Assembly (NCBI GenBank): GCA_030950925.1
Contig: JAUZQO010000009.1
Coordinates: 62,001-126,000, forward strand
DNA length: 64,000 nucleotides
Source: Mariprofundaceae bacterium
Lineage (GTDB): Bacteria > Pseudomonadota > Zetaproteobacteria > Mariprofundales > Mariprofundaceae
Direction: 5' to 3'
A program made the position numbers and the translations under genes. Shown here piece after piece: positions 1-64,000 of the stretch. The notes beneath the pieces were generated by a model, which searched no databases, had not been told where the DNA came from, and saw only the letters and a list, made by a program, of their open reading frames with translations. Position 1 is the first letter of the stretch, and each line of letters begins with the position of its first letter.

Positions 1-39
1 AGAGGCAAGAATCAAGGCTTCCAACTGCTGTGCTAACAT
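1..39 (-). CDS. scpB: Segregation and condensation protein B, N-terminus only
   Basis: Only the first 13 codons are in the window. They read MLAQQLEALILAS, the usual opening of ScpB, the winged-helix kleisin-associated subunit of the SMC-ScpAB chromosome condensation complex. The ATG at 39 overlaps the scpA stop codon (33-35), the arrangement expected for translationally coupled scpA-scpB. The gene leaves the window at its left edge. The call rests mostly on context. Confidence 0.75.
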   Translation of the reverse strand, partial: MLAQQLEALILAS

Positions 40-848
40 GCTTCTTCCGCTTCTTGATTCGATAAAAGTAACATAATACTGCCTGATTCAGCATTTTGGA
101 TGACTTGAATAATACGTTGCCGCCATAATTCCAATAGAGCCAGCAGTGTCGTCACCCAAGCCTCACGGTGATGGGTTGGCGCAAGTATATCGGTCAGTGA
201 ACGGCTGCCTGATTGTAAATGCTCCAATACATATTGCATTTGTTCACGCACACTCATGCTTTCCAACATCACACGATGACGAGCAGGTTGTTTCATGCGT
301 TTGAGAACATGGGTAAAGGCTGCCAATAAATCATCCAAATCCGCTTCGGCTAAAGGGCGTTCCACTTGTTCAGATTCAGGAAACACACAACGCTTAAACA
401 CATCACGCTGCATACGTGGTAACTCATTCAAACTTTCAGCAATCAAACGGTATTGTTCATAGGCTAATAATTGAGCCACCAAAGCTTCGCGTGGATCAAT
501 GGTATTGCCTTCATCATCTATTTCAGGACGTGGCAAAAGCATCCGACTTTTGAGTTGCATCAAGGTGCTTGCCATCACCAAATATTCCCCCGATACATCA
601 ATGTCCAACAAGGCTTGGGATTCAATGATGTTTAAATATTGTGCCGTCAGTGTTGCCAATGGAATATCAAAAATATCCATTTTTTGTTTGCGAATCAGTT
701 GCAAAAGAATATCCAAAGGATCTTCAAATGCATCCAAGGCAACAGGCGGTAAATCAGGGATTTGGGTTTCTAGGCTTGCGTCAATCACTTTGTTATTGCT
801 TACTGTAGAATGCGTTGTAAATGATTCTTTTTGCATGTTTATACGCAT
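33..848 (-). CDS. scpA: Segregation and condensation protein A (kleisin)
   Basis: ScpA bridges the SMC heads and acts with ScpB in chromosome condensation and segregation. The 271-residue protein has the family's N-terminal signature: FEDPLDILLQLIRKQKMDIF at about residues 41-60, followed by the conserved region with EYLVMASTLMQLKSRMLLP. The C-terminal part with LLALLELWR is also typical of the kleisin winged helix. The first Met (848) overlaps the upstream methyltransferase stop (839-841). A second Met four codons in is equally possible, because the family usually starts close to the FEGPLDLLL-type motif. It is coupled to scpB downstream. Confidence 0.93.
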   Translation of the reverse strand: MRINMQKESFTTHSTVSNNKVIDASLETQIPDLPPVALDAFEDPLDILLQLIRKQKMDIFDIPLATLTAQYLNIIESQALLDIDVSGEYLVMASTLMQLKSRMLLPRPEIDDEGNTIDPREALVAQLLAYEQYRLIAESLNELPRMQRDVFKRCVFPESEQVERPLAEADLDDLLAAFTHVLKRMKQPARHRVMLESMSVREQMQYVLEHLQSGSRSLTDILAPTHHREAWVTTLLALLELWRQRIIQVIQNAESGSIMLLLSNQEAEEAC

Positions 849-1516
849 TTTACCACTAACATCTGACTTGCACTATTTTGGAATTGATATGCAACATCCT
901 GCAAAGAAACATCCATACCTTTATTTTTCAATGATGAGATAACAACATCAAGATATTTGGATATTGATCCATCAAGTGAAACCAATGGATAAACTCGAAC
1001 CTCTTGCGCCACTCGGCATAACTCCAGCATAGAGGCTATATGCAAAGCTTCATCAATATGCTCACTATAGAGAAATAAATAATGAGAACACAAAGCCAAA
1101 TCAAGTGCTTGATCTTCAAAAGGAAGGATTGGCAATGATGCTTTAATATATCTTCTGTCTTTCTTGCCAGCCTCATAATCATCCAAAAAGGCTTCCATTG
1201 AATTCATTCGAGTTTTTCCTAAAGCCTCAATGTTTGGAATATCTTTCCAAATATAATCATCAGTATTCTTCTTTACTTCAGACATAATATGAGGATAAAC
1301 ATCATCAATTCTTGAACGAATTTGTAAAGAATCAAATTGATAAACAGGGTCTACAGAAACAACACTACCCCCTCTTTCAGTTAATTCAGCATTAAAACTT
1401 GCTGGTCCATCAGCACACCCCAATATTTTCTTATTAAGGTCAGTATTTGTTAAAGAAAACATTGATTTATATTCGTTAAATGAACGCCCCCAAGGGACTA
1501 TATTTTTTAGTTCCAT
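839..1516 (-). CDS. Probable SAM-dependent methyltransferase of unknown substrate
   Basis: The 225-residue protein has a motif-I-like glycine loop, ILGCADGPASF (about residues 31-41), followed by an acidic strand end, SVVSVDP. The later segment ALDLALCSHYLFLYSEHID is a conserved block of an uncharacterised bacterial methyltransferase family. RVAQEVRVYPL follows, also as in that family. It lies between trpS and scpA on the same strand and overlaps the scpA start. It looks more AT-rich than its neighbours, which may indicate later insertion into the operon. The substrate cannot be inferred. Confidence 0.7.
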   Translation of the reverse strand: MELKNIVPWGRSFNEYKSMFSLTNTDLNKKILGCADGPASFNAELTERGGSVVSVDPVYQFDSLQIRSRIDDVYPHIMSEVKKNTDDYIWKDIPNIEALGKTRMNSMEAFLDDYEAGKKDRRYIKASLPILPFEDQALDLALCSHYLFLYSEHIDEALHIASMLELCRVAQEVRVYPLVSLDGSISKYLDVVISSLKNKGMDVSLQDVAYQFQNSASQMLVVKCV

Positions 1517-1557
1517 AAAATGGTTTTATATGAGGGCTGCCATAATATTTTCATATA

Positions 1558-2589
1558 TCACACTCGATAACCCATTTTCAAGCTTTTGCGCACTTTTTCC
1601 ATGGTTCGTGATGCTTCGCGGCGTGCTTTTTCATTGCCAGCTTTGACTATATCCCGCACATCATCAGGGCGAGAAGCAATATCAGCCCGACGCTCGCGTA
1701 TGGGTTGCAATTCTTCTTCCAAATGTTTGAGTAAACACCCTTTACAATCCACGCAACCAATACCAGCCGTGGTGCAGCCTTCTTGCACCCATGCCCTTTC
1801 TTCTTCTGTGGAATAGACAGTGTGAAAATCCCAAACAGGGCATTTTTCAGGTGTGCCTGCATCTGTTCTTAACTTGCGTGCAGGGTCGGTGAGCATTTGT
1901 TTGACTTTTTTCTCGGTTGTTTTCCAACTCTCACTCAATTCAATGGTGTTGCCATAAGATTTACTCATTTTACGACCATCCAAACCTGGGAGTTTAGATG
2001 TCGGCATCAACAGTGATTTAGGTTCTGGAAACAGGGGCGGGATACCCTTGCGATACAAATGATTGAATCGGCGAGCAACTTCACGGGTTAATTCAATATG
2101 TGGCACTTGATCTTCACCAATCGGCACTGCATCCGCGCGATACATTAAAATATCAGCCGATTGAAGCAGTGGGTAGCCTAAAAAACCATACGTACCCAAA
2201 TCTTTTTCACGCAACTGTTCAATTTGATCTTTATAGGTGGGCACACGTTCCAACCATGATAAAGGGGTCATAAACGAAAATAACAGGTGTAATTCTGCAT
2301 GTTCAGGCACTTCGGACTGAATAAACAGGGTGCTTTTCTCAGGGTCAATGCCCACAGCCAACCAATCAATTAACATATCCCAAATGGTATTTTTGACCAC
2401 TTCAGGGTTGGCATAATCGGTGGTTAAGGCATGCCAATCCGCTGCAAAAAAGAAACATTGTTCGCTATTTTGCAGTTTGAGCCAATTTTCAAGTACACCC
2501 TTGTAATGACCAAGGTGTAAACGCCCTGTGGGGCGCATACCTGAAAGAATACGTTGGGGTTTATTGCTGGAAGGTTCTGACTGGTTCAC
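1558..2589 (-). CDS. trpS: Tryptophanyl-tRNA synthetase with a cysteine-rich insert
   Basis: This class I synthetase charges tRNA-Trp. The HIGH-equivalent HLGH is at residues 25-28 and KMSKS at about 210. The start is GTG at 2589, with GAGGG just upstream. At 343 residues it is close to the usual length. Unlike the common E. coli-type enzyme, the C-terminal third carries cysteines at 250, 272, 279, 282 and 285, that is C-x21-C-x6-C-x2-C with one further C-x2-C step. This resembles the motif of the [4Fe-4S]-binding TrpRS of Thermotoga (recalled as C-x22-C-x6-C-x2-C). It is co-oriented with nusB, 11 bp away. Confidence 0.96.
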   Translation of the reverse strand: MNQSEPSSNKPQRILSGMRPTGRLHLGHYKGVLENWLKLQNSEQCFFFAADWHALTTDYANPEVVKNTIWDMLIDWLAVGIDPEKSTLFIQSEVPEHAELHLLFSFMTPLSWLERVPTYKDQIEQLREKDLGTYGFLGYPLLQSADILMYRADAVPIGEDQVPHIELTREVARRFNHLYRKGIPPLFPEPKSLLMPTSKLPGLDGRKMSKSYGNTIELSESWKTTEKKVKQMLTDPARKLRTDAGTPEKCPVWDFHTVYSTEEERAWVQEGCTTAGIGCVDCKGCLLKHLEEELQPIRERRADIASRPDDVRDIVKAGNEKARREASRTMEKVRKSLKMGYRV

Positions 2590-2600
2590 GGGGTTCCCTC

Positions 2601-3059
2601 TTATTTTTTACTGTCGATTTCAGCACTACGAAGTTGTTTGGCAAGTTTATCCAACACACCATTGATAAAGCCGCGTGCTGATTCATCGGCATAATCATGC
2701 GCCAATTCCAATGCTTCGTTGATAATGACTTTATACGGAATTTCCAAACGTGTGGTCATTTCCCAAGTGGATAGACGTAAAATATTCAATTCTAATGTCG
2801 CAATACTGCGTAAACTGCGTTTAATCACTGTCGTAATTTTAGCATCTAAATTCTCACGGTCATCAATCACCCCATGTACCATGAGGCGCATATATTCAAC
2901 ATCTTGCTGCTTACGGTCTTCCTCTTCTATGCGTCCTGCAATCAAGCCTGGAATCGCACCATTGTCACATGCGCTGCTGTGCCATGCATACAACACTTCC
3001 AAAGCTGATTCGCGAGCCAAATGACGGTTTGAACCCGATGTTGCGTTGCTTTTACTCAT
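2601..3059 (-). CDS. nusB: Transcription antitermination factor NusB
   Basis: NusB binds boxA RNA with S10 (NusE) in rRNA antitermination complexes. The 152-residue protein has the all-helical NusB pattern: ARESALEVLYAW near the N-terminus and RSIATLELNILRLSTWEM in the middle. The C-terminal signature follows: YKVIINEALELAHDYADE and then GFINGVLDKLA. Its ATG (3057-3059) overlaps the ribH stop codon as ATGA, so the two are coupled. The ribH-nusB pairing is common in bacteria. Confidence 0.96.
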   Translation of the reverse strand: MSKSNATSGSNRHLARESALEVLYAWHSSACDNGAIPGLIAGRIEEEDRKQQDVEYMRLMVHGVIDDRENLDAKITTVIKRSLRSIATLELNILRLSTWEMTTRLEIPYKVIINEALELAHDYADESARGFINGVLDKLAKQLRSAEIDSKK

Positions 3060-3541
3060 GATGGTTCTCCAATGGTTTTCAAAATTACAGCTATTTCAAC
3101 GGCGGTGAGTGCAGCCTCTTCACCTTTGTGACCATGTGCGCCACCGATCCGTTCCACAGCTTGCGCATGGGTATCCACGGTTAAAATACCATTGGTGACT
3201 GGAATTTCACCCATTTGAGCCAAGCGTCCGATACTATCCATGGTCACACGACACACATGATCAAAATGCGCTGTATCACCCTTAATCACACACCCCAGAC
3301 ATACCAAAGCATCATAGCGTTCTGTATCATATAGAGCTGATGCAATGGTTGGCACTTCCAAAGCTCCAGGAACATGAAAAACATCCACATTCTCTTGGCT
3401 TGCCCCATGTTCAATCAACGCAGAAACCGCACCATTTAAAAGAACTTCAGTAATATCTTTATTGAAACGACTAACAATAATGCCGATTTTCAAACCCGTA
3501 GCATCAACAGTTCCTGACAAGTGTGGGGCATCTAAACTCAT
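3056..3541 (-). CDS. ribH: 6,7-dimethyl-8-ribityllumazine synthase
   Basis: RibH condenses 5-amino-6-ribitylaminouracil with 3,4-dihydroxy-2-butanone 4-phosphate to make lumazine, the penultimate step to riboflavin. The 161-residue length is normal. Visible motifs are IGIIVSRFN near residue 20, the substrate loop VPGALEVP, LGCVIKGDTAHFDHVC with the catalytic histidine region, and PVTNGILTVDT. It overlaps ribBA upstream and nusB downstream by four bases each (ATGA), a strongly coupled arrangement. Confidence 0.97.
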   Translation of the reverse strand: MSLDAPHLSGTVDATGLKIGIIVSRFNKDITEVLLNGAVSALIEHGASQENVDVFHVPGALEVPTIASALYDTERYDALVCLGCVIKGDTAHFDHVCRVTMDSIGRLAQMGEIPVTNGILTVDTHAQAVERIGGAHGHKGEEAALTAVEIAVILKTIGEPS

Positions 3542-4755
3542 GTTGAACCACCTATTTCCGCTTTAATCATATGCCCCATTTTATCACGTTTGGTTTGTAA
3601 ATAACTGATGTTTTCTTCATGGGGAGCAACTTCAAGCTGCACACGTTCCACCACTTCAAGACCATAACCATCCAATGCGATGATTTTTTTTGGGTTGTTG
3701 GTCAATAAATCAAGTTTCCGTAACCCCAAATCACGCAAAATTTGCGCGCCAATGCCATAATCTCTTAAATCAGATTTAAATCCCAATTTTTCATTGGCTT
3801 CAACGGTATCATGCCCTGCATCTTGCAATTCATAGGCTTTGAGTTTGTTGAGTAAGCCAATGCCACGACCTTCTTGGCGCAAATATAAAATCACACCCTC
3901 ACCCGCTTCAGCCACTTGGCGCATCGCAGCATGCAGTTGTGAACCACAATCACAACGGCGTGAGGTGAACACATCACCTGTTAAACATTCAGAATGCACA
4001 CGCACCAAACAAGCTTTTTCAGGGCTTGGATTACCCATGACCAAGGCTACATGCTCGGCATCATCGACACGGTTGGTGTAACCCATCATGCGAAATTCGC
4101 CAAATTCTGTGGGTAAACGAACTTCAACTTCACGTTTGACCAAAGACTCATGCTTGAGTTGGTAACGAATGACATCCGCAATACAGCCAACTTTCAGCTT
4201 GTGTTTTTTAGCAAATACTTTGAGTTCAGGCATGCGTGACATGGTGCCGTCATCATTCATGATTTCACAAATCACGCCCGATGCTTTTAAGCCCGCCATA
4301 CGTGCCAAATCAATGGATGCTTCGGTGTGTCCTGCACGCACCAGCAACCCACCATCACGCCCAACCAAAGGAAAAACATGCCCTGGTGTATGGATATCAG
4401 CCTCGCTTGCATCGGTCGCAATGGCTGTGCGAATGGTATGCGCACGATCATAGGCTGAAATACCTGTCGTCACGCCTTCCGCAGCTTCAATAGAAACAGT
4501 GAAATTGGTTTTAAACTTGGCATTGGTGTTTGCAACCATCAGTGGAATATTGAGTTGTTCCGCTTGGGCTGGCTCCATGGCAAGGCAAATGAGACCACGA
4601 CCATGCGTTGCCATGAAATTAACCGCTTCGGGAGTCACCCATTCAGAAGCCATCACCAAATCGCCTTCATTCTCACGATCTTCATCATCAGCAAGAATAA
4701 TCATGCGACCCGCACGCAATTCTTCAATCAGTTCTTCACAACTGGCAAGACTCAT
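3538..4755 (-). CDS. ribBA: Bifunctional DHBP synthase / GTP cyclohydrolase II
   Basis: This is a fusion of the two entry enzymes of riboflavin synthesis. The N-terminal RibB half (about residues 1-200) makes 3,4-dihydroxy-2-butanone 4-phosphate and shows DDEDRENEGD and FMATHGRGLICLAM. The C-terminal RibA half opens GTP and shows the zinc cysteines in SECLTGDVFTSRRCDCGSQL and the segment LRQEGRGIGLLNKLKAYELQ. All expected active-site residues are present, so both activities should be retained. The 405-residue length is standard. It overlaps ribE and ribH by four bases each. Confidence 0.97.
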   Translation of the reverse strand: MSLASCEELIEELRAGRMIILADDEDRENEGDLVMASEWVTPEAVNFMATHGRGLICLAMEPAQAEQLNIPLMVANTNAKFKTNFTVSIEAAEGVTTGISAYDRAHTIRTAIATDASEADIHTPGHVFPLVGRDGGLLVRAGHTEASIDLARMAGLKASGVICEIMNDDGTMSRMPELKVFAKKHKLKVGCIADVIRYQLKHESLVKREVEVRLPTEFGEFRMMGYTNRVDDAEHVALVMGNPSPEKACLVRVHSECLTGDVFTSRRCDCGSQLHAAMRQVAEAGEGVILYLRQEGRGIGLLNKLKAYELQDAGHDTVEANEKLGFKSDLRDYGIGAQILRDLGLRKLDLLTNNPKKIIALDGYGLEVVERVQLEVAPHEENISYLQTKRDKMGHMIKAEIGGST

Positions 4756-5381
4756 TCGGTCTCCTTTGTTTGTATGAAAGTGTTGGGGCTTTGAAACGAT
4801 AACAGACGTTCAACATAACGCCCAAGCATATCCGTTTCGATGTTAACCCTATCGTTAAGCTGTAAGGCTCCGAGGTTGGTGTGGGCTAAGGTGTGTGGGA
4901 TCAAATTGACGGTAAAAGAGACATCACTCACATCATTGATGGTTAAACTTGTACCATTCAGCGTCACAGAACCTTTTTTAACCACATAAGCTGCTAAAAC
5001 ACGCGGTAGTTCAAAGCAGAGTACGCGATGTTCACCCATATTCTCCATGCTTTTTAGTCTCGCAAGTCCATCAATATGGCCACTGACAATATGCCCGCCC
5101 AAGGCATCACCAACACGCAAAGCAGCCTCCACATTCACTTTTTGAGCAGTCTTGGCGGATGAAAATTGGGTGAGTTCTAGCGTTTCTAAGGAAAGGGTAG
5201 CGCACCATTGTTGAGGTTTAGGGAAATCCGTGATGGTTAAACAGCAACCGTCCACAGCAACTGAGTCACCCAGTTGCCAAGCTGACATATCCAAAGTGGT
5301 TTGAAAGGTGAAGTGGCTTTGTTTATCTTCATGTTTCATGCGAACAATCGAGCCAACATCTTGAATAATTCCTGTAAACAT
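4752..5381 (-). CDS. ribE: Riboflavin synthase, alpha subunit
   Basis: The enzyme dismutates two lumazines into riboflavin. The 209-residue protein has the two lumazine-binding repeats. The first begins MFTGIIQDVGSI and contains SVAVDGCCLTI. The second contains GGHIVSGHIDG, SVTLNGTSLTINDV and a closing VNIETDMLGRYVERL. An FMN riboswitch would be expected at the head of a rib operon in some lineages, but I see no RFN-like sequence in the 87 bases upstream. No ribD lies in this run. Confidence 0.97.
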   Translation of the reverse strand: MFTGIIQDVGSIVRMKHEDKQSHFTFQTTLDMSAWQLGDSVAVDGCCLTITDFPKPQQWCATLSLETLELTQFSSAKTAQKVNVEAALRVGDALGGHIVSGHIDGLARLKSMENMGEHRVLCFELPRVLAAYVVKKGSVTLNGTSLTINDVSDVSFTVNLIPHTLAHTNLGALQLNDRVNIETDMLGRYVERLLSFQSPNTFIQTKETE

Positions 5382-5468
5382 AGGATCCTTTGTATATATG
5401 GGCTGTTTTTCAGAGCGCGGATAGTGCTGCGATATGGGGTGGATGACAAATAGAATCTATCGGTGACT

Positions 5469-6947
5469 TTAACGCCAAGCTTCCAGCAGTTCCAAACATC
5501 TTCGGTTCATCGCCAATGCACGGCGTTCCGTGTTCGCTTCATTATAACAACGCAATTCAGGGGCATTTCCTGAAGCGCGCAAATGCACAATCTCATCATT
5601 TTCAAAGGTCATGCGCACACCATCTGTCAAATCAATGTTGGAAACCTTGCCAAAATATTGGCCAAACATCACTTCAGCCGTTGATGTATCTTGTATGGCT
5701 TGTAATTTCTCGGTACTGATGTGATTGGGAAACGCTTTTAAACGTCCACTACTGGTGAAGCGAGGTGGGAGAGTTTGAGTGAGTTGCGTAATACTTTGTT
5801 GATTGTTCTTTGCCAACAATAAAATAGTTAAAGGCACAATCATCGCATCACGGGTGGGTAAAGAAGTCAGTGTTTGGCCATTCAACACAACATCCGTGGC
5901 GATTAAAAAACCACCATTGGCTTCATAGCCCATCACCGATGTTTCGCCTTGCTGTATGGCTTTGTTCATGGCCGTGATGACATACGGTGAGCCAATACGG
6001 GTGCGTATAACCTGTTTAAAATAAGCCGATTTTTCTATCGCACTGTTGCTACTAATCGGGGTCACAATGGATTCAGCCTGCAAATATTGCGCGCATAAGA
6101 TACCAGCAACATCACCGCGTAACCATTCACCTTGTGCATTGGAAATCAACGGACGATCACCATCACCATCAGCAGAAATAAGGGCATCTAAGGCATATTC
6201 CTTACACCATTGTTTGGCTAATGCCACATCCTCAGGGCGTATGGCTTCAGTATCGACAGGAATAAAATGATCAGAGTGACCAAGGCAAAGAGCAGCCCCC
6301 CCCAAACCTTCAACAACATCTTTCATGATGTCTCGAAGTACAGTTGAATGTTGATAAACACCAATATTCAAACCTTTTAGACAATCTTTTGGAAAAAAAT
6401 CAAGGTATCGTTGGATGTATAGCTGACGTGCTACATCATTTAAATCGGGAAGTTTTTGTTCCCAAGCATCATTATCTTGTTCAAATAAGGCAGCCGATAA
6501 AAGGACATCTCGACCACACAACATTTGTTCATCTTGCTTTAAAATTTCACCTTGAGGCTTATAAAATTTAATGCCATTGCGATCATCTGGAATGTGGCTA
6601 CCTGTCACCATAATGCTGGCAATACCTGCTTGCATGGCAAAACAAGCGACCGCAGGTGTCGGAATAAAACCAGTATTGATGATTTGGCAACCCGCATCTT
6701 CGACTGCGTGTGCCACAGCATTCATAATACGCGGCGAGCTAGGGCGATAGTCACCAGCAATCGCAACGGAATCACCCGCTTGAATCAGCTTTTCATCCAA
6801 TAAATATTGTAAAAAAGCCAATGTGTAAGCATAGCAAACATCATTACGCATATCACTGGCAAGACCACGCGCACCGCTGGTGCCAAATTTGACACCGCTG
6901 CTTTGCATCAGCTCAGCGATGTTGAGTTTGATTGTATGTTTTTGCAT
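5469..6947 (-). CDS. Phosphomannomutase/phosphoglucomutase family protein
   Basis: This is a member of the alpha-D-phosphohexomutase superfamily, which interconverts hexose 1- and 6-phosphates to feed sugar-nucleotide synthesis. Family motifs are in order: FGTSGARGL (about residues 21-29), the phosphoserine loop VTGSHIPDDRNGIKFY, the Mg2+ loop ADGDGDRPL, the sugar-specificity loop GYEANGGFL, and the phosphate-binding RASGNAPELRCYNEA. The SHIP variant of the serine loop and the GNAPE variant of the more usual GTEP-type loop suggest a divergent subfamily. Substrate cannot be assigned. At 492 residues it is of normal length. It is the first gene of the minus-strand run that continues with the rib genes. 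Confidence 0.88.
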   Translation of the reverse strand: MQKHTIKLNIAELMQSSGVKFGTSGARGLASDMRNDVCYAYTLAFLQYLLDEKLIQAGDSVAIAGDYRPSSPRIMNAVAHAVEDAGCQIINTGFIPTPAVACFAMQAGIASIMVTGSHIPDDRNGIKFYKPQGEILKQDEQMLCGRDVLLSAALFEQDNDAWEQKLPDLNDVARQLYIQRYLDFFPKDCLKGLNIGVYQHSTVLRDIMKDVVEGLGGAALCLGHSDHFIPVDTEAIRPEDVALAKQWCKEYALDALISADGDGDRPLISNAQGEWLRGDVAGILCAQYLQAESIVTPISSNSAIEKSAYFKQVIRTRIGSPYVITAMNKAIQQGETSVMGYEANGGFLIATDVVLNGQTLTSLPTRDAMIVPLTILLLAKNNQQSITQLTQTLPPRFTSSGRLKAFPNHISTEKLQAIQDTSTAEVMFGQYFGKVSNIDLTDGVRMTFENDEIVHLRASGNAPELRCYNEANTERRALAMNRRCLELLEAWR

Positions 6948-7035
6948 GAAATATCCTATTTAATGGTTATTATATTCAGTTCATAAAGCTTGAATAGACA
7001 CGGTGGTTAAGCCTGTAGGATCGGCGATAGCTTGA

Positions 7036-7171
7036 TCATCCATGGCAATAACGATTGGGTGATTCCAACTTCAAAATAGCATTGAGAAAGCTAACTAAAA
7101 TATCGCCGCTTTCTGCTGATCCAAAAATACGCTTAAAAGCAACGTCTGTTTTGGGATTTAAAAAAACGCAT
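7036..7171 (-). pseudogene. Remnant of Rpn/PD-(D/E)XK nuclease-family transposase, N-terminus
   Basis: Read on the minus strand, the sequence begins ATGCGT and then needs one frame change in a T7 run. After that it reads LNPKTDVAFKRIFGSAESG followed by DILVSFLNAILKLE. This is the characteristic N-terminus of the Rpn-type proteins often annotated as PD-(D/E)XK nuclease family transposases. Without the frame change the reading hits a stop after about 12 codons. The remnant ends at TGA (7036-7038), and the nuclease core is missing. It is a decayed mobile gene and not a functional protein. Confidence 0.7.
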
Positions 7172-7205
7172 GTCAAATTCCCCAGTATTGAAGTGAATAC
7201 GGTAT

Positions 7206-7222
7206 GAAGTATGATATACTTC
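7206..7222. repeat. Perfect 7-bp-arm palindrome, operator-like
   Basis: GAAGTAT-GAT-ATACTTC is a perfect inverted repeat with a 3-base centre. It lies 35 bp upstream (minus-strand sense) of the Rpn remnant start, where a promoter or operator of that gene would be. It is AT-rich and has no adjacent T-run, so it does not look like a terminator. The function is unknown. Confidence 0.4.
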
Positions 7223-7289
7223 GTGTTATTTTTGATAGCAAAAAAAACTAAGCCTCTGTTTCTTTCTCAATGTTTTTGTTCGTATGCCT

Positions 7290-7850
7290 TCAACTTAAGG
7301 CGTTGGTTTGTTTTTGGCTTAAGGTTTCATATTGTCCCACATCAAGCCCATCCAAGGTAATATCACCGATAGCATAGCGAATAAGGCGCAGGGTAGGGAA
7401 ACCGACTGCCGCTGTCATGCGCCGAACTTGGCGATTGCGCCCCTCTCGAATGGTTAGCTCAAGCCAAGAGGTCGGAATATTTAGGCGTGTTCGAATCGGT
7501 GGCGTCCGTTGCCATAGTGGGCAAGGCTCTTCAATGATGCGTGCTTGTGCGGGTTTTGTGATGCCATCTTTGAGCATGACACCACCTTGCAAACTGCGTA
7601 TGCCTTGCTCATGAATGGTGCCATCCACTTGCACCCAATATGTTTTAGAGAGTTTGTGATCAGGATGGGCAATGCGATGCTGCAATGTTCCATCATCAGT
7701 GAGTAAAAGTAGCCCTTCACTGTCTCGATCCAAGCGACCTGCTGCATAAACATTGGGTATTTGAATGAAATCGGCCAAGGTTTGCCGCTTCGCGTTGTCA
7801 GTAAATTGGGTGAGTACTTGAAAGGGCTTGTTAAAACGAAGTGTAGTCAT
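7290..7850 (-). CDS. rluE: 23S rRNA pseudouridine synthase, RluE type
   Basis: This belongs to the RsuA/RluB/E/F family of pseudouridine synthases. The catalytic aspartate sits in [19 protein letters not shown] (about residues 36-54). The RsuA-family segment [21 protein letters not shown] follows near residue 135. The protein is 186 residues and begins directly with [13 protein letters not shown], with no N-terminal S4 domain. That short form matches RluE, which modifies U2457 of 23S rRNA in E. coli. It is divergent from the DUF1499 gene, with a 33-bp gap. Confidence 0.9.
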
Positions 7851-7883
7851 GAAGTCAGAATGATAGGGGAAAGGGCAAAAAGA

Positions 7884-8333
7884 ATGAAAGTTTTTTTGGT
7901 GGGCTTGTTTGCATTGTTGGTTGTGGGTGTGTGCGTTTTTACCGTGTTGGCTTTGTTATCACAACAAGAACCTAAACATTTGGGCTTAAAGGATAGGAAG
8001 CTTCGTGCTTGCTCTGATGCACCCAATTGTGTGTGTAGTGAGGATTTAATGAAAGGGGATAAGGTTCACTTTATCCAGCCTTTCCCTGCAAACCCCGATA
8101 CTTGGAAAAGCTTGCAACAAAGCATCGTACAACAAGGTGGCACACTTAATAAAGTTGAAAAATATTATCTGCATGCCACATTTTCTTCGCCAATCTTTCA
8201 TTATGTCGATGATGTGGAATGCCGTTGGGATGAAGCGGAAGCTGTGATTCATATTCGTTCTGCTTCAAGGGTGGGGCATTCAGATTTAGGGGTGAATCGT
8301 CAACGCGTGGAAGCTTTACGACAAAATTTATAA
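7884..8333 (+). CDS. DUF1499 family membrane-anchored protein
   Basis: The 149-residue protein starts at ATG 7884, preceded by GGGGAAAGGG. The N-terminus [19 protein letters not shown] is a single membrane anchor or uncleaved signal. The rest has the DUF1499 pattern: [11 protein letters not shown], a middle segment with YYLHATFSS, and the C-terminal block [22 protein letters not shown]. The biochemical role of DUF1499 is unknown. A longer reading frame upstream has no better start and would overlap rluE. Confidence 0.85.
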
Positions 8334-8521
8334 GACGTCCATTTGGTCATCGTATTGACCGCGTAGAAATATCGGAAATTCAGCCTTAAAATCATAGAAC
8401 CAAGGTGTATTACTGAGCAGATACACGTTGCCATCTTATATAGTTACAGTATTTTCATCATGACTAACCCAAATTATTTTGAAACTGGCAAGAAAATACA
8501 CGTTCGTTAGCGTGCATCGCT
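8334..8521. other. 188-bp leader region upstream of pheA
   Basis: There is no gene of normal size here. A 16-codon ATG frame at 8460-8510 reads MTNPNYFETGKKIHVR. It is too weakly biased toward Phe or Tyr to be called an attenuator leader peptide. A short CACG/CGTG stem lies at its end, just before the pheA start. The region presumably carries the promoter of the pheA operon, but I could not pick convincing -35/-10 boxes. Confidence 0.3.
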
Positions 8522-9655
8522 ATGACAAAAACGATAGAACAAATGAATTTGGATGATTTACGCACTGCCATTGACGCTGTGGATGATAAGCTGCTCGGAC
8601 TCATTCAGCACAGAGCAGATTTGGCCTCTGCCGTTGGCGAACGTAAAATATCTCAGCTCAATGCGCCATTTTATGTCCCTAGTCGTGAAGCCAATATTAT
8701 CCGACGTTTACTCGATCGCAATGCTCAAAATGCCGCGAAAGATCATGCCACAAAAATTCCCGATGAAGCCATTCATGGGATTTACCGTGGTATTATTGGC
8801 GCATGTTTGGCACTGGAACACTCCATGACCATCGCTTTTTTAGGACCTGAAGGCACCTTTTCCCATACCGCTGCACAACGTCAGTTTGGTGACACGGCTC
8901 AATATCTTCCCTGCCCCAATTTGAATCGTGTATTTGAAGAAGTCGAAGCAGGACGCGCCACCTATGGTGTTGTACCGATTGAAAATGCTTTTGAAGGTGC
9001 GGTGAATGATACCCATGATAAGTTTGCTGATTTTGATATGAATGTATTTATTTGTGCAGAAATTCAGCTTTCCATTCACCACCAGTTACTCAGTTCGTGT
9101 GAAAAGTTATCTGATATTGATGTGGTATATTCACACCCGCAACCATTAGGGCAGTGCAAGGCTTGGTTAGCTTCTCACTTACCGAAAGCAAACCTGTGTG
9201 AAGTGGCATCGACGGGTAAGGGTGGAGAAATTGTCCAACAAGACGTTGAACAAGCGCATAGTGCTGCGATTGTATCCATGGTCATGGCTGAGAAGTTAGG
9301 ATTGCCAGTACTTGCCGCCAATATTGAAGATCATCATCACAACACCACACGTTTTTTTGTTATTGGGAAACATGATTCCCCCCCGTCAGGCCAAGATAAA
9401 ACAGGTTTGGTGGTTGCCATGAAAGATGAAGCAGGTGCTTTGTTTCATTTGATTAAACCCTTTGCTGCACGCAATTTGGATTTAACCCGTATTGAATCGC
9501 GCCCATCCAAAAAGAAGCTTTGGGAATATGTGTTTTTCATGGATGTTTTGGGGCATCGTCATGACCACGCTGTAGCACAAGCCATTGATGATGTGGAAGC
9601 CATGGGAGCAACTGTGAAGATTCTCGGCTCTTACCCCATTTCAAGGAAGCTTTAA
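8522..9655 (+). CDS. pheA: Bifunctional chorismate mutase / prephenate dehydratase
   Basis: The protein converts chorismate to prephenate and on to phenylpyruvate, the committed route to phenylalanine. Domain order over 377 residues: AroQ chorismate mutase (LDDLRTAIDAVDDKLLGLI, about residues 9-27); prephenate dehydratase (IAFLGPEGTFSHTAA at about 104; VPIENAFEGAVNDTHDKF; TTRFFVIG); and a C-terminal ACT domain with GALFHLIKPFAARNLDLTRIESRP, the usual Phe feedback site. It abuts hisC (next base) and heads the aromatic operon. Confidence 0.97.
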   Translation: MTKTIEQMNLDDLRTAIDAVDDKLLGLIQHRADLASAVGERKISQLNAPFYVPSREANIIRRLLDRNAQNAAKDHATKIPDEAIHGIYRGIIGACLALEHSMTIAFLGPEGTFSHTAAQRQFGDTAQYLPCPNLNRVFEEVEAGRATYGVVPIENAFEGAVNDTHDKFADFDMNVFICAEIQLSIHHQLLSSCEKLSDIDVVYSHPQPLGQCKAWLASHLPKANLCEVASTGKGGEIVQQDVEQAHSAAIVSMVMAEKLGLPVLAANIEDHHHNTTRFFVIGKHDSPPSGQDKTGLVVAMKDEAGALFHLIKPFAARNLDLTRIESRPSKKKLWEYVFFMDVLGHRHDHAVAQAIDDVEAMGATVKILGSYPISRKL

Positions 9656-10771
9656 ATGATGAGCATGGACTGGATGAATCAGACCGTACCCCAAGCACGA
9701 GGCTTATATCCTTATATTCCAGGCAAACCCATTGAACAATTATTACGTGAAAAGGGGCTTACCAAAGCTACAAAATTGGCTTCCAATGAAAATGCTTATG
9801 GTCCTAGTCCCAAAGCCATCCAAGCCATGCATGATGCTATTCTCGAAGCCCATCGATATCCTGATGGGGATGCTCATGCACTCAAAGCTGCTCTAGCCGA
9901 CAAGCATCAGTTGGATGCTGCTCAAATCCTTTTGGGCAATGGCTCCAATGAGGTATTGGAACTGGTGATTCGTTGTTTTGCTGGCTTGGGTGATGAGGTT
10001 ATTTATAGCCAACATGGTTTTATTGTTTATGCTCTAGCCACTCAAGCTTCAGGTGCAAATCGTGTGCCAGTACAAGATACCCCAGAGCTTGGACACGATT
10101 TGGATGCCATGCTTGCCGCCGTGACCAAGCAAACCAAAATTGTGTGCATTGCCAACCCCAACAATCCCACTGGCACACTGTTATCCAATGATGCCTTACA
10201 ACGTTTTTTGAATGCCCTTCCCCCACACATTATCATCATTTTAGATGAAGCTTACGATGAATTTGTTTGTGATATCAAACAAGACAGTGTTCAACACTTG
10301 CACCACCCTGGCTTGGTTATCAGCCGTACTTTTTCAAAAGCCTATGGTTTGGCAGCATGCCGTGTGGGTTATGCCATGGCCAATGCAAATCTACTGGAAG
10401 CCGTGAACCGCTTTCGCGAACCTTTTAACCTCAATAGTTTGGCACAAGCGGCTGCTTTGGCAGCCTTGGATGATCTTGATTGGGTGATGGAAAAAGTCGA
10501 CTTGGTCAAACAAGAGCGGACACGCTTGGAACTTGCCTTAGCGCAACAGTATATTTTGGCAGGAAAAAGTTTCGGTAATTTTGTTTTATTACAACATCCC
10601 AAAGCTTTAGAACTCCATCAACAACTTGAAAATTTAGGCTTAATCACCCGTCCCTTAGCAGCTTATGGCTTACCTGAATTATTGCGTATTTCTGTGGGTA
10701 AGCATGAAGAAAACAACTTTTTTTTAAAATCTTTAGACACAATACTTGCTACCATGAACACTCAATCATGA
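9656..10771 (+). CDS. hisC: Histidinol-phosphate / aromatic aminotransferase
   Basis: This fold-type I PLP aminotransferase has 371 residues. Motifs: ASNENAYGPSPKA (about residues 43-55), ANPNNPTGTLL, LDEAYDEF and the PLP-lysine segment SRTFSKAYGLAACRVGY. The family transaminates histidinol phosphate. In a pheA-hisC-tyrA-aroA cluster it commonly serves as the phenylalanine/tyrosine transaminase (HisH2/hisC-like), so its role here may be aromatic rather than histidine synthesis. The start directly follows the pheA stop, with AAGGAAGC upstream. The second Met (9659) is an alternative. Its end overlaps tyrA by four bases. Confidence 0.94.
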   Translation: MMSMDWMNQTVPQARGLYPYIPGKPIEQLLREKGLTKATKLASNENAYGPSPKAIQAMHDAILEAHRYPDGDAHALKAALADKHQLDAAQILLGNGSNEVLELVIRCFAGLGDEVIYSQHGFIVYALATQASGANRVPVQDTPELGHDLDAMLAAVTKQTKIVCIANPNNPTGTLLSNDALQRFLNALPPHIIIILDEAYDEFVCDIKQDSVQHLHHPGLVISRTFSKAYGLAACRVGYAMANANLLEAVNRFREPFNLNSLAQAAALAALDDLDWVMEKVDLVKQERTRLELALAQQYILAGKSFGNFVLLQHPKALELHQQLENLGLITRPLAAYGLPELLRISVGKHEENNFFLKSLDTILATMNTQS

Positions 10772-11637
10772 GTCTTTCTATTGAACATTTGGTTATCATT
10801 GGCACAGGTTTGATTGGTGGCTCATTGGCTTTGGCTTTAAAACAAAAGGGCGTGGTCAAGCGTGTCACAGGGGTCGGGCGCAACTCTGAAAATCTACAAG
10901 ATGCCATACGTTTGGGGGTGATTGATGATGCCTCACATGATATTCAACAGGCTGTCCATGATGCCGATATGGTTTTGATTGCTGTACCTGTTGCCGCTTG
11001 TTCTCAAGTTTTTAAAGATTTATCCCAGTCATTGCCTGATTATACCATAGTGACCGATGCAGGCAGCACCAAGCAATCGGTGATGAAAGATGCACAAGAA
11101 AGCGGTTTGGATATGTCACGTTTTGTACCTGCGCACCCGATTGCAGGCACAGAACATTCAGGCGCAGCGGCTGCATTTCCAACATTATTTCAAAATCACC
11201 GTTGTGTTTTGACACCAAGCACAGAAACATCGGCAGAATCCTTGGCAAAAGTACGAGAGATGTGGACATATACAGGGGCAAATATTGAAATCATGGATGC
11301 CAAACAACATGATGATATTATGGCTTCCATCAGCCACCTTCCCCACTTAACGGCATTCTCTTTGATCAATGCCTTGCATGATGATGATGTCTTACGCTTT
11401 GCCGCAGGTGGTTTTCGTGATTTTACACGCATTGCCTCATCCTCACCTGAAATGTGGCGTGATATTGGCTTATGCAATGCGGCCGCCATTACCGATAAAA
11501 TTGATGCACTACAACATGAACTGCATGATTTGCGCCAAGCTTTACAAACACAAAATGGCGAAGCTTTATTACAAAAATTTACTGCCGCCAAACAAGCACG
11601 TGACCAATGGCTAGCAGCGTATGGAGATAATATATGA
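10768..11637 (+). CDS. tyrA: Prephenate/arogenate dehydrogenase
   Basis: TyrA oxidatively decarboxylates prephenate or arogenate toward tyrosine. The 289-residue protein starts with a Rossmann fold, LVIIGTGLIGGSLALALKQKG (residues 8-28). It then shows ADMVLIAVPV, VTDAGSTKQSV, the catalytic-histidine segment FVPAHPIAGTEHSG, and the helical dehydrogenase domain with SHLPHLTAFSLI and GGFRDFTRIASS. No chorismate mutase or ACT domain is fused. Four-base overlaps link it to hisC and aroA. Confidence 0.96.
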   Translation: MSLSIEHLVIIGTGLIGGSLALALKQKGVVKRVTGVGRNSENLQDAIRLGVIDDASHDIQQAVHDADMVLIAVPVAACSQVFKDLSQSLPDYTIVTDAGSTKQSVMKDAQESGLDMSRFVPAHPIAGTEHSGAAAAFPTLFQNHRCVLTPSTETSAESLAKVREMWTYTGANIEIMDAKQHDDIMASISHLPHLTAFSLINALHDDDVLRFAAGGFRDFTRIASSSPEMWRDIGLCNAAAITDKIDALQHELHDLRQALQTQNGEALLQKFTAAKQARDQWLAAYGDNI

Positions 11638-12965
11638 ATGTAGGTGGAACACTGATTGCAGGTCCTGCCAAGACTGGGTTAAGTGGCACATTGCATATCC
11701 CTGGTGATAAATCCATGTCACATCGCGCCATCATGTTGGCTTCTATTGCCGAAGGGACAACAGAAATTCATGGTTTCTTACCAGGTGACGATTGCCTTGC
11801 AACGGCTCAAATGTTTGTGGAAATGGGTGTCCGCATTGATTGGCTCAATGATGAAAAAACATCGCTTAAAGTCTATGGTGTTGGATTACACGGTCTTAAA
11901 AAACCAAGCCGTATGCTCGATGCAGGCAATTCAGGCACATGCGTCCGTTTGATGATGGGAATTTTAGCAGCCCAAGCCTTTGATTGCGTCATCTCTGGGG
12001 ATGCTTCCTTGCAAAAACGTCCCATGAAACGTGTGGCTGACCCATTACGCATGATGGGTGCTAAGATTACTGGTGAATACGATTTACTTCCTTTGACCAT
12101 TCATGGCTCTAAGCTGCATGGTATCCACCACACATCCAAAGTTGCTAGCGCACAGGTAAAATCATGTGTCTTGTTTGCAGGGCTTTATGCTCAAGGTGAA
12201 ACAACGGTGACAGAACCGCGCCCTTCACGCGATCATACCGAACGCATGTTGCCACTTTTTGGGCAAAGCATTGATGTGGATGAACAAGGCGTGATTCACT
12301 TGCAAGCCGCTGGCAAACTGATCGCACCCCAAGCCCCGATTCATATTCCTGCTGACCCATCGTCGGCGTGTTTTTTTGCCGTCGCAGCATCATTGGTTGC
12401 TGATTCCAATATCATATTAAAAAGCATCGGCATGAACCCTTTACGCAATGGTTGGAAGCGTATTTTATCAGATATGGGCGCAGACTTAGATTTGCAACAA
12501 AGCACGACGGTTGGCGATGAAGAAGTCGCCGACATTCATGTTTCATATCAATCCTTACATGGTGTTCATGTTAATCCTGTGGATGTCCCTGATGCCATTG
12601 ATGAATTCCCCGCTATTTTTGCGGCAGCAAGCCTTGCCGAAGGTCGATTCAAGCTGACCGATGCTGAGGAGTTACGGGTCAAAGAGTCTGACCGTATTGC
12701 TGTGATGGCGAAAGCACTGCGGCTTGCAGGCGCGACAATCGAAGAATTTTCTGATGGTGCGAGTATGCTTGGTGGTGATTTGAAAGGCGGCGTGAGCATT
12801 GATGCGCATGGGGATCATCGTATTGCCATGGCGATGGCTGTTGCTGCACAATGTGCTGAAGCTGATATTCGTATTGAAAATGCGGCGGCCATTGCCACAT
12901 CCTTTCCTGATTTTGTTCCCTTGGCACAAATATTGGGCATGAATGTGCATTGGGATGCGTCTTAA
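11634..12965 (+). CDS. aroA: EPSP synthase (3-phosphoshikimate 1-carboxyvinyltransferase)
   Basis: AroA transfers enolpyruvyl from PEP to shikimate 3-phosphate. The 443-residue protein has the signature segments PGDKSMSHRAIMLASIAEG (about residues 23-41), DAGNSGTCVRLMMGIL with the class-typical Gly-rich PEP site, PMKRVADPLRMMGA, SAQVKSCVLFAGLYAQGET and ELRVKESDRIAVMA. The sequence LDAGNSGTCVR with Thr after NSG indicates the class II-like form found in some bacteria, but that is a judgement by eye. Its start overlaps the tyrA stop. Confidence 0.97.
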   Translation: MNVGGTLIAGPAKTGLSGTLHIPGDKSMSHRAIMLASIAEGTTEIHGFLPGDDCLATAQMFVEMGVRIDWLNDEKTSLKVYGVGLHGLKKPSRMLDAGNSGTCVRLMMGILAAQAFDCVISGDASLQKRPMKRVADPLRMMGAKITGEYDLLPLTIHGSKLHGIHHTSKVASAQVKSCVLFAGLYAQGETTVTEPRPSRDHTERMLPLFGQSIDVDEQGVIHLQAAGKLIAPQAPIHIPADPSSACFFAVAASLVADSNIILKSIGMNPLRNGWKRILSDMGADLDLQQSTTVGDEEVADIHVSYQSLHGVHVNPVDVPDAIDEFPAIFAAASLAEGRFKLTDAEELRVKESDRIAVMAKALRLAGATIEEFSDGASMLGGDLKGGVSIDAHGDHRIAMAMAVAAQCAEADIRIENAAAIATSFPDFVPLAQILGMNVHWDAS

Positions 12966-12967
12966 TC

Positions 12968-13666
12968 ATGGGTCATTTATATTGGCAACCGATTGAAGGC
13001 TTACAAATTGCTATTGATGGTCCTTCAGGTTCAGGTAAAGGCACGGTTGCAGCCACATTAGGCAGTGAGTTGGGATTACCCGTATTGGATACAGGTTTGC
13101 TTTACCGTTTCACAGCTTGGCAAGCACAACAATCCAACATTGATATGGATGATGAAACCGCTGTATTACAACAACTTGAAAGAAGCCTTATGGATATGCA
13201 ATGGTCTGCTGAAGGCATGCTTTTTTTAGGTAAAGATTGCACTTCACAGTTGCGTGGTGAGGGTGTCGGCGGCTTGGCATCCATTGTTGCAGCCTCGGCA
13301 AACATTCGCACCAAACTTTTGAAGGTACAACGTCACTTGGCACAACAAGGTTGTGTGATGGATGGTCGAGATATTGGCAGTGTTGTGCTTCCGCATGCGC
13401 AAGGGAAGTTCTTTTTAACCGCCAGTGTGCGTGAGCGTGCGCGGCGACGTTGGGCGCAATTGCGTATCGCTGAACCAGAATTATCGGTTGAACATATTGC
13501 CCAAGATTTGTTGGCACGGGATCAACGGGATGCTGAACGTGAATGCGCACCCTTGAGCCAAGCTGATGGTGCAATAAAAATTGATTCGACGATCATGCGC
13601 GCCGATGAAGTCGTGGATCGGATGCTATCTGTGTTGGAGCGAAAAGAGCTGATTCAGCCTCTTTAA
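12968..13666 (+). CDS. cmk: Cytidylate kinase
   Basis: Cmk phosphorylates CMP and dCMP. The P-loop is at IAIDGPSGSGKGTVAATLG (about residues 12-30). LPVLDTGLLYR follows, and later VMDGRDIGSVVLPHAQGKFFLTASV with the R-x-A-R-R-R lid region. I place the start at ATG 12968, two bases after the aroA stop, giving MGHLYWQPIEGLQ. An earlier in-frame start at 12950 would lie inside aroA. It sits immediately ahead of rpsA, as in most proteobacteria. Confidence 0.95.
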   Translation: MGHLYWQPIEGLQIAIDGPSGSGKGTVAATLGSELGLPVLDTGLLYRFTAWQAQQSNIDMDDETAVLQQLERSLMDMQWSAEGMLFLGKDCTSQLRGEGVGGLASIVAASANIRTKLLKVQRHLAQQGCVMDGRDIGSVVLPHAQGKFFLTASVRERARRRWAQLRIAEPELSVEHIAQDLLARDQRDAERECAPLSQADGAIKIDSTIMRADEVVDRMLSVLERKELIQPL

Positions 13667-13680
13667 AACAACGCAATATT

Positions 13681-13710
13681 TTGAAGTTTTAGCAATTTTA
13701 GAAGTTTTAT
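13681..13710 (+). promoter_or_regulatory. Possible sigma-70 promoter of rpsA
   Basis: TTGAAG (13681-13686) and TTTTAT (13705-13710) are spaced 18 bp apart within the 68-bp AT-rich gap between cmk and rpsA. A strong independent rpsA promoter is expected here. The match to consensus is only moderate and is judged by eye. Confidence 0.3.
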
Positions 13711-13734
13711 TATCAATGATAGGTGGATGAAACA

Positions 13735-15414
13735 ATGGTGAATGAGCAAGCTGCAATCCCAGAGGAAGAAAGCTTTAAAGCGATGTTTGAAGCATCCTTG
13801 AAAGAAGAAAAACCGCTAAGAAAAGGTGAAAGTGTGCGCGGTATGGTGGTCGAAGTCCGTGCTGAGCAAGTCATTATGGATGTGGGCGGCAAAAATGAAG
13901 GTAGTATTTCCATCGCTGAATTTGAAAAGTTGGGACTCGATACCCCAAAAGCTGGCGATGAAATTGATGCCGTTATTTTATTCACGGGTGGTGCCATTCG
14001 CTTATCTATTTTGGAAGGAAAACGTCGTGAACAATGGTTGAAAATCGATGCAGTTGTTGCGGAAAACACCACCATTGAAGCCACAGTTACATCTGAAGTC
14101 AAAGGTGGATACCGTGTTGATTTGGGTGGGCTACAGGGGTTTATGCCACGCTCAGAAGTCGATATTCATGCGGGTATACAAGCCAATCAATTGATTGGTC
14201 ATTCATATCAAGTTGCCATCTTAGAATCCTCACAACGCCCCGAAAATATTGTTGTTTCTCGCAAGAAACCGATTGCAGAAAAAGCTGCTGTCGCGCGTGC
14301 TAAATTCTTTGAAGGTGTGGCTTTGGGTGATCGGGTCACAGGTGGTGTTAAACGTCTGACTGATTTTGGTGCTTTTGTAGATTTGGGTGGTGTCGATGCA
14401 CTCTTACATGTCTCTGATATGACATGGCGGCGTATTGCACATGCTTCTGAAGTCCTTACATTGGGGCAAAGTATCGCCGCTGAAATCATCAAGTTAAACC
14501 CTGAAAGTGGTAAAATATCCATCTCTACCAAAATCTTACAAGAAGATCCTTGGAACCATGTTGCAACAACCTACGAAGCAGGTATGCGTTTAACGGGTAC
14601 TGTACGCAAACTTTTGGATTTTGGCGCGGTCGTTGAATTGGAAGCAGGCGTTGAAGGTATGATTCATCGTTCTGAAATGAGCTGGACACGTAGTGATGTT
14701 AATCCCACCGAAATTTTAGTGGAAGGTGATGTGGTGGATGTTGCTGTTTTGGAGGTTGATGAAAAACAGCGTCGCATTCGTTTAAGCCTTAAAGAAGTGG
14801 CTGAAAATCCTTGGCAAGCTTGGATGACTGAACACCCTGAAGGATCTCGCCTCACAGGAAAAATTCGCAACATCACCGAATTTGGTTTTTTTGTTGCACT
14901 CAATAGTGAATTGGATGGTCTCGTACATATTGGCAACCTTTCTTGGACTGAATCAGGACAAGATGTCATTCAGAACTACCAAAAAGGACAAGAGGTTGAG
15001 TGTGTTGTATTGGGTGTGGATGTTGCCAAACAACGCATAGCACTGGGTATCAAACAATTGCAAGATGATCCCTTTGAAGTCTTTATGGCAGGTGTCAAAC
15101 GTGGTGCGACCGTGAAGGGTACTGTCATTGATGTCGCATCGGGTGCTGCTTGGGTACAATTGGGCGAACATGTACGTGCACGCTTGGCATTGCGTGAAGT
15201 TCCACGCGATCAAAGCTTGAATGCAGGTGATGAAATTGAAGCCAAAGTGATTGATGTAAATCGCCGCCGTAAACAGGTTGATTTATCCATTCGTCAATTC
15301 TTAAGTGATGAAGAACGTGAAGCCGTTCGTCAATACAGTCAAACGGTTGCCAATGAAGATGGACCATCCGCTCTGGCACTGGCTTTACAACGTAGTCTAG
15401 CACAACAAAAATAG
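13735..15414 (+). CDS. rpsA: 30S ribosomal protein S1
   Basis: S1 binds mRNA at the 30S platform and promotes initiation on structured leaders. The protein has six S1/OB repeats. The later copies are easiest to see: GDRVTGGVKRLTDFGAFVDL, GMRLTGTVRKLLDFGAVVEL, GSRLTGKIRNITEFGFFVAL and GATVKGTVIDVASGAAWVQL. The length (about 559 residues) matches six-domain proteobacterial S1. I start at ATG 13735 (MVNEQ), with AGGTGG eight bases upstream. A GTG at 13723 lies within that ribosome-binding site. A hairpin follows the stop. Confidence 0.97.
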   Translation: MVNEQAAIPEEESFKAMFEASLKEEKPLRKGESVRGMVVEVRAEQVIMDVGGKNEGSISIAEFEKLGLDTPKAGDEIDAVILFTGGAIRLSILEGKRREQWLKIDAVVAENTTIEATVTSEVKGGYRVDLGGLQGFMPRSEVDIHAGIQANQLIGHSYQVAILESSQRPENIVVSRKKPIAEKAAVARAKFFEGVALGDRVTGGVKRLTDFGAFVDLGGVDALLHVSDMTWRRIAHASEVLTLGQSIAAEIIKLNPESGKISISTKILQEDPWNHVATTYEAGMRLTGTVRKLLDFGAVVELEAGVEGMIHRSEMSWTRSDVNPTEILVEGDVVDVAVLEVDEKQRRIRLSLKEVAENPWQAWMTEHPEGSRLTGKIRNITEFGFFVALNSELDGLVHIGNLSWTESGQDVIQNYQKGQEVECVVLGVDVAKQRIALGIKQLQDDPFEVFMAGVKRGATVKGTVIDVASGAAWVQLGEHVRARLALREVPRDQSLNAGDEIEAKVIDVNRRRKQVDLSIRQFLSDEEREAVRQYSQTVANEDGPSALALALQRSLAQQK

Positions 15415-15419
15415 CACCT

Positions 15420-15450
15420 AAGCCCATAACCTTTGATGGGTTATGGGCTT
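15420..15450 (+). terminator. Strong hairpin between rpsA and ihfB
   Basis: AAGCCCATAACC (15420-15431) pairs perfectly with GGTTATGGGCTT (15439-15450) around a 7-base loop. There is no U-run after the stem (GACACA follows), so it is not a textbook intrinsic terminator. It may act as an mRNA 3'-end stabiliser or partial attenuator separating rpsA and ihfB expression. Confidence 0.6.
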
Positions 15451-15473
15451 GACACATCACATGGGGAGTGCCT

Positions 15474-15767
15474 ATGATCAAATCAGATTTAATTGAATGG
15501 CTTGCTAAAGAACATCCTAGTCTGTCAACTGCTGAAGCTGAATCGGCAGTCAACACCATTTTTCAAGCCATCAAAGATTCTGTGGTGTCTGGTGAACACG
15601 TTGAATTGCGTGGTTTTGGAAGCTTCACTATCAAACAGCACAACCCACATATGGGTCGCAATCCGAAAACAGGTGAATGGGTCAAGGTCGAAGGCAAACG
15701 CATTCCATTCTTCAAGCCAGGCAAAGCCTTACGTGAAGCTGGAAAGAAAAAATCCTCAGCGTCATGA
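15474..15767 (+). CDS. ihfB: Integration host factor, beta subunit
   Basis: This is a DNA-bending HU/IHF family protein of 97 residues. MIKSDLIEWLAKEHP opens the protein. RGFGSFTIKQHNPHMGRNPK contains the minor-groove-inserting proline arm, and the C-terminal helix follows VEGKRIPFFKPGKALRE. Its position directly after rpsA is the classical ihfB location. The start is ATG 15474, with GGGAG five bases upstream. A GTG at 15468 is within that site. Its stop overlaps the lapA start by four bases. Confidence 0.94.
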   Translation: MIKSDLIEWLAKEHPSLSTAEAESAVNTIFQAIKDSVVSGEHVELRGFGSFTIKQHNPHMGRNPKTGEWVKVEGKRIPFFKPGKALREAGKKKSSAS

Positions 15768-16084
15768 AGCCTTACCCCAAAAGAAGTTCGATTCACTGGC
15801 TGAATATCGTCATTGTCATCATGCTCACCATCTTTGGCATTGCCTTTGCCACTGCAAATTTGGCATTGGTACATGTCTCCTTTCTTCACCTGTCCACCCT
15901 TGATGCACCGCTGTATATGCCTATTTTCATCGCTTTTTTCTTGGGTGTTGTTGGCGGCATCTTGTCATTGTTTTTTTCACGTCGTAAACACAAATTCGAA
16001 ATTGAACGTCTACAAGAAGAGAATGCACTGCTTCAACAGGAAGTAGAGAATTTACGTAATATCCCGCTGCAAGATGATGTGTAA
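15764..16084 (+). CDS. lapA: LapA (DUF1049) inner-membrane protein
   Basis: LapA works with LapB in control of LPS assembly and LpxC turnover in enterobacteria. The 106-residue protein has two membrane helices (about 13-35 and 50-70: LNIVIVIMLTIFGIAFATA and MPIFIAFFLGVVGGILSLFF). A cytoplasmic coiled coil follows (FEIERLQEENALLQQEVENL). This is the standard DUF1049 layout, and it is followed by lapB as expected. Confidence 0.9.
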   Translation: MKPYPKRSSIHWLNIVIVIMLTIFGIAFATANLALVHVSFLHLSTLDAPLYMPIFIAFFLGVVGGILSLFFSRRKHKFEIERLQEENALLQQEVENLRNIPLQDDV

Positions 16085-16105
16085 GCATCCCGCGAGTGTT
16101 TATTC

Positions 16106-17236
16106 ATGAACACTCTTGCCACCCTTGCTTTACTCACCACCATCGTCACCGCTGTTTGGGTACTTTTACTTCGTCCAACATCCAAAGAAGAACAAGACAA
16201 CACACCTGTGGACGACCAACGGGTTTCACCGCTTTTGCGCGGCATTCAACATTTACTCTCCGATAAACCCGATTTGGCACTGCAAGATATGGTCGAAGTT
16301 GCCAAATTACGCTCTGAATCAACCGAAGTATATATGGCACTGGGTGAAATGTTTCTCTCCCAAGGTGAAATTGGTCGTGCAGTGCGTATTCACCAGAATA
16401 TATTGGCACGTCCTCATGTTCCACAAGACCTTTATATTCAAGCTCACTTTGCCTTGGCAAAAGACTTTCAAACGGGTGGGCTCTTGGATCGTGCTTTGCG
16501 GCATTATCAGAAAGTTTTGGATGTTCAGTCGGATCACTTGAATGCCTTGCAGGCATCTTTGCGTATTCGAGAGTTAAGCCATGAATGGCAAGAAGCAGAA
16601 TCATTGTTATCACGGGTTGAACGTATCCAAGATGCCAACGTCAGCTTACACCGCGCCTATCTATGGGCTGAAATGTCAAAACAATGCTTGCAAAAAAAAG
16701 ACATCACACAAGCCCGACAATATGCAGAACAATCTTTGAATATATCGGAACATTGTACCCATGCCTATCTTGTGATGGTTACCATTGAACTGCACGAAAA
16801 AAACATACCTGCTGTGCTTGCAAACATCCATCGTATGCAAAGTATGTCAGCGGACTTTCTTCACCTTCTTGTCCCCATATTGTACCCCAAATATTCAGAG
16901 CTATTGATGCAATGTTGGCAAGAAAGTCATCAACATGAATTGGGACTCACTTGGCTTGAAAGGCTTGCCGAAGAAAATCCCCGCAACCCAATAGAACATG
17001 ACATACAACTCACCCCCAAGTATTTAAGAGAATCATTACGTTTGGTTGCTTTGGGGCAGGAGGGTGATGATCCACTGATTGAGCATGCCAAAATATGGCG
17101 CAAACAAATGAAACGTTATCACTGTAAATACTGCGGTGTGGATGTGGTTGAGATGTATTGGCAATGCCCACAATGTCACATATGGGGGAGCAGTGTGCTT
17201 TCACAAGAAGACAATGATTTCAAGGAGCTAACATGA
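16106..17236 (+). CDS. lapB: LapB (YciM) TPR protein with rubredoxin-like domain
   Basis: LapB is a membrane-anchored TPR protein that presents LpxC for FtsH degradation in enterobacteria. The 376-residue protein has an N-terminal helix (LATLALLTTIVTAVWVLLL) and then RGIQHLLSDKPDLALQDMVE and several TPRs. The C-terminal zinc/rubredoxin-type knuckles are YHCKYCGVDVVEMYWQCPQC. All four cysteines are present. The stop overlaps the pyrF start by four bases. Confidence 0.92.
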   Translation: MNTLATLALLTTIVTAVWVLLLRPTSKEEQDNTPVDDQRVSPLLRGIQHLLSDKPDLALQDMVEVAKLRSESTEVYMALGEMFLSQGEIGRAVRIHQNILARPHVPQDLYIQAHFALAKDFQTGGLLDRALRHYQKVLDVQSDHLNALQASLRIRELSHEWQEAESLLSRVERIQDANVSLHRAYLWAEMSKQCLQKKDITQARQYAEQSLNISEHCTHAYLVMVTIELHEKNIPAVLANIHRMQSMSADFLHLLVPILYPKYSELLMQCWQESHQHELGLTWLERLAEENPRNPIEHDIQLTPKYLRESLRLVALGQEGDDPLIEHAKIWRKQMKRYHCKYCGVDVVEMYWQCPQCHIWGSSVLSQEDNDFKELT

Positions 17237-17919
17237 ATACGGAAGATTTTCGACAACGCCTGATGGTGGCACTGGATATGCCCAATGCACAAGAGGCATT
17301 CGCCCTACGCGATCAACTTGCAGAGCATGTCGGTTGGTTTAAAGTCGGTTTGCGTTTATTTGTGGCTGAGGGAGGATCTTTGGTGCGCAACTTACTGGAA
17401 ACACACAAGGTCTTTCTTGATTTAAAATTCCATGATATCCCGAATACTGTCGCACAGGCGATTGAAAGTGCAGGGAAATTGGGTGTTCAGATGGTCAATG
17501 TTCATGCTGCTGGAGGCTCTGATATGCTCCAAGCAGCTGTGAAAGCAGCTGCCGCATTCCCTGATATGAATTTGATTGCTGTCACTGTTTTAACCAGCGA
17601 CCCCATGCCCCCAGAAGAAGCGAAAAAACTAGCTGTAAAACGCGCTTTACTTGCCAAAGAAGCTGGATTACAAGGCGCAGTTTGTAGTGTGCATGAAGTT
17701 GCCAACATCAAACAAGCATGTGGGCATGATTTCATCACTGTAACACCTGGCATTCGTTGGGGAAATCAGGGTATGCAAGATCAGAAGCGTATTGCAGATC
17801 CAAAGTTTGCCATCGAATCGGGTGCAGATTACTTGGTTGTCGGTCGCCCTATCATTCAGGCACAAATCCCAACCGATGCCGCAGATGAAGCCATCGCCAT
17901 GATGGCAGCAGCAACTTAA
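17233..17919 (+). CDS. pyrF: Orotidine 5'-phosphate decarboxylase
   Basis: PyrF makes UMP from OMP. The 228-residue TIM barrel begins LMVALDMPNAQEAFALRDQL. It contains the catalytic segment FLDLKFHDIPNTVAQAIES (Asp-x-Lys-x2-Asp type), VNVHAAGG, VTPGIRWGNQG and the phosphate-binding DYLVVGRPI near the end. The gene order lapB-pyrF is conserved in gammaproteobacteria. An inverted-repeat element begins only three bases after the stop. Confidence 0.97.
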   Translation: MNTEDFRQRLMVALDMPNAQEAFALRDQLAEHVGWFKVGLRLFVAEGGSLVRNLLETHKVFLDLKFHDIPNTVAQAIESAGKLGVQMVNVHAAGGSDMLQAAVKAAAAFPDMNLIAVTVLTSDPMPPEEAKKLAVKRALLAKEAGLQGAVCSVHEVANIKQACGHDFITVTPGIRWGNQGMQDQKRIADPKFAIESGADYLVVGRPIIQAQIPTDAADEAIAMMAAAT

Positions 17920-17921
17920 AC

Positions 17922-18090
17922 CTAGCCCGAATTATTCATAAATACTGTCGCGCCCTCGCTTGCTCCTTTGCCCGCAACAAATTTTTCTTCAATCGCCCGT
18001 AAGCAGTGGCTACGGTCTCTTTCAAGAAAATCCGTTGCAAACAAAGGTTCTACATGATCATCACGACGATTCATGAATAATCTAGGCTAG
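17922..18090. mobile_element. 169-bp element with imperfect terminal inverted repeats (MITE-like)
   Basis: CTAGCCcgaATTATTCAT at 17922-17939 is matched in inverse orientation by 18073-18090 (15 of 18 positions). The TAGCC...ATTATTCAT ends resemble those I associate with IS1380-like elements, so this may be a non-autonomous derivative. I see no clear target-site duplication. The minus strand between the ends is fully open for 50 codons (ATG at 18074, TAG at 17922-17924; begins MNRRDDHVEPLFATDFLE). It may be a captured or vestigial coding sequence. It fills the gap between pyrF and the SulP gene. Confidence 0.5.
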
Positions 18091-18211
18091 AAAAATCCTG
18101 CTCGCTATATTACTTATAACGTTATAAAGATCATTCCCTCTCACTTATCTTGATAATGCTGTACGCATGCTCAGCATGCCCGCACTTTTGGCTCGATCCT
18201 CTGGAGATTCC

Positions 18212-19726
18212 ATGTTTGCCCTATATTATAAACACGCCACAGGTGTGAAAGATGATGTTTTATCTGGATTGACTGTGGCGTTGGCTTTGGTGCCAGAAGC
18301 CGTTGCCTTTGCCTTTGTGGCTGGCGTTCATCCTTTGGTGGGTTTATATGCGGCATTTATGGTTGGTTTGATTACATCATTGATTGGTGGCCGTCCAGGT
18401 ATGATTTCTGGTGCGACAGGCTCGATGGCTGTGGTCATGGTTGCATTGGTGGCACAACATGGTGTTGAATATCTTTTTGCTACCGTTGTTTTGACTGGTA
18501 TTTTACAAATCATCTTCGGCACATTGAAATTTGGTAAATTTATTCGCATGGTTCCCTATCCTGTGATGCTAGGCTTTGTAAATGGGCTTGCCATTGTGAT
18601 TTTCCTTGCGCAACTTCCTCAATTTAAAACCGATGGTGCTTGGATGCAGGGTGGTGATTTGTATTTGATGTTGGCGTTGGTTCTAGGAACCATGGCAACC
18701 ATGTATATTTTACCCAAATTTACCCGTGCTGTCCCTGCGGGTTTGGTCGCCATTGTTGGCTTATCTTGTCTGGTTGTTTTTAGCGGCTTGGATACCAAAA
18801 CGGTCGGAGATATTGCCCATATTGGAGGGGATTTACCTAGCTTTCATATCCCTGATTTACCCATCAACTTTGAAACACTCTGGGTTATTTTACCTTATGC
18901 CTTTGTCTTGGCTGGTGTGGGTTTGATTGAATCCTTGTTAACCATGAGCGTCATTGATGAAATGACACATACGCGAGGCCAGGGTAATCGTGTATCTATT
19001 GGGCAAGGTACTGCCAATGTGGTCAGTGGATTTTTTGGCAGTATGGGTGGCTGCGCGATGATTGGACAGTCCATGATCAATATTTCATCGGGTGGTCTGC
19101 GCAATATTTCTGGTATTGCTGCTTCTTTATTTTTACTTTCCTTTATTTTGTTTGCCAATGAATTGATTGAAATGATTCCTGTTGCGGTATTGGTCGGTAT
19201 TATGTTTATGGTGGTGATTGGTACATTTGAATGGGGAAGTTTCAACCTTATCAATAAAATTCCACGTGAAGATTTGTTTGTCGGCATACTGGTCACAACG
19301 GTGACTGTTTTCACGGATTTAGCGACGGCTGTCATCATTGGTGTGATTGCTACGGCTTTGATGTTTGCGTGGAAACAAGCCAAACATATTCATGCCGTTG
19401 TCACACTTGAAAATGAAACCAAAGTTTACACCGTGTATGGTCCATTATTTTTCGCATCCATTCACCGCTTTCATCAATTATTCGATATTCAAAAAGATCC
19501 CCATCACATTATCATTGATTTTGCCCAATCACGCGTTGCCGATCATTCTGCCATTGAAGCCATTGATGGTTTGGCTGAAAAATACAGTGAGGCAGGAAAA
19601 AACTTACAAATTCGTCATTTAAGTAAAGAGTGCCGCCAATTATTAAAAACAGCAGGCGACTTGGTTGAAGTGAATATTCAAGAAGATCCCAATTATCATG
19701 TGGCTGATGATCGTTTGGCAAAATAA
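18212..19726 (+). CDS. SulP family anion transporter with STAS domain
   Basis: This is an inner-membrane SulP/SLC26-type permease, probably for sulfate, bicarbonate or another anion. The membrane part opens [28 protein letters not shown] and continues through about 10-12 hydrophobic helices, including [18 protein letters not shown]-terminal STAS domain (about residues 400-500) contains [23 protein letters not shown] choose ATG 18212, with CTGGAG upstream. Earlier in-frame starts at 18167 and 18176 lack a ribosome-binding site. Two small membrane-protein genes follow on the same strand. Substrate is not deducible. Confidence 0.9.
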
Positions 19727-19749
19727 CAAGCACCAAAGGTAACGCTATC

Positions 19750-20154
19750 ATGGTCACAAGTGTCATATTGGTTCTTATTAGTTTTGTTTGGTTGGCACTG
19801 GCTTGGTTCTTTAGAAAAGTACGATTTTTTCATATTCCAGCCATGATGTTATTGGTTGTATTTGACCTTTTTTTCCCAGTTTATTTATATCTCACGCATG
19901 ATTGGTGGCAACGTTTGATTGTGCATCAAGAAGCACTTTCTTTTGCCGTATGGAGTCATTTAATTTTGATTATTGTGTTGTATTCTTTGTATGTATTACA
20001 AATTATGGCAGGGCGCGGCATGATGCAAACACAAGGTGCTGAGTATAAGGAACATCAACATGATCATGCCCAACAGTTTATGGGTATTCTCATTGTTCGT
20101 ACCTTGGTATTTGCATCGGGAGCTTTACTCATTGTACCCGCTGGAACTCAATAA
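19750..20154 (+). CDS. Small polytopic membrane protein, unknown
   Basis: The 134-residue protein has four predicted hydrophobic segments (roughly residues 3-20, 28-48, 65-85 and 110-130). Histidines sit near the membrane borders (YLTHDWW, VWSHL, EHQHDHAQQ). The histidine placement could suggest metal or haem binding, but I recognise no family. It starts 23 bp after the SulP gene and is probably co-transcribed with it. AAAGG lies upstream of ATG 19750. Confidence 0.6.
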   Translation: MVTSVILVLISFVWLALAWFFRKVRFFHIPAMMLLVVFDLFFPVYLYLTHDWWQRLIVHQEALSFAVWSHLILIIVLYSLYVLQIMAGRGMMQTQGAEYKEHQHDHAQQFMGILIVRTLVFASGALLIVPAGTQ

Positions 20155-20175
20155 CTAGATTTTATCGAGGTGATA

Positions 20176-20412
20176 ATGGCACATAAAGAAACAATGACTG
20201 CCCAAGTTTGGAAACGTTTGATGATACGCTATAGCATATTGATGGTGGTCGGTGTTGTTATCATTATTTCTATCATTCCATCCGTAAAATCTGGGGCTGA
20301 AACATGGAATATGATTATTTTACTACTCGGTGGACTTGGTATATTTGGTGGTTTTTTTGGTCTAGCAGTCTCTTTATTTTTTCACCTTTGGCATGGAAAA
20401 GCATCAGAATAA
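20176..20412 (+). CDS. Small two-helix membrane protein, unknown
   Basis: The 78-residue protein has hydrophobic segments at about 18-35 and 48-70 (GGLGIFGGFFGLAVSLFF). The start is ATG 20176, with CGAGG upstream; a GTG at 20170 is within that site. It follows the previous small membrane gene closely and ends with a 9-bp convergent overlap with the ion-channel gene. No family is recognised. Coding status is supported by spacing and ribosome-binding site only. Confidence 0.55.
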   Translation: MAHKETMTAQVWKRLMIRYSILMVVGVVIIISIIPSVKSGAETWNMIILLLGGLGIFGGFFGLAVSLFFHLWHGKASE

Positions 20413-21222
20413 ATCAATACTATCATCTTGATCGCTTCCACAAAAAGGGCAGTAACGATATTCAGATGAAATGGATGTGTTACATTCCATACATTTGGTG
20501 TCCATGTGTACCATGCGCCCCACACGTACAGAAATGACGGCTGTCACCATCGCAAACATACAAATGCCAATCAAAATAAGAAAAGCTGCCAGTAATTTTC
20601 CAACCACGCTCTGGGGAACATAATCGCCATAACCCACCGTACTCATGGTCACCAAACTCCACCATGTGCCTGCAAATGCATTGGGGAAAGTGCTGGGTTC
20701 AACAATAAAAATGATATTGCCAATAATCACTGAAATTAACGTGGTTGTGCCAAGAACAGCAAACAATAATGCCAAAGAACCAGCGACAGACTCAAATAGA
20801 TTCACCAAAAGAGGAAAATACATGGTGATTTTAAATAAACGAATCAAACGTAATAGACGAATTAAAATAGAACTATGAAGACCAAAAATAAGTGGTAAAA
20901 TGGTGATTAAATCAATCATACCATGAAAACTTCTCATATACTTTAAACGTTTATGGGCTGAAAAAACACGCAAAGCATATTCCAGTAAAAAAAAGTACAA
21001 AATAAATGCTTCAATGGCAGGTAAAAAATTTTGAAGTAAGATGTGGTATTCATCAACAGTATCCATCATGGATAAAAAAACAGTCGCAACAATCAAAAGT
21101 AAAATACAATAATTGGTGATACGTCCTGCCACCGATGATAAATCAAATAAATAATGATTCAAATGAGAACGCACTGTTTCAAGCATGCTTTGATTCATAC
21201 TTGTTGTGGTTTCACTTGACAT
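20404..21222 (-). CDS. Voltage-gated-type K+ channel with C-terminal zinc ribbon
   Basis: This is an inner-membrane potassium channel subunit of 272 residues. The voltage-sensor-like S4 reads SILIRLLRLIRLFKITMYFP. The pore carries the canonical filter in TMSTVGYGDYVPQSVVGK, followed by S6. The short cytoplasmic tail is a Cys4 ribbon, CMECNTS...YRYCPFCG, rather than an RCK or cyclic-nucleotide domain. I start at MSSETT (21222), with GAGGGGAGGG immediately upstream. A Met five codons earlier lies before that site. It is divergent from murU. Confidence 0.9.
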   Translation of the reverse strand: MSSETTTSMNQSMLETVRSHLNHYLFDLSSVAGRITNYCILLLIVATVFLSMMDTVDEYHILLQNFLPAIEAFILYFFLLEYALRVFSAHKRLKYMRSFHGMIDLITILPLIFGLHSSILIRLLRLIRLFKITMYFPLLVNLFESVAGSLALLFAVLGTTTLISVIIGNIIFIVEPSTFPNAFAGTWWSLVTMSTVGYGDYVPQSVVGKLLAAFLILIGICMFAMVTAVISVRVGRMVHMDTKCMECNTSISSEYRYCPFCGSDQDDSIDLF

Positions 21223-21309
21223 GTTCCCTCCCCTCAAAGATAAATGTAATATTCAAATTATTAAAGAAAATTAAAGCAAGAACATCGCCAGCTTTATTTC
21301 AAATAAAAA

Positions 21310-21319
21310 GGGGGGGGGG
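21310..21319 (+). repeat. G10 homopolymer in the murU ribosome-binding region
   Basis: Ten consecutive G residues lie four bases before the ATG of the murU-like gene, occupying the Shine-Dalgarno position. Such tracts are prone to slipped-strand length change, which would alter ribosome-binding-site strength and spacing. See the finding for interpretation. Confidence 0.8.
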
Positions 21320-21323
21320 AACC

Positions 21324-22004
21324 ATGCACATTGAACATGCTATTATTTTAGCAGCAGGTCTGGGAACACGTCTGGCATGGCTGACCAAAGATCGCCCCAA
21401 AGCGATGATGAATATACAAGGTGATCCTGCGATCATTCATGTCATTCGACAATTGAGCCGCCAAGGTATTCGTCATATCGTCATCAATGTTCATCACCAC
21501 GCCCAACAATTGATCAATGACCTTGGCAATGGCGAACACCTCGGTGTTCACCTTGAATTCAGTCAGGAAGAAAGCTTACTTGATTCTGGTGGTGGGGTTC
21601 GAACTGCCATGCAATATTTACCTGAGGATTTTCCATTTATTGTCCACAATGCCGATATTATCAGTGATGTGAATATTCAAGTGCTGGCAACACATGCGCG
21701 GCATCATGCATGCGCTTTAGCATTGGTTCATAATCCAGTACATCATCTCTGTGGAGATTTCTCATATCAGCATCACCTTGTACAAACAGATGGAGAGCCG
21801 TGCTACACCTTTGCTGGTATTTCTCTATGGCAGCACGAAGCATTACAACATTTTCCTATCAACCGATCATTTTCATTGGTGCAAGCCATGCATGAACAGA
21901 TTGAACAACAGGTATGCACTGGCATGCTTCATCAAGGTCAATGGTTTGACATTGGTCGACCGAGAGATTTGATACGTGCCAACAAAAATTGGGAGCCATC
22001 ATGA
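21324..22004 (+). CDS. murU: Sugar-1-phosphate nucleotidyltransferase, MurU-like
   Basis: This 226-residue nucleotidyltransferase matches the short MurU type (N-acetylmuramate alpha-1-phosphate uridylyltransferase of the cell-wall recycling bypass). It has the G-x-G-T-R-L loop AIILAAGLGTRLAWLTKDRPKAM (about residues 6-28), then DSGGGVRTAM, VHNADIISDV with the metal-binding Asp, and GMLHQGQWFDIGRPRDL near the end. The usual kinase partner AmgK is not adjacent in this window. The start is ATG 21324 behind a G10 tract. Its TGA overlaps the HIT gene start. Other hexose-1-phosphate substrates are possible. Confidence 0.82.
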   Translation: MHIEHAIILAAGLGTRLAWLTKDRPKAMMNIQGDPAIIHVIRQLSRQGIRHIVINVHHHAQQLINDLGNGEHLGVHLEFSQEESLLDSGGGVRTAMQYLPEDFPFIVHNADIISDVNIQVLATHARHHACALALVHNPVHHLCGDFSYQHHLVQTDGEPCYTFAGISLWQHEALQHFPINRSFSLVQAMHEQIEQQVCTGMLHQGQWFDIGRPRDLIRANKNWEPS

Positions 22005-22402
22005 TATTACATCCACAGTTAGAATCTGATTGTATGATGCTTGGAAAATTATCACTTTGTGCTGTCTTGTTGATGCCCGACGCACATTATCCATGGCTTA
22101 TTTTGGTACCCCAACGTGAAAACATCAGCGAAATTCATGATTTAACTGAAACGGATCAACAACAACTGATGCGTGAATCGTGCATGGTCTCTCACACACT
22201 GAAAAAAACCTTCCACGCCGATAAAATCAATGTTGCTGCTTTGGGGAACATGGTACCACAATTACATATTCACCATATTGTTCGTTATAAGGATGATGTG
22301 AGCTGGCCAGCACCTGTTTGGGGCGCATACCCAGCCAAAGCCTATACAGCCAATGCATTGGATGAACTATGCAAGATACTCAAAGAAGCCTTGCCATTAT
22401 AA
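22001..22402 (+). CDS. HIT family protein
   Basis: The 133-residue protein has the histidine-triad loop QLHIHHIVRY near residue 90 and the upstream family block PWLILVPQRENISEIHDL. HIT proteins are nucleotide hydrolases or transferases acting on phosphoramidates or dinucleotides. The ATG at 22001 overlaps the murU stop (ATGA), with GGGAG upstream, so it is translationally coupled. A role in nucleotide-sugar metabolism is possible but is inferred from context only. Confidence 0.88.
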   Translation: MILHPQLESDCMMLGKLSLCAVLLMPDAHYPWLILVPQRENISEIHDLTETDQQQLMRESCMVSHTLKKTFHADKINVAALGNMVPQLHIHHIVRYKDDVSWPAPVWGAYPAKAYTANALDELCKILKEALPL

Positions 22403-22440
22403 CAGCACTTCGACTAATCCACGCTATCTTTCATGGGACG

Positions 22441-22585
22441 TCAAAACCGTACCATCATCTCATCAAGTTCTATATTGGGGATATGCTCATGCCAGTGGCG
22501 CACCCACCAATCCATATCTTGCTGCATATTGAGTAAGCGAAAACCTGCTTCACCACTTTGTTGCGTGCCAGTGCCACCCATTGAG
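22441..22585 (-). pseudogene. Orphan 3' coding fragment next to the nuclease gene
   Basis: Below the nuclease stop, the minus strand stays open in another frame and ends at TGA (22441-22443). It reads GGTGTQQSGEAGFRLLNMQQ, then DMDWWVRHWHEHIPNIELDE. Codons here look like those of the surrounding housekeeping genes, unlike the AT-rich nuclease gene. Reading back into the nuclease region in this frame gives low-complexity sequence. I interpret it as the 3' end of a host gene whose 5' part was lost. I do not recognise the protein, and chance openness is possible. Confidence 0.35.
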
Positions 22586-23833
22586 TTATACAATAGTTTT
22601 TGATATTTTTTTGAGAATTTCTTTATCTTCACCAAAAGTACATATTGCTTCACAATGTTTTTGTAAGCCTGAAAAAAGTATATAATTTATTTCTATATGA
22701 CTATTTTTTATAGCTGGTCTTTGCAACTGAAAAATCAAATCCTTTTCTCGTTTATCAGGAATAATAATATACAATGAGGGTGGGTTATCGGGGAAAGAAT
22801 AGTATAAGTCGTTGAGCCTTAATATACCCGAATATATTGATGTACTTTTCTCAACTTCAAATGCACAAGTAATATTGTTGCTGCCTTTATCAAACCAAAC
22901 AGCATCAATTAGCGTGATGGTTTTATAGGTTGCTTTATCGACATCTAATGGCGGAAATTCATCTATACTAATGAAAGATAAACTTTTTCCGTTATGACAT
23001 CGAGAGCGATCATTTGAGGCTGCAATAACATCGTATCCCATTGCCCCGCCAATGGTTAAAATGTGATGCTGCATTTCAGTGTGTAGATCTTCTTCTTGAT
23101 TTGAGGCTAAAACCTCTTGATGCCGTTTTTTCATCTTTTTTTCAATCTTCATTCGTTCTTCATCGCTGAGAAAGTCATCACTCATCCGTAACTTCTTTTC
23201 TCCGACATCAAATAACAAACCTGCAAAAGCCCCCAAATCATTTGAAAGTGTAACTTTATATTCATTATTCTTCGCGATAATCACTTCCCTCATTCTAAGG
23301 TACTCTGTCCATGAGCCAAGTTTAACTTTATCCTTAAATAACGTATTAAAACCATTCACAATCGCAGTATTACATGGAGGCATCATCGTGGGGTGTAAAA
23401 AATAAAGAATGCTTGCAACAGCAGGTCCTAAGCCTTTAATTTTCCGTTCGTCCAGCAAAATAATCTCTTTAATAATCTGCTCTTCTTTTATTGCGTTGAA
23501 GCACCTTTCTAAGAACTGACCAAAAGCGACTTGATTTTCTTCATCTTCGTAAATATCGGGAATTCGTAGTTTTGGTTTCCAATAAAAAGGATGAGCTGCA
23601 CCTTTGAATACTTGTTTTTGTTCTGTAATACAATGTAATACAAACTCTAACGATGAGCCTTTAAAGTCATTACCAAAAGTTCCATATTTAATATCCTCTA
23701 TGACATGAAGGACACCTCTTCTAATCGAACGAAATGCTTTTAACCTTTCTTCATTATTGATAAACCAACTGTTATAAACTGAATCACTATCATCTTTATA
23801 GCTTTGAATGATCAATTTAAAATTTTGAGTCAT
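22586..23833 (-). CDS. Putative HhH plus PD-(D/E)XK-like nuclease, uncharacterised
   Basis: The 415-residue soluble protein is noticeably AT-rich and of unknown function. At about residues 129-155 it has a helix-hairpin-helix-like stretch, KIKGLGPAVASILYFLHP, as in DNA glycosylase-type HhH motifs. A charged linker follows (about 215-245). The C-terminal domain contains LIDAVWFD, then CAFEVEKSTSIYSGILRLND (about 303-340). The acidic residue-strand-ExE arrangement resembles a PD-(D/E)XK nuclease core, although the usual catalytic Lys position is not obvious. I start at MTQNF (23833), which has AAGGA upstream. No methyltransferase is adjacent. Likely horizontally acquired. Confidence 0.6.
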   Translation of the reverse strand: MTQNFKLIIQSYKDDSDSVYNSWFINNEERLKAFRSIRRGVLHVIEDIKYGTFGNDFKGSSLEFVLHCITEQKQVFKGAAHPFYWKPKLRIPDIYEDEENQVAFGQFLERCFNAIKEEQIIKEIILLDERKIKGLGPAVASILYFLHPTMMPPCNTAIVNGFNTLFKDKVKLGSWTEYLRMREVIIAKNNEYKVTLSNDLGAFAGLLFDVGEKKLRMSDDFLSDEERMKIEKKMKKRHQEVLASNQEEDLHTEMQHHILTIGGAMGYDVIAASNDRSRCHNGKSLSFISIDEFPPLDVDKATYKTITLIDAVWFDKGSNNITCAFEVEKSTSIYSGILRLNDLYYSFPDNPPSLYIIIPDKREKDLIFQLQRPAIKNSHIEINYILFSGLQKHCEAICTFGEDKEILKKISKTIV

Positions 23834-23871
23834 ATTTATCCTTGAGATTTTTTTATCCAGAACGATCAAAA

Positions 23872-24147
23872 TTATCGGCGACGAATATTCTCTTTGTTCT
23901 TTCTATCACTCTTGAAAATCCATACATCCAACAATAAAGAGGCTACGACCAAGCTCCACAATAACGCCATTGGAAGCCCTGTTTTCTCAACCAAGACTTG
24001 TATCCCTGCATCTTGATCAAAATGTAAAAAAATAAAGATTACCAACACAAGGTGTCCTGCAATCAATGCGAAAATCATGGAAATTGTCCAAATACTGCTA
24101 ACCAATAGTGCTATTTTTGATGCACCACCAGGTGGTCTTAATGCCAT
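23872..24147 (-). CDS. Small membrane protein, unknown
   Basis: The 91-residue protein has two membrane helices (about 14-40, with LLVSSIWTISMIFALIAGHLVLV; and 57-77, with LPMALLWSLVVASLLLDVW). The C-terminal tail is basic (KSDRKNKENIRRR). It starts nine bases after the lipoprotein gene, so it is probably in the hldD-bamE transcript. No family is recognised. Confidence 0.6.
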   Translation of the reverse strand: MALRPPGGASKIALLVSSIWTISMIFALIAGHLVLVIFIFLHFDQDAGIQVLVEKTGLPMALLWSLVVASLLLDVWIFKSDRKNKENIRRR

Positions 24148-24156
24148 AATAGCCTC

Positions 24157-24462
24157 TTAAAAACCAAAGTACTGTAAGCTTTTCACACGCAATGCTTTGT
24201 CATACTCAACAATAACACCGCGTACATAAGCTTGGTTTTTTTCCTTATCTTTCACTTGCTCAACATATTCCACACGCTTGGGGTGCAAGGGATCCTGCAT
24301 CGCAGGACTCCCCCACTCGCTTTCAACTTGAAACTTGGTATCCCCTTTCTGAATCAGCCAAATTTTCTCTTTGCTTAACTCATTACCCTGATGAATGGGG
24401 CGTTGTACACAGCCATTGGCAAAAAAAATCATCAACATACACAAGGTAATCAAAGACTTCAT
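24157..24462 (-). CDS. bamE: BamE/SmpA-like outer-membrane lipoprotein
   Basis: BamE is a lipoprotein subunit of the outer-membrane beta-barrel assembly machine. The 101-residue precursor has a lipoprotein signal, MKSLITLCMLMIFFANGC, with the lipidated Cys at about 18. The SmpA/OmlA-type segment follows: IQKGDTKFQVESEWGSPAM, then a P-x-R-x-E-Y-V strand. The protein is short and the family is diverse, so a related small lipoprotein is possible. It overlaps the end of hldD by four bases. Confidence 0.65.
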   Translation of the reverse strand: MKSLITLCMLMIFFANGCVQRPIHQGNELSKEKIWLIQKGDTKFQVESEWGSPAMQDPLHPKRVEYVEQVKDKEKNQAYVRGVIVEYDKALRVKSLQYFGF

Positions 24463-25421
24463 ACACTCACCTGTGGTCCACGAAAACCTATCTCAAGTTG
24501 CTGAATATAATCCTCAATACCTGCTTCTAAACGCCACTGAGGTTGCCAATCTAAAATGCGAGATGTTTCAGACAAGTCGGCTTCGGTGTGCATTTGAAAA
24601 AAAGAAAAAGGGTTATCAAAATATTCAGGCGTAAAGCTTTGGTTTAGACTTTTCCCCAAGCAATCGACAATATCATTGTATGCACGCGCTTTGCCTGAAC
24701 CAACATTACAAACACCTGATTCTGTGCTTGTCAGTGCTGCAATATTCGCACCCACCACATCTTGAATATAGACAAAATCACGCATTTGTTCGCCATATTT
24801 GAACAAGCGCAACGGCTCACCCGCTTTCGCTTTTTCATACCATTGCAATATCATGGATGCTGTTTTCGTTCCATCGCGTTCATTTTTATGATGTTCGCCA
24901 CAGCCATACACATTAAAATAACGCAAACCGATGATGGGTGCGCTATGTTTTCCATACCAACGGGAGGCTATGCGATCCATCAAAAGTTTGGAAAAACCAT
25001 AAATATTTTCAGGCTCTTCGCCGACACCAATCGCATTGGGAGCAGGTGAATTGCCATACGTTCCTGCCGAAGAAGCATAAATAACCCGCGTTCTTGATGC
25101 GTGTGCTGCTTCTAATATTTTAGCAAAAGCATTGGTATTCACTTCGATCATCAAGCGTTGATTCATCACCGTGGTATCGGTAATCGCAGCTTCGTGATAG
25201 ACGGCTTCATAACGACCGCCTGCAATCTCCTGCAATAACGCTGCATCATCACAATCAGCGGCACGGACTTCACAATCCACATGAATCAGGTTTTTCCAAT
25301 CACCTGAAGAAAAATCATCCACAATGACGATGTCTCGACCATGTTTTTTAATGAAAGTCGCAGCTAAATTGGAGCCGATAAACCCCGCACCACCTGTAAT
25401 GAGAATTTGTTTTTTTGTCAT
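24459..25421 (-). CDS. hldD: ADP-L-glycero-D-manno-heptose 6-epimerase
   Basis: HldD makes the heptose donor for LPS inner core. The short-chain dehydrogenase fold shows ILITGGAGFIGSNLAA (residues 6-21), ASSAGTYG with the catalytic Ser, the YGFSK Tyr-x3-Lys pair, LRYFNVYG, and MRDFVYIQDVVGANI. Alignment by eye with recalled E. coli HldD is good across the whole 320 residues. The downstream bamE-like gene overlaps its stop codon, so the two envelope genes are coupled. Confidence 0.93.
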   Translation of the reverse strand: MTKKQILITGGAGFIGSNLAATFIKKHGRDIVIVDDFSSGDWKNLIHVDCEVRAADCDDAALLQEIAGGRYEAVYHEAAITDTTVMNQRLMIEVNTNAFAKILEAAHASRTRVIYASSAGTYGNSPAPNAIGVGEEPENIYGFSKLLMDRIASRWYGKHSAPIIGLRYFNVYGCGEHHKNERDGTKTASMILQWYEKAKAGEPLRLFKYGEQMRDFVYIQDVVGANIAALTSTESGVCNVGSGKARAYNDIVDCLGKSLNQSFTPEYFDNPFSFFQMHTEADLSETSRILDWQPQWRLEAGIEDYIQQLEIGFRGPQVSV

Positions 25422-25433
25422 GGAGGGTTCCTT

Positions 25434-25847
25434 CTATTTTGATACGCGTGCTGCGCCTTTCCACTGAAGTTGTAGTTGAGACAAGGCTTGCACAGTGGCA
25501 TCATTACAAATCTTATAGCCTGCTTTTTCATTGACCTTTTGCATCAATATCTGGGCATCATCTTCTTGTACTTGAAGTACATCACACCCCACTTCTGCCA
25601 ACAAACGTGAAATCCAAGAGCCAAGCCCTGAAAGCTGGTGAATTTGCACCGTACGAATCAATTCATCACAGCGTGCGACACTGACTTGATGCCCTGTAAT
25701 CAATGATAATGATTCCGCATCATCATCGGCTAAAGATGCAATAGGGCGGCATAATAATTTGAAAATAACCCACTCACTTTCGCTAATAAATGTTTTATCT
25801 ACGTGTAACGGAAACACACCTGGCAATGCTTGAATCTTATTCATCAT
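25434..25847 (-). CDS. Conserved-looking protein of unknown function
   Basis: The 137-residue cytoplasmic protein starts 8 bp after the pentapeptide gene stop and ends 12 bp before hldD, so it is likely in the same transcript. The segment LSGLGSWISRLLAEVGCDVL around residue 73 looks like a weak helix-hairpin-helix. I recognise no family. AAAAGGGA precedes paired ATG codons; the second could be the start. Confidence 0.5.
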   Translation of the reverse strand: MMNKIQALPGVFPLHVDKTFISESEWVIFKLLCRPIASLADDDAESLSLITGHQVSVARCDELIRTVQIHQLSGLGSWISRLLAEVGCDVLQVQEDDAQILMQKVNEKAGYKICNDATVQALSQLQLQWKGAARVSK

Positions 25848-25855
25848 TTTCCCTT

Positions 25856-26215
25856 TTAATCAACATAAGCCGTTGGGCCTGTAATATACGCACCCTTCAA
25901 GCCCCATTTATGAATCTTCGCGCCAATACGAATAGAATTGGTGAGATTTGCTCGGCGCAGCTTCGCTCCTGTCAAATCTGCTTCAAACAAGTCTGACTCG
26001 CTTAAATCTGCACCACGCAAATCAGCTTTGGTAAAATTACATGATCGTAAATTGGCGCGAACGAATTTGGTGTTGCGTAAATTGGCACCACTAAAGTCAC
26101 AGCCAACAAGGGATGCTTTAGAAAAATCTTGTTCTGACAAATCTTGACCAGAAAAATTCTCGCCTTGAATTTTTTGACCTTGTTGAAGTGCACTCAAAAG
26201 CTCTTGAAGCGTCAT
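25856..26215 (-). CDS. Pentapeptide-repeat protein
   Basis: The 119-residue protein has about 14 tandem A(D/N)LXX units between residues 25 and 100, for example SGANLRNTKFVRANLRSCNF, TKADLRGADLSES and FEADLTGAKLRRANL. These should form a right-handed quadrilateral beta-helix. A short N-terminal helical cap (MTLQELLSALQQGQKI) precedes them. I start at MTLQ because GGGGGAAGG lies just upstream; a start 19 codons earlier lacks one. Known pentapeptide proteins include gyrase-protecting DNA mimics, but nothing here shows that role. Confidence 0.85.
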   Translation of the reverse strand: MTLQELLSALQQGQKIQGENFSGQDLSEQDFSKASLVGCDFSGANLRNTKFVRANLRSCNFTKADLRGADLSESDLFEADLTGAKLRRANLTNSIRIGAKIHKWGLKGAYITGPTAYVD

Positions 26216-26281
26216 ACCTTCCCCCATACCTTTAAAAACGTGGTTGCGATGGTACGTTTTATCACTTTGCACGCAAGCTGC

Positions 26282-28168
26282 CTATCCTTCATCATTCGCA
26301 CGTTCCAAATCTTCACTGGCTTGCATCCAAGCTTCTTCTGTATCATCCAGTTGCTGTTGAATAAGCCCATGCTGATGTGTCAGTTGTTTAAGCTTTTCAT
26401 TTTGATCGCCTGAATAAAGCTCAGCATCTGCCAACTGTTCAGCCAAATCATCTTTTTGTGTGTGAAGTCGTTCCATGTTTTTTTCCAACTTCATCACGCG
26501 GTCACGCAAAGGCTTTAATTGTTTGCGACGCTCATGATTCAGTTTGCGTTGTTCTTTTTTACCCGTATTGCCAGCCTCATCAATCATAGGCTCAACATCT
26601 TCATCCTTGGTCAACCATGTCGCATAGGTATCCAAATCACCATCAAAGGCTTGAACTTTTCCATCAGCCACCAACAACAATTCATCACACACGGTGCGTA
26701 ATAAATGACGATCATGGGAAATCAAAATCATCGCACCTTCAAAGGATTGCAATGCCATCGACAAAGCATGTCGCATATCCATATCCAAATGGTTGGTTGG
26801 TTCATCCAATAAAAGAAGGTTCGGCTGTTGATACACCAAGATTGCCAATACCAAACGTGCCTTTTCGCCCCCCGAAAACCCACGAATGGCACCCATAGCC
26901 ATATCATCTCGGAAGGCAAACCCACCCAAAAATAGACGCAACTCTTTTTCAGAAGCTTCATCATTCAACATCTGTAAATGTTGCAAAGGCGAGCGTTCAT
27001 CATGTAATTGTTCCAGCTGATGTTGGGCAAAGTAGCCAATACGCAAACCTTGAGCCGCTTGATATTGACCCAGCAATGGCGGCATTTCACCTGCCAATAC
27101 CTTGATTAAAGTTGATTTTCCTGAACCATTTTTTCCCAGTAACCCCAATCTTTCACCAGGTAAAAGTCCCATTGTCACCTTGTCTAAAATACGCTGTTCG
27201 CCATAACCCGCAGCCACTTTGGTCAAACGTAGCAAAGGGCTGGGCACTTGCTCTGGATTCTTAAAAGTAAAGGAAAATGGGGAATCCAAATGAGCGGGTG
27301 TAATCATCTGCATCCGTTCCAATGCTTTGATACGACTTTGCGCTTGTTTGGCTTTGCTCGCCTTCGCACGAAAACGGCGAATATAGTCCTGCATGTGTTC
27401 CACTTCGCGCTGCTGTTTTTCATACGATGATTGTTGCAATGCCATTTTTTCTGCACGCATACGCTCAAAAGCACTGTAGTTGCCTGTATAAAGGGTGATT
27501 TCTTGACGTTCAATATGGGCAATGATTTTAATGGTTCGATCTAAAAAATCACGATCATGAGAAATAAGTAATAAAGCACCTTGGTAGTGTTGCAGCCAAG
27601 TTTCTAACCAAATCACAGCTTCCAAATCCAAATGATTGGTCGGTTCATCCAAAAGCAACACATCCGAACGACACATCAAGGCTTGAGCCAAATTCAACCG
27701 CATCCGCCAACCACCTGAGAAACTGGCAACATCTTGTTCCTCCTGCCCAACTTTAAAACCCAGACCGTGCATCAAGCGCGCTGCTCTTGCATGGGCAGCA
27801 TAGCCATCAATCTGTGCCATACGCTCATGCAACTGCGTTAAACGTATGCCATCATCCTTTTTTTCTGCCTCTTTAATCGCGTGTTGTAACGATTCGAGTT
27901 CCGCATCACCTTGCATCACATAAGTAATCGCAGCCATAGCCAAAGCGGGTGTTTCCTGTGCGACATGAGCAAGGGTGATATTTTTTTGCATGGAAAACTG
28001 ACCCGTATCCTCTTCCAATTCGCCCCGAATTAAAGAAAATAATGATGATTTTCCAGTTCCATTCGCGCCAGTTAAACCTATTTTATCTCTGGCATGAATC
28101 ACCCATGTCATATCTTTGAACAGAAGTTTTGTACCGTGTCTTAAACTGACATCATTAAAATAAATCAT
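26282..28168 (-). CDS. yheS: ABC-F ATPase, YheS type
   Basis: This is a duplicated-ATPase translation factor of the ABC-F class, soluble and without membrane domains. The first cassette has the P-loop GLTGANGTGKSSLFSLIRGE, the signature FSGGWRMRLNLAQAL and LLLDEPTNHLDLEAVIWLE. A linker with FRAKASKAKQAQSRIKALER follows. The second cassette has GLLGKNGSGKSTLIKVLAG and FSGGEKARLVLAI. A C-terminal coiled coil (about 535-628) completes it. Sequence agreement with recalled E. coli YheS is high across the first cassette. The start overlaps the upstream gene stop by four bases. Confidence 0.93.
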   Translation of the reverse strand: MIYFNDVSLRHGTKLLFKDMTWVIHARDKIGLTGANGTGKSSLFSLIRGELEEDTGQFSMQKNITLAHVAQETPALAMAAITYVMQGDAELESLQHAIKEAEKKDDGIRLTQLHERMAQIDGYAAHARAARLMHGLGFKVGQEEQDVASFSGGWRMRLNLAQALMCRSDVLLLDEPTNHLDLEAVIWLETWLQHYQGALLLISHDRDFLDRTIKIIAHIERQEITLYTGNYSAFERMRAEKMALQQSSYEKQQREVEHMQDYIRRFRAKASKAKQAQSRIKALERMQMITPAHLDSPFSFTFKNPEQVPSPLLRLTKVAAGYGEQRILDKVTMGLLPGERLGLLGKNGSGKSTLIKVLAGEMPPLLGQYQAAQGLRIGYFAQHQLEQLHDERSPLQHLQMLNDEASEKELRLFLGGFAFRDDMAMGAIRGFSGGEKARLVLAILVYQQPNLLLLDEPTNHLDMDMRHALSMALQSFEGAMILISHDRHLLRTVCDELLLVADGKVQAFDGDLDTYATWLTKDEDVEPMIDEAGNTGKKEQRKLNHERRKQLKPLRDRVMKLEKNMERLHTQKDDLAEQLADAELYSGDQNEKLKQLTHQHGLIQQQLDDTEEAWMQASEDLERANDEG

Positions 28169-28500
28169 GTGCGTCCTGAACCTGCTCTTGGCGATGTTCG
28201 GGGTTCAATTTGATGAATCTCATCACCACGCAACACGAGTTCATAGTCACAGCCCTTACAACGGCTACCAAAACCTGAAAATGGAAACACCTTTAAGCGT
28301 TGACAGTTTGGACAATGACCCTGCTTGGCTTTGAAGGGAAGCCAAAACAAACAAATGCCAATAATGACAAAGGAAAATATACCCGTTAATGGCATAAATA
28401 AGCTTAACAACAGCGACAAGCCCCATAATGGAAGTGATAAGGCAATGATACGAAAAGGTGCAGGTTTAGCTGGCGAAATAGCAAGTGTGTCTTGTGACAT
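28165..28500 (-). CDS. Small membrane protein with Cys4 ribbon, unknown
   Basis: The 111-residue protein has two membrane helices (about 18-38 and 40-56) and a C-terminal zinc-ribbon, GHCPNCQRLKVFPFSGFGSR followed by CKGCDYEL. It overlaps yheS by four bases and starts 14 bp after the RibD-like gene. The fold resembles other small membrane-plus-ribbon proteins in this window (42288-42599). Function unknown. Confidence 0.65.
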   Translation of the reverse strand: MSQDTLAISPAKPAPFRIIALSLPLWGLSLLLSLFMPLTGIFSFVIIGICLFWLPFKAKQGHCPNCQRLKVFPFSGFGSRCKGCDYELVLRGDEIHQIEPRTSPRAGSGRT

Positions 28501-28514
28501 GTTTCCTCGTTCTT

Positions 28515-29336
28515 TTATATGTTTTGCGTATGTGATATGCGATACTGTCCAAACATTTGCTGCCCCTTCACATCCAAATAAAGTGAAGATAATTCACAAG
28601 AAACAGGGGACATATTACCTTTCAAGATGGTGTGAAAATCATCATGTCCCAGTAGAGATAAATGTGTTGTCAGAAACATACAATTTAAAACACCAGCCAT
28701 AAGCAACGTGTGATGAACTTGAGGACCCGCAATCATATAAGCACTGCGATAACCTTTTTCAATCAAATGCTGTTTAAGCTTCACACCTTCAACACGGCTT
28801 TCCCCAGCAATGAGGATACCCACACCGATGGCTTGCAATGCTTTTTTTTGAGTCATATTTGCACGCGATGTGGTCACAACCCAAACCTTTCGATCCGATA
28901 AGCTCGCGAGACTATCCAACGGAATGTCCAAACTTGATGAAACCACCATCACATCGGGTTGTGCTGAAAGACCTTCCTGCTCACGCCAATCACGCAAATC
29001 TTCATAGGCCCGACCCTGTCCAACAGGCAATAAATCTTGTGCACATCCTTTGGCTAACTGTCGAAAGTAACGGGCTGATGTAAGCATGACATCAGCTTGT
29101 GCTGCCAACTCTTGATATAAACGCCAATCCCGCGCATTCGCAATACACACAGGTACAGAAAATTCGTTCGTATTGCCTTCACACACAGCAATACGACCAT
29201 CCAATGAGGCTATATAATTACTATAAATACATACATCATGTTCTAATGCTTGCCTGTGTAATTGATAGGAAAGATACAATCCTTTAAGCGATTTTGATGC
29301 CTCCCCTTTAGGGTATAAGCATAATAAATCATCCAT
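28515..29336 (-). CDS. Stand-alone RibD C-terminal (pyrimidine reductase) domain protein
   Basis: The 273-residue protein resembles the NADPH-dependent reductase half of RibD (DHFR-like fold): SNYIASLDGRIAV (about 41-53), AQADVMLTSARYFRQL and a GPQVHHTLLMAGVLNCMFLT stretch near residue 215. No deaminase half is fused. Its ATG directly follows the stop of the exported TPR gene (29337), indicating translational coupling. The ribE-ribBA-ribH cluster of this window lacks ribD, so this could supply the reductase. Alternatively it is a riboflavin-independent paralogue. Confidence 0.72.
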   Translation of the reverse strand: MDDLLCLYPKGEASKSLKGLYLSYQLHRQALEHDVCIYSNYIASLDGRIAVCEGNTNEFSVPVCIANARDWRLYQELAAQADVMLTSARYFRQLAKGCAQDLLPVGQGRAYEDLRDWREQEGLSAQPDVMVVSSSLDIPLDSLASLSDRKVWVVTTSRANMTQKKALQAIGVGILIAGESRVEGVKLKQHLIEKGYRSAYMIAGPQVHHTLLMAGVLNCMFLTTHLSLLGHDDFHTILKGNMSPVSCELSSLYLDVKGQQMFGQYRISHTQNI

Positions 29337-30692
29337 TTAAAATAGACCTAAGCTGCCTCCAGACTTCTTCTCAAGTTTACGAATATTGGATGAAGCTTCT
29401 TTGGCTTGCTTACTATTTGGGTATTGCTCAATCAACCTCTGATAGATATTGATGGCTTGGGACTTCTGTTTGAGCTTTTTATTGTATATATCACCAATAT
29501 TGAGTAATTTTTCAGGTGCCAAAGCATTGTCAGAATAATCCCGAATAAGCTGCTCATCAATGGCTATCACAAGGGCATAGTCACGCATCGAAGATGAAGC
29601 AATCTTTTCAGCTTCTTGTAAAGCTTTGATACCATCATCGCCCGAAAATATATCTGACAATTTACGATAAGCTTCAACAGCTTTTGCATACTCTTTGGTT
29701 TTCTTCGAATAAATTTCACCCAACATTTCTAAGGCTTTTTTTCCTATGGGGTCATCCGCATATTTTTCTACGGCTGTATTCAAAGTTAACAGTGCTTTTT
29801 GATACAAACGTAAATGTTGACTCTGGGTTAATGCCAATTTGATATAGGACTGTTTGGCAACATCCGAACGTGGAAATTGTTCAATCACCTGCTCATAACT
29901 CAGCACAGCATCTTCATAGTCTTTTAGGCCAGCACGTTGAATCTCACCAATAGAAAACAATGCATTGGGGCGCAATGAACTTTGGGGATAAACAGTGAGT
30001 AAGCTCCGATAATGATAAATACCCACATGGTAGTTTTTACCAGCATGTGCCGCTAAAATATTTTGCACCACATCATCTTTAACATCATTAGGGTAACGAA
30101 CCAGAAAACGTGAACAAGCAGCTTCAATCACAGGGTTAAAATTCTTATCATCAATGGAAGATATGCCTGACAACAGGGCAAACAAACGATCACTTTGCTT
30201 ACCTATACTTAAGAAATCCGTATTCAATACAACATCAAGGGTGGGTTTATAATACTTCAGTGAACCTGCCAATAAATCTTGCAAACCTTTACGCGATGCT
30301 TTTTCATAACGTGAGTCAGGGTACGCCGATATAATACTCAGAAAATCCATGGCTAAATTTTCATCTTGATCCATACGGTTATGCAATATTGCTTTCAATT
30401 GCACAGCTTCAACGGATAAAGGTTTTTGACCATAAACCTTCATATAATCATTTAAGTCATTGAGAAGAGAAATTTCTAAAGGCGTTATTGAACTACCAAA
30501 CAATGAAAAAGAACTTTTCTTCACAGCTGATTTTTTTACTTCCTCTCGCATGACTGCCAAATGATCATTGGCAACTTTTGTCATATCTTTTGTATCATTC
30601 TTTAATGCTGAAGTACTCGGAATCCCCAAATCATCCGCATAAGCACTTCCTATAAAGTTCAGACATAACAATATCACAACGAACAAACGCAT
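29337..30692 (-). CDS. Exported TPR-repeat protein
   Basis: The 451-residue protein has a Sec signal peptide, MRLFVVILLCLNFIGSAYA, then a helical region and at least five TPR-like units in the C-terminal half. Examples are AVLSYEQVIEQFPRSDVAKQ, KAVEAYRKLSDIFSGDDG and QAINIYQRLIEQYPNSKQAK, of the YbgF/BamD style. The start is set by GGGAG six bases upstream of ATG 30692. It is the third of three consecutive exported TPR genes and is coupled to the RibD-like gene. The specific role is unknown; scaffold function in the periplasm is likely. Confidence 0.75.
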   Translation of the reverse strand: MRLFVVILLCLNFIGSAYADDLGIPSTSALKNDTKDMTKVANDHLAVMREEVKKSAVKKSSFSLFGSSITPLEISLLNDLNDYMKVYGQKPLSVEAVQLKAILHNRMDQDENLAMDFLSIISAYPDSRYEKASRKGLQDLLAGSLKYYKPTLDVVLNTDFLSIGKQSDRLFALLSGISSIDDKNFNPVIEAACSRFLVRYPNDVKDDVVQNILAAHAGKNYHVGIYHYRSLLTVYPQSSLRPNALFSIGEIQRAGLKDYEDAVLSYEQVIEQFPRSDVAKQSYIKLALTQSQHLRLYQKALLTLNTAVEKYADDPIGKKALEMLGEIYSKKTKEYAKAVEAYRKLSDIFSGDDGIKALQEAEKIASSSMRDYALVIAIDEQLIRDYSDNALAPEKLLNIGDIYNKKLKQKSQAINIYQRLIEQYPNSKQAKEASSNIRKLEKKSGGSLGLF

Positions 30693-30804
30693 TTTTTCTC
30701 CCAACAAGCTTTGTTTTTTATTTTCATACGCTGACAAGATAAACTTTATTCACATAAAAAGAAGCAAAATACTTTCCAATCCATGGCAATATCCAAAGGA
30801 TCAA

Positions 30805-31347
30805 TTATTTCACACTCGCAATAAAAGCTTGCACATCTTTGGTCATGGGGTGTTTGGGATATTTTTTCACAAAACTTTTCAAATATGACAAACTTTTCTT
30901 CTGCTCTCCCTGCTGATCATAACATGCTGCAAGTGCCAGTAATCCATTGGACTGAATACTTTGAAAAGATGAAGTTTCCACCAAACCTATCAACTCACGC
31001 GTACCTTCGCTCACATCACCTTTTTCACATAAGCTACCCGCCGTTTCAAACGATTTCATATCACTTTGAAAAACAGGATCCGATGCCAAATCTTGTTCCC
31101 AATGCGGGGTTAATGCCGTTTCAGTTGTTTCCGCCCCACGCACACCAATCACTGCGGTCACATGGTGGTTGGCATTGGTATTACGCCTTGGCATAATGGT
31201 TTTTATTTTTCCCCATAGGGAATGGAAAAAACCATGTTCGCGTTGCTGTTCTTGGTGCCATTGGTCTGCTGCTATCGCACCCGTTGACCAACTACACATG
31301 ATACTCATAAGTGAAATGACTGTGATCATTTTGATTGTATTTTTCAT
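30805..31347 (-). CDS. Exported protein with TPR-like C-terminus
   Basis: The 180-residue protein has a signal peptide ending near GAIAAD (about residue 27) and a C-terminal pair of TPR-like helices (LALAACYDQQGEQKKSLSYL, FVKKYPKHPMTKDVQ). GAGGTGAAGT precedes ATG 31347. It begins 21 bp after the stop of the 1713-residue protein gene, so the two are almost certainly co-transcribed. No family assignment. Confidence 0.65.
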   Translation of the reverse strand: MKNTIKMITVISLMSIMCSWSTGAIAADQWHQEQQREHGFFHSLWGKIKTIMPRRNTNANHHVTAVIGVRGAETTETALTPHWEQDLASDPVFQSDMKSFETAGSLCEKGDVSEGTRELIGLVETSSFQSIQSNGLLALAACYDQQGEQKKSLSYLKSFVKKYPKHPMTKDVQAFIASVK

Positions 31348-31368
31348 ACTTCACCTCTCATACTCTCA

Positions 31369-34300
31369 TTAACCCGCTAACAACGATCCAAGCTCACGGT
31401 ATCGTATTTTAACGCCTGTATCTATACTTATAGCATTTTTAAAAACTTTCACAGCATATTTTATATCACCATGCTGATAATAACTCATGGCAATATTCAC
31501 CAATACATTTGCATTGTTGGGCATCAAGGCTGCTGCTTCTTGATAGTATTCAATCGCTTTATCGTAGTTTTTTAATAAATAATAAGCATTTCCTAGATTG
31601 TTAAGTGCGGCACTGTTTCGTTTATCCATCCTAATAATACCTTCAAACCCATGGATAGCATCTTCATACAAACCATTTTTAGCATAAATAATGGCTATTT
31701 GCATCTGGGCTTCAATATTTCCAGCATCAAATGCTAACATATTTTGATAAGGTGCAATCAAACGCCCCACAGCCTTCAAAAGCAGTATATGACTTTCACG
31801 TTTAATCAGGGTGCTTACAAGCTTTTGATCGGGAGCTTGAACTTGAAAATCTGCAGGCGGCAATGTGACGGGGTTAACAGTTTGCCAAATTTTATGCAGA
31901 TAAAGAGGGTTTAGCCTACCATCCTTGCTGTAGCGTTGGAATTTTTTTGCGCCTTCAATCCAAGCTTCAGAGAATGTTGCACCAACCAAAGTCGCTTCAA
32001 CAGGAATCCAGACCTTGCCATCCACAATGGCCAATAAATCATCTTGCGTACTAATCAATTGCTTCTGATCTTCTGGCAAGCCTGTATTAAACATCATCAA
32101 CAAATGTCCAGGTACATCCAATAAGGCCGTCTCAATACCAAGGTTCTCCAAAGATGCTGCCATAAGAACAGATAAATCATCACAATCACCACTTTTAACA
32201 CGCAACGTTTCACGTGGATATTGCACTGTATCCGCCTGTGTTTTACTCAATTTATCATAAGGGTTATTGGGATCAATCAAATACTTCATATTCATCGCAT
32301 GAAATACTTCAAAAATAGTCATTGCCTTAGAAATACGGTCGTTTAATAAACTTTTCTTTGGTTTATATTGATTCACCATTTGACGAATATAGACATTCAA
32401 CACTTGGTCTTTGGGTGTCACAAAGGCACCCACCATATTGGCATGATTCCAAACAATAGCATTGCGTCCATACATCGTAATGGGCTGATTTAATTTTTCA
32501 ACGTGAGAAGATCCACTCAAAAAATACTCCGCAGATACTTCCGTCTGCAAACCTGTATTTTCATCAATCTCCAACACTTTATTATTCAGCGATGCCTTCA
32601 AATCAACCCTCACACTTTTACCTGCGGGTAAAATATCCACGACATAAGTACTTGGGAAATCCATATATGCTTTAATTTGGAAACTTACTTTGATATTTTG
32701 AAAATCAATACCTGAACTGTTTTTCAATGTTACGTGTCCCAAGGGTTGGCTGGCGTATTGCTTGTACAATGCGGCAAAGGCAGGCTCAAATTTCAAGTCC
32801 ACAAGCTTAGGTCCAGCTACCCCACCCCCTGAGGATTCCACTTTTTTCTTTTGCAAGTATGTTAAATTTAACTTCTGACGGTATTGCTTATTATTACTTT
32901 CCAATGTTGTTGCTTCGGTAAAGGCAGCAATGGCCTTCTCAAACATCTGACGTGCCAAGTATATATCACCCAACATCGCATGCGGTGCCCCCAAAGTCGG
33001 TGCAATAATCATGGCCTGTTCAGCTATTTTTTCCGCTTGGTCATACATATGGTTCGCCATATAAGCACGCGCTAACTGGAGTTGCAGTTGTTCATTGTTA
33101 TCATCGAAACGAATTGCTCGTTGTAATGTATCAATACTTTCTGAAACTCGCCCTTGCATAGACTGAGCCTTTGCCAAAATACTCAGGGCTAATGCATGAT
33201 TATTTTTCACAGACAGCACATTATTTACTTGCTCTTCAGCAAGATGTGGGCGGTTTTGATTCAAATAAGCCCGTGCCAACCCCAACTCAACCTCAATATT
33301 CTTAGGATCCAGTTTCAGAGCATCTGCAAACGTTTTTTGCGCACATACTGCATTGTTTTCTGCGCTACAAAGCGTACCCAAACGAACATACAATGAAACC
33401 TTCTCAGGTTTAATGTTGATCGCATGATTTAAAGCAGATTGTTCATTGAAAAAATCTTTTTGACCATGGTAAGCATCCGCCAGTGCCAACCAAACTTCCA
33501 AACGCTGTCCATCTGATTTTTCAGCCTTTAATAAGAGTACCAAGGCACGATTAGACTTGCCTTCTTTTAAGGCCACACGCCCCAATACATAATTGGCCAT
33601 ACCTCGCAATTCAGCAATTGATGCCATTGCAATCGCAGCTTGCCGTGCAGCAGGTAAGTTGTTTGTCGTAATATAAATCCCTGACAATAAAATATGCGCT
33701 TGCTGGTTGCTTGCATCGTGGTCAATCGCTGCTTGATAGCTATGTGCTGCACTTGCCCACTGTTGCTTCGCTTCATAAGCCTGCCCAATCAGCAACCAAC
33801 TTTGAGAGTCAACCCCCGCTTGACGTTCTGCTTCCTGCAAAGCAATGACACTTTGATCATTCGCACCAATATCATCATACACTTTCGACAATTCAAGGTT
33901 CCAATGCGCTGTTTTTGGTTCCAGTTTAGAGGCTTCTTGCAAACACCCAATGGCTCCCAAACTATCATCCAAGAAGCGCAAGGTTTGTGCGCACAAACCA
34001 AATGTTTTGGCATTGGCAAGCTTCTGGCTCATGGCTTGGTCAATGACCAATTTAGCTTGCAACCATGCTTGACTTTGAATCAATGCCTCTGCTTGCAAGT
34101 TATACGCCCGCGTTTTTGCATGGGGAAAAGTGGCCAACCTAGCAAACATTTTCGCTGCTTCTTTCAATTCACCCAAAGCAATCAAGGTGCGACCCAAATA
34201 CTCCACTGCGCCCAAATGCTTGCCGTTTTCATTTAAGGCTTGTTGAAAATATTGTTTGGCAGCGATGTAATCTTTGCGCTGATAAAGTGTTAACCCCTGT

Positions 34301-36510
34301 TGAAAGGCATCTTCAAACCACACCGATGGCTTACTATGTTTTCCATAAGCACTGACAGCAACAACACGATATTTTTCAGCACCATTTCGAGGTAATATAA
34401 GGAATGGTTTCACGACCTCAGCCAATGGTTTTTTCACGACCTGACCATTATCATCAGCAAAGACTTGATAACGCCCCATAAAACTTTCAGATGGTTTTTT
34501 CCAAGACAAAGATACCCTATTTACATCCCCACCCAAATGCATGTTGGTCACTGCATCAGGCACCCTTAGCATTAAAAATGTATGCCGCGCCCTTTTGTTG
34601 GGATCCATCACGGCAATCAATTCATCATTGCTAGGAATAGGGTTGAAGATCCAAGGATCTGAGGAGGATGAAAAGAATGTGTGCTTCAACACACCAAAGG
34701 TATCGGCTGCCAATCCCGTCAACAAACGAACAGCACCATTGGCAGCACCCAACACACCATCAATAGGTGTATTCGTTTTCGGCAAAGATTTACCTACCCA
34801 ATGACTATCAATACCCGCTTGAGCTTGAATATGCAACGGTGAAAAACGAAACACAGGGTAGCCATTTCGATACACACGAATCAATTTATCATTATTCTTC
34901 GTCGAACCTAGAACATACAACACATCATTTTGATCCAACATTAAGTCATCAATAGACACCAAAAAATCAGGGCTTTTCTTATTATTCTCACCCAGAACAT
35001 CGATCACATCACCTTGCTGATTCAAAACATAAATTAACCCAACCGCCTGATCAGCCACATACACCTGTTCTTTGGAGTCCACAGCAATGGCAACGGGTTC
35101 TTTCAGTTGAATATCTCCATTTTTACCGTTCCCCATTTCCTTAAAAAACACACCATTACGACTAAATACTTCAATACGATGGTTGCCTGTATCCGCAACA
35201 TAAATTCGACCCGCTACAGCCAAATCTCTTGCTTTTGAAAATTCACCTTTTTTACTACCATGTTTACCTATTGAGAATTGGAAATCACCCGCATGATTAA
35301 ATATTTTAATATTTTGTTTATCTAGGATTAGCAGCATATTCTGATTAAACGATGCCCGTTTGGGTGTTTTAAACTTAGCCTTCAATACGCTTTGTTCTTT
35401 GCCTTCTAAATTTAAAATTCTAACACTATTTTCATCATCATTAAGGCAAAGAATACTATCTTTTGTATAAACATACGAAATCGAACATACTGTTTTCAAT
35501 ACAGAAGATTTTTGTACACTCATTAAATCTGCATGCAATGACGTGACTTTGGATACATAGTCGGTTTGAAACACTTCAACTTTTTTATTTTTACTATCTG
35601 CAACAAATAATTTTTTTGACACATCATCAAATTCAAGACTTTGAACCGCACCAAACTGCCCGCGCCCCTGCCCCTTGGTACCAAAAGAGTCCAGTAATTT
35701 TCCCTTTTCCCAGTCTAAAAAAACAATCTTTCCAGAAATCTTATCTTGCAAAATTAAACGTCCATCCAGAGTTACATCCAAGGCTTGCAACTTAGGTTTC
35801 TGCGGAAAATATATCTGAAGATTCACAGATGCCATTTGTTTTAAAAGTTCACCTTTGGAAGAATAAATGGAGACCCGACTCCCTTGACCATTATCCAGCA
35901 CATAAACACGATCCCATTGATCCACTGCGATTTGAAAAGGGTTCGTTAAATTCACGCCTTTCTCAGAACTTGTATCACCAAATGAAAATAAGAATACACC
36001 ATCAGGAGAAAAAACGGACACACGTTGTGCGCCACGTTCAACAATATAAATACGTCCTTGCTGTGAGTATACAAGATCAACAGGCTGAGAAAGTTCGCCT
36101 TCCTGCTCACCCTTATGCCCAATCGCAACCAATGCTTGACCCGATCCATTCACAATCGCCCATCGATTTTCTTTACGATTCACAAGTAAGATTCTATTCA
36201 ACGGTAAAGCAGCCACAGCACTGATACCTTTGACATCAAAAACCTTACCTTTACCCGTGAGTAAATACTGATGCTGGAGTTGATAGTTCTCTAAACCAAT
36301 CATAACCAAACTTTTTTGTGTTGATAATAATAGCTGATTTGAAGATACAGACATACCTTGTACATCTAAAAAATCGACGCCTTCCACACTCTGGGCATCA
36401 ATAGTCCGTTCAAAAACCACCTTGGCTGATAGGTTTTGCATACCAAAAAAAATCAATAGAAGTCCACCCAATACATAGTGAATCCACATCATTTTTCTTA
36501 CTTTATTCAT
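31369..36510 (-). CDS. Giant exported NHL-propeller / FN3 / TPR / transglutaminase-like protein
   Basis: This is a 1713-residue protein with an N-terminal hydrophobic signal (about 8-29). Domains by eye: NHL/six-bladed propeller repeats to about residue 560 (PFQIAVDQWDRVYVLDNGQG, ARDLAVAGRIYVADTGNHRI, PVAIAVDSKEQVYVADQAVG); an FN3-like domain about 655-740; a long TPR array about 745-1220; a beta-rich plus transglutaminase-like region about 1225-1560 with Cys in KSGDCDDLSVLMA and His in VPGHLLMMF; and a last TPR set to the C-terminus (DAIHGFEGIIRMDKRNSAAL). A periplasmic or surface scaffold is plausible. No symbol. Confidence 0.8.
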   Translation of the reverse strand: MNKVRKMMWIHYVLGGLLLIFFGMQNLSAKVVFERTIDAQSVEGVDFLDVQGMSVSSNQLLLSTQKSLVMIGLENYQLQHQYLLTGKGKVFDVKGISAVAALPLNRILLVNRKENRWAIVNGSGQALVAIGHKGEQEGELSQPVDLVYSQQGRIYIVERGAQRVSVFSPDGVFLFSFGDTSSEKGVNLTNPFQIAVDQWDRVYVLDNGQGSRVSIYSSKGELLKQMASVNLQIYFPQKPKLQALDVTLDGRLILQDKISGKIVFLDWEKGKLLDSFGTKGQGRGQFGAVQSLEFDDVSKKLFVADSKNKKVEVFQTDYVSKVTSLHADLMSVQKSSVLKTVCSISYVYTKDSILCLNDDENSVRILNLEGKEQSVLKAKFKTPKRASFNQNMLLILDKQNIKIFNHAGDFQFSIGKHGSKKGEFSKARDLAVAGRIYVADTGNHRIEVFSRNGVFFKEMGNGKNGDIQLKEPVAIAVDSKEQVYVADQAVGLIYVLNQQGDVIDVLGENNKKSPDFLVSIDDLMLDQNDVLYVLGSTKNNDKLIRVYRNGYPVFRFSPLHIQAQAGIDSHWVGKSLPKTNTPIDGVLGAANGAVRLLTGLAADTFGVLKHTFFSSSSDPWIFNPIPSNDELIAVMDPNKRARHTFLMLRVPDAVTNMHLGGDVNRVSLSWKKPSESFMGRYQVFADDNGQVVKKPLAEVVKPFLILPRNGAEKYRVVAVSAYGKHSKPSVWFEDAFQQGLTLYQRKDYIAAKQYFQQALNENGKHLGAVEYLGRTLIALGELKEAAKMFARLATFPHAKTRAYNLQAEALIQSQAWLQAKLVIDQAMSQKLANAKTFGLCAQTLRFLDDSLGAIGCLQEASKLEPKTAHWNLELSKVYDDIGANDQSVIALQEAERQAGVDSQSWLLIGQAYEAKQQWASAAHSYQAAIDHDASNQQAHILLSGIYITTNNLPAARQAAIAMASIAELRGMANYVLGRVALKEGKSNRALVLLLKAEKSDGQRLEVWLALADAYHGQKDFFNEQSALNHAINIKPEKVSLYVRLGTLCSAENNAVCAQKTFADALKLDPKNIEVELGLARAYLNQNRPHLAEEQVNNVLSVKNNHALALSILAKAQSMQGRVSESIDTLQRAIRFDDNNEQLQLQLARAYMANHMYDQAEKIAEQAMIIAPTLGAPHAMLGDIYLARQMFEKAIAAFTEATTLESNNKQYRQKLNLTYLQKKKVESSGGGVAGPKLVDLKFEPAFAALYKQYASQPLGHVTLKNSSGIDFQNIKVSFQIKAYMDFPSTYVVDILPAGKSVRVDLKASLNNKVLEIDENTGLQTEVSAEYFLSGSSHVEKLNQPITMYGRNAIVWNHANMVGAFVTPKDQVLNVYIRQMVNQYKPKKSLLNDRISKAMTIFEVFHAMNMKYLIDPNNPYDKLSKTQADTVQYPRETLRVKSGDCDDLSVLMAASLENLGIETALLDVPGHLLMMFNTGLPEDQKQLISTQDDLLAIVDGKVWIPVEATLVGATFSEAWIEGAKKFQRYSKDGRLNPLYLHKIWQTVNPVTLPPADFQVQAPDQKLVSTLIKRESHILLLKAVGRLIAPYQNMLAFDAGNIEAQMQIAIIYAKNGLYEDAIHGFEGIIRMDKRNSAALNNLGNAYYLLKNYDKAIEYYQEAAALMPNNANVLVNIAMSYYQHGDIKYAVKVFKNAISIDTGVKIRYRELGSLLAG

Positions 36511-36593
36511 ATCTTCATATCCTATATACCCACAATATCACCCAACAATGGACAGACTCTAACTTCATTATGGCATGTCAAAATATTTCACAT

Positions 36594-37335
36594 TTGACAT
36601 TTTCTCTACCACGAATGGCGAGGATCTCTACTACGCTATACAAGCCTAGCCTCAGTGGTTGCCAACACATCCACTCCAGAGGCTAACACGGCATCGCCCT
36701 GCCGCTAAAAAGCCTTTGCAGCGATATATTCTTTGCCATCGGACACGCAGACATGATGGCAATACCTCAGTCAATACCGACTATACTGTGCTTAAGGCAT
36801 GTCAATATAACACAAGAGACACATACCCATACTTTCCGTTTCGAGTCATCGTTGCGGATTTTAGTTTGCCTTTCAACTCACATGACTTACGGCACTTAAC
36901 CCTATCAAGTTTGGGTGGTTTGATGCGATCATTTTCGAGCGACATGCCCTGCGGGAAAGTGAACGATTTTTTTATATTCTTCTTTTTGAAGCGTGGCACT
37001 CGCTTGTTGGCTTGATTCTTATCGAAACAATCAAGCATGGCACGGTCAAACTGTTTGAGAGTCTGCTGACAACATTGGCTAGGTGCAGCGTTGAGCCCAT
37101 TCATTTCTTCGAATTTATTCCAAAAGTTGCTCATATTCCAGTTTAGCTCATGATACCAAATGATAGGCACTGTCCATTCAAGCCTATCTTTGCTCAACCA
37201 TACAGCACGGTGATGACCTGAAAAGGTACACATCAACTTGCGTTGAAACCCAATCAGCTCAAGCCTGTATTTAAATCCCTTGCGAACCTTCATATTGCAA
37301 TCATAGTTAAGCATATAGTTTAGTCAATTGGATGC
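36594..37335 (-). mobile_element. Internally deleted IS200/IS605-type (TnpB-only) element
   Basis: The minus-strand tnpB reading (listed separately) is flanked on its 3' side by an element-end-like sequence ending in ATGTCAA. In plus coordinates this is TTGACAT at 36594-36600, with the hairpin-prone GAGATCCTCGCCATTCGTGG just inside. The 5' boundary is estimated a few tens of bases upstream of the tnpB start (about 37335). No tnpA is present. It lies in the gap between the giant gene and map. The left boundary is well supported; the right one is approximate. Confidence 0.6.
36636..37293 (-). pseudogene. tnpB: TnpB (OrfB) pseudogene, frameshifted and internally deleted
   Basis: The N-terminal part reads MKVRKGFKYRLELIGFQRKL onward for about 160 codons, typical of IS605 OrfB proteins. 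It is followed by VPRFKKKNIKKSFTFPQG. It then meets frame changes and stops: SIVGID (RuvC-I Asp), a stop, then VSDGKEYIAAKAF in another frame. It jumps straight to a C-terminal piece, GDAVLASGVDVLATTEARLV, ending at TAG (36636-36638). About 200 residues, including the RuvC-II/III sites and zinc finger, are missing, so it cannot be an active RNA-guided nuclease. Confidence 0.75.
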
Positions 37336-37393
37336 TTACACACCGTGACTACTTTTACAGCTAGCTTAGTATTTCCGTATCCATGCAGGCAAT

Positions 37394-38149
37394 TTATATT
37401 ACATCTGGCAGTGTTAATATTTCCACACCATCACCCGTTACCAGCAAAGTATGTTCAAACTGTGCTGACAATGACTTATCACGTGTCACAACTGTCCATT
37501 TATCGCCCAATACTTTGACTGCTGCCTTACCAATATTCACCATCGGTTCAATGGTAAACACCATACCTTGCTTCAACACCATACCTGTATTCGCCTTACC
37601 ATAATGCAATACTTGTGGTTCTTCATGAAATACCCGACCAATCCCATGACCACAATATTCCCGCACCACACCACACTTCTTTCCTTCCACATATTGTTGA
37701 ATGACATGCCCAATATCACCCAAAGTCGCCCCAGGTTTTACCACCGATATACCTAATTCTAGCGCATAACGTGCCACCTCGGTTACTTTTCTTGTGCGAA
37801 TTTTAGGTTCACCGACATAAAATGTTTTACTCGTATCCCCATGCCAACCATTGATGATACTTGTTACATCCACATTGATAATATCGCCATTTTTCAATTG
37901 CTTATCAGATGGAATACCATGGCACACCACGTGGTTCACCGATGTACATACAGACTTCGGAAACCCATGGTAATTAAGCGGAGCAGGAATCGCGCCATGT
38001 TTGATGGTATAGTCATGCACAATTTCATTGATTTCATTGGTGGTGATACCAGGCTGAATATATGCCTCAATCATCACCAAAGTATTGGCTGCGTGATGAC
38101 ATGCAGGACGCATTTGTTCAATTTCTTGCGGAGTTTTGATGTTAACCAT
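37394..38149 (-). CDS. map: Methionine aminopeptidase, type I
   Basis: Map removes the initiator methionine. The 251-residue protein has the pita-bread fold metal ligands in order: INVDVTSIINGWHGDTSKTF (two Asp), CGHGIGRVFHEEPQVLHYG (His), MVFTIEPMVN (Glu) and QFEHTLLVT (Glu). I start at MVNIKTP (38149), with GGAAGG upstream at rather long spacing. An in-frame ATG seven codons earlier (38170) lacks a ribosome-binding site but is not excluded. It is divergent from sixA. Confidence 0.95.
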   Translation of the reverse strand: MVNIKTPQEIEQMRPACHHAANTLVMIEAYIQPGITTNEINEIVHDYTIKHGAIPAPLNYHGFPKSVCTSVNHVVCHGIPSDKQLKNGDIINVDVTSIINGWHGDTSKTFYVGEPKIRTRKVTEVARYALELGISVVKPGATLGDIGHVIQQYVEGKKCGVVREYCGHGIGRVFHEEPQVLHYGKANTGMVLKQGMVFTIEPMVNIGKAAVKVLGDKWTVVTRDKSLSAQFEHTLLVTGDGVEILTLPDVI

Positions 38150-38233
38150 GTATCTTTTTTTACCTTCCATATAAGTTTGCGAGGAGGCGAAAGCTGTCCT
38201 ATTTTCGCTTAAAAATCATCCACAGGAGAAAAC

Positions 38234-38704
38234 ATGCGTCTATATTTGGTTCAACATGCCGCTGCAACATCCAAAGAAGAAGGTTCCACACGACCGCTCA
38301 CACCACAAGGCAGGGAAGATATTGTACGAACAGGTGGTTTCTTAAGTCTATTTGAACGTCCTAAACCAACCCATATCATTCATTCTGATAAATTGCGTAG
38401 TCAACAAACCGCGCAAATGCTTGCCGAAGCTTGGGGCTGCCAAGGTATTGAAAAAAACTTGGATTTATCTCCACGCTCTGACCCAAATATATGGGCCAAA
38501 CGTTTGATTGAAATCCATGAAGACACACTATTGGTAGGACACCTACCGCATCTACAACATTTAGCAGCTATTTTACTCTGTCAAAATGCCAAACGTAAAG
38601 TCATACAGTTTCGCAATGCAGGCATCACATGCTTGGAACGCGAAGAAAATAATTGGAGCCTTATCTGGCAAGTCTACCCGCAACTTTTTTATCCACAGGA
38701 TTAA
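38234..38704 (+). CDS. sixA: SixA-like phosphohistidine phosphatase
   Basis: This is a 156-residue member of the histidine phosphatase superfamily. The catalytic His is in YLVQHAAATSKEEG, where Gln replaces the usual Arg of RHG, as in many bacterial SixA homologues. The family segments TRPLTPQGRED, HSDKLRSQQTAQML and LLVGHLPHLQHL with the second His are present. SixA dephosphorylates phospho-His on HPt or PTS proteins in E. coli. It starts behind AGGAG and is followed 60 bp later by hpnC. Confidence 0.88.
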   Translation: MRLYLVQHAAATSKEEGSTRPLTPQGREDIVRTGGFLSLFERPKPTHIIHSDKLRSQQTAQMLAEAWGCQGIEKNLDLSPRSDPNIWAKRLIEIHEDTLLVGHLPHLQHLAAILLCQNAKRKVIQFRNAGITCLEREENNWSLIWQVYPQLFYPQD

Positions 38705-38764
38705 AATCCTGTCGAACTTGAGCCCATGTGTTGCGTACAATTCTGTCCACCATAAGATGCCCCA

Positions 38765-39658
38765 ATGACTGAACCTCAGCCTCCCAAGCCTAGCCTCCAA
38801 GAAGCTTATCATTATTGCCAAGATCTAGCCTCTCAACATTATGAGAATTTCCCGACTGCCTCCAAGCTTATTCATGCAAGCTTACGCCCAGCCGTGGCTG
38901 CGATTTATGCCTTTGCACGCACCGCAGATGACATTGCTGATGAAGGTCTTGCATCTCCAGAGGAACGGCTGCAACAACTGGATGCTTGGGAAGCTTTACT
39001 CGATACGCTTCCACAAAGCTTTGAACATCAATGTATTCACATCGCACTCAATGATGCTATTCAACGATTTCACCTGCCTCTTCAAGCTTTGCGTGATTTA
39101 TTAACCGCCTTTCGCATGGATTGCCGTATTCAATCGTATCATCAAGAGAGTGAGCTGATGCAATACTGCCAGTATTCTGCCAATCCTGTGGGGCGATTGA
39201 TGTTAGCCTTACACGGCATCCATGATGCTAAAGCCTTGCAAGCCTCCGATGCGATTTGTACTGCCTTACAACTTTGCAATTTTTGGCAAGATTTTTCAGT
39301 CGACCATCCCAAGGGACGTTGCTACTTACCTGAATCATGGTTACAAACCCACAACATCACAGCCAACCAGCTTATCCAAGGTGATGTGGATATTCAGCAA
39401 GCCCACGCTCCCATTCAACATGCCTTTGATGTTACAGAAGCCTTATTTCATCAAGGGCAAGAACTTTTCCCCATGTTACCTTTTCGTTTGCGCTTGCAGA
39501 TTGTGGCAACATGGCATGGCGGTATGAGTATTCTAAAAGCCAGCCAAGCATTGGATAACCCTTTAAGCACCCGTCCAAAACTTCATAAAAAAGATTGGCT
39601 TATCATGCTTCCTAAAATACTTTGGGATGCACTCTTTCCCCACAAGGCAAATGGATGA
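38765..39658 (+). CDS. hpnC: Squalene biosynthesis protein HpnC
   Basis: HpnC converts presqualene diphosphate to hydroxysqualene in the bacterial HpnCDE route. The 297-residue squalene/phytoene-synthase fold shows HASLRPAVAAIYAFARTADDIADEG (first Asp-rich motif, about residues 35-59) and ALQLCNFWQDFSVDHPKGRCYLP (second, about 165-187). The NFWQD form is typical of HpnC. It overlaps hpnD by four bases (ATGA). FPP condensation would be done by HpnD. Confidence 0.93.
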   Translation: MTEPQPPKPSLQEAYHYCQDLASQHYENFPTASKLIHASLRPAVAAIYAFARTADDIADEGLASPEERLQQLDAWEALLDTLPQSFEHQCIHIALNDAIQRFHLPLQALRDLLTAFRMDCRIQSYHQESELMQYCQYSANPVGRLMLALHGIHDAKALQASDAICTALQLCNFWQDFSVDHPKGRCYLPESWLQTHNITANQLIQGDVDIQQAHAPIQHAFDVTEALFHQGQELFPMLPFRLRLQIVATWHGGMSILKASQALDNPLSTRPKLHKKDWLIMLPKILWDALFPHKANG

Positions 39659-40542
39659 CCCCTCAAGATTACTGTCAACAACGCACCCGTGATTCAGGTT
39701 CTTCTTTTTTTTATGCCTTTAATTTTTTACCCGATACCAAGCGTCGAGGCATGATGGCACTGTATGCCTTTTGTCGTGAAGTGGATGATGTTGCCGATGA
39801 AATCAAAGACCAACAAGAAGCCCTGCAACAGATCCAGCAATGGCGGGATGAAATTTATACTGTCTTCCATGCTCAACCCAAACATCCTGTGGGGAAAGAG
39901 CTACAGTGGGCTTGCCAACATTTTTCTTGGGATGAAGAATTATTCTATGAACTTATAGATGGCATGCTCACTGACATTGAACACAAACCTTTCATTAAAA
40001 GTAGTGATTTAAGCCTTTATTGCTACCGTGTCGCAGGCGTTGTGGGTTTATTGACCATTGAAGTTTTTGGTTATCACCAGCGTCAATCACGTCAATTTGC
40101 CAGCACACTTGGTGAAGCCCTGCAACTGACCAATATTTTACGTGATATTCCCGAGGATATTCAACGCGAACGCATTTATTTGCCCCAACAAATTCGCTCC
40201 CAATTTCATGTGAGTGACCAAGATTTACATGAAGGAAAAATGACCAACCATCTACAATCATTATTGCATCATTATGAAAAAAAAACCGAACAAGCCTATC
40301 AACATGCTTTAAGCAGCTTGCCGCTTGAGGATCGTATCAGTTTACGTCCATCTATCATCATGGCTGCCATTTACCATGCACAATTCCAAAAAATGAAAAC
40401 ATTTGATTTTAATGTTTGGCAACATTCAGGACGCATATCATCATGGCAAAAAATTCGTATTGCTTGGCACATGTGGCGTTATGAAAAAAAATATGCGTGC
40501 AAGCAAGATGATACACGTTACCCCCTTAGATGGGATATTTGA
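39655..40542 (+). CDS. hpnD: Presqualene diphosphate synthase HpnD
   Basis: HpnD condenses two farnesyl diphosphates to presqualene diphosphate. The 295-residue protein begins MTPQDYCQQRTRDSGSSFFY. Its two Asp-rich motifs are RRGMMALYAFCREVDDVADE and EALQLTNILRDIPEDIQRERIYLP. The latter NILRD form distinguishes it from HpnC. The true start is ATG 39655, overlapping the hpnC stop; an earlier in-frame ATG lies within hpnC. Confidence 0.94.
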   Translation: MTPQDYCQQRTRDSGSSFFYAFNFLPDTKRRGMMALYAFCREVDDVADEIKDQQEALQQIQQWRDEIYTVFHAQPKHPVGKELQWACQHFSWDEELFYELIDGMLTDIEHKPFIKSSDLSLYCYRVAGVVGLLTIEVFGYHQRQSRQFASTLGEALQLTNILRDIPEDIQRERIYLPQQIRSQFHVSDQDLHEGKMTNHLQSLLHHYEKKTEQAYQHALSSLPLEDRISLRPSIIMAAIYHAQFQKMKTFDFNVWQHSGRISSWQKIRIAWHMWRYEKKYACKQDDTRYPLRWDI

Positions 40543-40543
40543 G

Positions 40544-41809
40544 ATGACACCCAACAAGCTTGCAGTGATCGGTGGCGGACTCACAGGGTTAACAACAGCT
40601 ATCCGTGCTGCACAGAAGGGCTATAATGTTGATTTATATGAATCTGCGCCCACTTTGGGTGGTCGAACGCGTTCTTTTTTTCATACTCCCACGCAAACAT
40701 GGGTCGATAACGGCCCTCATTTATTGATTGGGGTTTATCAACAAACCCTAGCCTTACTCACAGAAGTAGGTGCTTCGTCATTCATTCAATGGCAAGATAC
40801 ATTAACATTGCCTTTGTGGGATATGAGGCGCGGTCATTTCGCTTTAACAACGTCCTCCAAACTTCCCTTTTCAATGGCACTGATTGATGCCGTATTACGC
40901 ATGCCTCAACACGGTTTAAAATCATTGCCCAGCTTGATTCGCTTGGCTATCTCGATGAAATTCACCCAGCAAGGCACAGTATCCGATTGGATGAACCGCC
41001 AACGTATCTGCTCTCCACTGCAACGGGATATGATTGAGGTTTTATGTTTGGGGGCGATGAATGAACCCATGCAAAGCGCGGATGCTGCCAGTTTTTGTTA
41101 TGTCCTCAACGAAGCATTTTCCAAACATATCCATGCCCGTTTGGGTTGGTTTACACAACCGTTATCACAAGCCTTAATCCAACCTTTGGAAGCTTATTGT
41201 CAACAACTTGGCATACGTATTCACACATCATCACGCATTGTTCAGCTTACAAAAAACACAGATGATTGCACATTATATACACGCCATAAGCAGCAGGTTT
41301 ATGATCATATCATGATGGCAACATCAGCAAGCATCCGCAATCAACTGCTTGGCATAGAACAGAGCATCGAGACGCAATCTATTTGTAATGTTCACCTATG
41401 GTTTAAGGAAAAGCTTCAATTAGAACATCCTTTTATAGGTGGTGTGGATACTTACGGACAATGGTTCTTTGATGTGAGTCAGCAACATCATGAGCATACA
41501 GGTCTGTCCCACCTATGTGTTGTCATCAGTGCCGATCAGTCCAAACTTTCTAAACAAGAAAAAATTGGGCGTGTTTTGAAAGAACTACAAGCTATAACAC
41601 AGCAACCCACGCTCAAACCAATCCACCATCAAATGATTACCGTGAAAGATGCGACCCATGTTGTTCGCTCACATGCAACATTAACGATGCCAACATGTAT
41701 CATGGATGCTTGCGAACAACCACAATCGGGTGAGCTTCCTGCCACCATTGAAACAGCGGTTCTGCGCGGTGAAGAAGTGGCAAGAAAACTCCCCAATATC
41801 AATCTCTAA
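40544..41809 (+). CDS. hpnE: Hydroxysqualene dehydroxylase HpnE
   Basis: This FAD-dependent amine-oxidase-fold enzyme reduces hydroxysqualene to squalene, completing HpnCDE. The 421-residue protein starts MTPNKLAVIGGGLTGLTTA with the dinucleotide-binding loop. It continues VDLYESAPTLGGRTRSFF and closes with the FAD-binding C-terminal segment GELPATIETAVLRGEEVAR. ATG 40544 is one base after the hpnD stop. A longer frame starting inside hpnD is not needed. It converges on yajQ with an 11-bp overlap. No squalene-hopene cyclase gene is in the window. Confidence 0.93.
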   Translation: MTPNKLAVIGGGLTGLTTAIRAAQKGYNVDLYESAPTLGGRTRSFFHTPTQTWVDNGPHLLIGVYQQTLALLTEVGASSFIQWQDTLTLPLWDMRRGHFALTTSSKLPFSMALIDAVLRMPQHGLKSLPSLIRLAISMKFTQQGTVSDWMNRQRICSPLQRDMIEVLCLGAMNEPMQSADAASFCYVLNEAFSKHIHARLGWFTQPLSQALIQPLEAYCQQLGIRIHTSSRIVQLTKNTDDCTLYTRHKQQVYDHIMMATSASIRNQLLGIEQSIETQSICNVHLWFKEKLQLEHPFIGGVDTYGQWFFDVSQQHHEHTGLSHLCVVISADQSKLSKQEKIGRVLKELQAITQQPTLKPIHHQMITVKDATHVVRSHATLTMPTCIMDACEQPQSGELPATIETAVLRGEEVARKLPNINL

Positions 41810-42284
41810 AATTGGTAAAACTCAATGGTCGATCCACATCCATGCCACGCACCAATGTCATCACCGCTTGTAAATCATCACGTTTTTTACCTGTCACACG
41901 CACTTGTTCACCCTGAATGGAAGCTTGCACCTTCATTTTTTCATCCTTGATGCGTTTGACAATTTTTTTCGCGCTATCTTTATCCACACCCTGTTTCACG
42001 CTAATCACCTGACGGCGTGCATCACCACTGGCGGCTTCAATATCACCATAGTCCAGTGAGTTGACTTCCAATTTACGCCGTACCATTTTGGCACGTAAAA
42101 TTTCAGCCACGGTGTTGAGATTGTTCACATCATCGCCCACCAAGGTAACTTGACCATCCTTCAATTCAATGCTCGCTTGGCTATGCTTAAAATCATAACG
42201 GGTGGTGATTTCTTTTTTCACCTGATTGACAGCATTGTCCATCTCTTGCTCATTTACTTCACATACAATATCAAAACTCGGCAT
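41799..42284 (-). CDS. yajQ: YajQ family nucleotide-binding protein
   Basis: The 161-residue protein has the conserved opening MPSFDIVCEVNEQEMDNAVN and then TTRYDFKHSQASIEL. The two-domain ferredoxin-like pattern continues with KKIVKRIKDEKMKVQASIQG and VTGKKRDDLQAVMTLVRG, ending PLSFTNFRD. YajQ proteins bind nucleic acid or nucleotides, and some bind cyclic di-GMP. The exact role here is not known. Its 3' end overlaps hpnE convergently. Confidence 0.95.
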   Translation of the reverse strand: MPSFDIVCEVNEQEMDNAVNQVKKEITTRYDFKHSQASIELKDGQVTLVGDDVNNLNTVAEILRAKMVRRKLEVNSLDYGDIEAASGDARRQVISVKQGVDKDSAKKIVKRIKDEKMKVQASIQGEQVRVTGKKRDDLQAVMTLVRGMDVDRPLSFTNFRD

Positions 42285-42287
42285 TTT

Positions 42288-42599
42288 TTACCCCAACTCC
42301 CAAATTGTTTTACACTTCTCACAAATCAAACCCTGCCCCTTAGAAAAAGCAATGGCTTGATGGCAATGTGGACATACCAAAGCATGAAGAAGCCTTTGGT
42401 TTAACACCACGAAAACGCCAATCGAAATCACCAAACCTATACCTAAAAAATACCACATCCAAGCCGACTGCCAGAAAGCCAGACCCATCGATACTGCCAT
42501 CACGGCTGTATCAATCATGGCAATTTTTGAAAATACCATGAGGAATGGATTATTCGGAAATTTTTTTGATTTCAACGCTTTGTCTCTTATCACATTCAA
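42288..42599 (-). CDS. Small membrane protein with Cys4 ribbon, unknown
   Basis: The 103-residue protein has two membrane helices (about 25-45 and 48-68) and a C-terminal ribbon, ALVCPHCHQAIAF followed by LICEKCKTIWELG. It overlaps the fimV stop by four bases and lies three bases before yajQ, so it is probably co-transcribed with both. No family is recognised. Layout resembles the protein at 28165-28500. Confidence 0.65.
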   Translation of the reverse strand: MNVIRDKALKSKKFPNNPFLMVFSKIAMIDTAVMAVSMGLAFWQSAWMWYFLGIGLVISIGVFVVLNQRLLHALVCPHCHQAIAFSKGQGLICEKCKTIWELG

Positions 42600-44884
42600 A
42601 GGACTTTTCCCTCACTGTCATGCATGATTTCACTTTCAGAGAGGACATCCTGATCCTCAAATAAATCATCACTTTCTGCCACTGCTGCCTCCAAATTATA
42701 CAGTTTTTCTACAGCCACAGCATGTAAATCATCCAATAATAATGGTTCTTCATTAAACTCAAAATTAAAGCTCTCGTCTTCCATAACTTTAGAGGCATTT
42801 TGATAGGTGCTTTGTGCTTCTTCAAGCATGGGCATGACAGGTAAATCTGCATCTATAGCATTCAAATGATCTTGAGTGAGTCCACTTTCAATAGCCACAT
42901 CTTCTGTATCATCTTCTAAACTTAAATCAGCAAAGTTAAAATCTAAAGCCTCTTGGTTTTCAATAGAACAGGGGACTTCATATTGCTCACTTGTCATAAC
43001 CAAGTCATCTTCGACCTGTTCCATAAAGAACTCTGAAAGGTTTTTTTCTTCATGCACTTGCGTGAGTAAAGGTTTATCATTCAATGCATCATCAGACTCT
43101 TTCTTGACTTCAAGCGTATTGATATGTTCCGCGCCATCAGTGACCGTTGGAATACCATCAAAACCAATGTCTTCCATACTTTCAAATGTCTGTTCTGAGT
43201 TTTCATTATTGACAATCAAATGCGGAGGATTTTGAATCACCGTATCATCTATATCACGTACTCTTGATTCCATATCATCGTCATAGCTCAAGCCAGCTAC
43301 CACTTGAGCAAGCACCAATGCCTGCCAAACATTGCTGGGAATACGGTCACAAAATACCCGCCATTGCATCTCATTTAAACCATCATGCCGTTGACGGACA
43401 TAACTATCACGATTTTCGATTTGATCCCTTGCATGGTACAAGCAAACCTTTAAGGCTGATAAGCGTGGGTTATCAACTTGTCCACCACCTTGCAGGCGAT
43501 CCAGCATTCTTTGTGCCAATGTGTAATCCTTGTGATCAATCGCCCGTTCAATATCATAAATATGATTTTCAATACTGTTGACCACCATGGATTCAGTGTC
43601 TGTATTCGAACGTACCGCCGAACTTCCCTTGCCAACACCGTCTTCTTCCAACATATCAACAGACTTCTTTTTCAATCGAATATAGAGAAAAAGCAGTCCC
43701 ATAGCATTCAACAGAAACAAGACCAACAACCCCCCGCGCCACAGCCAAGGATTATCATATTGGGAAAAAAGTTGGTCAACTTGAATCTGTAGTGCCAACT
43801 GGTCTTGATTTACTTGTTTCACTACATGTTCCAAGCCATCAACTTTGACATTCACTCTACCCAATGCCAAATCCATACCATCCATACGAATATGCGATGC
43901 CATACTTTTTTTATACATTGCATTCAAACGTTTTTTCACAGCTGCAATATTTTCAATCACAACAGCTTGCTTTAAAATCAATTCTGATTTGGATACTGTT
44001 TTTGGCATCATTTTTGCAGAAATATGTCCCACATAATGCAGCTTGGATCCTTGTTTCACCCTTACAGGTTCCAGTATGAGGCTAGGAGACTTCTTCACCT
44101 CACTTGAAGCAGCAGGTGCAGATAACAATATTTTCAATTGTTCGGCATGTGGCACATTCAAAAATACACCCGATTTCAAACGGTTAATATTACCATCATC
44201 AAAAGCATCAGCGTTTAGACGATACAAAGCGCGCATCACAGCATGATTGGAATAACGTTTATCTTTGCGCAACCGATAAGCAATGGTACTCAAGCTATCA
44301 CCCGAACGTACAGGTCCATAACGCCAAGTACGTGCCCAATCTGGATCTTCCACACGCACTGGCTTGAAGGCTTTGATACGATATTTTCCTGGATGTTTTT
44401 TCGACTTTTGTACGGATAAATGCATCACTTTTTCATGCTGGGTGTCATGATTTTTCGGCGGTGAAAAGGACACAGGATCCAACATCACCTTAATTTGTTT
44501 ATAATAATGATGCTGTCTATCTTTCGCTTCTAAGACAAATGAAACCAAAGCCATCGACATTGGATCATAAGAGAGGATTTCCACATAAGGATGATTCTTT
44601 TGCTCATGATGAATCACCAAATGTAATTGTGAGACATCCATATAAAGCTGCAAACCCCATTTTTTGTATACATCAGGCTTTGCCAAATCAATAAAGATTT
44701 GACTTAATACTTCACCTTTATTCAAGCTAATCGGCAAATAAATGCGTAGCGGTTCACCCAAGTGGCTTTTAATCACTGGGGCACCAAAACCAAATGCTTG
44801 CGCAGCATAAGGCATCACCAATACACCAGCCATACAGGCCGCGTATTTTAGCCATGCAAAAACAATACGGTTTATTGTATTCAG
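42596..44884 (-). CDS. fimV: FimV/HubP-like polar or motility protein, probable CTG start
   Basis: FimV/HubP proteins organise cell poles and support type IV pilus or twitching function. The N-terminus after the signal (FGAPVIKSHLGEPLRIYLPI) is the FimV-specific block. A LysM-like domain, GPVRSGDSLSTIAYRLRKDK, is near residue 188, a membrane helix at about 381-403, then a long acidic cytoplasmic region. The first ATG (44833) would give only MAGVLVMPYAAQA. Reading 17 codons further to CTG 44884, behind a G7 tract, yields a proper basic-plus-hydrophobic signal peptide (LNTINRIVFAWLKYAACMAG). I therefore prefer the CTG start. Confidence 0.82.
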   Translation of the reverse strand: MNTINRIVFAWLKYAACMAGVLVMPYAAQAFGFGAPVIKSHLGEPLRIYLPISLNKGEVLSQIFIDLAKPDVYKKWGLQLYMDVSQLHLVIHHEQKNHPYVEILSYDPMSMALVSFVLEAKDRQHHYYKQIKVMLDPVSFSPPKNHDTQHEKVMHLSVQKSKKHPGKYRIKAFKPVRVEDPDWARTWRYGPVRSGDSLSTIAYRLRKDKRYSNHAVMRALYRLNADAFDDGNINRLKSGVFLNVPHAEQLKILLSAPAASSEVKKSPSLILEPVRVKQGSKLHYVGHISAKMMPKTVSKSELILKQAVVIENIAAVKKRLNAMYKKSMASHIRMDGMDLALGRVNVKVDGLEHVVKQVNQDQLALQIQVDQLFSQYDNPWLWRGGLLVLFLLNAMGLLFLYIRLKKKSVDMLEEDGVGKGSSAVRSNTDTESMVVNSIENHIYDIERAIDHKDYTLAQRMLDRLQGGGQVDNPRLSALKVCLYHARDQIENRDSYVRQRHDGLNEMQWRVFCDRIPSNVWQALVLAQVVAGLSYDDDMESRVRDIDDTVIQNPPHLIVNNENSEQTFESMEDIGFDGIPTVTDGAEHINTLEVKKESDDALNDKPLLTQVHEEKNLSEFFMEQVEDDLVMTSEQYEVPCSIENQEALDFNFADLSLEDDTEDVAIESGLTQDHLNAIDADLPVMPMLEEAQSTYQNASKVMEDESFNFEFNEEPLLLDDLHAVAVEKLYNLEAAVAESDDLFEDQDVLSESEIMHDSEGKVL

Positions 44885-44977
44885 AATATCCCCCCCTTGC
44901 TAAAATCTGTCTGGCTTAGTTCATCTCACTCAACGCACACCCATGACCTAAGCCCAACAGACTCCCAGTGATACAAA

Positions 44978-47635
44978 TTAAATCAAAGCTTCAAGTTTAT
45001 CTTGCGATAGCAACAGTTCTGCCAATTTCGATTGATTGCCCTTTAAATCGGAGCGTACTTTTGTCACCACAGCTTCAGGTGCGCTATCCACAAATTTGGT
45101 ATTAGATAGACGTTGCTGTAATTTTTCAACATCGGCTTGTAACTTGGTAATATTCTTCACCACACGGTTCAGCTCTTCTTGTACATTGACCAAGCCTGCC
45201 AAGGGTAAGAAGATTTTAATGGCTTCGAGCGGTGCCACAGCAGCATTTTCCACTTCAGTATCAGCTTCCAACCACTGCAATGTTTCTAATTTAGCTAAAC
45301 TCATCAATACACGTTGTTGCGGCTCTAATTCGGCACGAAGCGTATCACTCAGGGCTATCGAAGCATCAATTTTTTTACCAGGTGCCACACTCATCTCACC
45401 ACGAATGGAGCGAATCGCACTCACAATATCCATCACACGCTGCATATGTCCTTTGGCTTGCTGATCATCAATATAATTGCTCACCCATGCATCACTCACC
45501 AAACATGCATCATCACCATGCAACTCTTGAAACAAGATTTCAGTAATAAACGGGCAAATAGGATGCAACAAACGCAACCAACCATCCAATACCGTCAACA
45601 TCACGATTTGCGTTTCTTCTTTGGCAGCGCCCTCATCCTTGTATAAAGAAACCTTAGCAGCTTCCACATACCAATCACAATAAGAACCCCAAATAAACGC
45701 ATACAAAGCAGTTGCTGCTTCATTAAAACGATAGTCTTGCAACGCTTTGGATACATCTTGTGCTGTTTGATTCAGCTCAGAAAGAATCCAACGGTTCACA
45801 TCGTTGCTCGGTTGAATCGAAGCATCAGGCTTCGCATCACCACGATTCATAAACACAAAACGCGCCGCATTCCAAATTTTATTCATAAAATTACGGTTGG
45901 ATTCAATGCGCGTAATATCCAATTTCACATCGCGCCCAGGGGTTGCCATGTGTGCCAATGTAAAGCGTAAAGCATCCGCACCATAAGCTTCAATCATTTC
46001 AAGTGGATCCACCACATTACCCTTGGATTTTGACATCTTTTGTCCATCTTTATCACGAATCAAGGCATGAATATAAACATCTTTGAAAGGTACTTTTCCT
46101 GTAAATTTCTTGCCCATCATCATCATGCGGGCAACCCAGAAAAAGATAATATCAAAGCCTGTCACCAACACATTCGTTGAATAAAACTTCGTCATATCTT
46201 CGCTGTCTGTTTTTCCATCCCAACCTAATGTTGTAAATGGCCATAAGCCCGATGAAAACCAAGTATCCAGCACATCATCATCTTGTTTGATGGCTTTAGA
46301 GCCGCAACCGCCACGATTGTTCCCGCATTGATCAGGCGCCTCACGGCTAACAGTGATATGATCGCAATCTGCGCAATACCAAGCAGGAATACGATGACCC
46401 CACCACAGTTGGCGAGAAATACACCAATCTTGGATATTGCGCATCCAGTCAAAATACGTTTTCTCCCAATGTTGGGGGACAAAGCGTGTATCACCGTCTT
46501 CCACAGCTTTGATGGCAGGATCTGCCAGATCTTGAATGGCAACATACCATTGATCGGTTAAATAAGGTTCAATCACCGCATGAGAACGGTCGCCACGTCC
46601 CACTTTGTGTTCGTGTTCTTCAACCTTGTATAACAAACCTTCCGCTTCCAAATCAGCAATAATGCGTTCACGCGCTTCATATCTATCCAAACCAACATAT
46701 TGCTCAGGAATAAAATCTTCATGGTTGATGTGCGCGGTGTTGGTGAAGATATTACGCATGGGTAAATCATGGCGTTTGCCGACTTCATAATCGTTGAAAT
46801 CGTGGGCAGGCGTGATTTTCACACAACCTGTACCAAAATCTGGATCAACATAATTATCAGCAATAACAGGGATGGTACGATTGCACAAAGGAAGAATAAG
46901 CTCTTTACCAATCAAATCCTTGAAACGTTCATCCGATGGGTGAACTGCCACTGCACCATCGCCCAATAAGGTTTCGGGTCTAGTCGTAGCAACAACCAAC
47001 GACTTACCTGAACCATCGGCATAGGGGTATTGAATATGCCAGAAATGTCCTGCCTCTTCTTCGTGAACCACTTCCAAATCGGACACTGCCGTTTCCAACA
47101 CAGGATCCCAGTTAACCAAGCGTTTACCGCGATAAATCAACCCTTCTTCAAACAAACGTACAAACACTTCTTGTACTGCATCAGACGAACCTTCATCCAT
47201 GGTAAATCGTTCGCGTGACCAATCAATCGAGAAGCCCAAGTGTTTCATTTGATCTAAAATGATACCACCCGATTCCGCTTTCCATTCCCAGACTTTTTCA
47301 ATAAAGGCTTCTCGCCCTAAATCACGGCGATGAATACCTTTCGCATCAAGCTGACGTTCCACCACCATTTGCGTGGCAATGCCTGCATGATCCAAGCCCA
47401 ATTGCCAAAGTACTTCTTTGCCCAACATACGTTGCCAACGCACCAGCATATCTTGAATCGTACCTGAAAAAGCATGCCCCATGTGCAAACTACCTGTCAC
47501 ATTGGGGGGTGGCAATGTGATACTATACTGTTCTTTGGCGCCTTTACGTGGCTTGAAGGCATCCGAATCCAACCATTGTTGGGTGATTTCTGCTTCCATC
47601 TCTTGCGGGTTATATGTTTTATCCAATATGCTCAT
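44978..47635 (-). CDS. valS: Valyl-tRNA synthetase
   Basis: This class I synthetase has 885 residues. HIGH is in PPPNVTGSLHMGHAFSGTIQ (about residues 42-61), and the editing domain begins LVVATTRPETLLGDGAVAVHP. The QLWWGHRIPAWYC segment and the KMSKS loop in DGQKMSKSKGNVVDPLEMI are present. An anticodon-binding domain and a C-terminal coiled-coil arm (LNRVVKNITKLQADVEKL) complete the normal architecture. Gap of 93 bp before fimV downstream; no clear terminator was found there. Confidence 0.98.
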   Translation of the reverse strand: MSILDKTYNPQEMEAEITQQWLDSDAFKPRKGAKEQYSITLPPPNVTGSLHMGHAFSGTIQDMLVRWQRMLGKEVLWQLGLDHAGIATQMVVERQLDAKGIHRRDLGREAFIEKVWEWKAESGGIILDQMKHLGFSIDWSRERFTMDEGSSDAVQEVFVRLFEEGLIYRGKRLVNWDPVLETAVSDLEVVHEEEAGHFWHIQYPYADGSGKSLVVATTRPETLLGDGAVAVHPSDERFKDLIGKELILPLCNRTIPVIADNYVDPDFGTGCVKITPAHDFNDYEVGKRHDLPMRNIFTNTAHINHEDFIPEQYVGLDRYEARERIIADLEAEGLLYKVEEHEHKVGRGDRSHAVIEPYLTDQWYVAIQDLADPAIKAVEDGDTRFVPQHWEKTYFDWMRNIQDWCISRQLWWGHRIPAWYCADCDHITVSREAPDQCGNNRGGCGSKAIKQDDDVLDTWFSSGLWPFTTLGWDGKTDSEDMTKFYSTNVLVTGFDIIFFWVARMMMMGKKFTGKVPFKDVYIHALIRDKDGQKMSKSKGNVVDPLEMIEAYGADALRFTLAHMATPGRDVKLDITRIESNRNFMNKIWNAARFVFMNRGDAKPDASIQPSNDVNRWILSELNQTAQDVSKALQDYRFNEAATALYAFIWGSYCDWYVEAAKVSLYKDEGAAKEETQIVMLTVLDGWLRLLHPICPFITEILFQELHGDDACLVSDAWVSNYIDDQQAKGHMQRVMDIVSAIRSIRGEMSVAPGKKIDASIALSDTLRAELEPQQRVLMSLAKLETLQWLEADTEVENAAVAPLEAIKIFLPLAGLVNVQEELNRVVKNITKLQADVEKLQQRLSNTKFVDSAPEAVVTKVRSDLKGNQSKLAELLLSQDKLEALI

Positions 47636-47664
47636 TTTTTCTCATTCTTTGGTTTATTTTATTG

Positions 47665-48309
47665 TTATTTCTCTAACGGTTCATTTTGCAATATCTGCAA
47701 ATGTGTCTGTAACGATGTCCGAATTATATCAGGTAAAAGTTGGTTAAATTGATAAGAGACATCCATCGAAACCAACTCCAATACCTGTTCAAGTTGTTTG
47801 GCATTCAGGTGAACCCCTTGCATTTGTTGGTTATCTTTCTGCACAACGGGTTTAGATGTTTTTTCAGGCTCAACATCATCGTCATCCATGGCTTCCAACA
47901 AAGGGGAGAAAGCGTCTGAAAGCTGCTCTTGCTTTTCCACCATCATATCTTGGGTTAATATCACCCGAGGTAACATGGCGGCATCACCTTGACTATCCAC
48001 ACTGGGTTCTTGTCGAAAATTCGCATCAGGCACATCAACATCGAGATGTCGAGGTGGTTGAAGCGTGGTTTTTACGATATTTTTTTTGGACGGTGTCATC
48101 ACTTTTGAAGGAATATTTGTTACTTTTTCCTGTTCCACTGGAGAAGCTACCTTTAAAGTATCTTTTGAATGACTGATCTCTACAGTAGATTTCAGAACTG
48201 CTCGCACGGGTGTAGGCTTTACTTTACCCGATGGCGTTTCATCATTCCCTTCTTGCAACAGTTCATCCAAACTGGCAAGAATATCATCAATATCCCAATC
48301 TTGGCTCAT
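47665..48309 (-). CDS. Acidic, low-complexity protein of unknown function
   Basis: The 214-residue protein has an acidic N-terminal helix (DWDIDDILASLDELLQEG), a long Ser/Pro/Lys/Val-rich disordered middle and a C-terminal helical part (KQLEQVLELVSMDVSYQFNQ, then LLPDIIRTSLQTHL). That layout of short helix, disordered linker and C-terminal oligomerisation-like helices is reminiscent of PopZ-type polar scaffolds, but there is no convincing sequence match. I start at ATG 48309 (MSQDW). It precedes valS by 29 bp, where DNA polymerase III chi (holC) often lies in other bacteria; it is not HolC. Confidence 0.6.
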   Translation of the reverse strand: MSQDWDIDDILASLDELLQEGNDETPSGKVKPTPVRAVLKSTVEISHSKDTLKVASPVEQEKVTNIPSKVMTPSKKNIVKTTLQPPRHLDVDVPDANFRQEPSVDSQGDAAMLPRVILTQDMMVEKQEQLSDAFSPLLEAMDDDDVEPEKTSKPVVQKDNQQMQGVHLNAKQLEQVLELVSMDVSYQFNQLLPDIIRTSLQTHLQILQNEPLEK

Positions 48310-48315
48310 AAACAC

Positions 48316-48570
48316 GCATCATAAGTATGCATCCCCAAAGGGCAAAGGATCATCATCATATAACGGTTCGGCTTACCCAAGGTTTTTTCTATAATCCTGT
48401 TAGCAAGTATGCCAAGCTCAATTTTAAGAGCCTTGTTTTTTCGCACCCAAATACTCACATTGAGCAGGTAGTATTACAAGAAAGTTGGCTCTTCTAAAAT
48501 TCAAGTCGGTAGGCAAAATTGATTGATCTTGGAAAAGCCTAATTTTCCAGTGATTAGGGGGTTTTCTCAA
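48316..48570. other. Intergenic debris with a plus-strand terminator-like hairpin
   Basis: There is no protein gene in this stretch. At 48413-48441 the plus strand has CAAGCTC, an 8-base loop, GAG-C-CTTG with one bulged base, then TTTTTT, which looks like an intrinsic terminator although no plus-strand gene precedes it. GGAAAA and TTTTCC arms around 48532-48550 form another small stem. The stretch adjoins a transposase tail (48571-48645), so it may be the outer end of an insertion element. Confidence 0.35.
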
Positions 48571-48645
48571 TTAGTTAAGCCAAATCATGGTTACGACTAA
48601 ATTGATCATTGCTGCATAATTTCTTTTTAAACGCTCATAAAATCC
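48571..48645 (-). pseudogene. C-terminal scrap of a DDE-type transposase
   Basis: The minus strand reads FYERLKRNYAAMINLVVTMI and then WLN and stop (48571-48573). This is reminiscent of the C-terminus of IS5-group transposases (RYE/DK-L-R-N-x-x-A-M pattern). It is closed upstream by an in-frame stop after about 24 codons. GAGAAAACCCCC just after the stop could be part of the old terminal repeat. Family assignment is tentative. Confidence 0.4.
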
Positions 48646-48682
48646 GCGTTAAGCGGAACCCCGCCTCCCACTCGTGAAAATG

Positions 48683-48709
48683 AAATGATACCCATCATTT
48701 TATTTTTTT
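48683..48709 (+). terminator. Possible weak intrinsic terminator
   Basis: AAATGAT-ACCC-ATCATTT followed by TATTTTTTT forms a 7-bp, AU-only-rich stem with a U-run on the plus strand. No plus-strand gene precedes it, so it may be a relic or belong to an unrecognised small transcript. The rest of 48646-48875 shows only short palindromes, such as CCGC/GCGG at 48645-48656, and no gene. Confidence 0.3.
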
Positions 48710-48875
48710 CGAGGGGGACGAAGGGGGAGAGCTACTTAATTTCTTGGGGTATTATAGATGAAGACCCTCGACGAGGACTTAAAGAATAACTCGAGCCCAA
48801 TGCCGAAAATTAGGGGAGAGTTGTATAAAAAAGTAAGCTACGTTGTCGTAACTCCTTGGGATCATTCTTATAAAA

Positions 48876-48952
48876 TGGTGCTCCCTGAGCGATTCGAACG
48901 CCCGGCCTTCTGATTCGTAGTCAGATGCTCTATCCAGCTGAGCTAAGGGAGC
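48876..48952 (-). tRNA. tRNA-Arg (anticodon ACG), copy 1
   Basis: This is a complete 77-nt cloverleaf including encoded CCA. The acceptor stem is GCTCCCT/AGGGAGC, the anticodon loop CTACGAA (anticodon ACG, read as ICG after deamination) and the T-loop GTTCGAATC. The sequence is identical to copy 2. The two are separated by 24 bp, consistent with one dicistronic tRNA transcript on the minus strand. Confidence 0.97.
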
Positions 48953-48976
48953 CTAGTGTAACATGTTATGGGGAAA

Positions 48977-49053
48977 TGGTGCTCCCTGAGCGATTCGAAC
49001 GCCCGGCCTTCTGATTCGTAGTCAGATGCTCTATCCAGCTGAGCTAAGGGAGC
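48977..49053 (-). tRNA. tRNA-Arg (anticodon ACG), copy 2, overlapping a CDS
   Basis: Same 77-nt sequence and structure as copy 1, with encoded CCA. Its first 23 nucleotides (49031-49053) are also the last seven codons and stop codon of the DUF2155-like lipoprotein gene upstream on the same strand. RNase P cleavage at 49053/49054 would therefore remove the stop codon from that mRNA. Confidence 0.97.
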
Positions 49054-49525
49054 CTTTTCCTTCTTTGGAAATTTCGCGAAAGGTAACGCCTTTCAACCAA
49101 ACTTTCCAGTGTGGATTATCCAAACCAAAAAGTTCAGGGAAATCCAAGTATAACCAACCTTTATACATGATGTGCCCATTCAATTTCAACTCAACAAAAG
49201 CAGCAGGGTTATCCATTGTGTCATCATCAATCATTTGTCCTGATTGAATGCGAAGCCCTTTTGCCAAGCCAAGTAAGCGAACATGCCAGCGACCAAAATT
49301 CACATCATCACCTTTATTCAAAGGAATTTCTGTGACTTTACCTGTATTACGGTGTAAAAACCTTAAAACAATACTTCCATTTTCAGAGGAAGACCATTCA
49401 GGTAACACACTTTCATGGTTTTGTGAATGACTATCATCGGAAGATTGTAAAGGTAACTGCCAGTGTATGGATTCATGTGTTTGTGTTTTATCACAACCTG
49501 AACAAAAACATAACACCATCAACAT
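49031..49525 (-). CDS. DUF2155-like lipoprotein, ending inside tRNA-Arg
   Basis: The roughly 164-residue protein starts MLMVLCFCSGCDKTQTHE, with a lipobox-like Cys at about 11. The signal is very short and has no positive charge, so a slightly longer non-ATG start is possible. The C-terminal domain fits DUF2155: KVTEIPLNKGDDVNFGRWHV, then PAAFVELKLN, then GWLYLDFPELFGLDNPHWKV. It begins about 20 bp after tRNA-Ser, and its TAG is in the D-arm of tRNA-Arg copy 2. The gene is thus sandwiched between tRNAs on one strand. Confidence 0.7.
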   Translation of the reverse strand: MLMVLCFCSGCDKTQTHESIHWQLPLQSSDDSHSQNHESVLPEWSSSENGSIVLRFLHRNTGKVTEIPLNKGDDVNFGRWHVRLLGLAKGLRIQSGQMIDDDTMDNPAAFVELKLNGHIMYKGWLYLDFPELFGLDNPHWKVWLKGVTFREISKEGKGSLSSAG

Positions 49526-49545
49526 CAGTCCGACCAATCCAGAAC

Positions 49546-49635
49546 TGGCGGAGAGAGAGGGATTCGAACCCTCGATAGGAGTAAACCTATACACCCTTAG
49601 CAGGGGTGCGCTTTCAGCCACTCAGCCATCTCTCC
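49546..49635 (-). tRNA. tRNA-Ser (anticodon GCT)
   Basis: A 90-nt class II tRNA including CCA. Acceptor GGAGAGA pairs with TCTCTCC. The anticodon loop is CTGCTAA (GCT), with a long variable arm (TATAGGTTTACTCCTATC) and T-loop GTTCGAATC. It is on the minus strand, upstream of the DUF2155-like gene and the two tRNA-Arg genes, and may form a mixed tRNA-mRNA-tRNA transcript with them. Confidence 0.97.
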
Positions 49636-49735
49636 GTTGTTCTGATTTTCTCGATTTAAGTGATACCCACAAGTGAGTAACATCTTGAATGGCGCGCAGT
49701 ATAGGTTGGTATAAGCTCATGGCAAGTTCCTTTTT

Positions 49736-51385
49736 TTATGATTCAATACGATGGGTTTTATAATAGTTAATCAAACCATTGGTAGAAGCATCATGACTGT
49801 CGACGTCATCATCAAACATGAGTTCAGGAAGAATACTACGAGCCAACTCTTTGCCCAGTTCGACTCCCCATTGATCATAGGCATTGATATCCCAAATTAC
49901 ACTTTGGACAAAAATTTTATGTTCGTACATGGCAATCAAACTACCCAAAGTTTGAGGATTCAAACGTTGAAAAAGAATCGAGTTGGAAGGTTTGTTGCCT
50001 TGAAAGACTTTATGCGGAAGCAATGCTTCCAAGTCATCATGACTTAACCCCTTCTTTTCTAATTCTATGCGTACTTCTTCAGCTGTTTTACCCCGCATCA
50101 AGGCTTCTGTTTGCGCAAAAAAGTTGGATAACAGAATGGTATGATGTTGTCCAATGGGGTTTTTACTATCAATCGGTGCTAAAAAATCACATGGCACAAG
50201 CTTGGTTCCTTGGTGTATTAATTGATAAAAAGCGTGCTGACCGTTGGTGCCAGGCTCACCCCAAATAATAGGACCCGTGGAATAATCGACGGCATCACCT
50301 TCACGCGTGGTCGATTTGCCATTACTTTCCATATCGCCTTGCTGGAGATAAGCTGAAAATCGATGCATATATTGGTCATACGGTAGAATCGCATGTGAGT
50401 CTGCTTGCCAAAAATTATTGTACCAAACACCCAGTAGCCCTAATATCACAGGAATATTTTCTTCCAAGGGTGCAGTCTTGAAATGCTCATCCATCTCATG
50501 CGCACCCGATAATAAATGTTCAAAATTATCCATGCCCAAATAAAGTGCAATGGAGAGACCAACAGCACTCCACAATGAATAACGACCTCCCACCCAATCC
50601 CAAAATTCAAACATTAAATCAGGATCAATCCCAAAATTTTTCACCGCTTGAGCATTGGTCGATACTGCAACAAAGTGCTTGGAAACCGCCGCCTTGCTAC
50701 CACCACGGGTTAAAAACCAATCACGTGCGGTACGCGCATTGGTCAGTGTTTCTTGGGTGGTAAAAGTTTTGGATGCAATCACAAAAAGCGTGGTTTCACG
50801 GCTTAAATGTTTGAGTGTTTCGACCATTTGTGTGCCATCAACATTGGACACAAAGTGAATATTTAAACCTTCTTTGGAAAAAGTTTTTAGAGCTTCACAC
50901 ACCATGACAGGGCCTAAATCTGAACCGCCAATACCAATATTGACAATATCAGTGATACGCTTACCTGTGCATCCTTTCCATTCGCCATTGCGCACAGAGT
51001 CTGTAAAGCTACGCATACGCTCTAAGACATGGTTGATTTTAGGCATCACATCTTCACCATCAAACATCACGGGGCGATTGGAACGATTGCGTAATGCTGT
51101 ATGTAATACAGCTCGGTTTTCTGTATTATTAATATGATCACCTGAAAACAAGCGATCTCGCATTTGTTCAACACCGCAATCTTTTGCCAGTGCAACAAGT
51201 TTTTCTTTACTCTCAATATTGATTATATTTTTAGAATAATCGAGAAGTATGCCGTTAAACTCAATAGAAAAACGTTGAAAGCGCTGGTCATCTTGTGAGA
51301 AAAGTTCGCGCATATGCACGTCTTTCATATCATTGTAATGAGCTTTCAATGCTTGCCACGCTGGTGATTCAGTCAGTTTTGTCAT
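49736..51385 (-). CDS. pgi: Glucose-6-phosphate isomerase
   Basis: Pgi interconverts glucose 6-phosphate and fructose 6-phosphate. The 549-residue protein has the long-form bacterial layout. Motifs: [19 protein letters not shown] (about residues 148-166), the signature [53 protein letters not shown] with catalytic Glu/His, and [22 protein letters not shown] precedes ATG 51385. No neighbouring gene suggests a pathway-specific cluster. Confidence 0.98.
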
Positions 51386-51450
51386 CCGATCCCCCCTGAT
51401 TGAGGCAGGATACTAACAACGATGATAGAAAATTTCATCAAGCTTTTTTA

Positions 51451-54318
51451 TCAAAACAATTCAACATCATCATCGCCAGCAATGGCAATCAGCTCGACAA
51501 TATCATCACGACAATCCGTCCAAGAATGGCGAGATACTGGGTTGGCAAAAGGGTTTAAAATCAATTGGTTTTGACGGGCATCTGAAAAATCGGCTTCTTT
51601 GGGGAAAAGCATCTGTACTGCTGTTTGTACAGGGTCTTTCCATTGGAATGGTGTTTTCAAACGGTAGCCAATCCATAAATGTCCTTCATCCAAAAGGTCA
51701 GCAAACAGTTGATTGGGATCTTCGGGCAAAGGATGTGTCACCTGCATCGTTTCAAGGTTCATTTTATCATTATCACCAAAATCAATCATCAATTGATTCA
51801 TCGCGTGACGTAAACCGCGTTTCATTTGGTAGGCTTCAGCGCTTTCAGATGTGTACATATGAAACGTAGTATGCGCCACATACACCCCATAAAACTCATT
51901 GGGAACGGTCATATGTACTTCAGTATAAAGGTCATCTTGCGCCAATTCTTCTTGTAGAAGTGTGACTTGTTCTCGATCATCCAATACTGGAAAGATTTTG
52001 GGTTTAATTTGCTCCTCTTCAACGATGGTCATGATATGCGATAAAGTCGTTGCAATCACAGCATAAGCATCTTCTTCCATATGTAATGGACGTGAAAGAA
52101 TAATACGGTCACATTGCGTAAATTCACGCAAGGCATTCATATCAGAGAAATCCCAATATTGGCAACGGATTTTAATCAATTCATCTAGCCCAGGCTCTTC
52201 ACCAATACGTCGCATGAGATAAGCTTGCTGACTGGTAATTTCTTCAGGTGGTAGGTCATCCAACATAATCAATTCAATTTTATGATAAAACAATAACAAT
52301 CGTTTTAATAACAAAGGTAAACTACCCACCCAACCAATAATCAATAAACTTAATGTATCCGATGGTTCAACCACCGCTAACCCCAAATCATCCAAATCTT
52401 TGGTGGGTTTAAGCGCATGTTCCCAACTTTTTTTATGGATACCTGTAACAAGTTCGCCATACAAAGCATTATCATTGATGGATATACCGAGAATACCTGA
52501 AATCGTCAGTTTGGGTTTGAAAATATCACCCAATGCAAAGATTGGAAAGACTTCACCTTGCTCATCAAGCAGCGCAAGAAGTGTCACACCACGTTCAAAC
52601 AACCAGTGTGTGAGCGGGGTAATGGGAGCGGATTTTTGATATTCATGATGACTCAGCATCCATGTGCCACCCTCTTCTTGAATCAATTCTCCCGACCATT
52701 CCGTGATATTTAAAGATGATTCTTCAGCGCGTTCAGGAATGAGTAGGCGACTAATCACTTGGTCAAAATCACTGTAGCGCATAATATTACAAAACGCATT
52801 GGCTCGGAAATCTGCTTCCGATAACACCGCAGTTGGCTTGTCATAGCGTCCTTTTTTATCCCAACCTACTTGGAGCATATGCTTGTGAGACGCCAAGTGT
52901 GGCTCTGCCATACCTGGAATAGCAAAACTTAGTGGAATATCTGGATTTACTTTGCGAATAGCCAGTAAACTAAAAAAAGCATGGGATAAAGATCGAGCAT
53001 TGCTGGCAGGCGGCATCAATATCATCGCTTGTTTTGCAGCGGCTAAGTTAACACGACGTAAATCTGTTAAGTGTTCAAAACTACCACGACGATACGTCAT
53101 CCATTTTTCATTGATGACTTCTTCAGGCACATTTTCATCATGGTGAAGCAATACCAATTTGAGTTTGGTAAACGAGCGTTCAGAAATCGTTTTAAGTTGA
53201 CGGATAATATAGGGGGCAGCGGCTGTCCAACCCAGCATGACCATGTGGTTGGTAATCACAAGACGTTCATTACGGAGCTTGGTCATCAAACCCGATACAA
53301 TATTGGCACCAATACCAATGAAAAAAGCAAACACAAATACGCCTGTAATGACCGCAGCAATCGAATACAAGGCAAGTGCCACAGTATCTGGGAAATAAAC
53401 TGAGTTTCCAGGGTCTGTTAACAAACGAAAAGCAAACCAAATGGGTGCAAATATATTTTGATCCGCAGCATCCACCACACCATCACGGGTGAAATCAATA
53501 TCACTGAGTGATAAATGCGCAAAAACACCACCACCAATGGAAAAGACTGCAAGAATCAACACAATCAAATTGATTTCTTGCATAAATTGACCTTCACGCA
53601 AGACATCTTTTAAGTTCCGAATAATCACCATCCAAGGCCTAAACAATCGAATCAAGCGCAACATACGCAACATGCCACCCAGAGCTAAAAATGAGAGAAA
53701 AGGCAACATGGCAATGGTTGCCAACAAATCAAGCCACCAAAAACACCATTCTAAAACATATTCAGTATGCGTTTCATAACGCATACTCTTCATAATGATA
53801 TAACGCATACCTAGCTCACCAAAAAAGAAAAAAATAACCACCCATAATAAGGCATCGGTTGCAAAAAATGACACAAGAATCACCAATGATATAAACATAC
53901 CATAAGTGGGTGAATACATCGCACTTTGTAAATCAAGGTAACGAAATATTCTTAACGTACGTAAGAGGTAAATACCACGTAAAAAACGCATGGCTGCCAT
54001 GTTTTCTGCGACTACGGAGAAGTCCAAGACTGTAATGAGCAGGGATAACACACCAATAACATCCAAAACCAATAATAAAACATCAACTTTATGATTTAAA
54101 GATGAGCGATAAGGGATAATCTTACTTTTACGTTGTAAAATTTTGATGCGCATGATGACTTCAAAACCAAAGACAATAAATAGAAAGCCTGCAAGAATAG
54201 GGTTATGTGTAAAAGATAGTGCAATCAATCCCATCATAATAAAAGCAAAACGAGGGTGCGAGAGCATCCATTCAATATGATAAAAGAGCAGCGAACGATC
54301 TTTAAATACAATTTGCAC
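51451..54318 (-). CDS. Large CASTOR/POLLUX-like ion channel with RCK-type domains
   Basis: The 955-residue membrane protein's N-terminal 270 residues hold many helices, including two S4-like Arg-rich stretches (RFLRGIYLLRTLRIFRYLD, GGMLRMLRLIRLFRPWMVII). A pore region at about 285-345 lacks the GYGD filter but has RLLTDPGNSVYFP, close to the A-D-S-G-N-H type filter of plant CASTOR/DMI1. Just before it, DFTRDGVVDAAD (about 278-289) matches an EF-hand/dockerin Ca2+ loop. Soluble Rossmann/RCK-like domains start near 355 (HMVMLGWTAAAPYIIRQL) and 655 (LSLLIIGWVGSLPLLLKRLL). Ion selectivity is not deducible. Confidence 0.8.
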   Translation of the reverse strand: MQIVFKDRSLLFYHIEWMLSHPRFAFIMMGLIALSFTHNPILAGFLFIVFGFEVIMRIKILQRKSKIIPYRSSLNHKVDVLLLVLDVIGVLSLLITVLDFSVVAENMAAMRFLRGIYLLRTLRIFRYLDLQSAMYSPTYGMFISLVILVSFFATDALLWVVIFFFFGELGMRYIIMKSMRYETHTEYVLEWCFWWLDLLATIAMLPFLSFLALGGMLRMLRLIRLFRPWMVIIRNLKDVLREGQFMQEINLIVLILAVFSIGGGVFAHLSLSDIDFTRDGVVDAADQNIFAPIWFAFRLLTDPGNSVYFPDTVALALYSIAAVITGVFVFAFFIGIGANIVSGLMTKLRNERLVITNHMVMLGWTAAAPYIIRQLKTISERSFTKLKLVLLHHDENVPEEVINEKWMTYRRGSFEHLTDLRRVNLAAAKQAMILMPPASNARSLSHAFFSLLAIRKVNPDIPLSFAIPGMAEPHLASHKHMLQVGWDKKGRYDKPTAVLSEADFRANAFCNIMRYSDFDQVISRLLIPERAEESSLNITEWSGELIQEEGGTWMLSHHEYQKSAPITPLTHWLFERGVTLLALLDEQGEVFPIFALGDIFKPKLTISGILGISINDNALYGELVTGIHKKSWEHALKPTKDLDDLGLAVVEPSDTLSLLIIGWVGSLPLLLKRLLLFYHKIELIMLDDLPPEEITSQQAYLMRRIGEEPGLDELIKIRCQYWDFSDMNALREFTQCDRIILSRPLHMEEDAYAVIATTLSHIMTIVEEEQIKPKIFPVLDDREQVTLLQEELAQDDLYTEVHMTVPNEFYGVYVAHTTFHMYTSESAEAYQMKRGLRHAMNQLMIDFGDNDKMNLETMQVTHPLPEDPNQLFADLLDEGHLWIGYRLKTPFQWKDPVQTAVQMLFPKEADFSDARQNQLILNPFANPVSRHSWTDCRDDIVELIAIAGDDDVELF

Positions 54319-54409
54319 GGTATATGAACCCTCTTTTGTTAAAATAGTCTATCAAGTCAGTCACCACAATAAAGCAAATCAAATGCCATGATGTATAAGA
54401 AAGAGGCTG

Positions 54410-54513
54410 GACTCAAAAGCATCAAGTACGCTTTGACGGTGCGTTGAATCCTAGTGGCTTAAACCTGAGTCTTTATGAACAAGTTGATAGAGGAACTCAT
54501 CTAGCCCAGGTTT
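54410..54513 (+). promoter_or_regulatory. Structured leader with competing stems upstream of moxR
   Basis: GACTCA (54410-54415) can pair with TGAGTC (54466-54471). Alternatively AAACCTGAGT (54461-54470) can pair with ACTCA (54495-54499) and CAGGTTT (54507-54513). The two helices share TGAGT and exclude each other. I recognise no known riboswitch class. The stretch is also open in one plus frame for about 40 codons without a start (contains GALNPSGLNLSLYEQVDRG), so coding debris is the alternative explanation. Confidence 0.35.
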
Positions 54514-54548
54514 CGCCACGGTAGCCATCCATCCTAGGAGTTTAAAAA

Positions 54549-55460
54549 ATGCACCTTCCTAAGCTTATGCAAGAACTTGAACAGCAACTTAGCCTTGCTT
54601 TAGCAGGTAAAAAAGACGCGATTCGTCAGGTCATGATTTGTTTACTTAGTCATGGTCATATTCTGATTGAAGATGTACCAGGTGTGGGTAAAACCACTTT
54701 AGCCCATGCGCTTGCAGCGAGTTTACACAGTGATTTTGGTCGGATTCAATTTACAGCAGATATGTTGCCTGCTGATATTATCGGCGTGGAAATTTTTGAC
54801 CCGCTTGAGAAACGCTTCTCTTTTCATGCAGGACCCATTTTTCATCACATTGTATTGGCGGATGAAATCAATCGCGCCACCCCCAAAGCACAATCAGCCT
54901 TGTTGGAAGCCATGGCGGAAGGACAAGTGAGTATTGAGCGTGACACGCATCCTCTGCCACAACCTTTTTTTGTGATCGCAACGCAAAACCCCTTGGAACA
55001 ATTGGGGACATTTCCGTTACCTGAATCCCAATTGGATCGCTTTTTTATGCGTATTTCCTTGGGTTATCCTGATATGGAAGCCGAACGTCAATTGTTGATG
55101 GGGCAGGCAGGGCATGAACAACTCAAACGTTTCCAAGCCTTGGCAACATGGGAAGATATTCAACACGTCCATCAAACAATTCAACAACTGCCTGTTGCCG
55201 ATGTGCTGATGGATTATGTCTTGCAACTGTTGGCAGTGAGTCGCAATGGTGAGTGGCTTCAACAAGGTATTTCTCCCCGTGCTGGGCAAGATTTGTTGCG
55301 GGCAGCCAAAGCTCACGCCTGGCTCAATGGTCAAGCTTATGTCTCAGCTTGGGATATTCAGGCTGTGTGGCAACCGTGTTTGGCGCACCGCATTGTGGCA
55401 CACGGTGATGTTGTAGCAGCCATGCAAACATTGTTAGAGCAAGTTCCTGTGCCAGCCTAA
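54549..55460 (+). CDS. moxR: MoxR-type AAA+ ATPase
   Basis: This is a 303-residue MoxR-family chaperone-like ATPase. Walker A is in HILIEDVPGVGKTTLAHALA (about residues 36-55) and Walker B in HIVLADEINRATPKAQSALLEAM. Sensor-1 ATQNPLEQLGTFPLPESQLDRF follows, with the lid domain after it. MoxR proteins next to DUF58 and TgpA-like genes form a conserved three-gene module of unclear substrate, sometimes linked to envelope or stress functions. TAGGAG precedes ATG 54549. The stop shares one base with the next start. Confidence 0.93.
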   Translation: MHLPKLMQELEQQLSLALAGKKDAIRQVMICLLSHGHILIEDVPGVGKTTLAHALAASLHSDFGRIQFTADMLPADIIGVEIFDPLEKRFSFHAGPIFHHIVLADEINRATPKAQSALLEAMAEGQVSIERDTHPLPQPFFVIATQNPLEQLGTFPLPESQLDRFFMRISLGYPDMEAERQLLMGQAGHEQLKRFQALATWEDIQHVHQTIQQLPVADVLMDYVLQLLAVSRNGEWLQQGISPRAGQDLLRAAKAHAWLNGQAYVSAWDIQAVWQPCLAHRIVAHGDVVAAMQTLLEQVPVPA

Positions 55461-56464
55461 TGGCCTATAATCCTTCTGATTTAAGGCTTCCACCTTGGTT
55501 GCTTTGGCTGTTGAATGCTTTGATTCGCTTGCGTATACCTATCGCAACAAACTGGAAAATAGGCATGACACGCGCAGGCGGTCTGATGTTCTTTTCCTTG
55601 CTTGGCTTGTGGTCAGCGGCTTTTTATTCAGGCAATAACTTACTTTATTTATGTGGTGGCATGCTTTTTTCCATTGCATTGATGGCTTGTGTTCAAGGCA
55701 TTCAAATCTTACGTCATGTTGCCAAGCTTGGTGCTGTATTACCGACTGTATTGGAGCAAGGTATCCCCCATATTCTTCGTCAACAACAAGACATCGCATC
55801 CTCAGCATCCGCGATGATTGATGTGGTATGGCATGGCACGGATATTCGTATGCAAATCAATATGCAAGCACAGCGTATGACCATCATGGCACAACTTTTT
55901 TCGGCACAACGTGCGTGTACTTCGCTATCACAACAACACTTAACAACATCCGCACCACTGGGCTTGTGGCAACTGGAATGTCAACGAGAGGATCCTGCCT
56001 TATGGTTGGTATTGGCTGCACCTGTTATTTGGTCAGATACACAAGCTTTGGGCGCATTGGCCGCATCCCAGCGGATCGAAGGGGATGAATATGATGATTT
56101 GCGTGCCTATGTTGCAGGCGATTCTCTGGCTCGCATTCATTGGCGTAAATCAACCTTAAACCCTGATTCATGGCGCATCAAACGTTTCACACAAGCCCAA
56201 GCATCGCATCATAGTCGCCATTTACGTGTGGACTTACGCCTTCCTTCTTATGCATCTTCGAAAGATTTTGACCGATTATTAGGCATGGCGTGGTATTGGT
56301 TAAAAAAACAAGGGCAATATAGCAGTGAACATTTTATTTTAGGGCAACAACATTTCGACCTTGCCATACCCAAACAATATCAAGCAGCCGTCAAAGCCTT
56401 AGCCCAAGCGGAAAGTGAATCCATCCCACCGTTACAAGGTGAAGGCATGGTATTGTCTTTATGA
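55460..56464 (+). CDS. DUF58 domain membrane protein
   Basis: The 334-residue protein has two adjacent membrane helices near the N-terminus (about 35-75: GLMFFSLLGLWSAAFYSGNN, LYLCGGMLFSIALMACVQG). A soluble part carries the DUF58 signature DDLRAYVAGDSLARIHWRKSTLNPD near residue 212. It is the middle member of the moxR-DUF58-tgpA module. Start and stop overlap both neighbours, so the three proteins are translationally coupled. Confidence 0.9.
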   Translation: MAYNPSDLRLPPWLLWLLNALIRLRIPIATNWKIGMTRAGGLMFFSLLGLWSAAFYSGNNLLYLCGGMLFSIALMACVQGIQILRHVAKLGAVLPTVLEQGIPHILRQQQDIASSASAMIDVVWHGTDIRMQINMQAQRMTIMAQLFSAQRACTSLSQQHLTTSAPLGLWQLECQREDPALWLVLAAPVIWSDTQALGALAASQRIEGDEYDDLRAYVAGDSLARIHWRKSTLNPDSWRIKRFTQAQASHHSRHLRVDLRLPSYASSKDFDRLLGMAWYWLKKQGQYSSEHFILGQQHFDLAIPKQYQAAVKALAQAESESIPPLQGEGMVLSL

Positions 56465-58362
56465 GTACTGCACACAGCAGAGAAGCCGAGCTTCTCACCT
56501 TGGGTGTGTTGATGGCAGGCGTGGCAGCTTTGGCACTGTCTGATTTTGTCAGCCCAATTTATTGGAGTTTACCTGTGATAGCCGCTGTCTTGCGTGTTTG
56601 GCGGGGCAGTCGTTTTGCATTGAGTGAAATGCACGCCAGCTTTATTGGTTGGTTTGGTTTTTTATGGGTGGGTTTGGAGCTTATCTTAGGGCGAGCTTGG
56701 GTGGTTGCATTCACCGATTTTTTACTTATTTTGGCATTGGCAGTCACCATTGAAAGTGCCACACCCCGCAATCATTTGCATCGTATGCTCACAGGTCTTT
56801 TTCTGATGCTTGCAGGCGCAGTCTTAACGGATTCCGTGTTATATGCCATACCATTGGTGGCATTGATGTGGTTTATTTGGCGTGCAGCCAGTTGTCTTTA
56901 CGGACTCGAACAAGTGGGTGGAAATTTACCCATTCCCAGTGTTCGTCAAGATATGCAAAGCAGCAGCATCATGATCATCATCACGTTATCATTGTTTCTA
57001 TTGCTGCCTCGCTTTGATATTCAAAGTAAACTACAACCGACCCAGCCGCGCATGGCGACCACAGGCTTTTCAGATGAAGTGAAACTGGGTGATTTTGCCC
57101 GTGATTTGGATAGTACAGTGGTCATGCGTATTGAAAGTCTTGATGCTGATCGTCGTCATTTTAAACAGCAAATCATGAACCATTATTGGCGCGGCGTGGT
57201 ACTCAGTCAATATCAACATCATGCTTGGAAACAACGCTCAAGCCAAAAAACACGCACTTGGTTGGCTGAACAAGATGTAACCATGCACAAAATTCAGCCT
57301 AGATCCATACAGATTGCATTGTTTCGTGAGGCATCCGATCACCCTTATATCATGTTACCCAATGGCCTCACGCACATGAACCCCTTACATCGTGATAGCT
57401 TTCAAGATGATTTGGGACAATTCCATTTTACGCAGTCACCCAACCGCCGCTTACGCCTTGTGATGCAGCTTGCGCCACAAAACCATACGTCTGACATTCA
57501 AATTGCATCAGACATACCGCCGCAAGGGGATGAAAAAAGCCAACGTGTGCCGCAAGCGATTCAAGATTGGATAAAAGATAGGATTGCACCCAACACGCCA
57601 GCAAAACAAGCACTGCAACAACTCAATCAAACCTTGCATGGTTGGACATATGATTTACATGCTAAATTAGATCCAAAAGCACCGCTGGCTTCTTTTATTC
57701 AGATGCAGCGCGGGCATTGTGAACTTTATGCCAGTACATTGGCATTGGCGGCGCGTAGTCTTGGCATACCTGCGCGTATCGTGAACGGTTATTTTGGTGG
57801 TGAATGGAATGATACAGGACATTTTCTCATCATACGCCAACAACATGCCCATAGTTGGGTGGAAGTTTGGCTTAATGACCATTGGCAACGGATGGATCCC
57901 ACACCTGCATCCCGTTGGCAATTGACAAATATTCAATTTCCAGTTTGGGATCAAGTATGGGAAACCGTTAAATTAACGTGGTACCGTTATATTTTAGAAT
58001 TTCAAAATCAAGACCGTGAAGCTTTATTTAAAAGCCTTATCCATGGATTGAAAATTTTATTACCATGGTTGATTTTATGCTTGATTGGCGGTTTTGTGGT
58101 GTATCATCTCTATCAGAAGGTGTCGAAGTATCGCAAAACCATTCATCTTAACCGACACCAATATGTGATTGATGCATGGTTACTTCAACATGGTATAAAA
58201 CGTGAATCTTTTGAGCCTTTAAGTCGCATCGAAACCCCTCAACATATCAATCCCAAAAACTGGTCAGCATGGGTGCAGCGGTGGGAAAAAGATGTGTATC
58301 AGCAAAAGCCATTGCCTCGTATTCGATATCTAAAGAAACAGCTCAAAACACTCGAGTCTTAA
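56461..58362 (+). CDS. tgpA: TgpA-like membrane transglutaminase
   Basis: The 633-residue protein has five or six N-terminal membrane helices (to about residue 190) and a periplasmic transglutaminase-like domain. The complete catalytic triad is visible: Cys in QRGHCELYASTLALAARSLG, His in HAHSWVEVW and Asp in RMDPTPAS (about residues 420-480). A single helix near 545-565 and a cytoplasmic tail follow. Pseudomonas TgpA, of the same layout, is essential. It overlaps the DUF58 gene by four bases. Confidence 0.9.
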   Translation: MSTAHSREAELLTLGVLMAGVAALALSDFVSPIYWSLPVIAAVLRVWRGSRFALSEMHASFIGWFGFLWVGLELILGRAWVVAFTDFLLILALAVTIESATPRNHLHRMLTGLFLMLAGAVLTDSVLYAIPLVALMWFIWRAASCLYGLEQVGGNLPIPSVRQDMQSSSIMIIITLSLFLLLPRFDIQSKLQPTQPRMATTGFSDEVKLGDFARDLDSTVVMRIESLDADRRHFKQQIMNHYWRGVVLSQYQHHAWKQRSSQKTRTWLAEQDVTMHKIQPRSIQIALFREASDHPYIMLPNGLTHMNPLHRDSFQDDLGQFHFTQSPNRRLRLVMQLAPQNHTSDIQIASDIPPQGDEKSQRVPQAIQDWIKDRIAPNTPAKQALQQLNQTLHGWTYDLHAKLDPKAPLASFIQMQRGHCELYASTLALAARSLGIPARIVNGYFGGEWNDTGHFLIIRQQHAHSWVEVWLNDHWQRMDPTPASRWQLTNIQFPVWDQVWETVKLTWYRYILEFQNQDREALFKSLIHGLKILLPWLILCLIGGFVVYHLYQKVSKYRKTIHLNRHQYVIDAWLLQHGIKRESFEPLSRIETPQHINPKNWSAWVQRWEKDVYQQKPLPRIRYLKKQLKTLES

Positions 58363-58392
58363 ATGAGGGTACTGAGATCAGTGAAGGAAAGG

Positions 58393-59358
58393 TTAGGAAA
58401 AATCAAAAGGGTCTGAATAAATATCCGACATGGAAGCACCCGACATAAAACATTGTTTTTTGATGCTGTCCACTATTTGAGGATCACCACAGATATACAC
58501 ACGATAGCCTTTCAAATCAGGAAAATCAGTTCTGACAACACTTTGAATATCACCTTGCTGACCACCTTCAGGGGCATCACCATGTAACACACACGGGGTA
58601 TATGAAAGTGATTCATGTTCATTGGCTAAATTGCGTAGCTCATCGATGTAATACAAACCAGGTGTTGCCAAACTACCATGATAAACATGGATAGAACCCG
58701 TATGATTTTTTGCCAGAGCATCACGTATGACACCATATAACGGGGCTAAACCAGTACCTATGCCAATCATCAACAACGGTTGTTCTTGGTCACGATTGGT
58801 ATAAAAACAATCGCCTGTTGCGCCCATGATGCTTAAACTATCACCCACAGCGACCATATCATGCAAGTCATTGCTAACCAATCCACCAGGCACACGCTTA
58901 ATATGTAATTCTAAGTAATCTTCTGTTGGTAGGCTGGCTAAAGAGTAGCTACGAATGCTTGTGCCATCTTGCCCTTTGATGTTGATAAATTGCCCAGCCA
59001 TATAATCAATCTTGTGTTGTGGTTTCAAACGCAAACGAACCACTGATTCATTGAGCAATGATTTTTCCAAGACTTCAGCCAGCATCCAATCTTTGGATGA
59101 ATCATATAGGCTCACTTCTAAATCTTCTTCAGGCTTACAAATACACGCTAAAAAATGATGTTGTGCGACCAAGGTGTCTTTCAAACCTGTTTGGGCGACT
59201 TTCGGTGGTGTGCCTTGCACAGCTTTCATCATGCACGATTGACATACGCCACTTTGGCAAGCATTAGGAATGAAGACCTTATGCCGAAGAAGGCAAACAA
59301 GAACAGTTTCATCCTTTTCACAGGTGTAGCTCTCACCTTTATATGTAATCATCGCCAT
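58393..59358 (-). CDS. 2Fe-2S / FAD / NAD(P)H oxidoreductase
   Basis: The 321-residue electron-transfer protein is of the phenol-hydroxylase/benzoate-dioxygenase reductase type. The plant-type 2Fe-2S domain comes first (Cys34, Cys39, Cys42 in CQSGVCQSC and a fourth Cys near 72). The FAD domain follows with RSYSLAS, then the NAD(P) domain with IGIGTGLAPLYGVI and YICGDPQIV. It lies 28 bp below the decayed globin tail and in the same orientation as the intact globin, so it may reduce a globin. Other oxygenase partners are not present nearby. Own promoter likely, since a terminator separates it from the intact globin gene. Confidence 0.88.
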   Translation of the reverse strand: MAMITYKGESYTCEKDETVLVCLLRHKVFIPNACQSGVCQSCMMKAVQGTPPKVAQTGLKDTLVAQHHFLACICKPEEDLEVSLYDSSKDWMLAEVLEKSLLNESVVRLRLKPQHKIDYMAGQFINIKGQDGTSIRSYSLASLPTEDYLELHIKRVPGGLVSNDLHDMVAVGDSLSIMGATGDCFYTNRDQEQPLLMIGIGTGLAPLYGVIRDALAKNHTGSIHVYHGSLATPGLYYIDELRNLANEHESLSYTPCVLHGDAPEGGQQGDIQSVVRTDFPDLKGYRVYICGDPQIVDSIKKQCFMSGASMSDIYSDPFDFS

Positions 59359-59386
59359 CGCATATTCACCTTTTACACCTTGTTAT

Positions 59387-59464
59387 TTATTGGTTTAATA
59401 CATCATCCCGAACACTATCGGTAATCATCATAACTTCTTCAATTTTATCTTCACACACATTCAT
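59387..59464 (-). pseudogene. C-terminal remnant of a second truncated haemoglobin
   Basis: The minus strand reads MNVCEDKIEEVMMITDSVRD then DVLNQ and stop. It aligns without gaps to the end of the intact globin (NDKIQEVITIADSVRTDILN), 13 of 21 positions identical. Upstream it is cut off directly at the terminator hairpin of the intact globin gene. It is the tail of a tandem globin paralogue that was deleted, and it sits immediately before the reductase gene. The rest of the 300-bp gap (59503-59658) shows no gene. Confidence 0.75.
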
Positions 59465-59467
59465 TGT

Positions 59468-59502
59468 AAAAAAATACGACGGCTGAATAATCAACCGTCG
59501 TA
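59468..59502 (-). terminator. Intrinsic terminator of the truncated haemoglobin gene
   Basis: On the minus strand TACGACGG (59502-59495) pairs with CCGTCGTA (59482-59475), with extra inner pairs, followed by T7 (59474-59468). This is a classic Rho-independent terminator for the globin transcript. A second small GC stem (GCGGC-AAA-GCCGC, 59509-59521) lies just before it. Confidence 0.85.
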
Positions 59503-59658
59503 TCTACAGCGGCAAAGCCGCCTTAGCTACTCATTAAAACTCACCAGTGACGTTGGGAGAGGGGAAGGGGTACCAACTTCATGGTCAGCTTTATCAGTAG
59601 TATGAGATAGCAAAATAGGTACAGAAATACCTAAAATGCCAATAGAGTTATAAAAAAA

Positions 59659-60021
59659 TTACTTATTTAAAATGTCAGTACGAACACTATCTGCGATGGT
59701 AATCACTTCTTGAATTTTATCGTTACCCACACCCAACTCAGCTAAAGTGGAACGCAAATGTGCCAAAATATGTTCATAATGTGAATCGTTAAGACCCTTA
59801 TCTACCAAATGCTTATGACCTTCACGCATATCCAAACCCGTGTAATTGTTAGGTCCGCCAAAAACCATGGTTAAAAAAGCTTTTTGTTTGCCTGCTTGTT
59901 TCTCCATATCCACGCCTTCAAAGAAACTTGCAACATAGGCATCACTTAACACACGACGATAAAAAATATCTACAGCTGCATTGACCGATGCTTCTCCACC
60001 CAACTCTTCATATAAGCTCAT
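59659..60021 (-). CDS. Group I truncated haemoglobin
   Basis: The 120-residue 2-on-2 globin begins MSLYEELGGEASVNAAVDIFY. It has the group-I segments FFEGVDMEKQAGKQKAFLTM, FGGPNNYTGLDMREGHKHL with the proximal His, and the G/H helices ending ADSVRTDILNK. These proteins bind O2 and NO and often act as NO dioxygenases given a reductant. It has GAGGAG upstream of ATG 60021 and faces the NsrR-like gene across a 146-bp region with a good NsrR-like site. That points to NO-responsive control. Confidence 0.94.
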   Translation of the reverse strand: MSLYEELGGEASVNAAVDIFYRRVLSDAYVASFFEGVDMEKQAGKQKAFLTMVFGGPNNYTGLDMREGHKHLVDKGLNDSHYEHILAHLRSTLAELGVGNDKIQEVITIADSVRTDILNK

Positions 60022-60076
60022 ATCTAAACTCCTCTACGCGACTTTTCATATTTTGATTTTCAGCAAATACCTATAT

Positions 60077-60099
60077 AAGATGTATTTGAGATGCGTAAT
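60077..60099. promoter_or_regulatory. NsrR-like operator between globin and regulator genes
   Basis: AAGATGTATTT (60077-60087), one spacer base, then AGATGCGTAAT (60089-60099). The first half matches the recalled NsrR half-site consensus AAGATGYATTT fully, and the second half matches its complement at about 7 of 11 positions. A further half-site-like AAGATGTCAAA lies at 60115-60125. The location between divergent globin and regulator genes supports it. Confidence 0.65.
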
Positions 60100-60167
60100 A
60101 TGTGACTGAAAGATAAGATGTCAAATAAATATATGTTTAAATTCATGCGGCGTGTCATAGTACGCTC

Positions 60168-60623
60168 ATGCAACTGACCCTTTATACAGATTATTCACTT
60201 CGCGTACTGCTTTACCTTGCGACTCACCCAAAGCAGCGGGTCACAATTTCAGAGATTTCAGAGTATTTTGGTATATCTCGAAACCACTTGGTCAAAGTTG
60301 TGCATAACTTAGGAAAATTAGACCTGATTCATACCATTCGTGGTAAATCAGGGGGGCTTTTATTAGCCGTTCCACCTGAACATATCAATATTGCTGAAAC
60401 GGTTCAAAAGATTGAACCGCATATGAATTTATTGGAATGCTTTGATGATATGACCAACACTTGCCCTATCACCATGCAATGCTCCTTGAAAGGTGTGTTA
60501 TTTCAAGCTCGCACAGGTTTTATGGGCGTATTGGAAAATTACACATTGGCAGATATACTGCCCAAAGAAGCCCCTGTTTCTATAGCTGAAATACCTATTT
60601 CAAACATTCAACGGCGTGCATAG
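60168..60623 (+). CDS. nsrR: Rrf2-family NO-sensing repressor, NsrR-like
   Basis: The 151-residue Rrf2 protein begins MQLTLYTDYSLRVLLYLATH, which is the NsrR-type N-terminus. The winged-helix DNA-binding part includes ISEYFGISRNHLVKVVHNL. RGKSGGLLLA leads to three cysteines at 91, 99 and 105 that would ligate an Fe-S cluster. In NsrR, NO destroys this cluster and relieves repression. It is divergent from the truncated haemoglobin gene, with a matching site between. There is little Shine-Dalgarno sequence before ATG 60168. IscR-like function is less likely because no isc genes are nearby. Confidence 0.87.
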   Translation: MQLTLYTDYSLRVLLYLATHPKQRVTISEISEYFGISRNHLVKVVHNLGKLDLIHTIRGKSGGLLLAVPPEHINIAETVQKIEPHMNLLECFDDMTNTCPITMQCSLKGVLFQARTGFMGVLENYTLADILPKEAPVSIAEIPISNIQRRA

Positions 60624-60642
60624 CTGATTTAAAATACGTGGG

Positions 60643-60673
60643 GGAAATCCGCACAGGCGGATGATAGATTTCC
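60643..60673 (+). terminator. GC-rich hairpin downstream of nsrR
   Basis: ATCCGC-ACAG-GCGGAT, extended after a 5-base bulge by GGAA/TTCC-type pairs (60643-60673), lies 20 bp after the nsrR stop. There is no U-run, so it may be a transcript-stabilising or weak termination structure. The remainder of 60674-60743 is the leader of the next gene. Confidence 0.4.
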
Positions 60674-60743
60674 TGCTAACATGCCGCGCCAGTGAATGAC
60701 TATCTTCGTTATTCACCTTTAAATTTAATCTTAGAGAGCCTTT

Positions 60744-62147
60744 ATGTTATCGAAAATTACCGATGCAATTCAACCGCGTCATGTTGGGCTGTTATGTTTG
60801 TGTATTGTTGCATTTTTATACATGGCGTTATTTCGCTATGATAACTATGGGATTGAAGAAGGCGCAGCGCGCGCCCTTTTAATCAACTGGTCCATCATTC
60901 ATCAAATTGCCAACGCCACGCCGTTGTTTGGTGTCCCTGATTTACGTGCTTTGATGTTTATTTTTCTTGATTTACATTGGGCTGGGAGTTTGCCTGCAGC
61001 CAAAGTGTTTACATTGTTCATGTTACTGGCGACTGCCTTGATGTTTTATCGTTGGTCAGAAGCTTATGATAATGTTGAAACTGCTATCATGGCAACGGCC
61101 ATGCTTTTGATTGCCCCCATTACAGTCATGCAAGTTGATTCTATTTCACCGGGCGTTTTTTTGTTTTTTTGTTTTGTATCAGCCTTTTGGTTGAATGAGA
61201 TGTATCGCAATGGCGAGAGAACAGTGACAGGCGCACTCTTTATGTTGATGGTGATGTCTTCTTTTGCTGTCAGTTTACACCCGATGGGTTTGGCATTGCC
61301 ATTGGCACTCTTGATACTTTGGTTACCGAAAGCCGATGATGCCATACTCAAAGTGAAGCGCCGCAACCTTTTGATTGCTGTTTTGCTGACCACTATCATT
61401 TTGTTGTTGATGCGGTGGGGATGGTCTGGTCTGGCATGGGGTGGTGATTATCTTGCTAACCTTGGTATCATTTTAACGGGTTCTCCCATCATTCAACCGC
61501 ATCCACCCACAGGTTGGGGCTTGATCGTTGCCAGTATGTTGGGTTTGGTGGTGAGTGTGTATGCTTATCAACGAAACTTTGAACTTTTGAGCCTCACTTT
61601 GGTATTCGCATGTGTGATTGGTTTGGTTTTACCCGATACATCTTGGGCATTGATGGCATTGATTGTTATTCTCGCGATAGGTCTACCACAATTGATTGCT
61701 GTTCATCGTAGAACAGGCGTCCAGAGTTTAATCGGGCAACGCGGTGGCGTGTTATTACTTTTGATGGTTTGTGCCAGTATGTTTACTTCAGCCGATAAAC
61801 ATTATCGTGAAGTCTCTCACCTAAAACTAAAATCCGATGTGGATTATTTGATTGCAGCTGCGGCTGATATTGCCAACGATGGCACAAAAGATTTCACCAT
61901 GGCCAGCCAATGGCCAGCTCGCACCATGCTGGCAACTCGGCGCGATGTTTTGCCGCTGCCGCCTGAAAGCATTTTACAAGATGGTAAGGTATTTATGGAA
62001 AAAACTAAGGGTGTGACCCACTTCATGTTTGATCCCAATATGCCTAAAAACAAAGCTTTATCTCAAATATCCATGAGTTTGGGGCATCGGATGGAAACCA
62101 TTGAATTACTACCCGCAGGTATTATTTTACAAGTGAATGCCAAGTAG
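60744..62147 (+). CDS. Polytopic inner-membrane protein, unknown
   Basis: The 467-residue protein has about ten hydrophobic segments spread through residues 13-350 and a soluble C-terminal domain of about 110 residues (from about 355). The topology, together with an early acidic pair in a loop (YGIEEGAARALL), could suggest a GT-C glycosyltransferase-like protein. The usual Asp-containing first-loop signature is not clear, and I do not assign a family. It stands 32 bp before maeB on the same strand. Confidence 0.65.
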   Translation: MLSKITDAIQPRHVGLLCLCIVAFLYMALFRYDNYGIEEGAARALLINWSIIHQIANATPLFGVPDLRALMFIFLDLHWAGSLPAAKVFTLFMLLATALMFYRWSEAYDNVETAIMATAMLLIAPITVMQVDSISPGVFLFFCFVSAFWLNEMYRNGERTVTGALFMLMVMSSFAVSLHPMGLALPLALLILWLPKADDAILKVKRRNLLIAVLLTTIILLLMRWGWSGLAWGGDYLANLGIILTGSPIIQPHPPTGWGLIVASMLGLVVSVYAYQRNFELLSLTLVFACVIGLVLPDTSWALMALIVILAIGLPQLIAVHRRTGVQSLIGQRGGVLLLLMVCASMFTSADKHYREVSHLKLKSDVDYLIAAAADIANDGTKDFTMASQWPARTMLATRRDVLPLPPESILQDGKVFMEKTKGVTHFMFDPNMPKNKALSQISMSLGHRMETIELLPAGIILQVNAK

Positions 62148-62179
62148 TTTTATAAAAATTAGTGCCATAAGGAGTCAGT

Positions 62180-64000
62180 ATGTCAAACAAGGATGCAACA
62201 CATACACAATTTGAACAAGATGCCTTGGATTATCATCAATATCCAACAGCGGGTAAAATCGCCATCAAAACAACCACGCCTTGTGTGACCCAACGTGATT
62301 TGGCATTGGCATATACGCCGGGTGTTGCCGTTCCTTGTTTGGAAATTGAGAAAAACCCTGAGCTTGCGTATAAATATACTGCGCGTGCCAACTTGGTCGG
62401 TGTAATTACCAATGGTACAGCCGTGTTGGGCTTGGGAAATATTGGTGCTTTGGCTGGCAAGCCAGTGATGGAAGGCAAAGGAGTCTTGTTCAAACGTTTT
62501 GCCGATATTGACGTGTTTGATATTGAGCTGGATGAGACTGATCCCATGGCAATTGTGGACACCATTGCACGCATGGAGCCCACCTTTGGCGGCATCAATT
62601 TAGAAGACATCAAGGCACCTGAATGTTTTATTATTGAAGAAGAACTCAAAAAACGCATGAACATCCCTGTATTGCATGATGATCAGCATGGTACGGCGGT
62701 GATTCTTGCCGCAGCTTTTATCAATGCTTTGATTTTGCAAGATAAGAAGATTGAAGATGTGAAAATTGTTTGCTTGGGTGCGGGAGCAGCTGGTTTTGCT
62801 TGCATGAAGCTGATTGAATCTTTGGGTGCCAAACAGGAGAATATTTTCTTTTTGGATCGCAAGGGTGTGATTTATGAGGGTCGTGGTGATGATTTACCAC
62901 CACACAAAGCTTATTTTGCCAATGGCGATAAAGATCAGACCTTGGCAGAAATCATGGTTGATGCTGATGTGTTTGTGGGCTTATCACAAGGCAATATGGT
63001 CACCCCTGATATGCTCAAAAGCATGGCAGACAAGCCGATTGTCTTTGCTATGGCCAACCCCGATCCTGAAATTGCTTATGATGTGGCCATGCAAACACGC
63101 TCCGATTTAATCATGGCAACGGGGCGTTCCGATCACCCCAACCAAGTCAATAATGTATTGGGGTTTCCATTCTTATTTCGTGGTGCATTGGATGTTCGCG
63201 CCACCACCTTCAATGAAGAAATGAAACAGGCTGCGGTGTATGCTTTGGCAGAATTGGCACGCAGCGATGTTCCCGCTTCTGTGTTGAAAGCGTACGGTGA
63301 AAAAGAATTAAGCTTTGGTAAATTTTACATTTTACCCAAACCCTTTGACCCGCGTTTGATTGAAGTGGTGCCTGCGGCCGTTGCCAAGGCTGCCACAGAT
63401 AGCGGCGTGGCGCGTCAGCCCTTGCAAGACATCAAAGCCTACCAACAAGAATTAGGGGATAGGATTGACCAATCCCGCAGCTTTATGCGTTTGATTTCTG
63501 AAAAAGCCAAACGTCATCCGTTAAAATTGGTCTTACCTGAAGGTGATGATGAGGTGGTCATTCAAGCTGCCATTGCCATGCGTGATGAAGGCGTGGCAAC
63601 ACCGATTATCATGGGTCAAAAACAACGCATTCGTGATTATATTGAGGCAACGGGTGCAAGCCTGGAAGGCATTGAAATCCTTGATCCACATCAAGAAGAT
63701 GCGCGTTTTGATAGTTTGGCAGATGCTTGGTATTTTGATCGAAAACGTCAGGGGGTATTGCGTCAAAGTTCTGTCAAAACATTGCGCCATGATCGTAACA
63801 CCTTAGCCGCCATGATGGTGCGTCAAGGTTATGCGGATGGTATGTTATCAGGTCGTACAGCCCATTATGCCGATGTATTACGCCCTGTGCTGCAAGTGCT
63901 TGGACATGATGTCAACACAGGCAGAAAGCACCATGTCTATGGTGTCTATATGATGATTATGGAAGAACGCGCCTATTTCATGGCGGATTGTACGGTCAAT
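62180..64000 (+). CDS. maeB: NADP-dependent malic enzyme with phosphotransacetylase-like domain (3' truncated by window)
   Basis: MaeB decarboxylates malate to pyruvate, supplying NADPH and pyruvate. About 607 codons are in the window and the frame is still open at the end. The malic domain shows [59 protein letters not shown] and the Rossmann loop [20 protein letters not shown]. From about residue 430 the phosphotransacetylase-like C-terminal domain begins ([39 protein letters not shown]). GGAG precedes ATG 62180. Full-length relatives have about 750 residues. Confidence 0.95.

Follow-up and report, generated by a model that had tools for sequence, protein, structure and literature searches.

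What separates an intact truncated globin gene from the reductase gene downstream of it in this Mariprofundaceae genome, and how did the end of a globin come to lie between them? The first-pass annotation of the 64-kb window (the whole stretch of DNA that was analyzed) had read the codons between a hairpin and the reductase gene as the tail of a tandem globin, most of which had been deleted. The features identified at the locus are as follows, in window coordinates.

58393..59358, minus strand: 2Fe-2S/FAD/NAD reductase, globin partner (Fer2, FAD_binding_6, NAD_binding_1)
59387..59464, minus strand: C-terminal tail of globin 2, ~23 codons plus stop (24.0 bits to the globin 2 profile)
59468..59503, minus strand: intrinsic-terminator-like hairpin in the relic, found by folding (stem-loop 59474-59503; T7 59468-59474)
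~59487..59550, minus strand: 5' fragment of the globin 2 haem domain (collinear DNA alignment to relatives L008, L009, L010 and L054)
59578..59640, minus strand: remnant of the globin 2 N-terminal transmembrane anchor, GILGISVPILLSHTTDKADHE, without a start codon (11.1 bits to the profile)
59659..60021, minus strand: globin 1, intact soluble group 1 truncated haemoglobin (PF01152, E 1.7e-18)
60077..60099, plus strand: predicted NsrR-box-like site between nsrR and globin 1 (1 mismatch to the consensus, AAGATGYATTTNARATGCRTNTT)
60168..60623, plus strand: divergent Rrf2-family regulator, NsrR-like (Rrf2, E 2.2e-33)

With its adjacent globin and ferredoxin-type reductase, the locus resembles modules made up of NsrR, a truncated globin and a reductase. 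Globin 1 is a group 1 truncated haemoglobin: it carries a Bac_globin domain, and the solved structures nearest to it belong to cyanoglobins and further truncated haemoglobins of group 1. The reductase has the conserved cluster cysteines C34, C39, C42 and C74. The top NCBIfam match of the regulator, which has three cysteines, was NsrR at 129 bits, under the curated cut-off of 182. The NsrR-box-like site was the sole match within the window at 3 mismatches (0.06 expected), and an Rfam search of 58000-60700 gave no match. By analogy, the role of the module is likely NO detoxification by NO dioxygenation, given its resemblance to glbN-lpg2536 of Legionella pneumophila, a predicted NsrR-controlled operon of truncated globin and ferredoxin reductase for which NO oxidation has been proposed (PMC1274295; PMC3820574). 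Both systems have an NsrR-like regulator, a group 1 truncated globin and a ferredoxin-type reductase; unlike the Legionella pair, Zetaproteobacteria insert a membrane-anchored second globin, which in the window is a relic with a putative terminator inside it. On contig C22 of the window's own genome, a 299-residue frame (L002:1039-1935) encodes two domains in succession, Globin (PF00042) and truncated globin (PF01152).

In relatives from the genus, the family and the order, a divergent nsrR is followed by globin 1, globin 2 and the reductase, and this is the ancestral gene order. The tandem paralogue that the first-pass annotation had placed directly upstream of the reductase therefore existed and was lost, and the globin-globin-reductase loci that it had proposed to look for are present at all three ranks. 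It had missed that the lost globin was membrane-anchored. By our count, a second globin whose globin domain is preceded by an N-terminal hydrophobic helix (for example MEQQLTAFIYPLIMFFILGVVVPVLLSNAADKA) is kept in 34 of the 44 class members that have these globins, and the peak hydropathy of these helices over a 19-residue span is mostly >2.5. Among 249 genomes sampled evenly across the phylum, none outside the Zetaproteobacteria gave an anchored match at E 1e-25. Outside the class, several other phyla included, the usual arrangement is a single globin immediately upstream of the reductase (Methylococcus, Myxococcus, Acidobacteria, Hydrogenedentota and others), so that the pairing of the reductase with a neighbouring globin is old, as had been supposed from the window, and the Zetaproteobacteria add the anchored one. 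The anchored second globin is a Zetaproteobacterial variant of a known module, at a class-wide locus in marine iron oxidisers; searches of openly licensed literature turned up neither a membrane-anchored truncated haemoglobin of bacteria nor the present locus. In two loci (L135:762-1628 and L136:669-1538) one reading frame joins the anchored globin to a further truncated globin; the product is a double globin of 288-289 aa with a membrane anchor, encoded beside the soluble globin, and L077 appears to be likewise.

Mariprofundus ferrooxydans PV-1 (L066) and its relatives share with the window the gene order, the regulator, the soluble globin 1 and the reductase, but their globin 2 is intact and anchored and is followed by a terminator-like hairpin of its own. 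Three trHbN genes have been reported in PV-1, and for Sideroxydans the authors preferred a link to a terminal oxidase over NO dioxygenation (PMC3770913). Of 21 Zetaproteobacterial loci with two or three globins, 18 have a terminator-like hairpin between the last globin and the reductase, versus 1 of 44 listed loci outside the class; these are our own counts, made with a lenient detector of our own without shuffle control. The hairpins that follow globin 2 in most two-globin Zetaproteobacteria are unrelated to the one in the window relic. Those after the intact globin 2 of the genus relatives L057-L059 and L061 have C-rich loops.

With respect to the window itself, 59387-59464 on the minus strand translates to MNVCEDKIEEVMMITDSVRDDVLNQ and a stop codon. 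Against a profile of the relatives' second globins this tail scored 24.0 bits, compared with a maximum of 5.8 bits among 2000 dinucleotide shuffles of the same region read in three forward frames, and the homology that had been proposed thus stands far above shuffled sequence. The open stretch directly after globin 1 is the anchor remnant, whose profile score exceeded 2000 of 2000 shuffles. Both ends of the interval are therefore homologous to globin 2, and relatives have the intact gene in the same place. Between them lies a middle piece of 89 bases which, as DNA, gave its best globin 2 alignment at the collinear place in L008, L009, L010 and L054, with a mean alignment score over eight relatives above that of 300 of 300 shuffles. 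It was placed by local DNA alignment; alignment of the whole region as DNA misplaced it. As protein only, the signal was weak (3.4-4.4 bits, a level reached by ~1% of shuffles), and the count of in-place alignments was equalled by 5 of 500 shuffles. The 5' fragment that it contains, which is well supported as collinear, reads SL, a short insert, N-E-stop-L (AAT GAG TAG CTA), one extra base and then GGFAAVDTTVDY, where intact genes read SLYDQLGGEAAIDAAVDIFY, so that the relic bears a nonsense codon and a +1 frameshift. The start is absent and most of the globin core between the 5' fragment and the tail is deleted: an intact globin 2 has 162-175 aa, compared with 272 nt from the stop of globin 1 to the stop of the tail. 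It is nearly certain that 59387-59658 (minus strand) is a single collinear and decayed remnant of a gene for a membrane-anchored group 1 truncated haemoglobin. Its history was not the single clean deletion that had been envisaged, for pieces of the anchor and of the 5' globin domain survive together with the tail, and the lesions include a premature stop, a shift of frame and internal deletions. An origin of the sequence between globin 1 and the reductase from a genomic repeat or a mobile element was ruled out, since the interval occurs just once in the genome.

Globin 2 is also lost in two sister species. NORP31 (G005) has the same hairpin and tail junctions as the window, nearly base for base, and its counterpart of the anchor remnant is frameshifted. 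G010 (M1290) has LGGIAAIN followed by a drifted tail, KITDLIAMGDSIRRNLSIS, with its stop 31 bp before the reductase, the same spacing as in the window. Trees of both the reductase and globin 1 place the three species in one clade with full bootstrap support, and one loss accordingly explains all three. Over 59577-59658, the anchor remnant, the window and NORP31 differ at 12 of 80 aligned positions, with the flanking nsrR, globin 1 and hairpin regions near-identical; this excess may reflect either a recombination tract or a local cluster of mutations. In G010, the contig-edge sequence before the relic, upstream of the reductase (L007:2463-2695), resembles a short dispersed repeat, ATTCCCG...GGAATGACGG.

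The hairpin had been taken for the terminator of the surviving globin, with the break falling exactly at it. It has the form of an intrinsic terminator, a stable stem of 13-14 pairs with a 4-base loop (-21.4 kcal/mol) followed by the U-tract, and folding of 59462-59530 gave -32.7 kcal/mol with a z of -6.9. It was found by our own lenient detector and is absent from the list of a simple terminator scan, which may be due to the stem's ability to continue into the T-run. The 3' break does adjoin the T-run, as had been stated, but the sequence beyond the break, with the hairpin in it, seems to derive from a globin as well, which had gone unnoticed. The hairpin sits inside the globin 2 relic and aligns to the globin 2 codons D-A-A-V-D-I-F-Y-R-R-V, and in intact genes of the genus the same codons fold, in the same register, into a weaker hairpin (L010 -15.0, L008 -13.7 and L009 -9.1 kcal/mol). 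The placement of the hairpin within these codons is well supported. The surviving globin did not take the place of the lost one: it is globin 1, which has stayed where it was, next to nsrR. Judged from these alignments, the hairpin probably did not arrive with the surviving globin and would instead have grown from the dead gene's own codons.

We give a probability of about 0.8 to the reading that the interval is a relic of the anchored globin 2 with a terminator derived from its own latent coding hairpin. Globin 2 would once have stood between the soluble globin 1 and the reductase of a Zetaproteobacterial NsrR-type module, and in the ancestor of the window species, NORP31 and G010 its reading frame would have been broken and its start and most of the haem-binding core lost. 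In the window species and NORP31, a few changes may then have turned the latent hairpin into a perfect one, which would have come to lie beside a T-run; the two together would make up a newly arisen intrinsic terminator separating globin 1 from the reductase. The T-run possibly stems from the Phe-Phe codons of V-F-F-E-G, which in relatives lie ~25 bases further on from the hairpin codons and may have been moved in by a deletion. In the window's clade the spacer between tail and reductase is just 31 bp and holds no terminator, so the relic hairpin may have taken over that place. On the sequence comparison, the chances are about even that a working terminator was born inside the dying gene in this way, by perfection of the coding hairpin and a deletion that put the T-run alongside, and then took the place between globin and reductase. 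Actual termination at the hairpin and separate expression of the reductase would follow, and tuning of globin against reductase is a guess. Conservation carries no weight as evidence of terminator function, because both genomes with the hairpin are near-identical here. Against the reading as a whole stand the weak protein signal of the middle fragment, the absence of the hairpin from G010 and its absence from the list of the simple scan.

The alternative that survives best accepts the anchor and the tail as globin 2 relics and takes the hairpin for an unrelated insertion, or for a structure of independent origin with a chance likeness to globin codons. The protein signal of the middle fragment is weak and is equalled by a few shuffles, and several bases of the coding hairpin would have to change to give a perfect stem, both of which lend this alternative some weight. 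It is nevertheless unlikely, as the DNA aligns at the collinear place in four relatives, intact genes fold a hairpin in the same codons and register, the sequence has no second copy in the genome, and G010 has LGGIAAIN in the same place.

Somewhat less probable still is that the tail was kept for an acquired function, for example as a leader or as the promoter region of the reductase. It does have an ATG and a stop and lies 31 bp ahead of the reductase gene, and at 59470 a promoter-like TTTACA-17-TAAAAT begins. However, promoter-like sites numbered 5 against 6.2 expected from shuffles, the tail of G010 has drifted, and the window and NORP31 are too alike here to reveal constraint.

Whether the tail came from globin 1 or globin 2 could not be settled by its residues, and assignment on that basis failed. 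The match of 13 of 21 residues to the C-terminus of globin 1 that had been noted was about right (56% identity over 25 residues; 14 of the last 23 identical by direct count), and the match to globin 2 of genus relatives is nearly equal, at 13-15 of 23. This is partly because the globin domains of both copies cluster by lineage rather than by copy in the tree, which suggests gene conversion or repeated duplication. The tail was assigned to globin 2 by its position in the locus and the anchor fragment upstream. If the 3' end of globin 1 had been partly duplicated in tandem, the 14 of 23 matches would be accounted for, but this is very improbable: the globin 2-specific anchor fragment, collinear and just upstream, nearly refutes it, and relatives carry globin 2 exactly here. 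Least credible is a collapse of two similar globins into one during assembly, for although the genus genomes are mostly fragmented metagenome assemblies and the contigs of G010 are interrupted around here, the hairpin and tail junctions recur in two separate genomes and a third retains a diverged tail with unchanged spacing.

The relic of globin 2 is one of at least two losses of the anchored globin. Mariprofundus M1282 (L063), like the window, is down to one globin at the locus, but there the single gene (3609-4001) is a clean chimera of globins 1 and 2, unlike the window's copy, which decayed through nonsense, frameshift and internal deletion. The 5' part of the chimera matches globin 1 at 117 of 120 nt, and its 3' end and spacer match globin 2 of the nearest relative at 93 of 95 nt; this species lost the anchored globin independently, by an unequal crossover that fused globins 1 and 2. 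Since the anchored globin has been lost at least two times, by different routes, its role in the handling of NO or O2 is open to test by comparing species with and without it. The locus also offers a clear view of how coding sequence can give rise to a regulatory RNA structure, as one set of codons can be followed from its intact form in relatives to the perfected, putative terminator of the relic.
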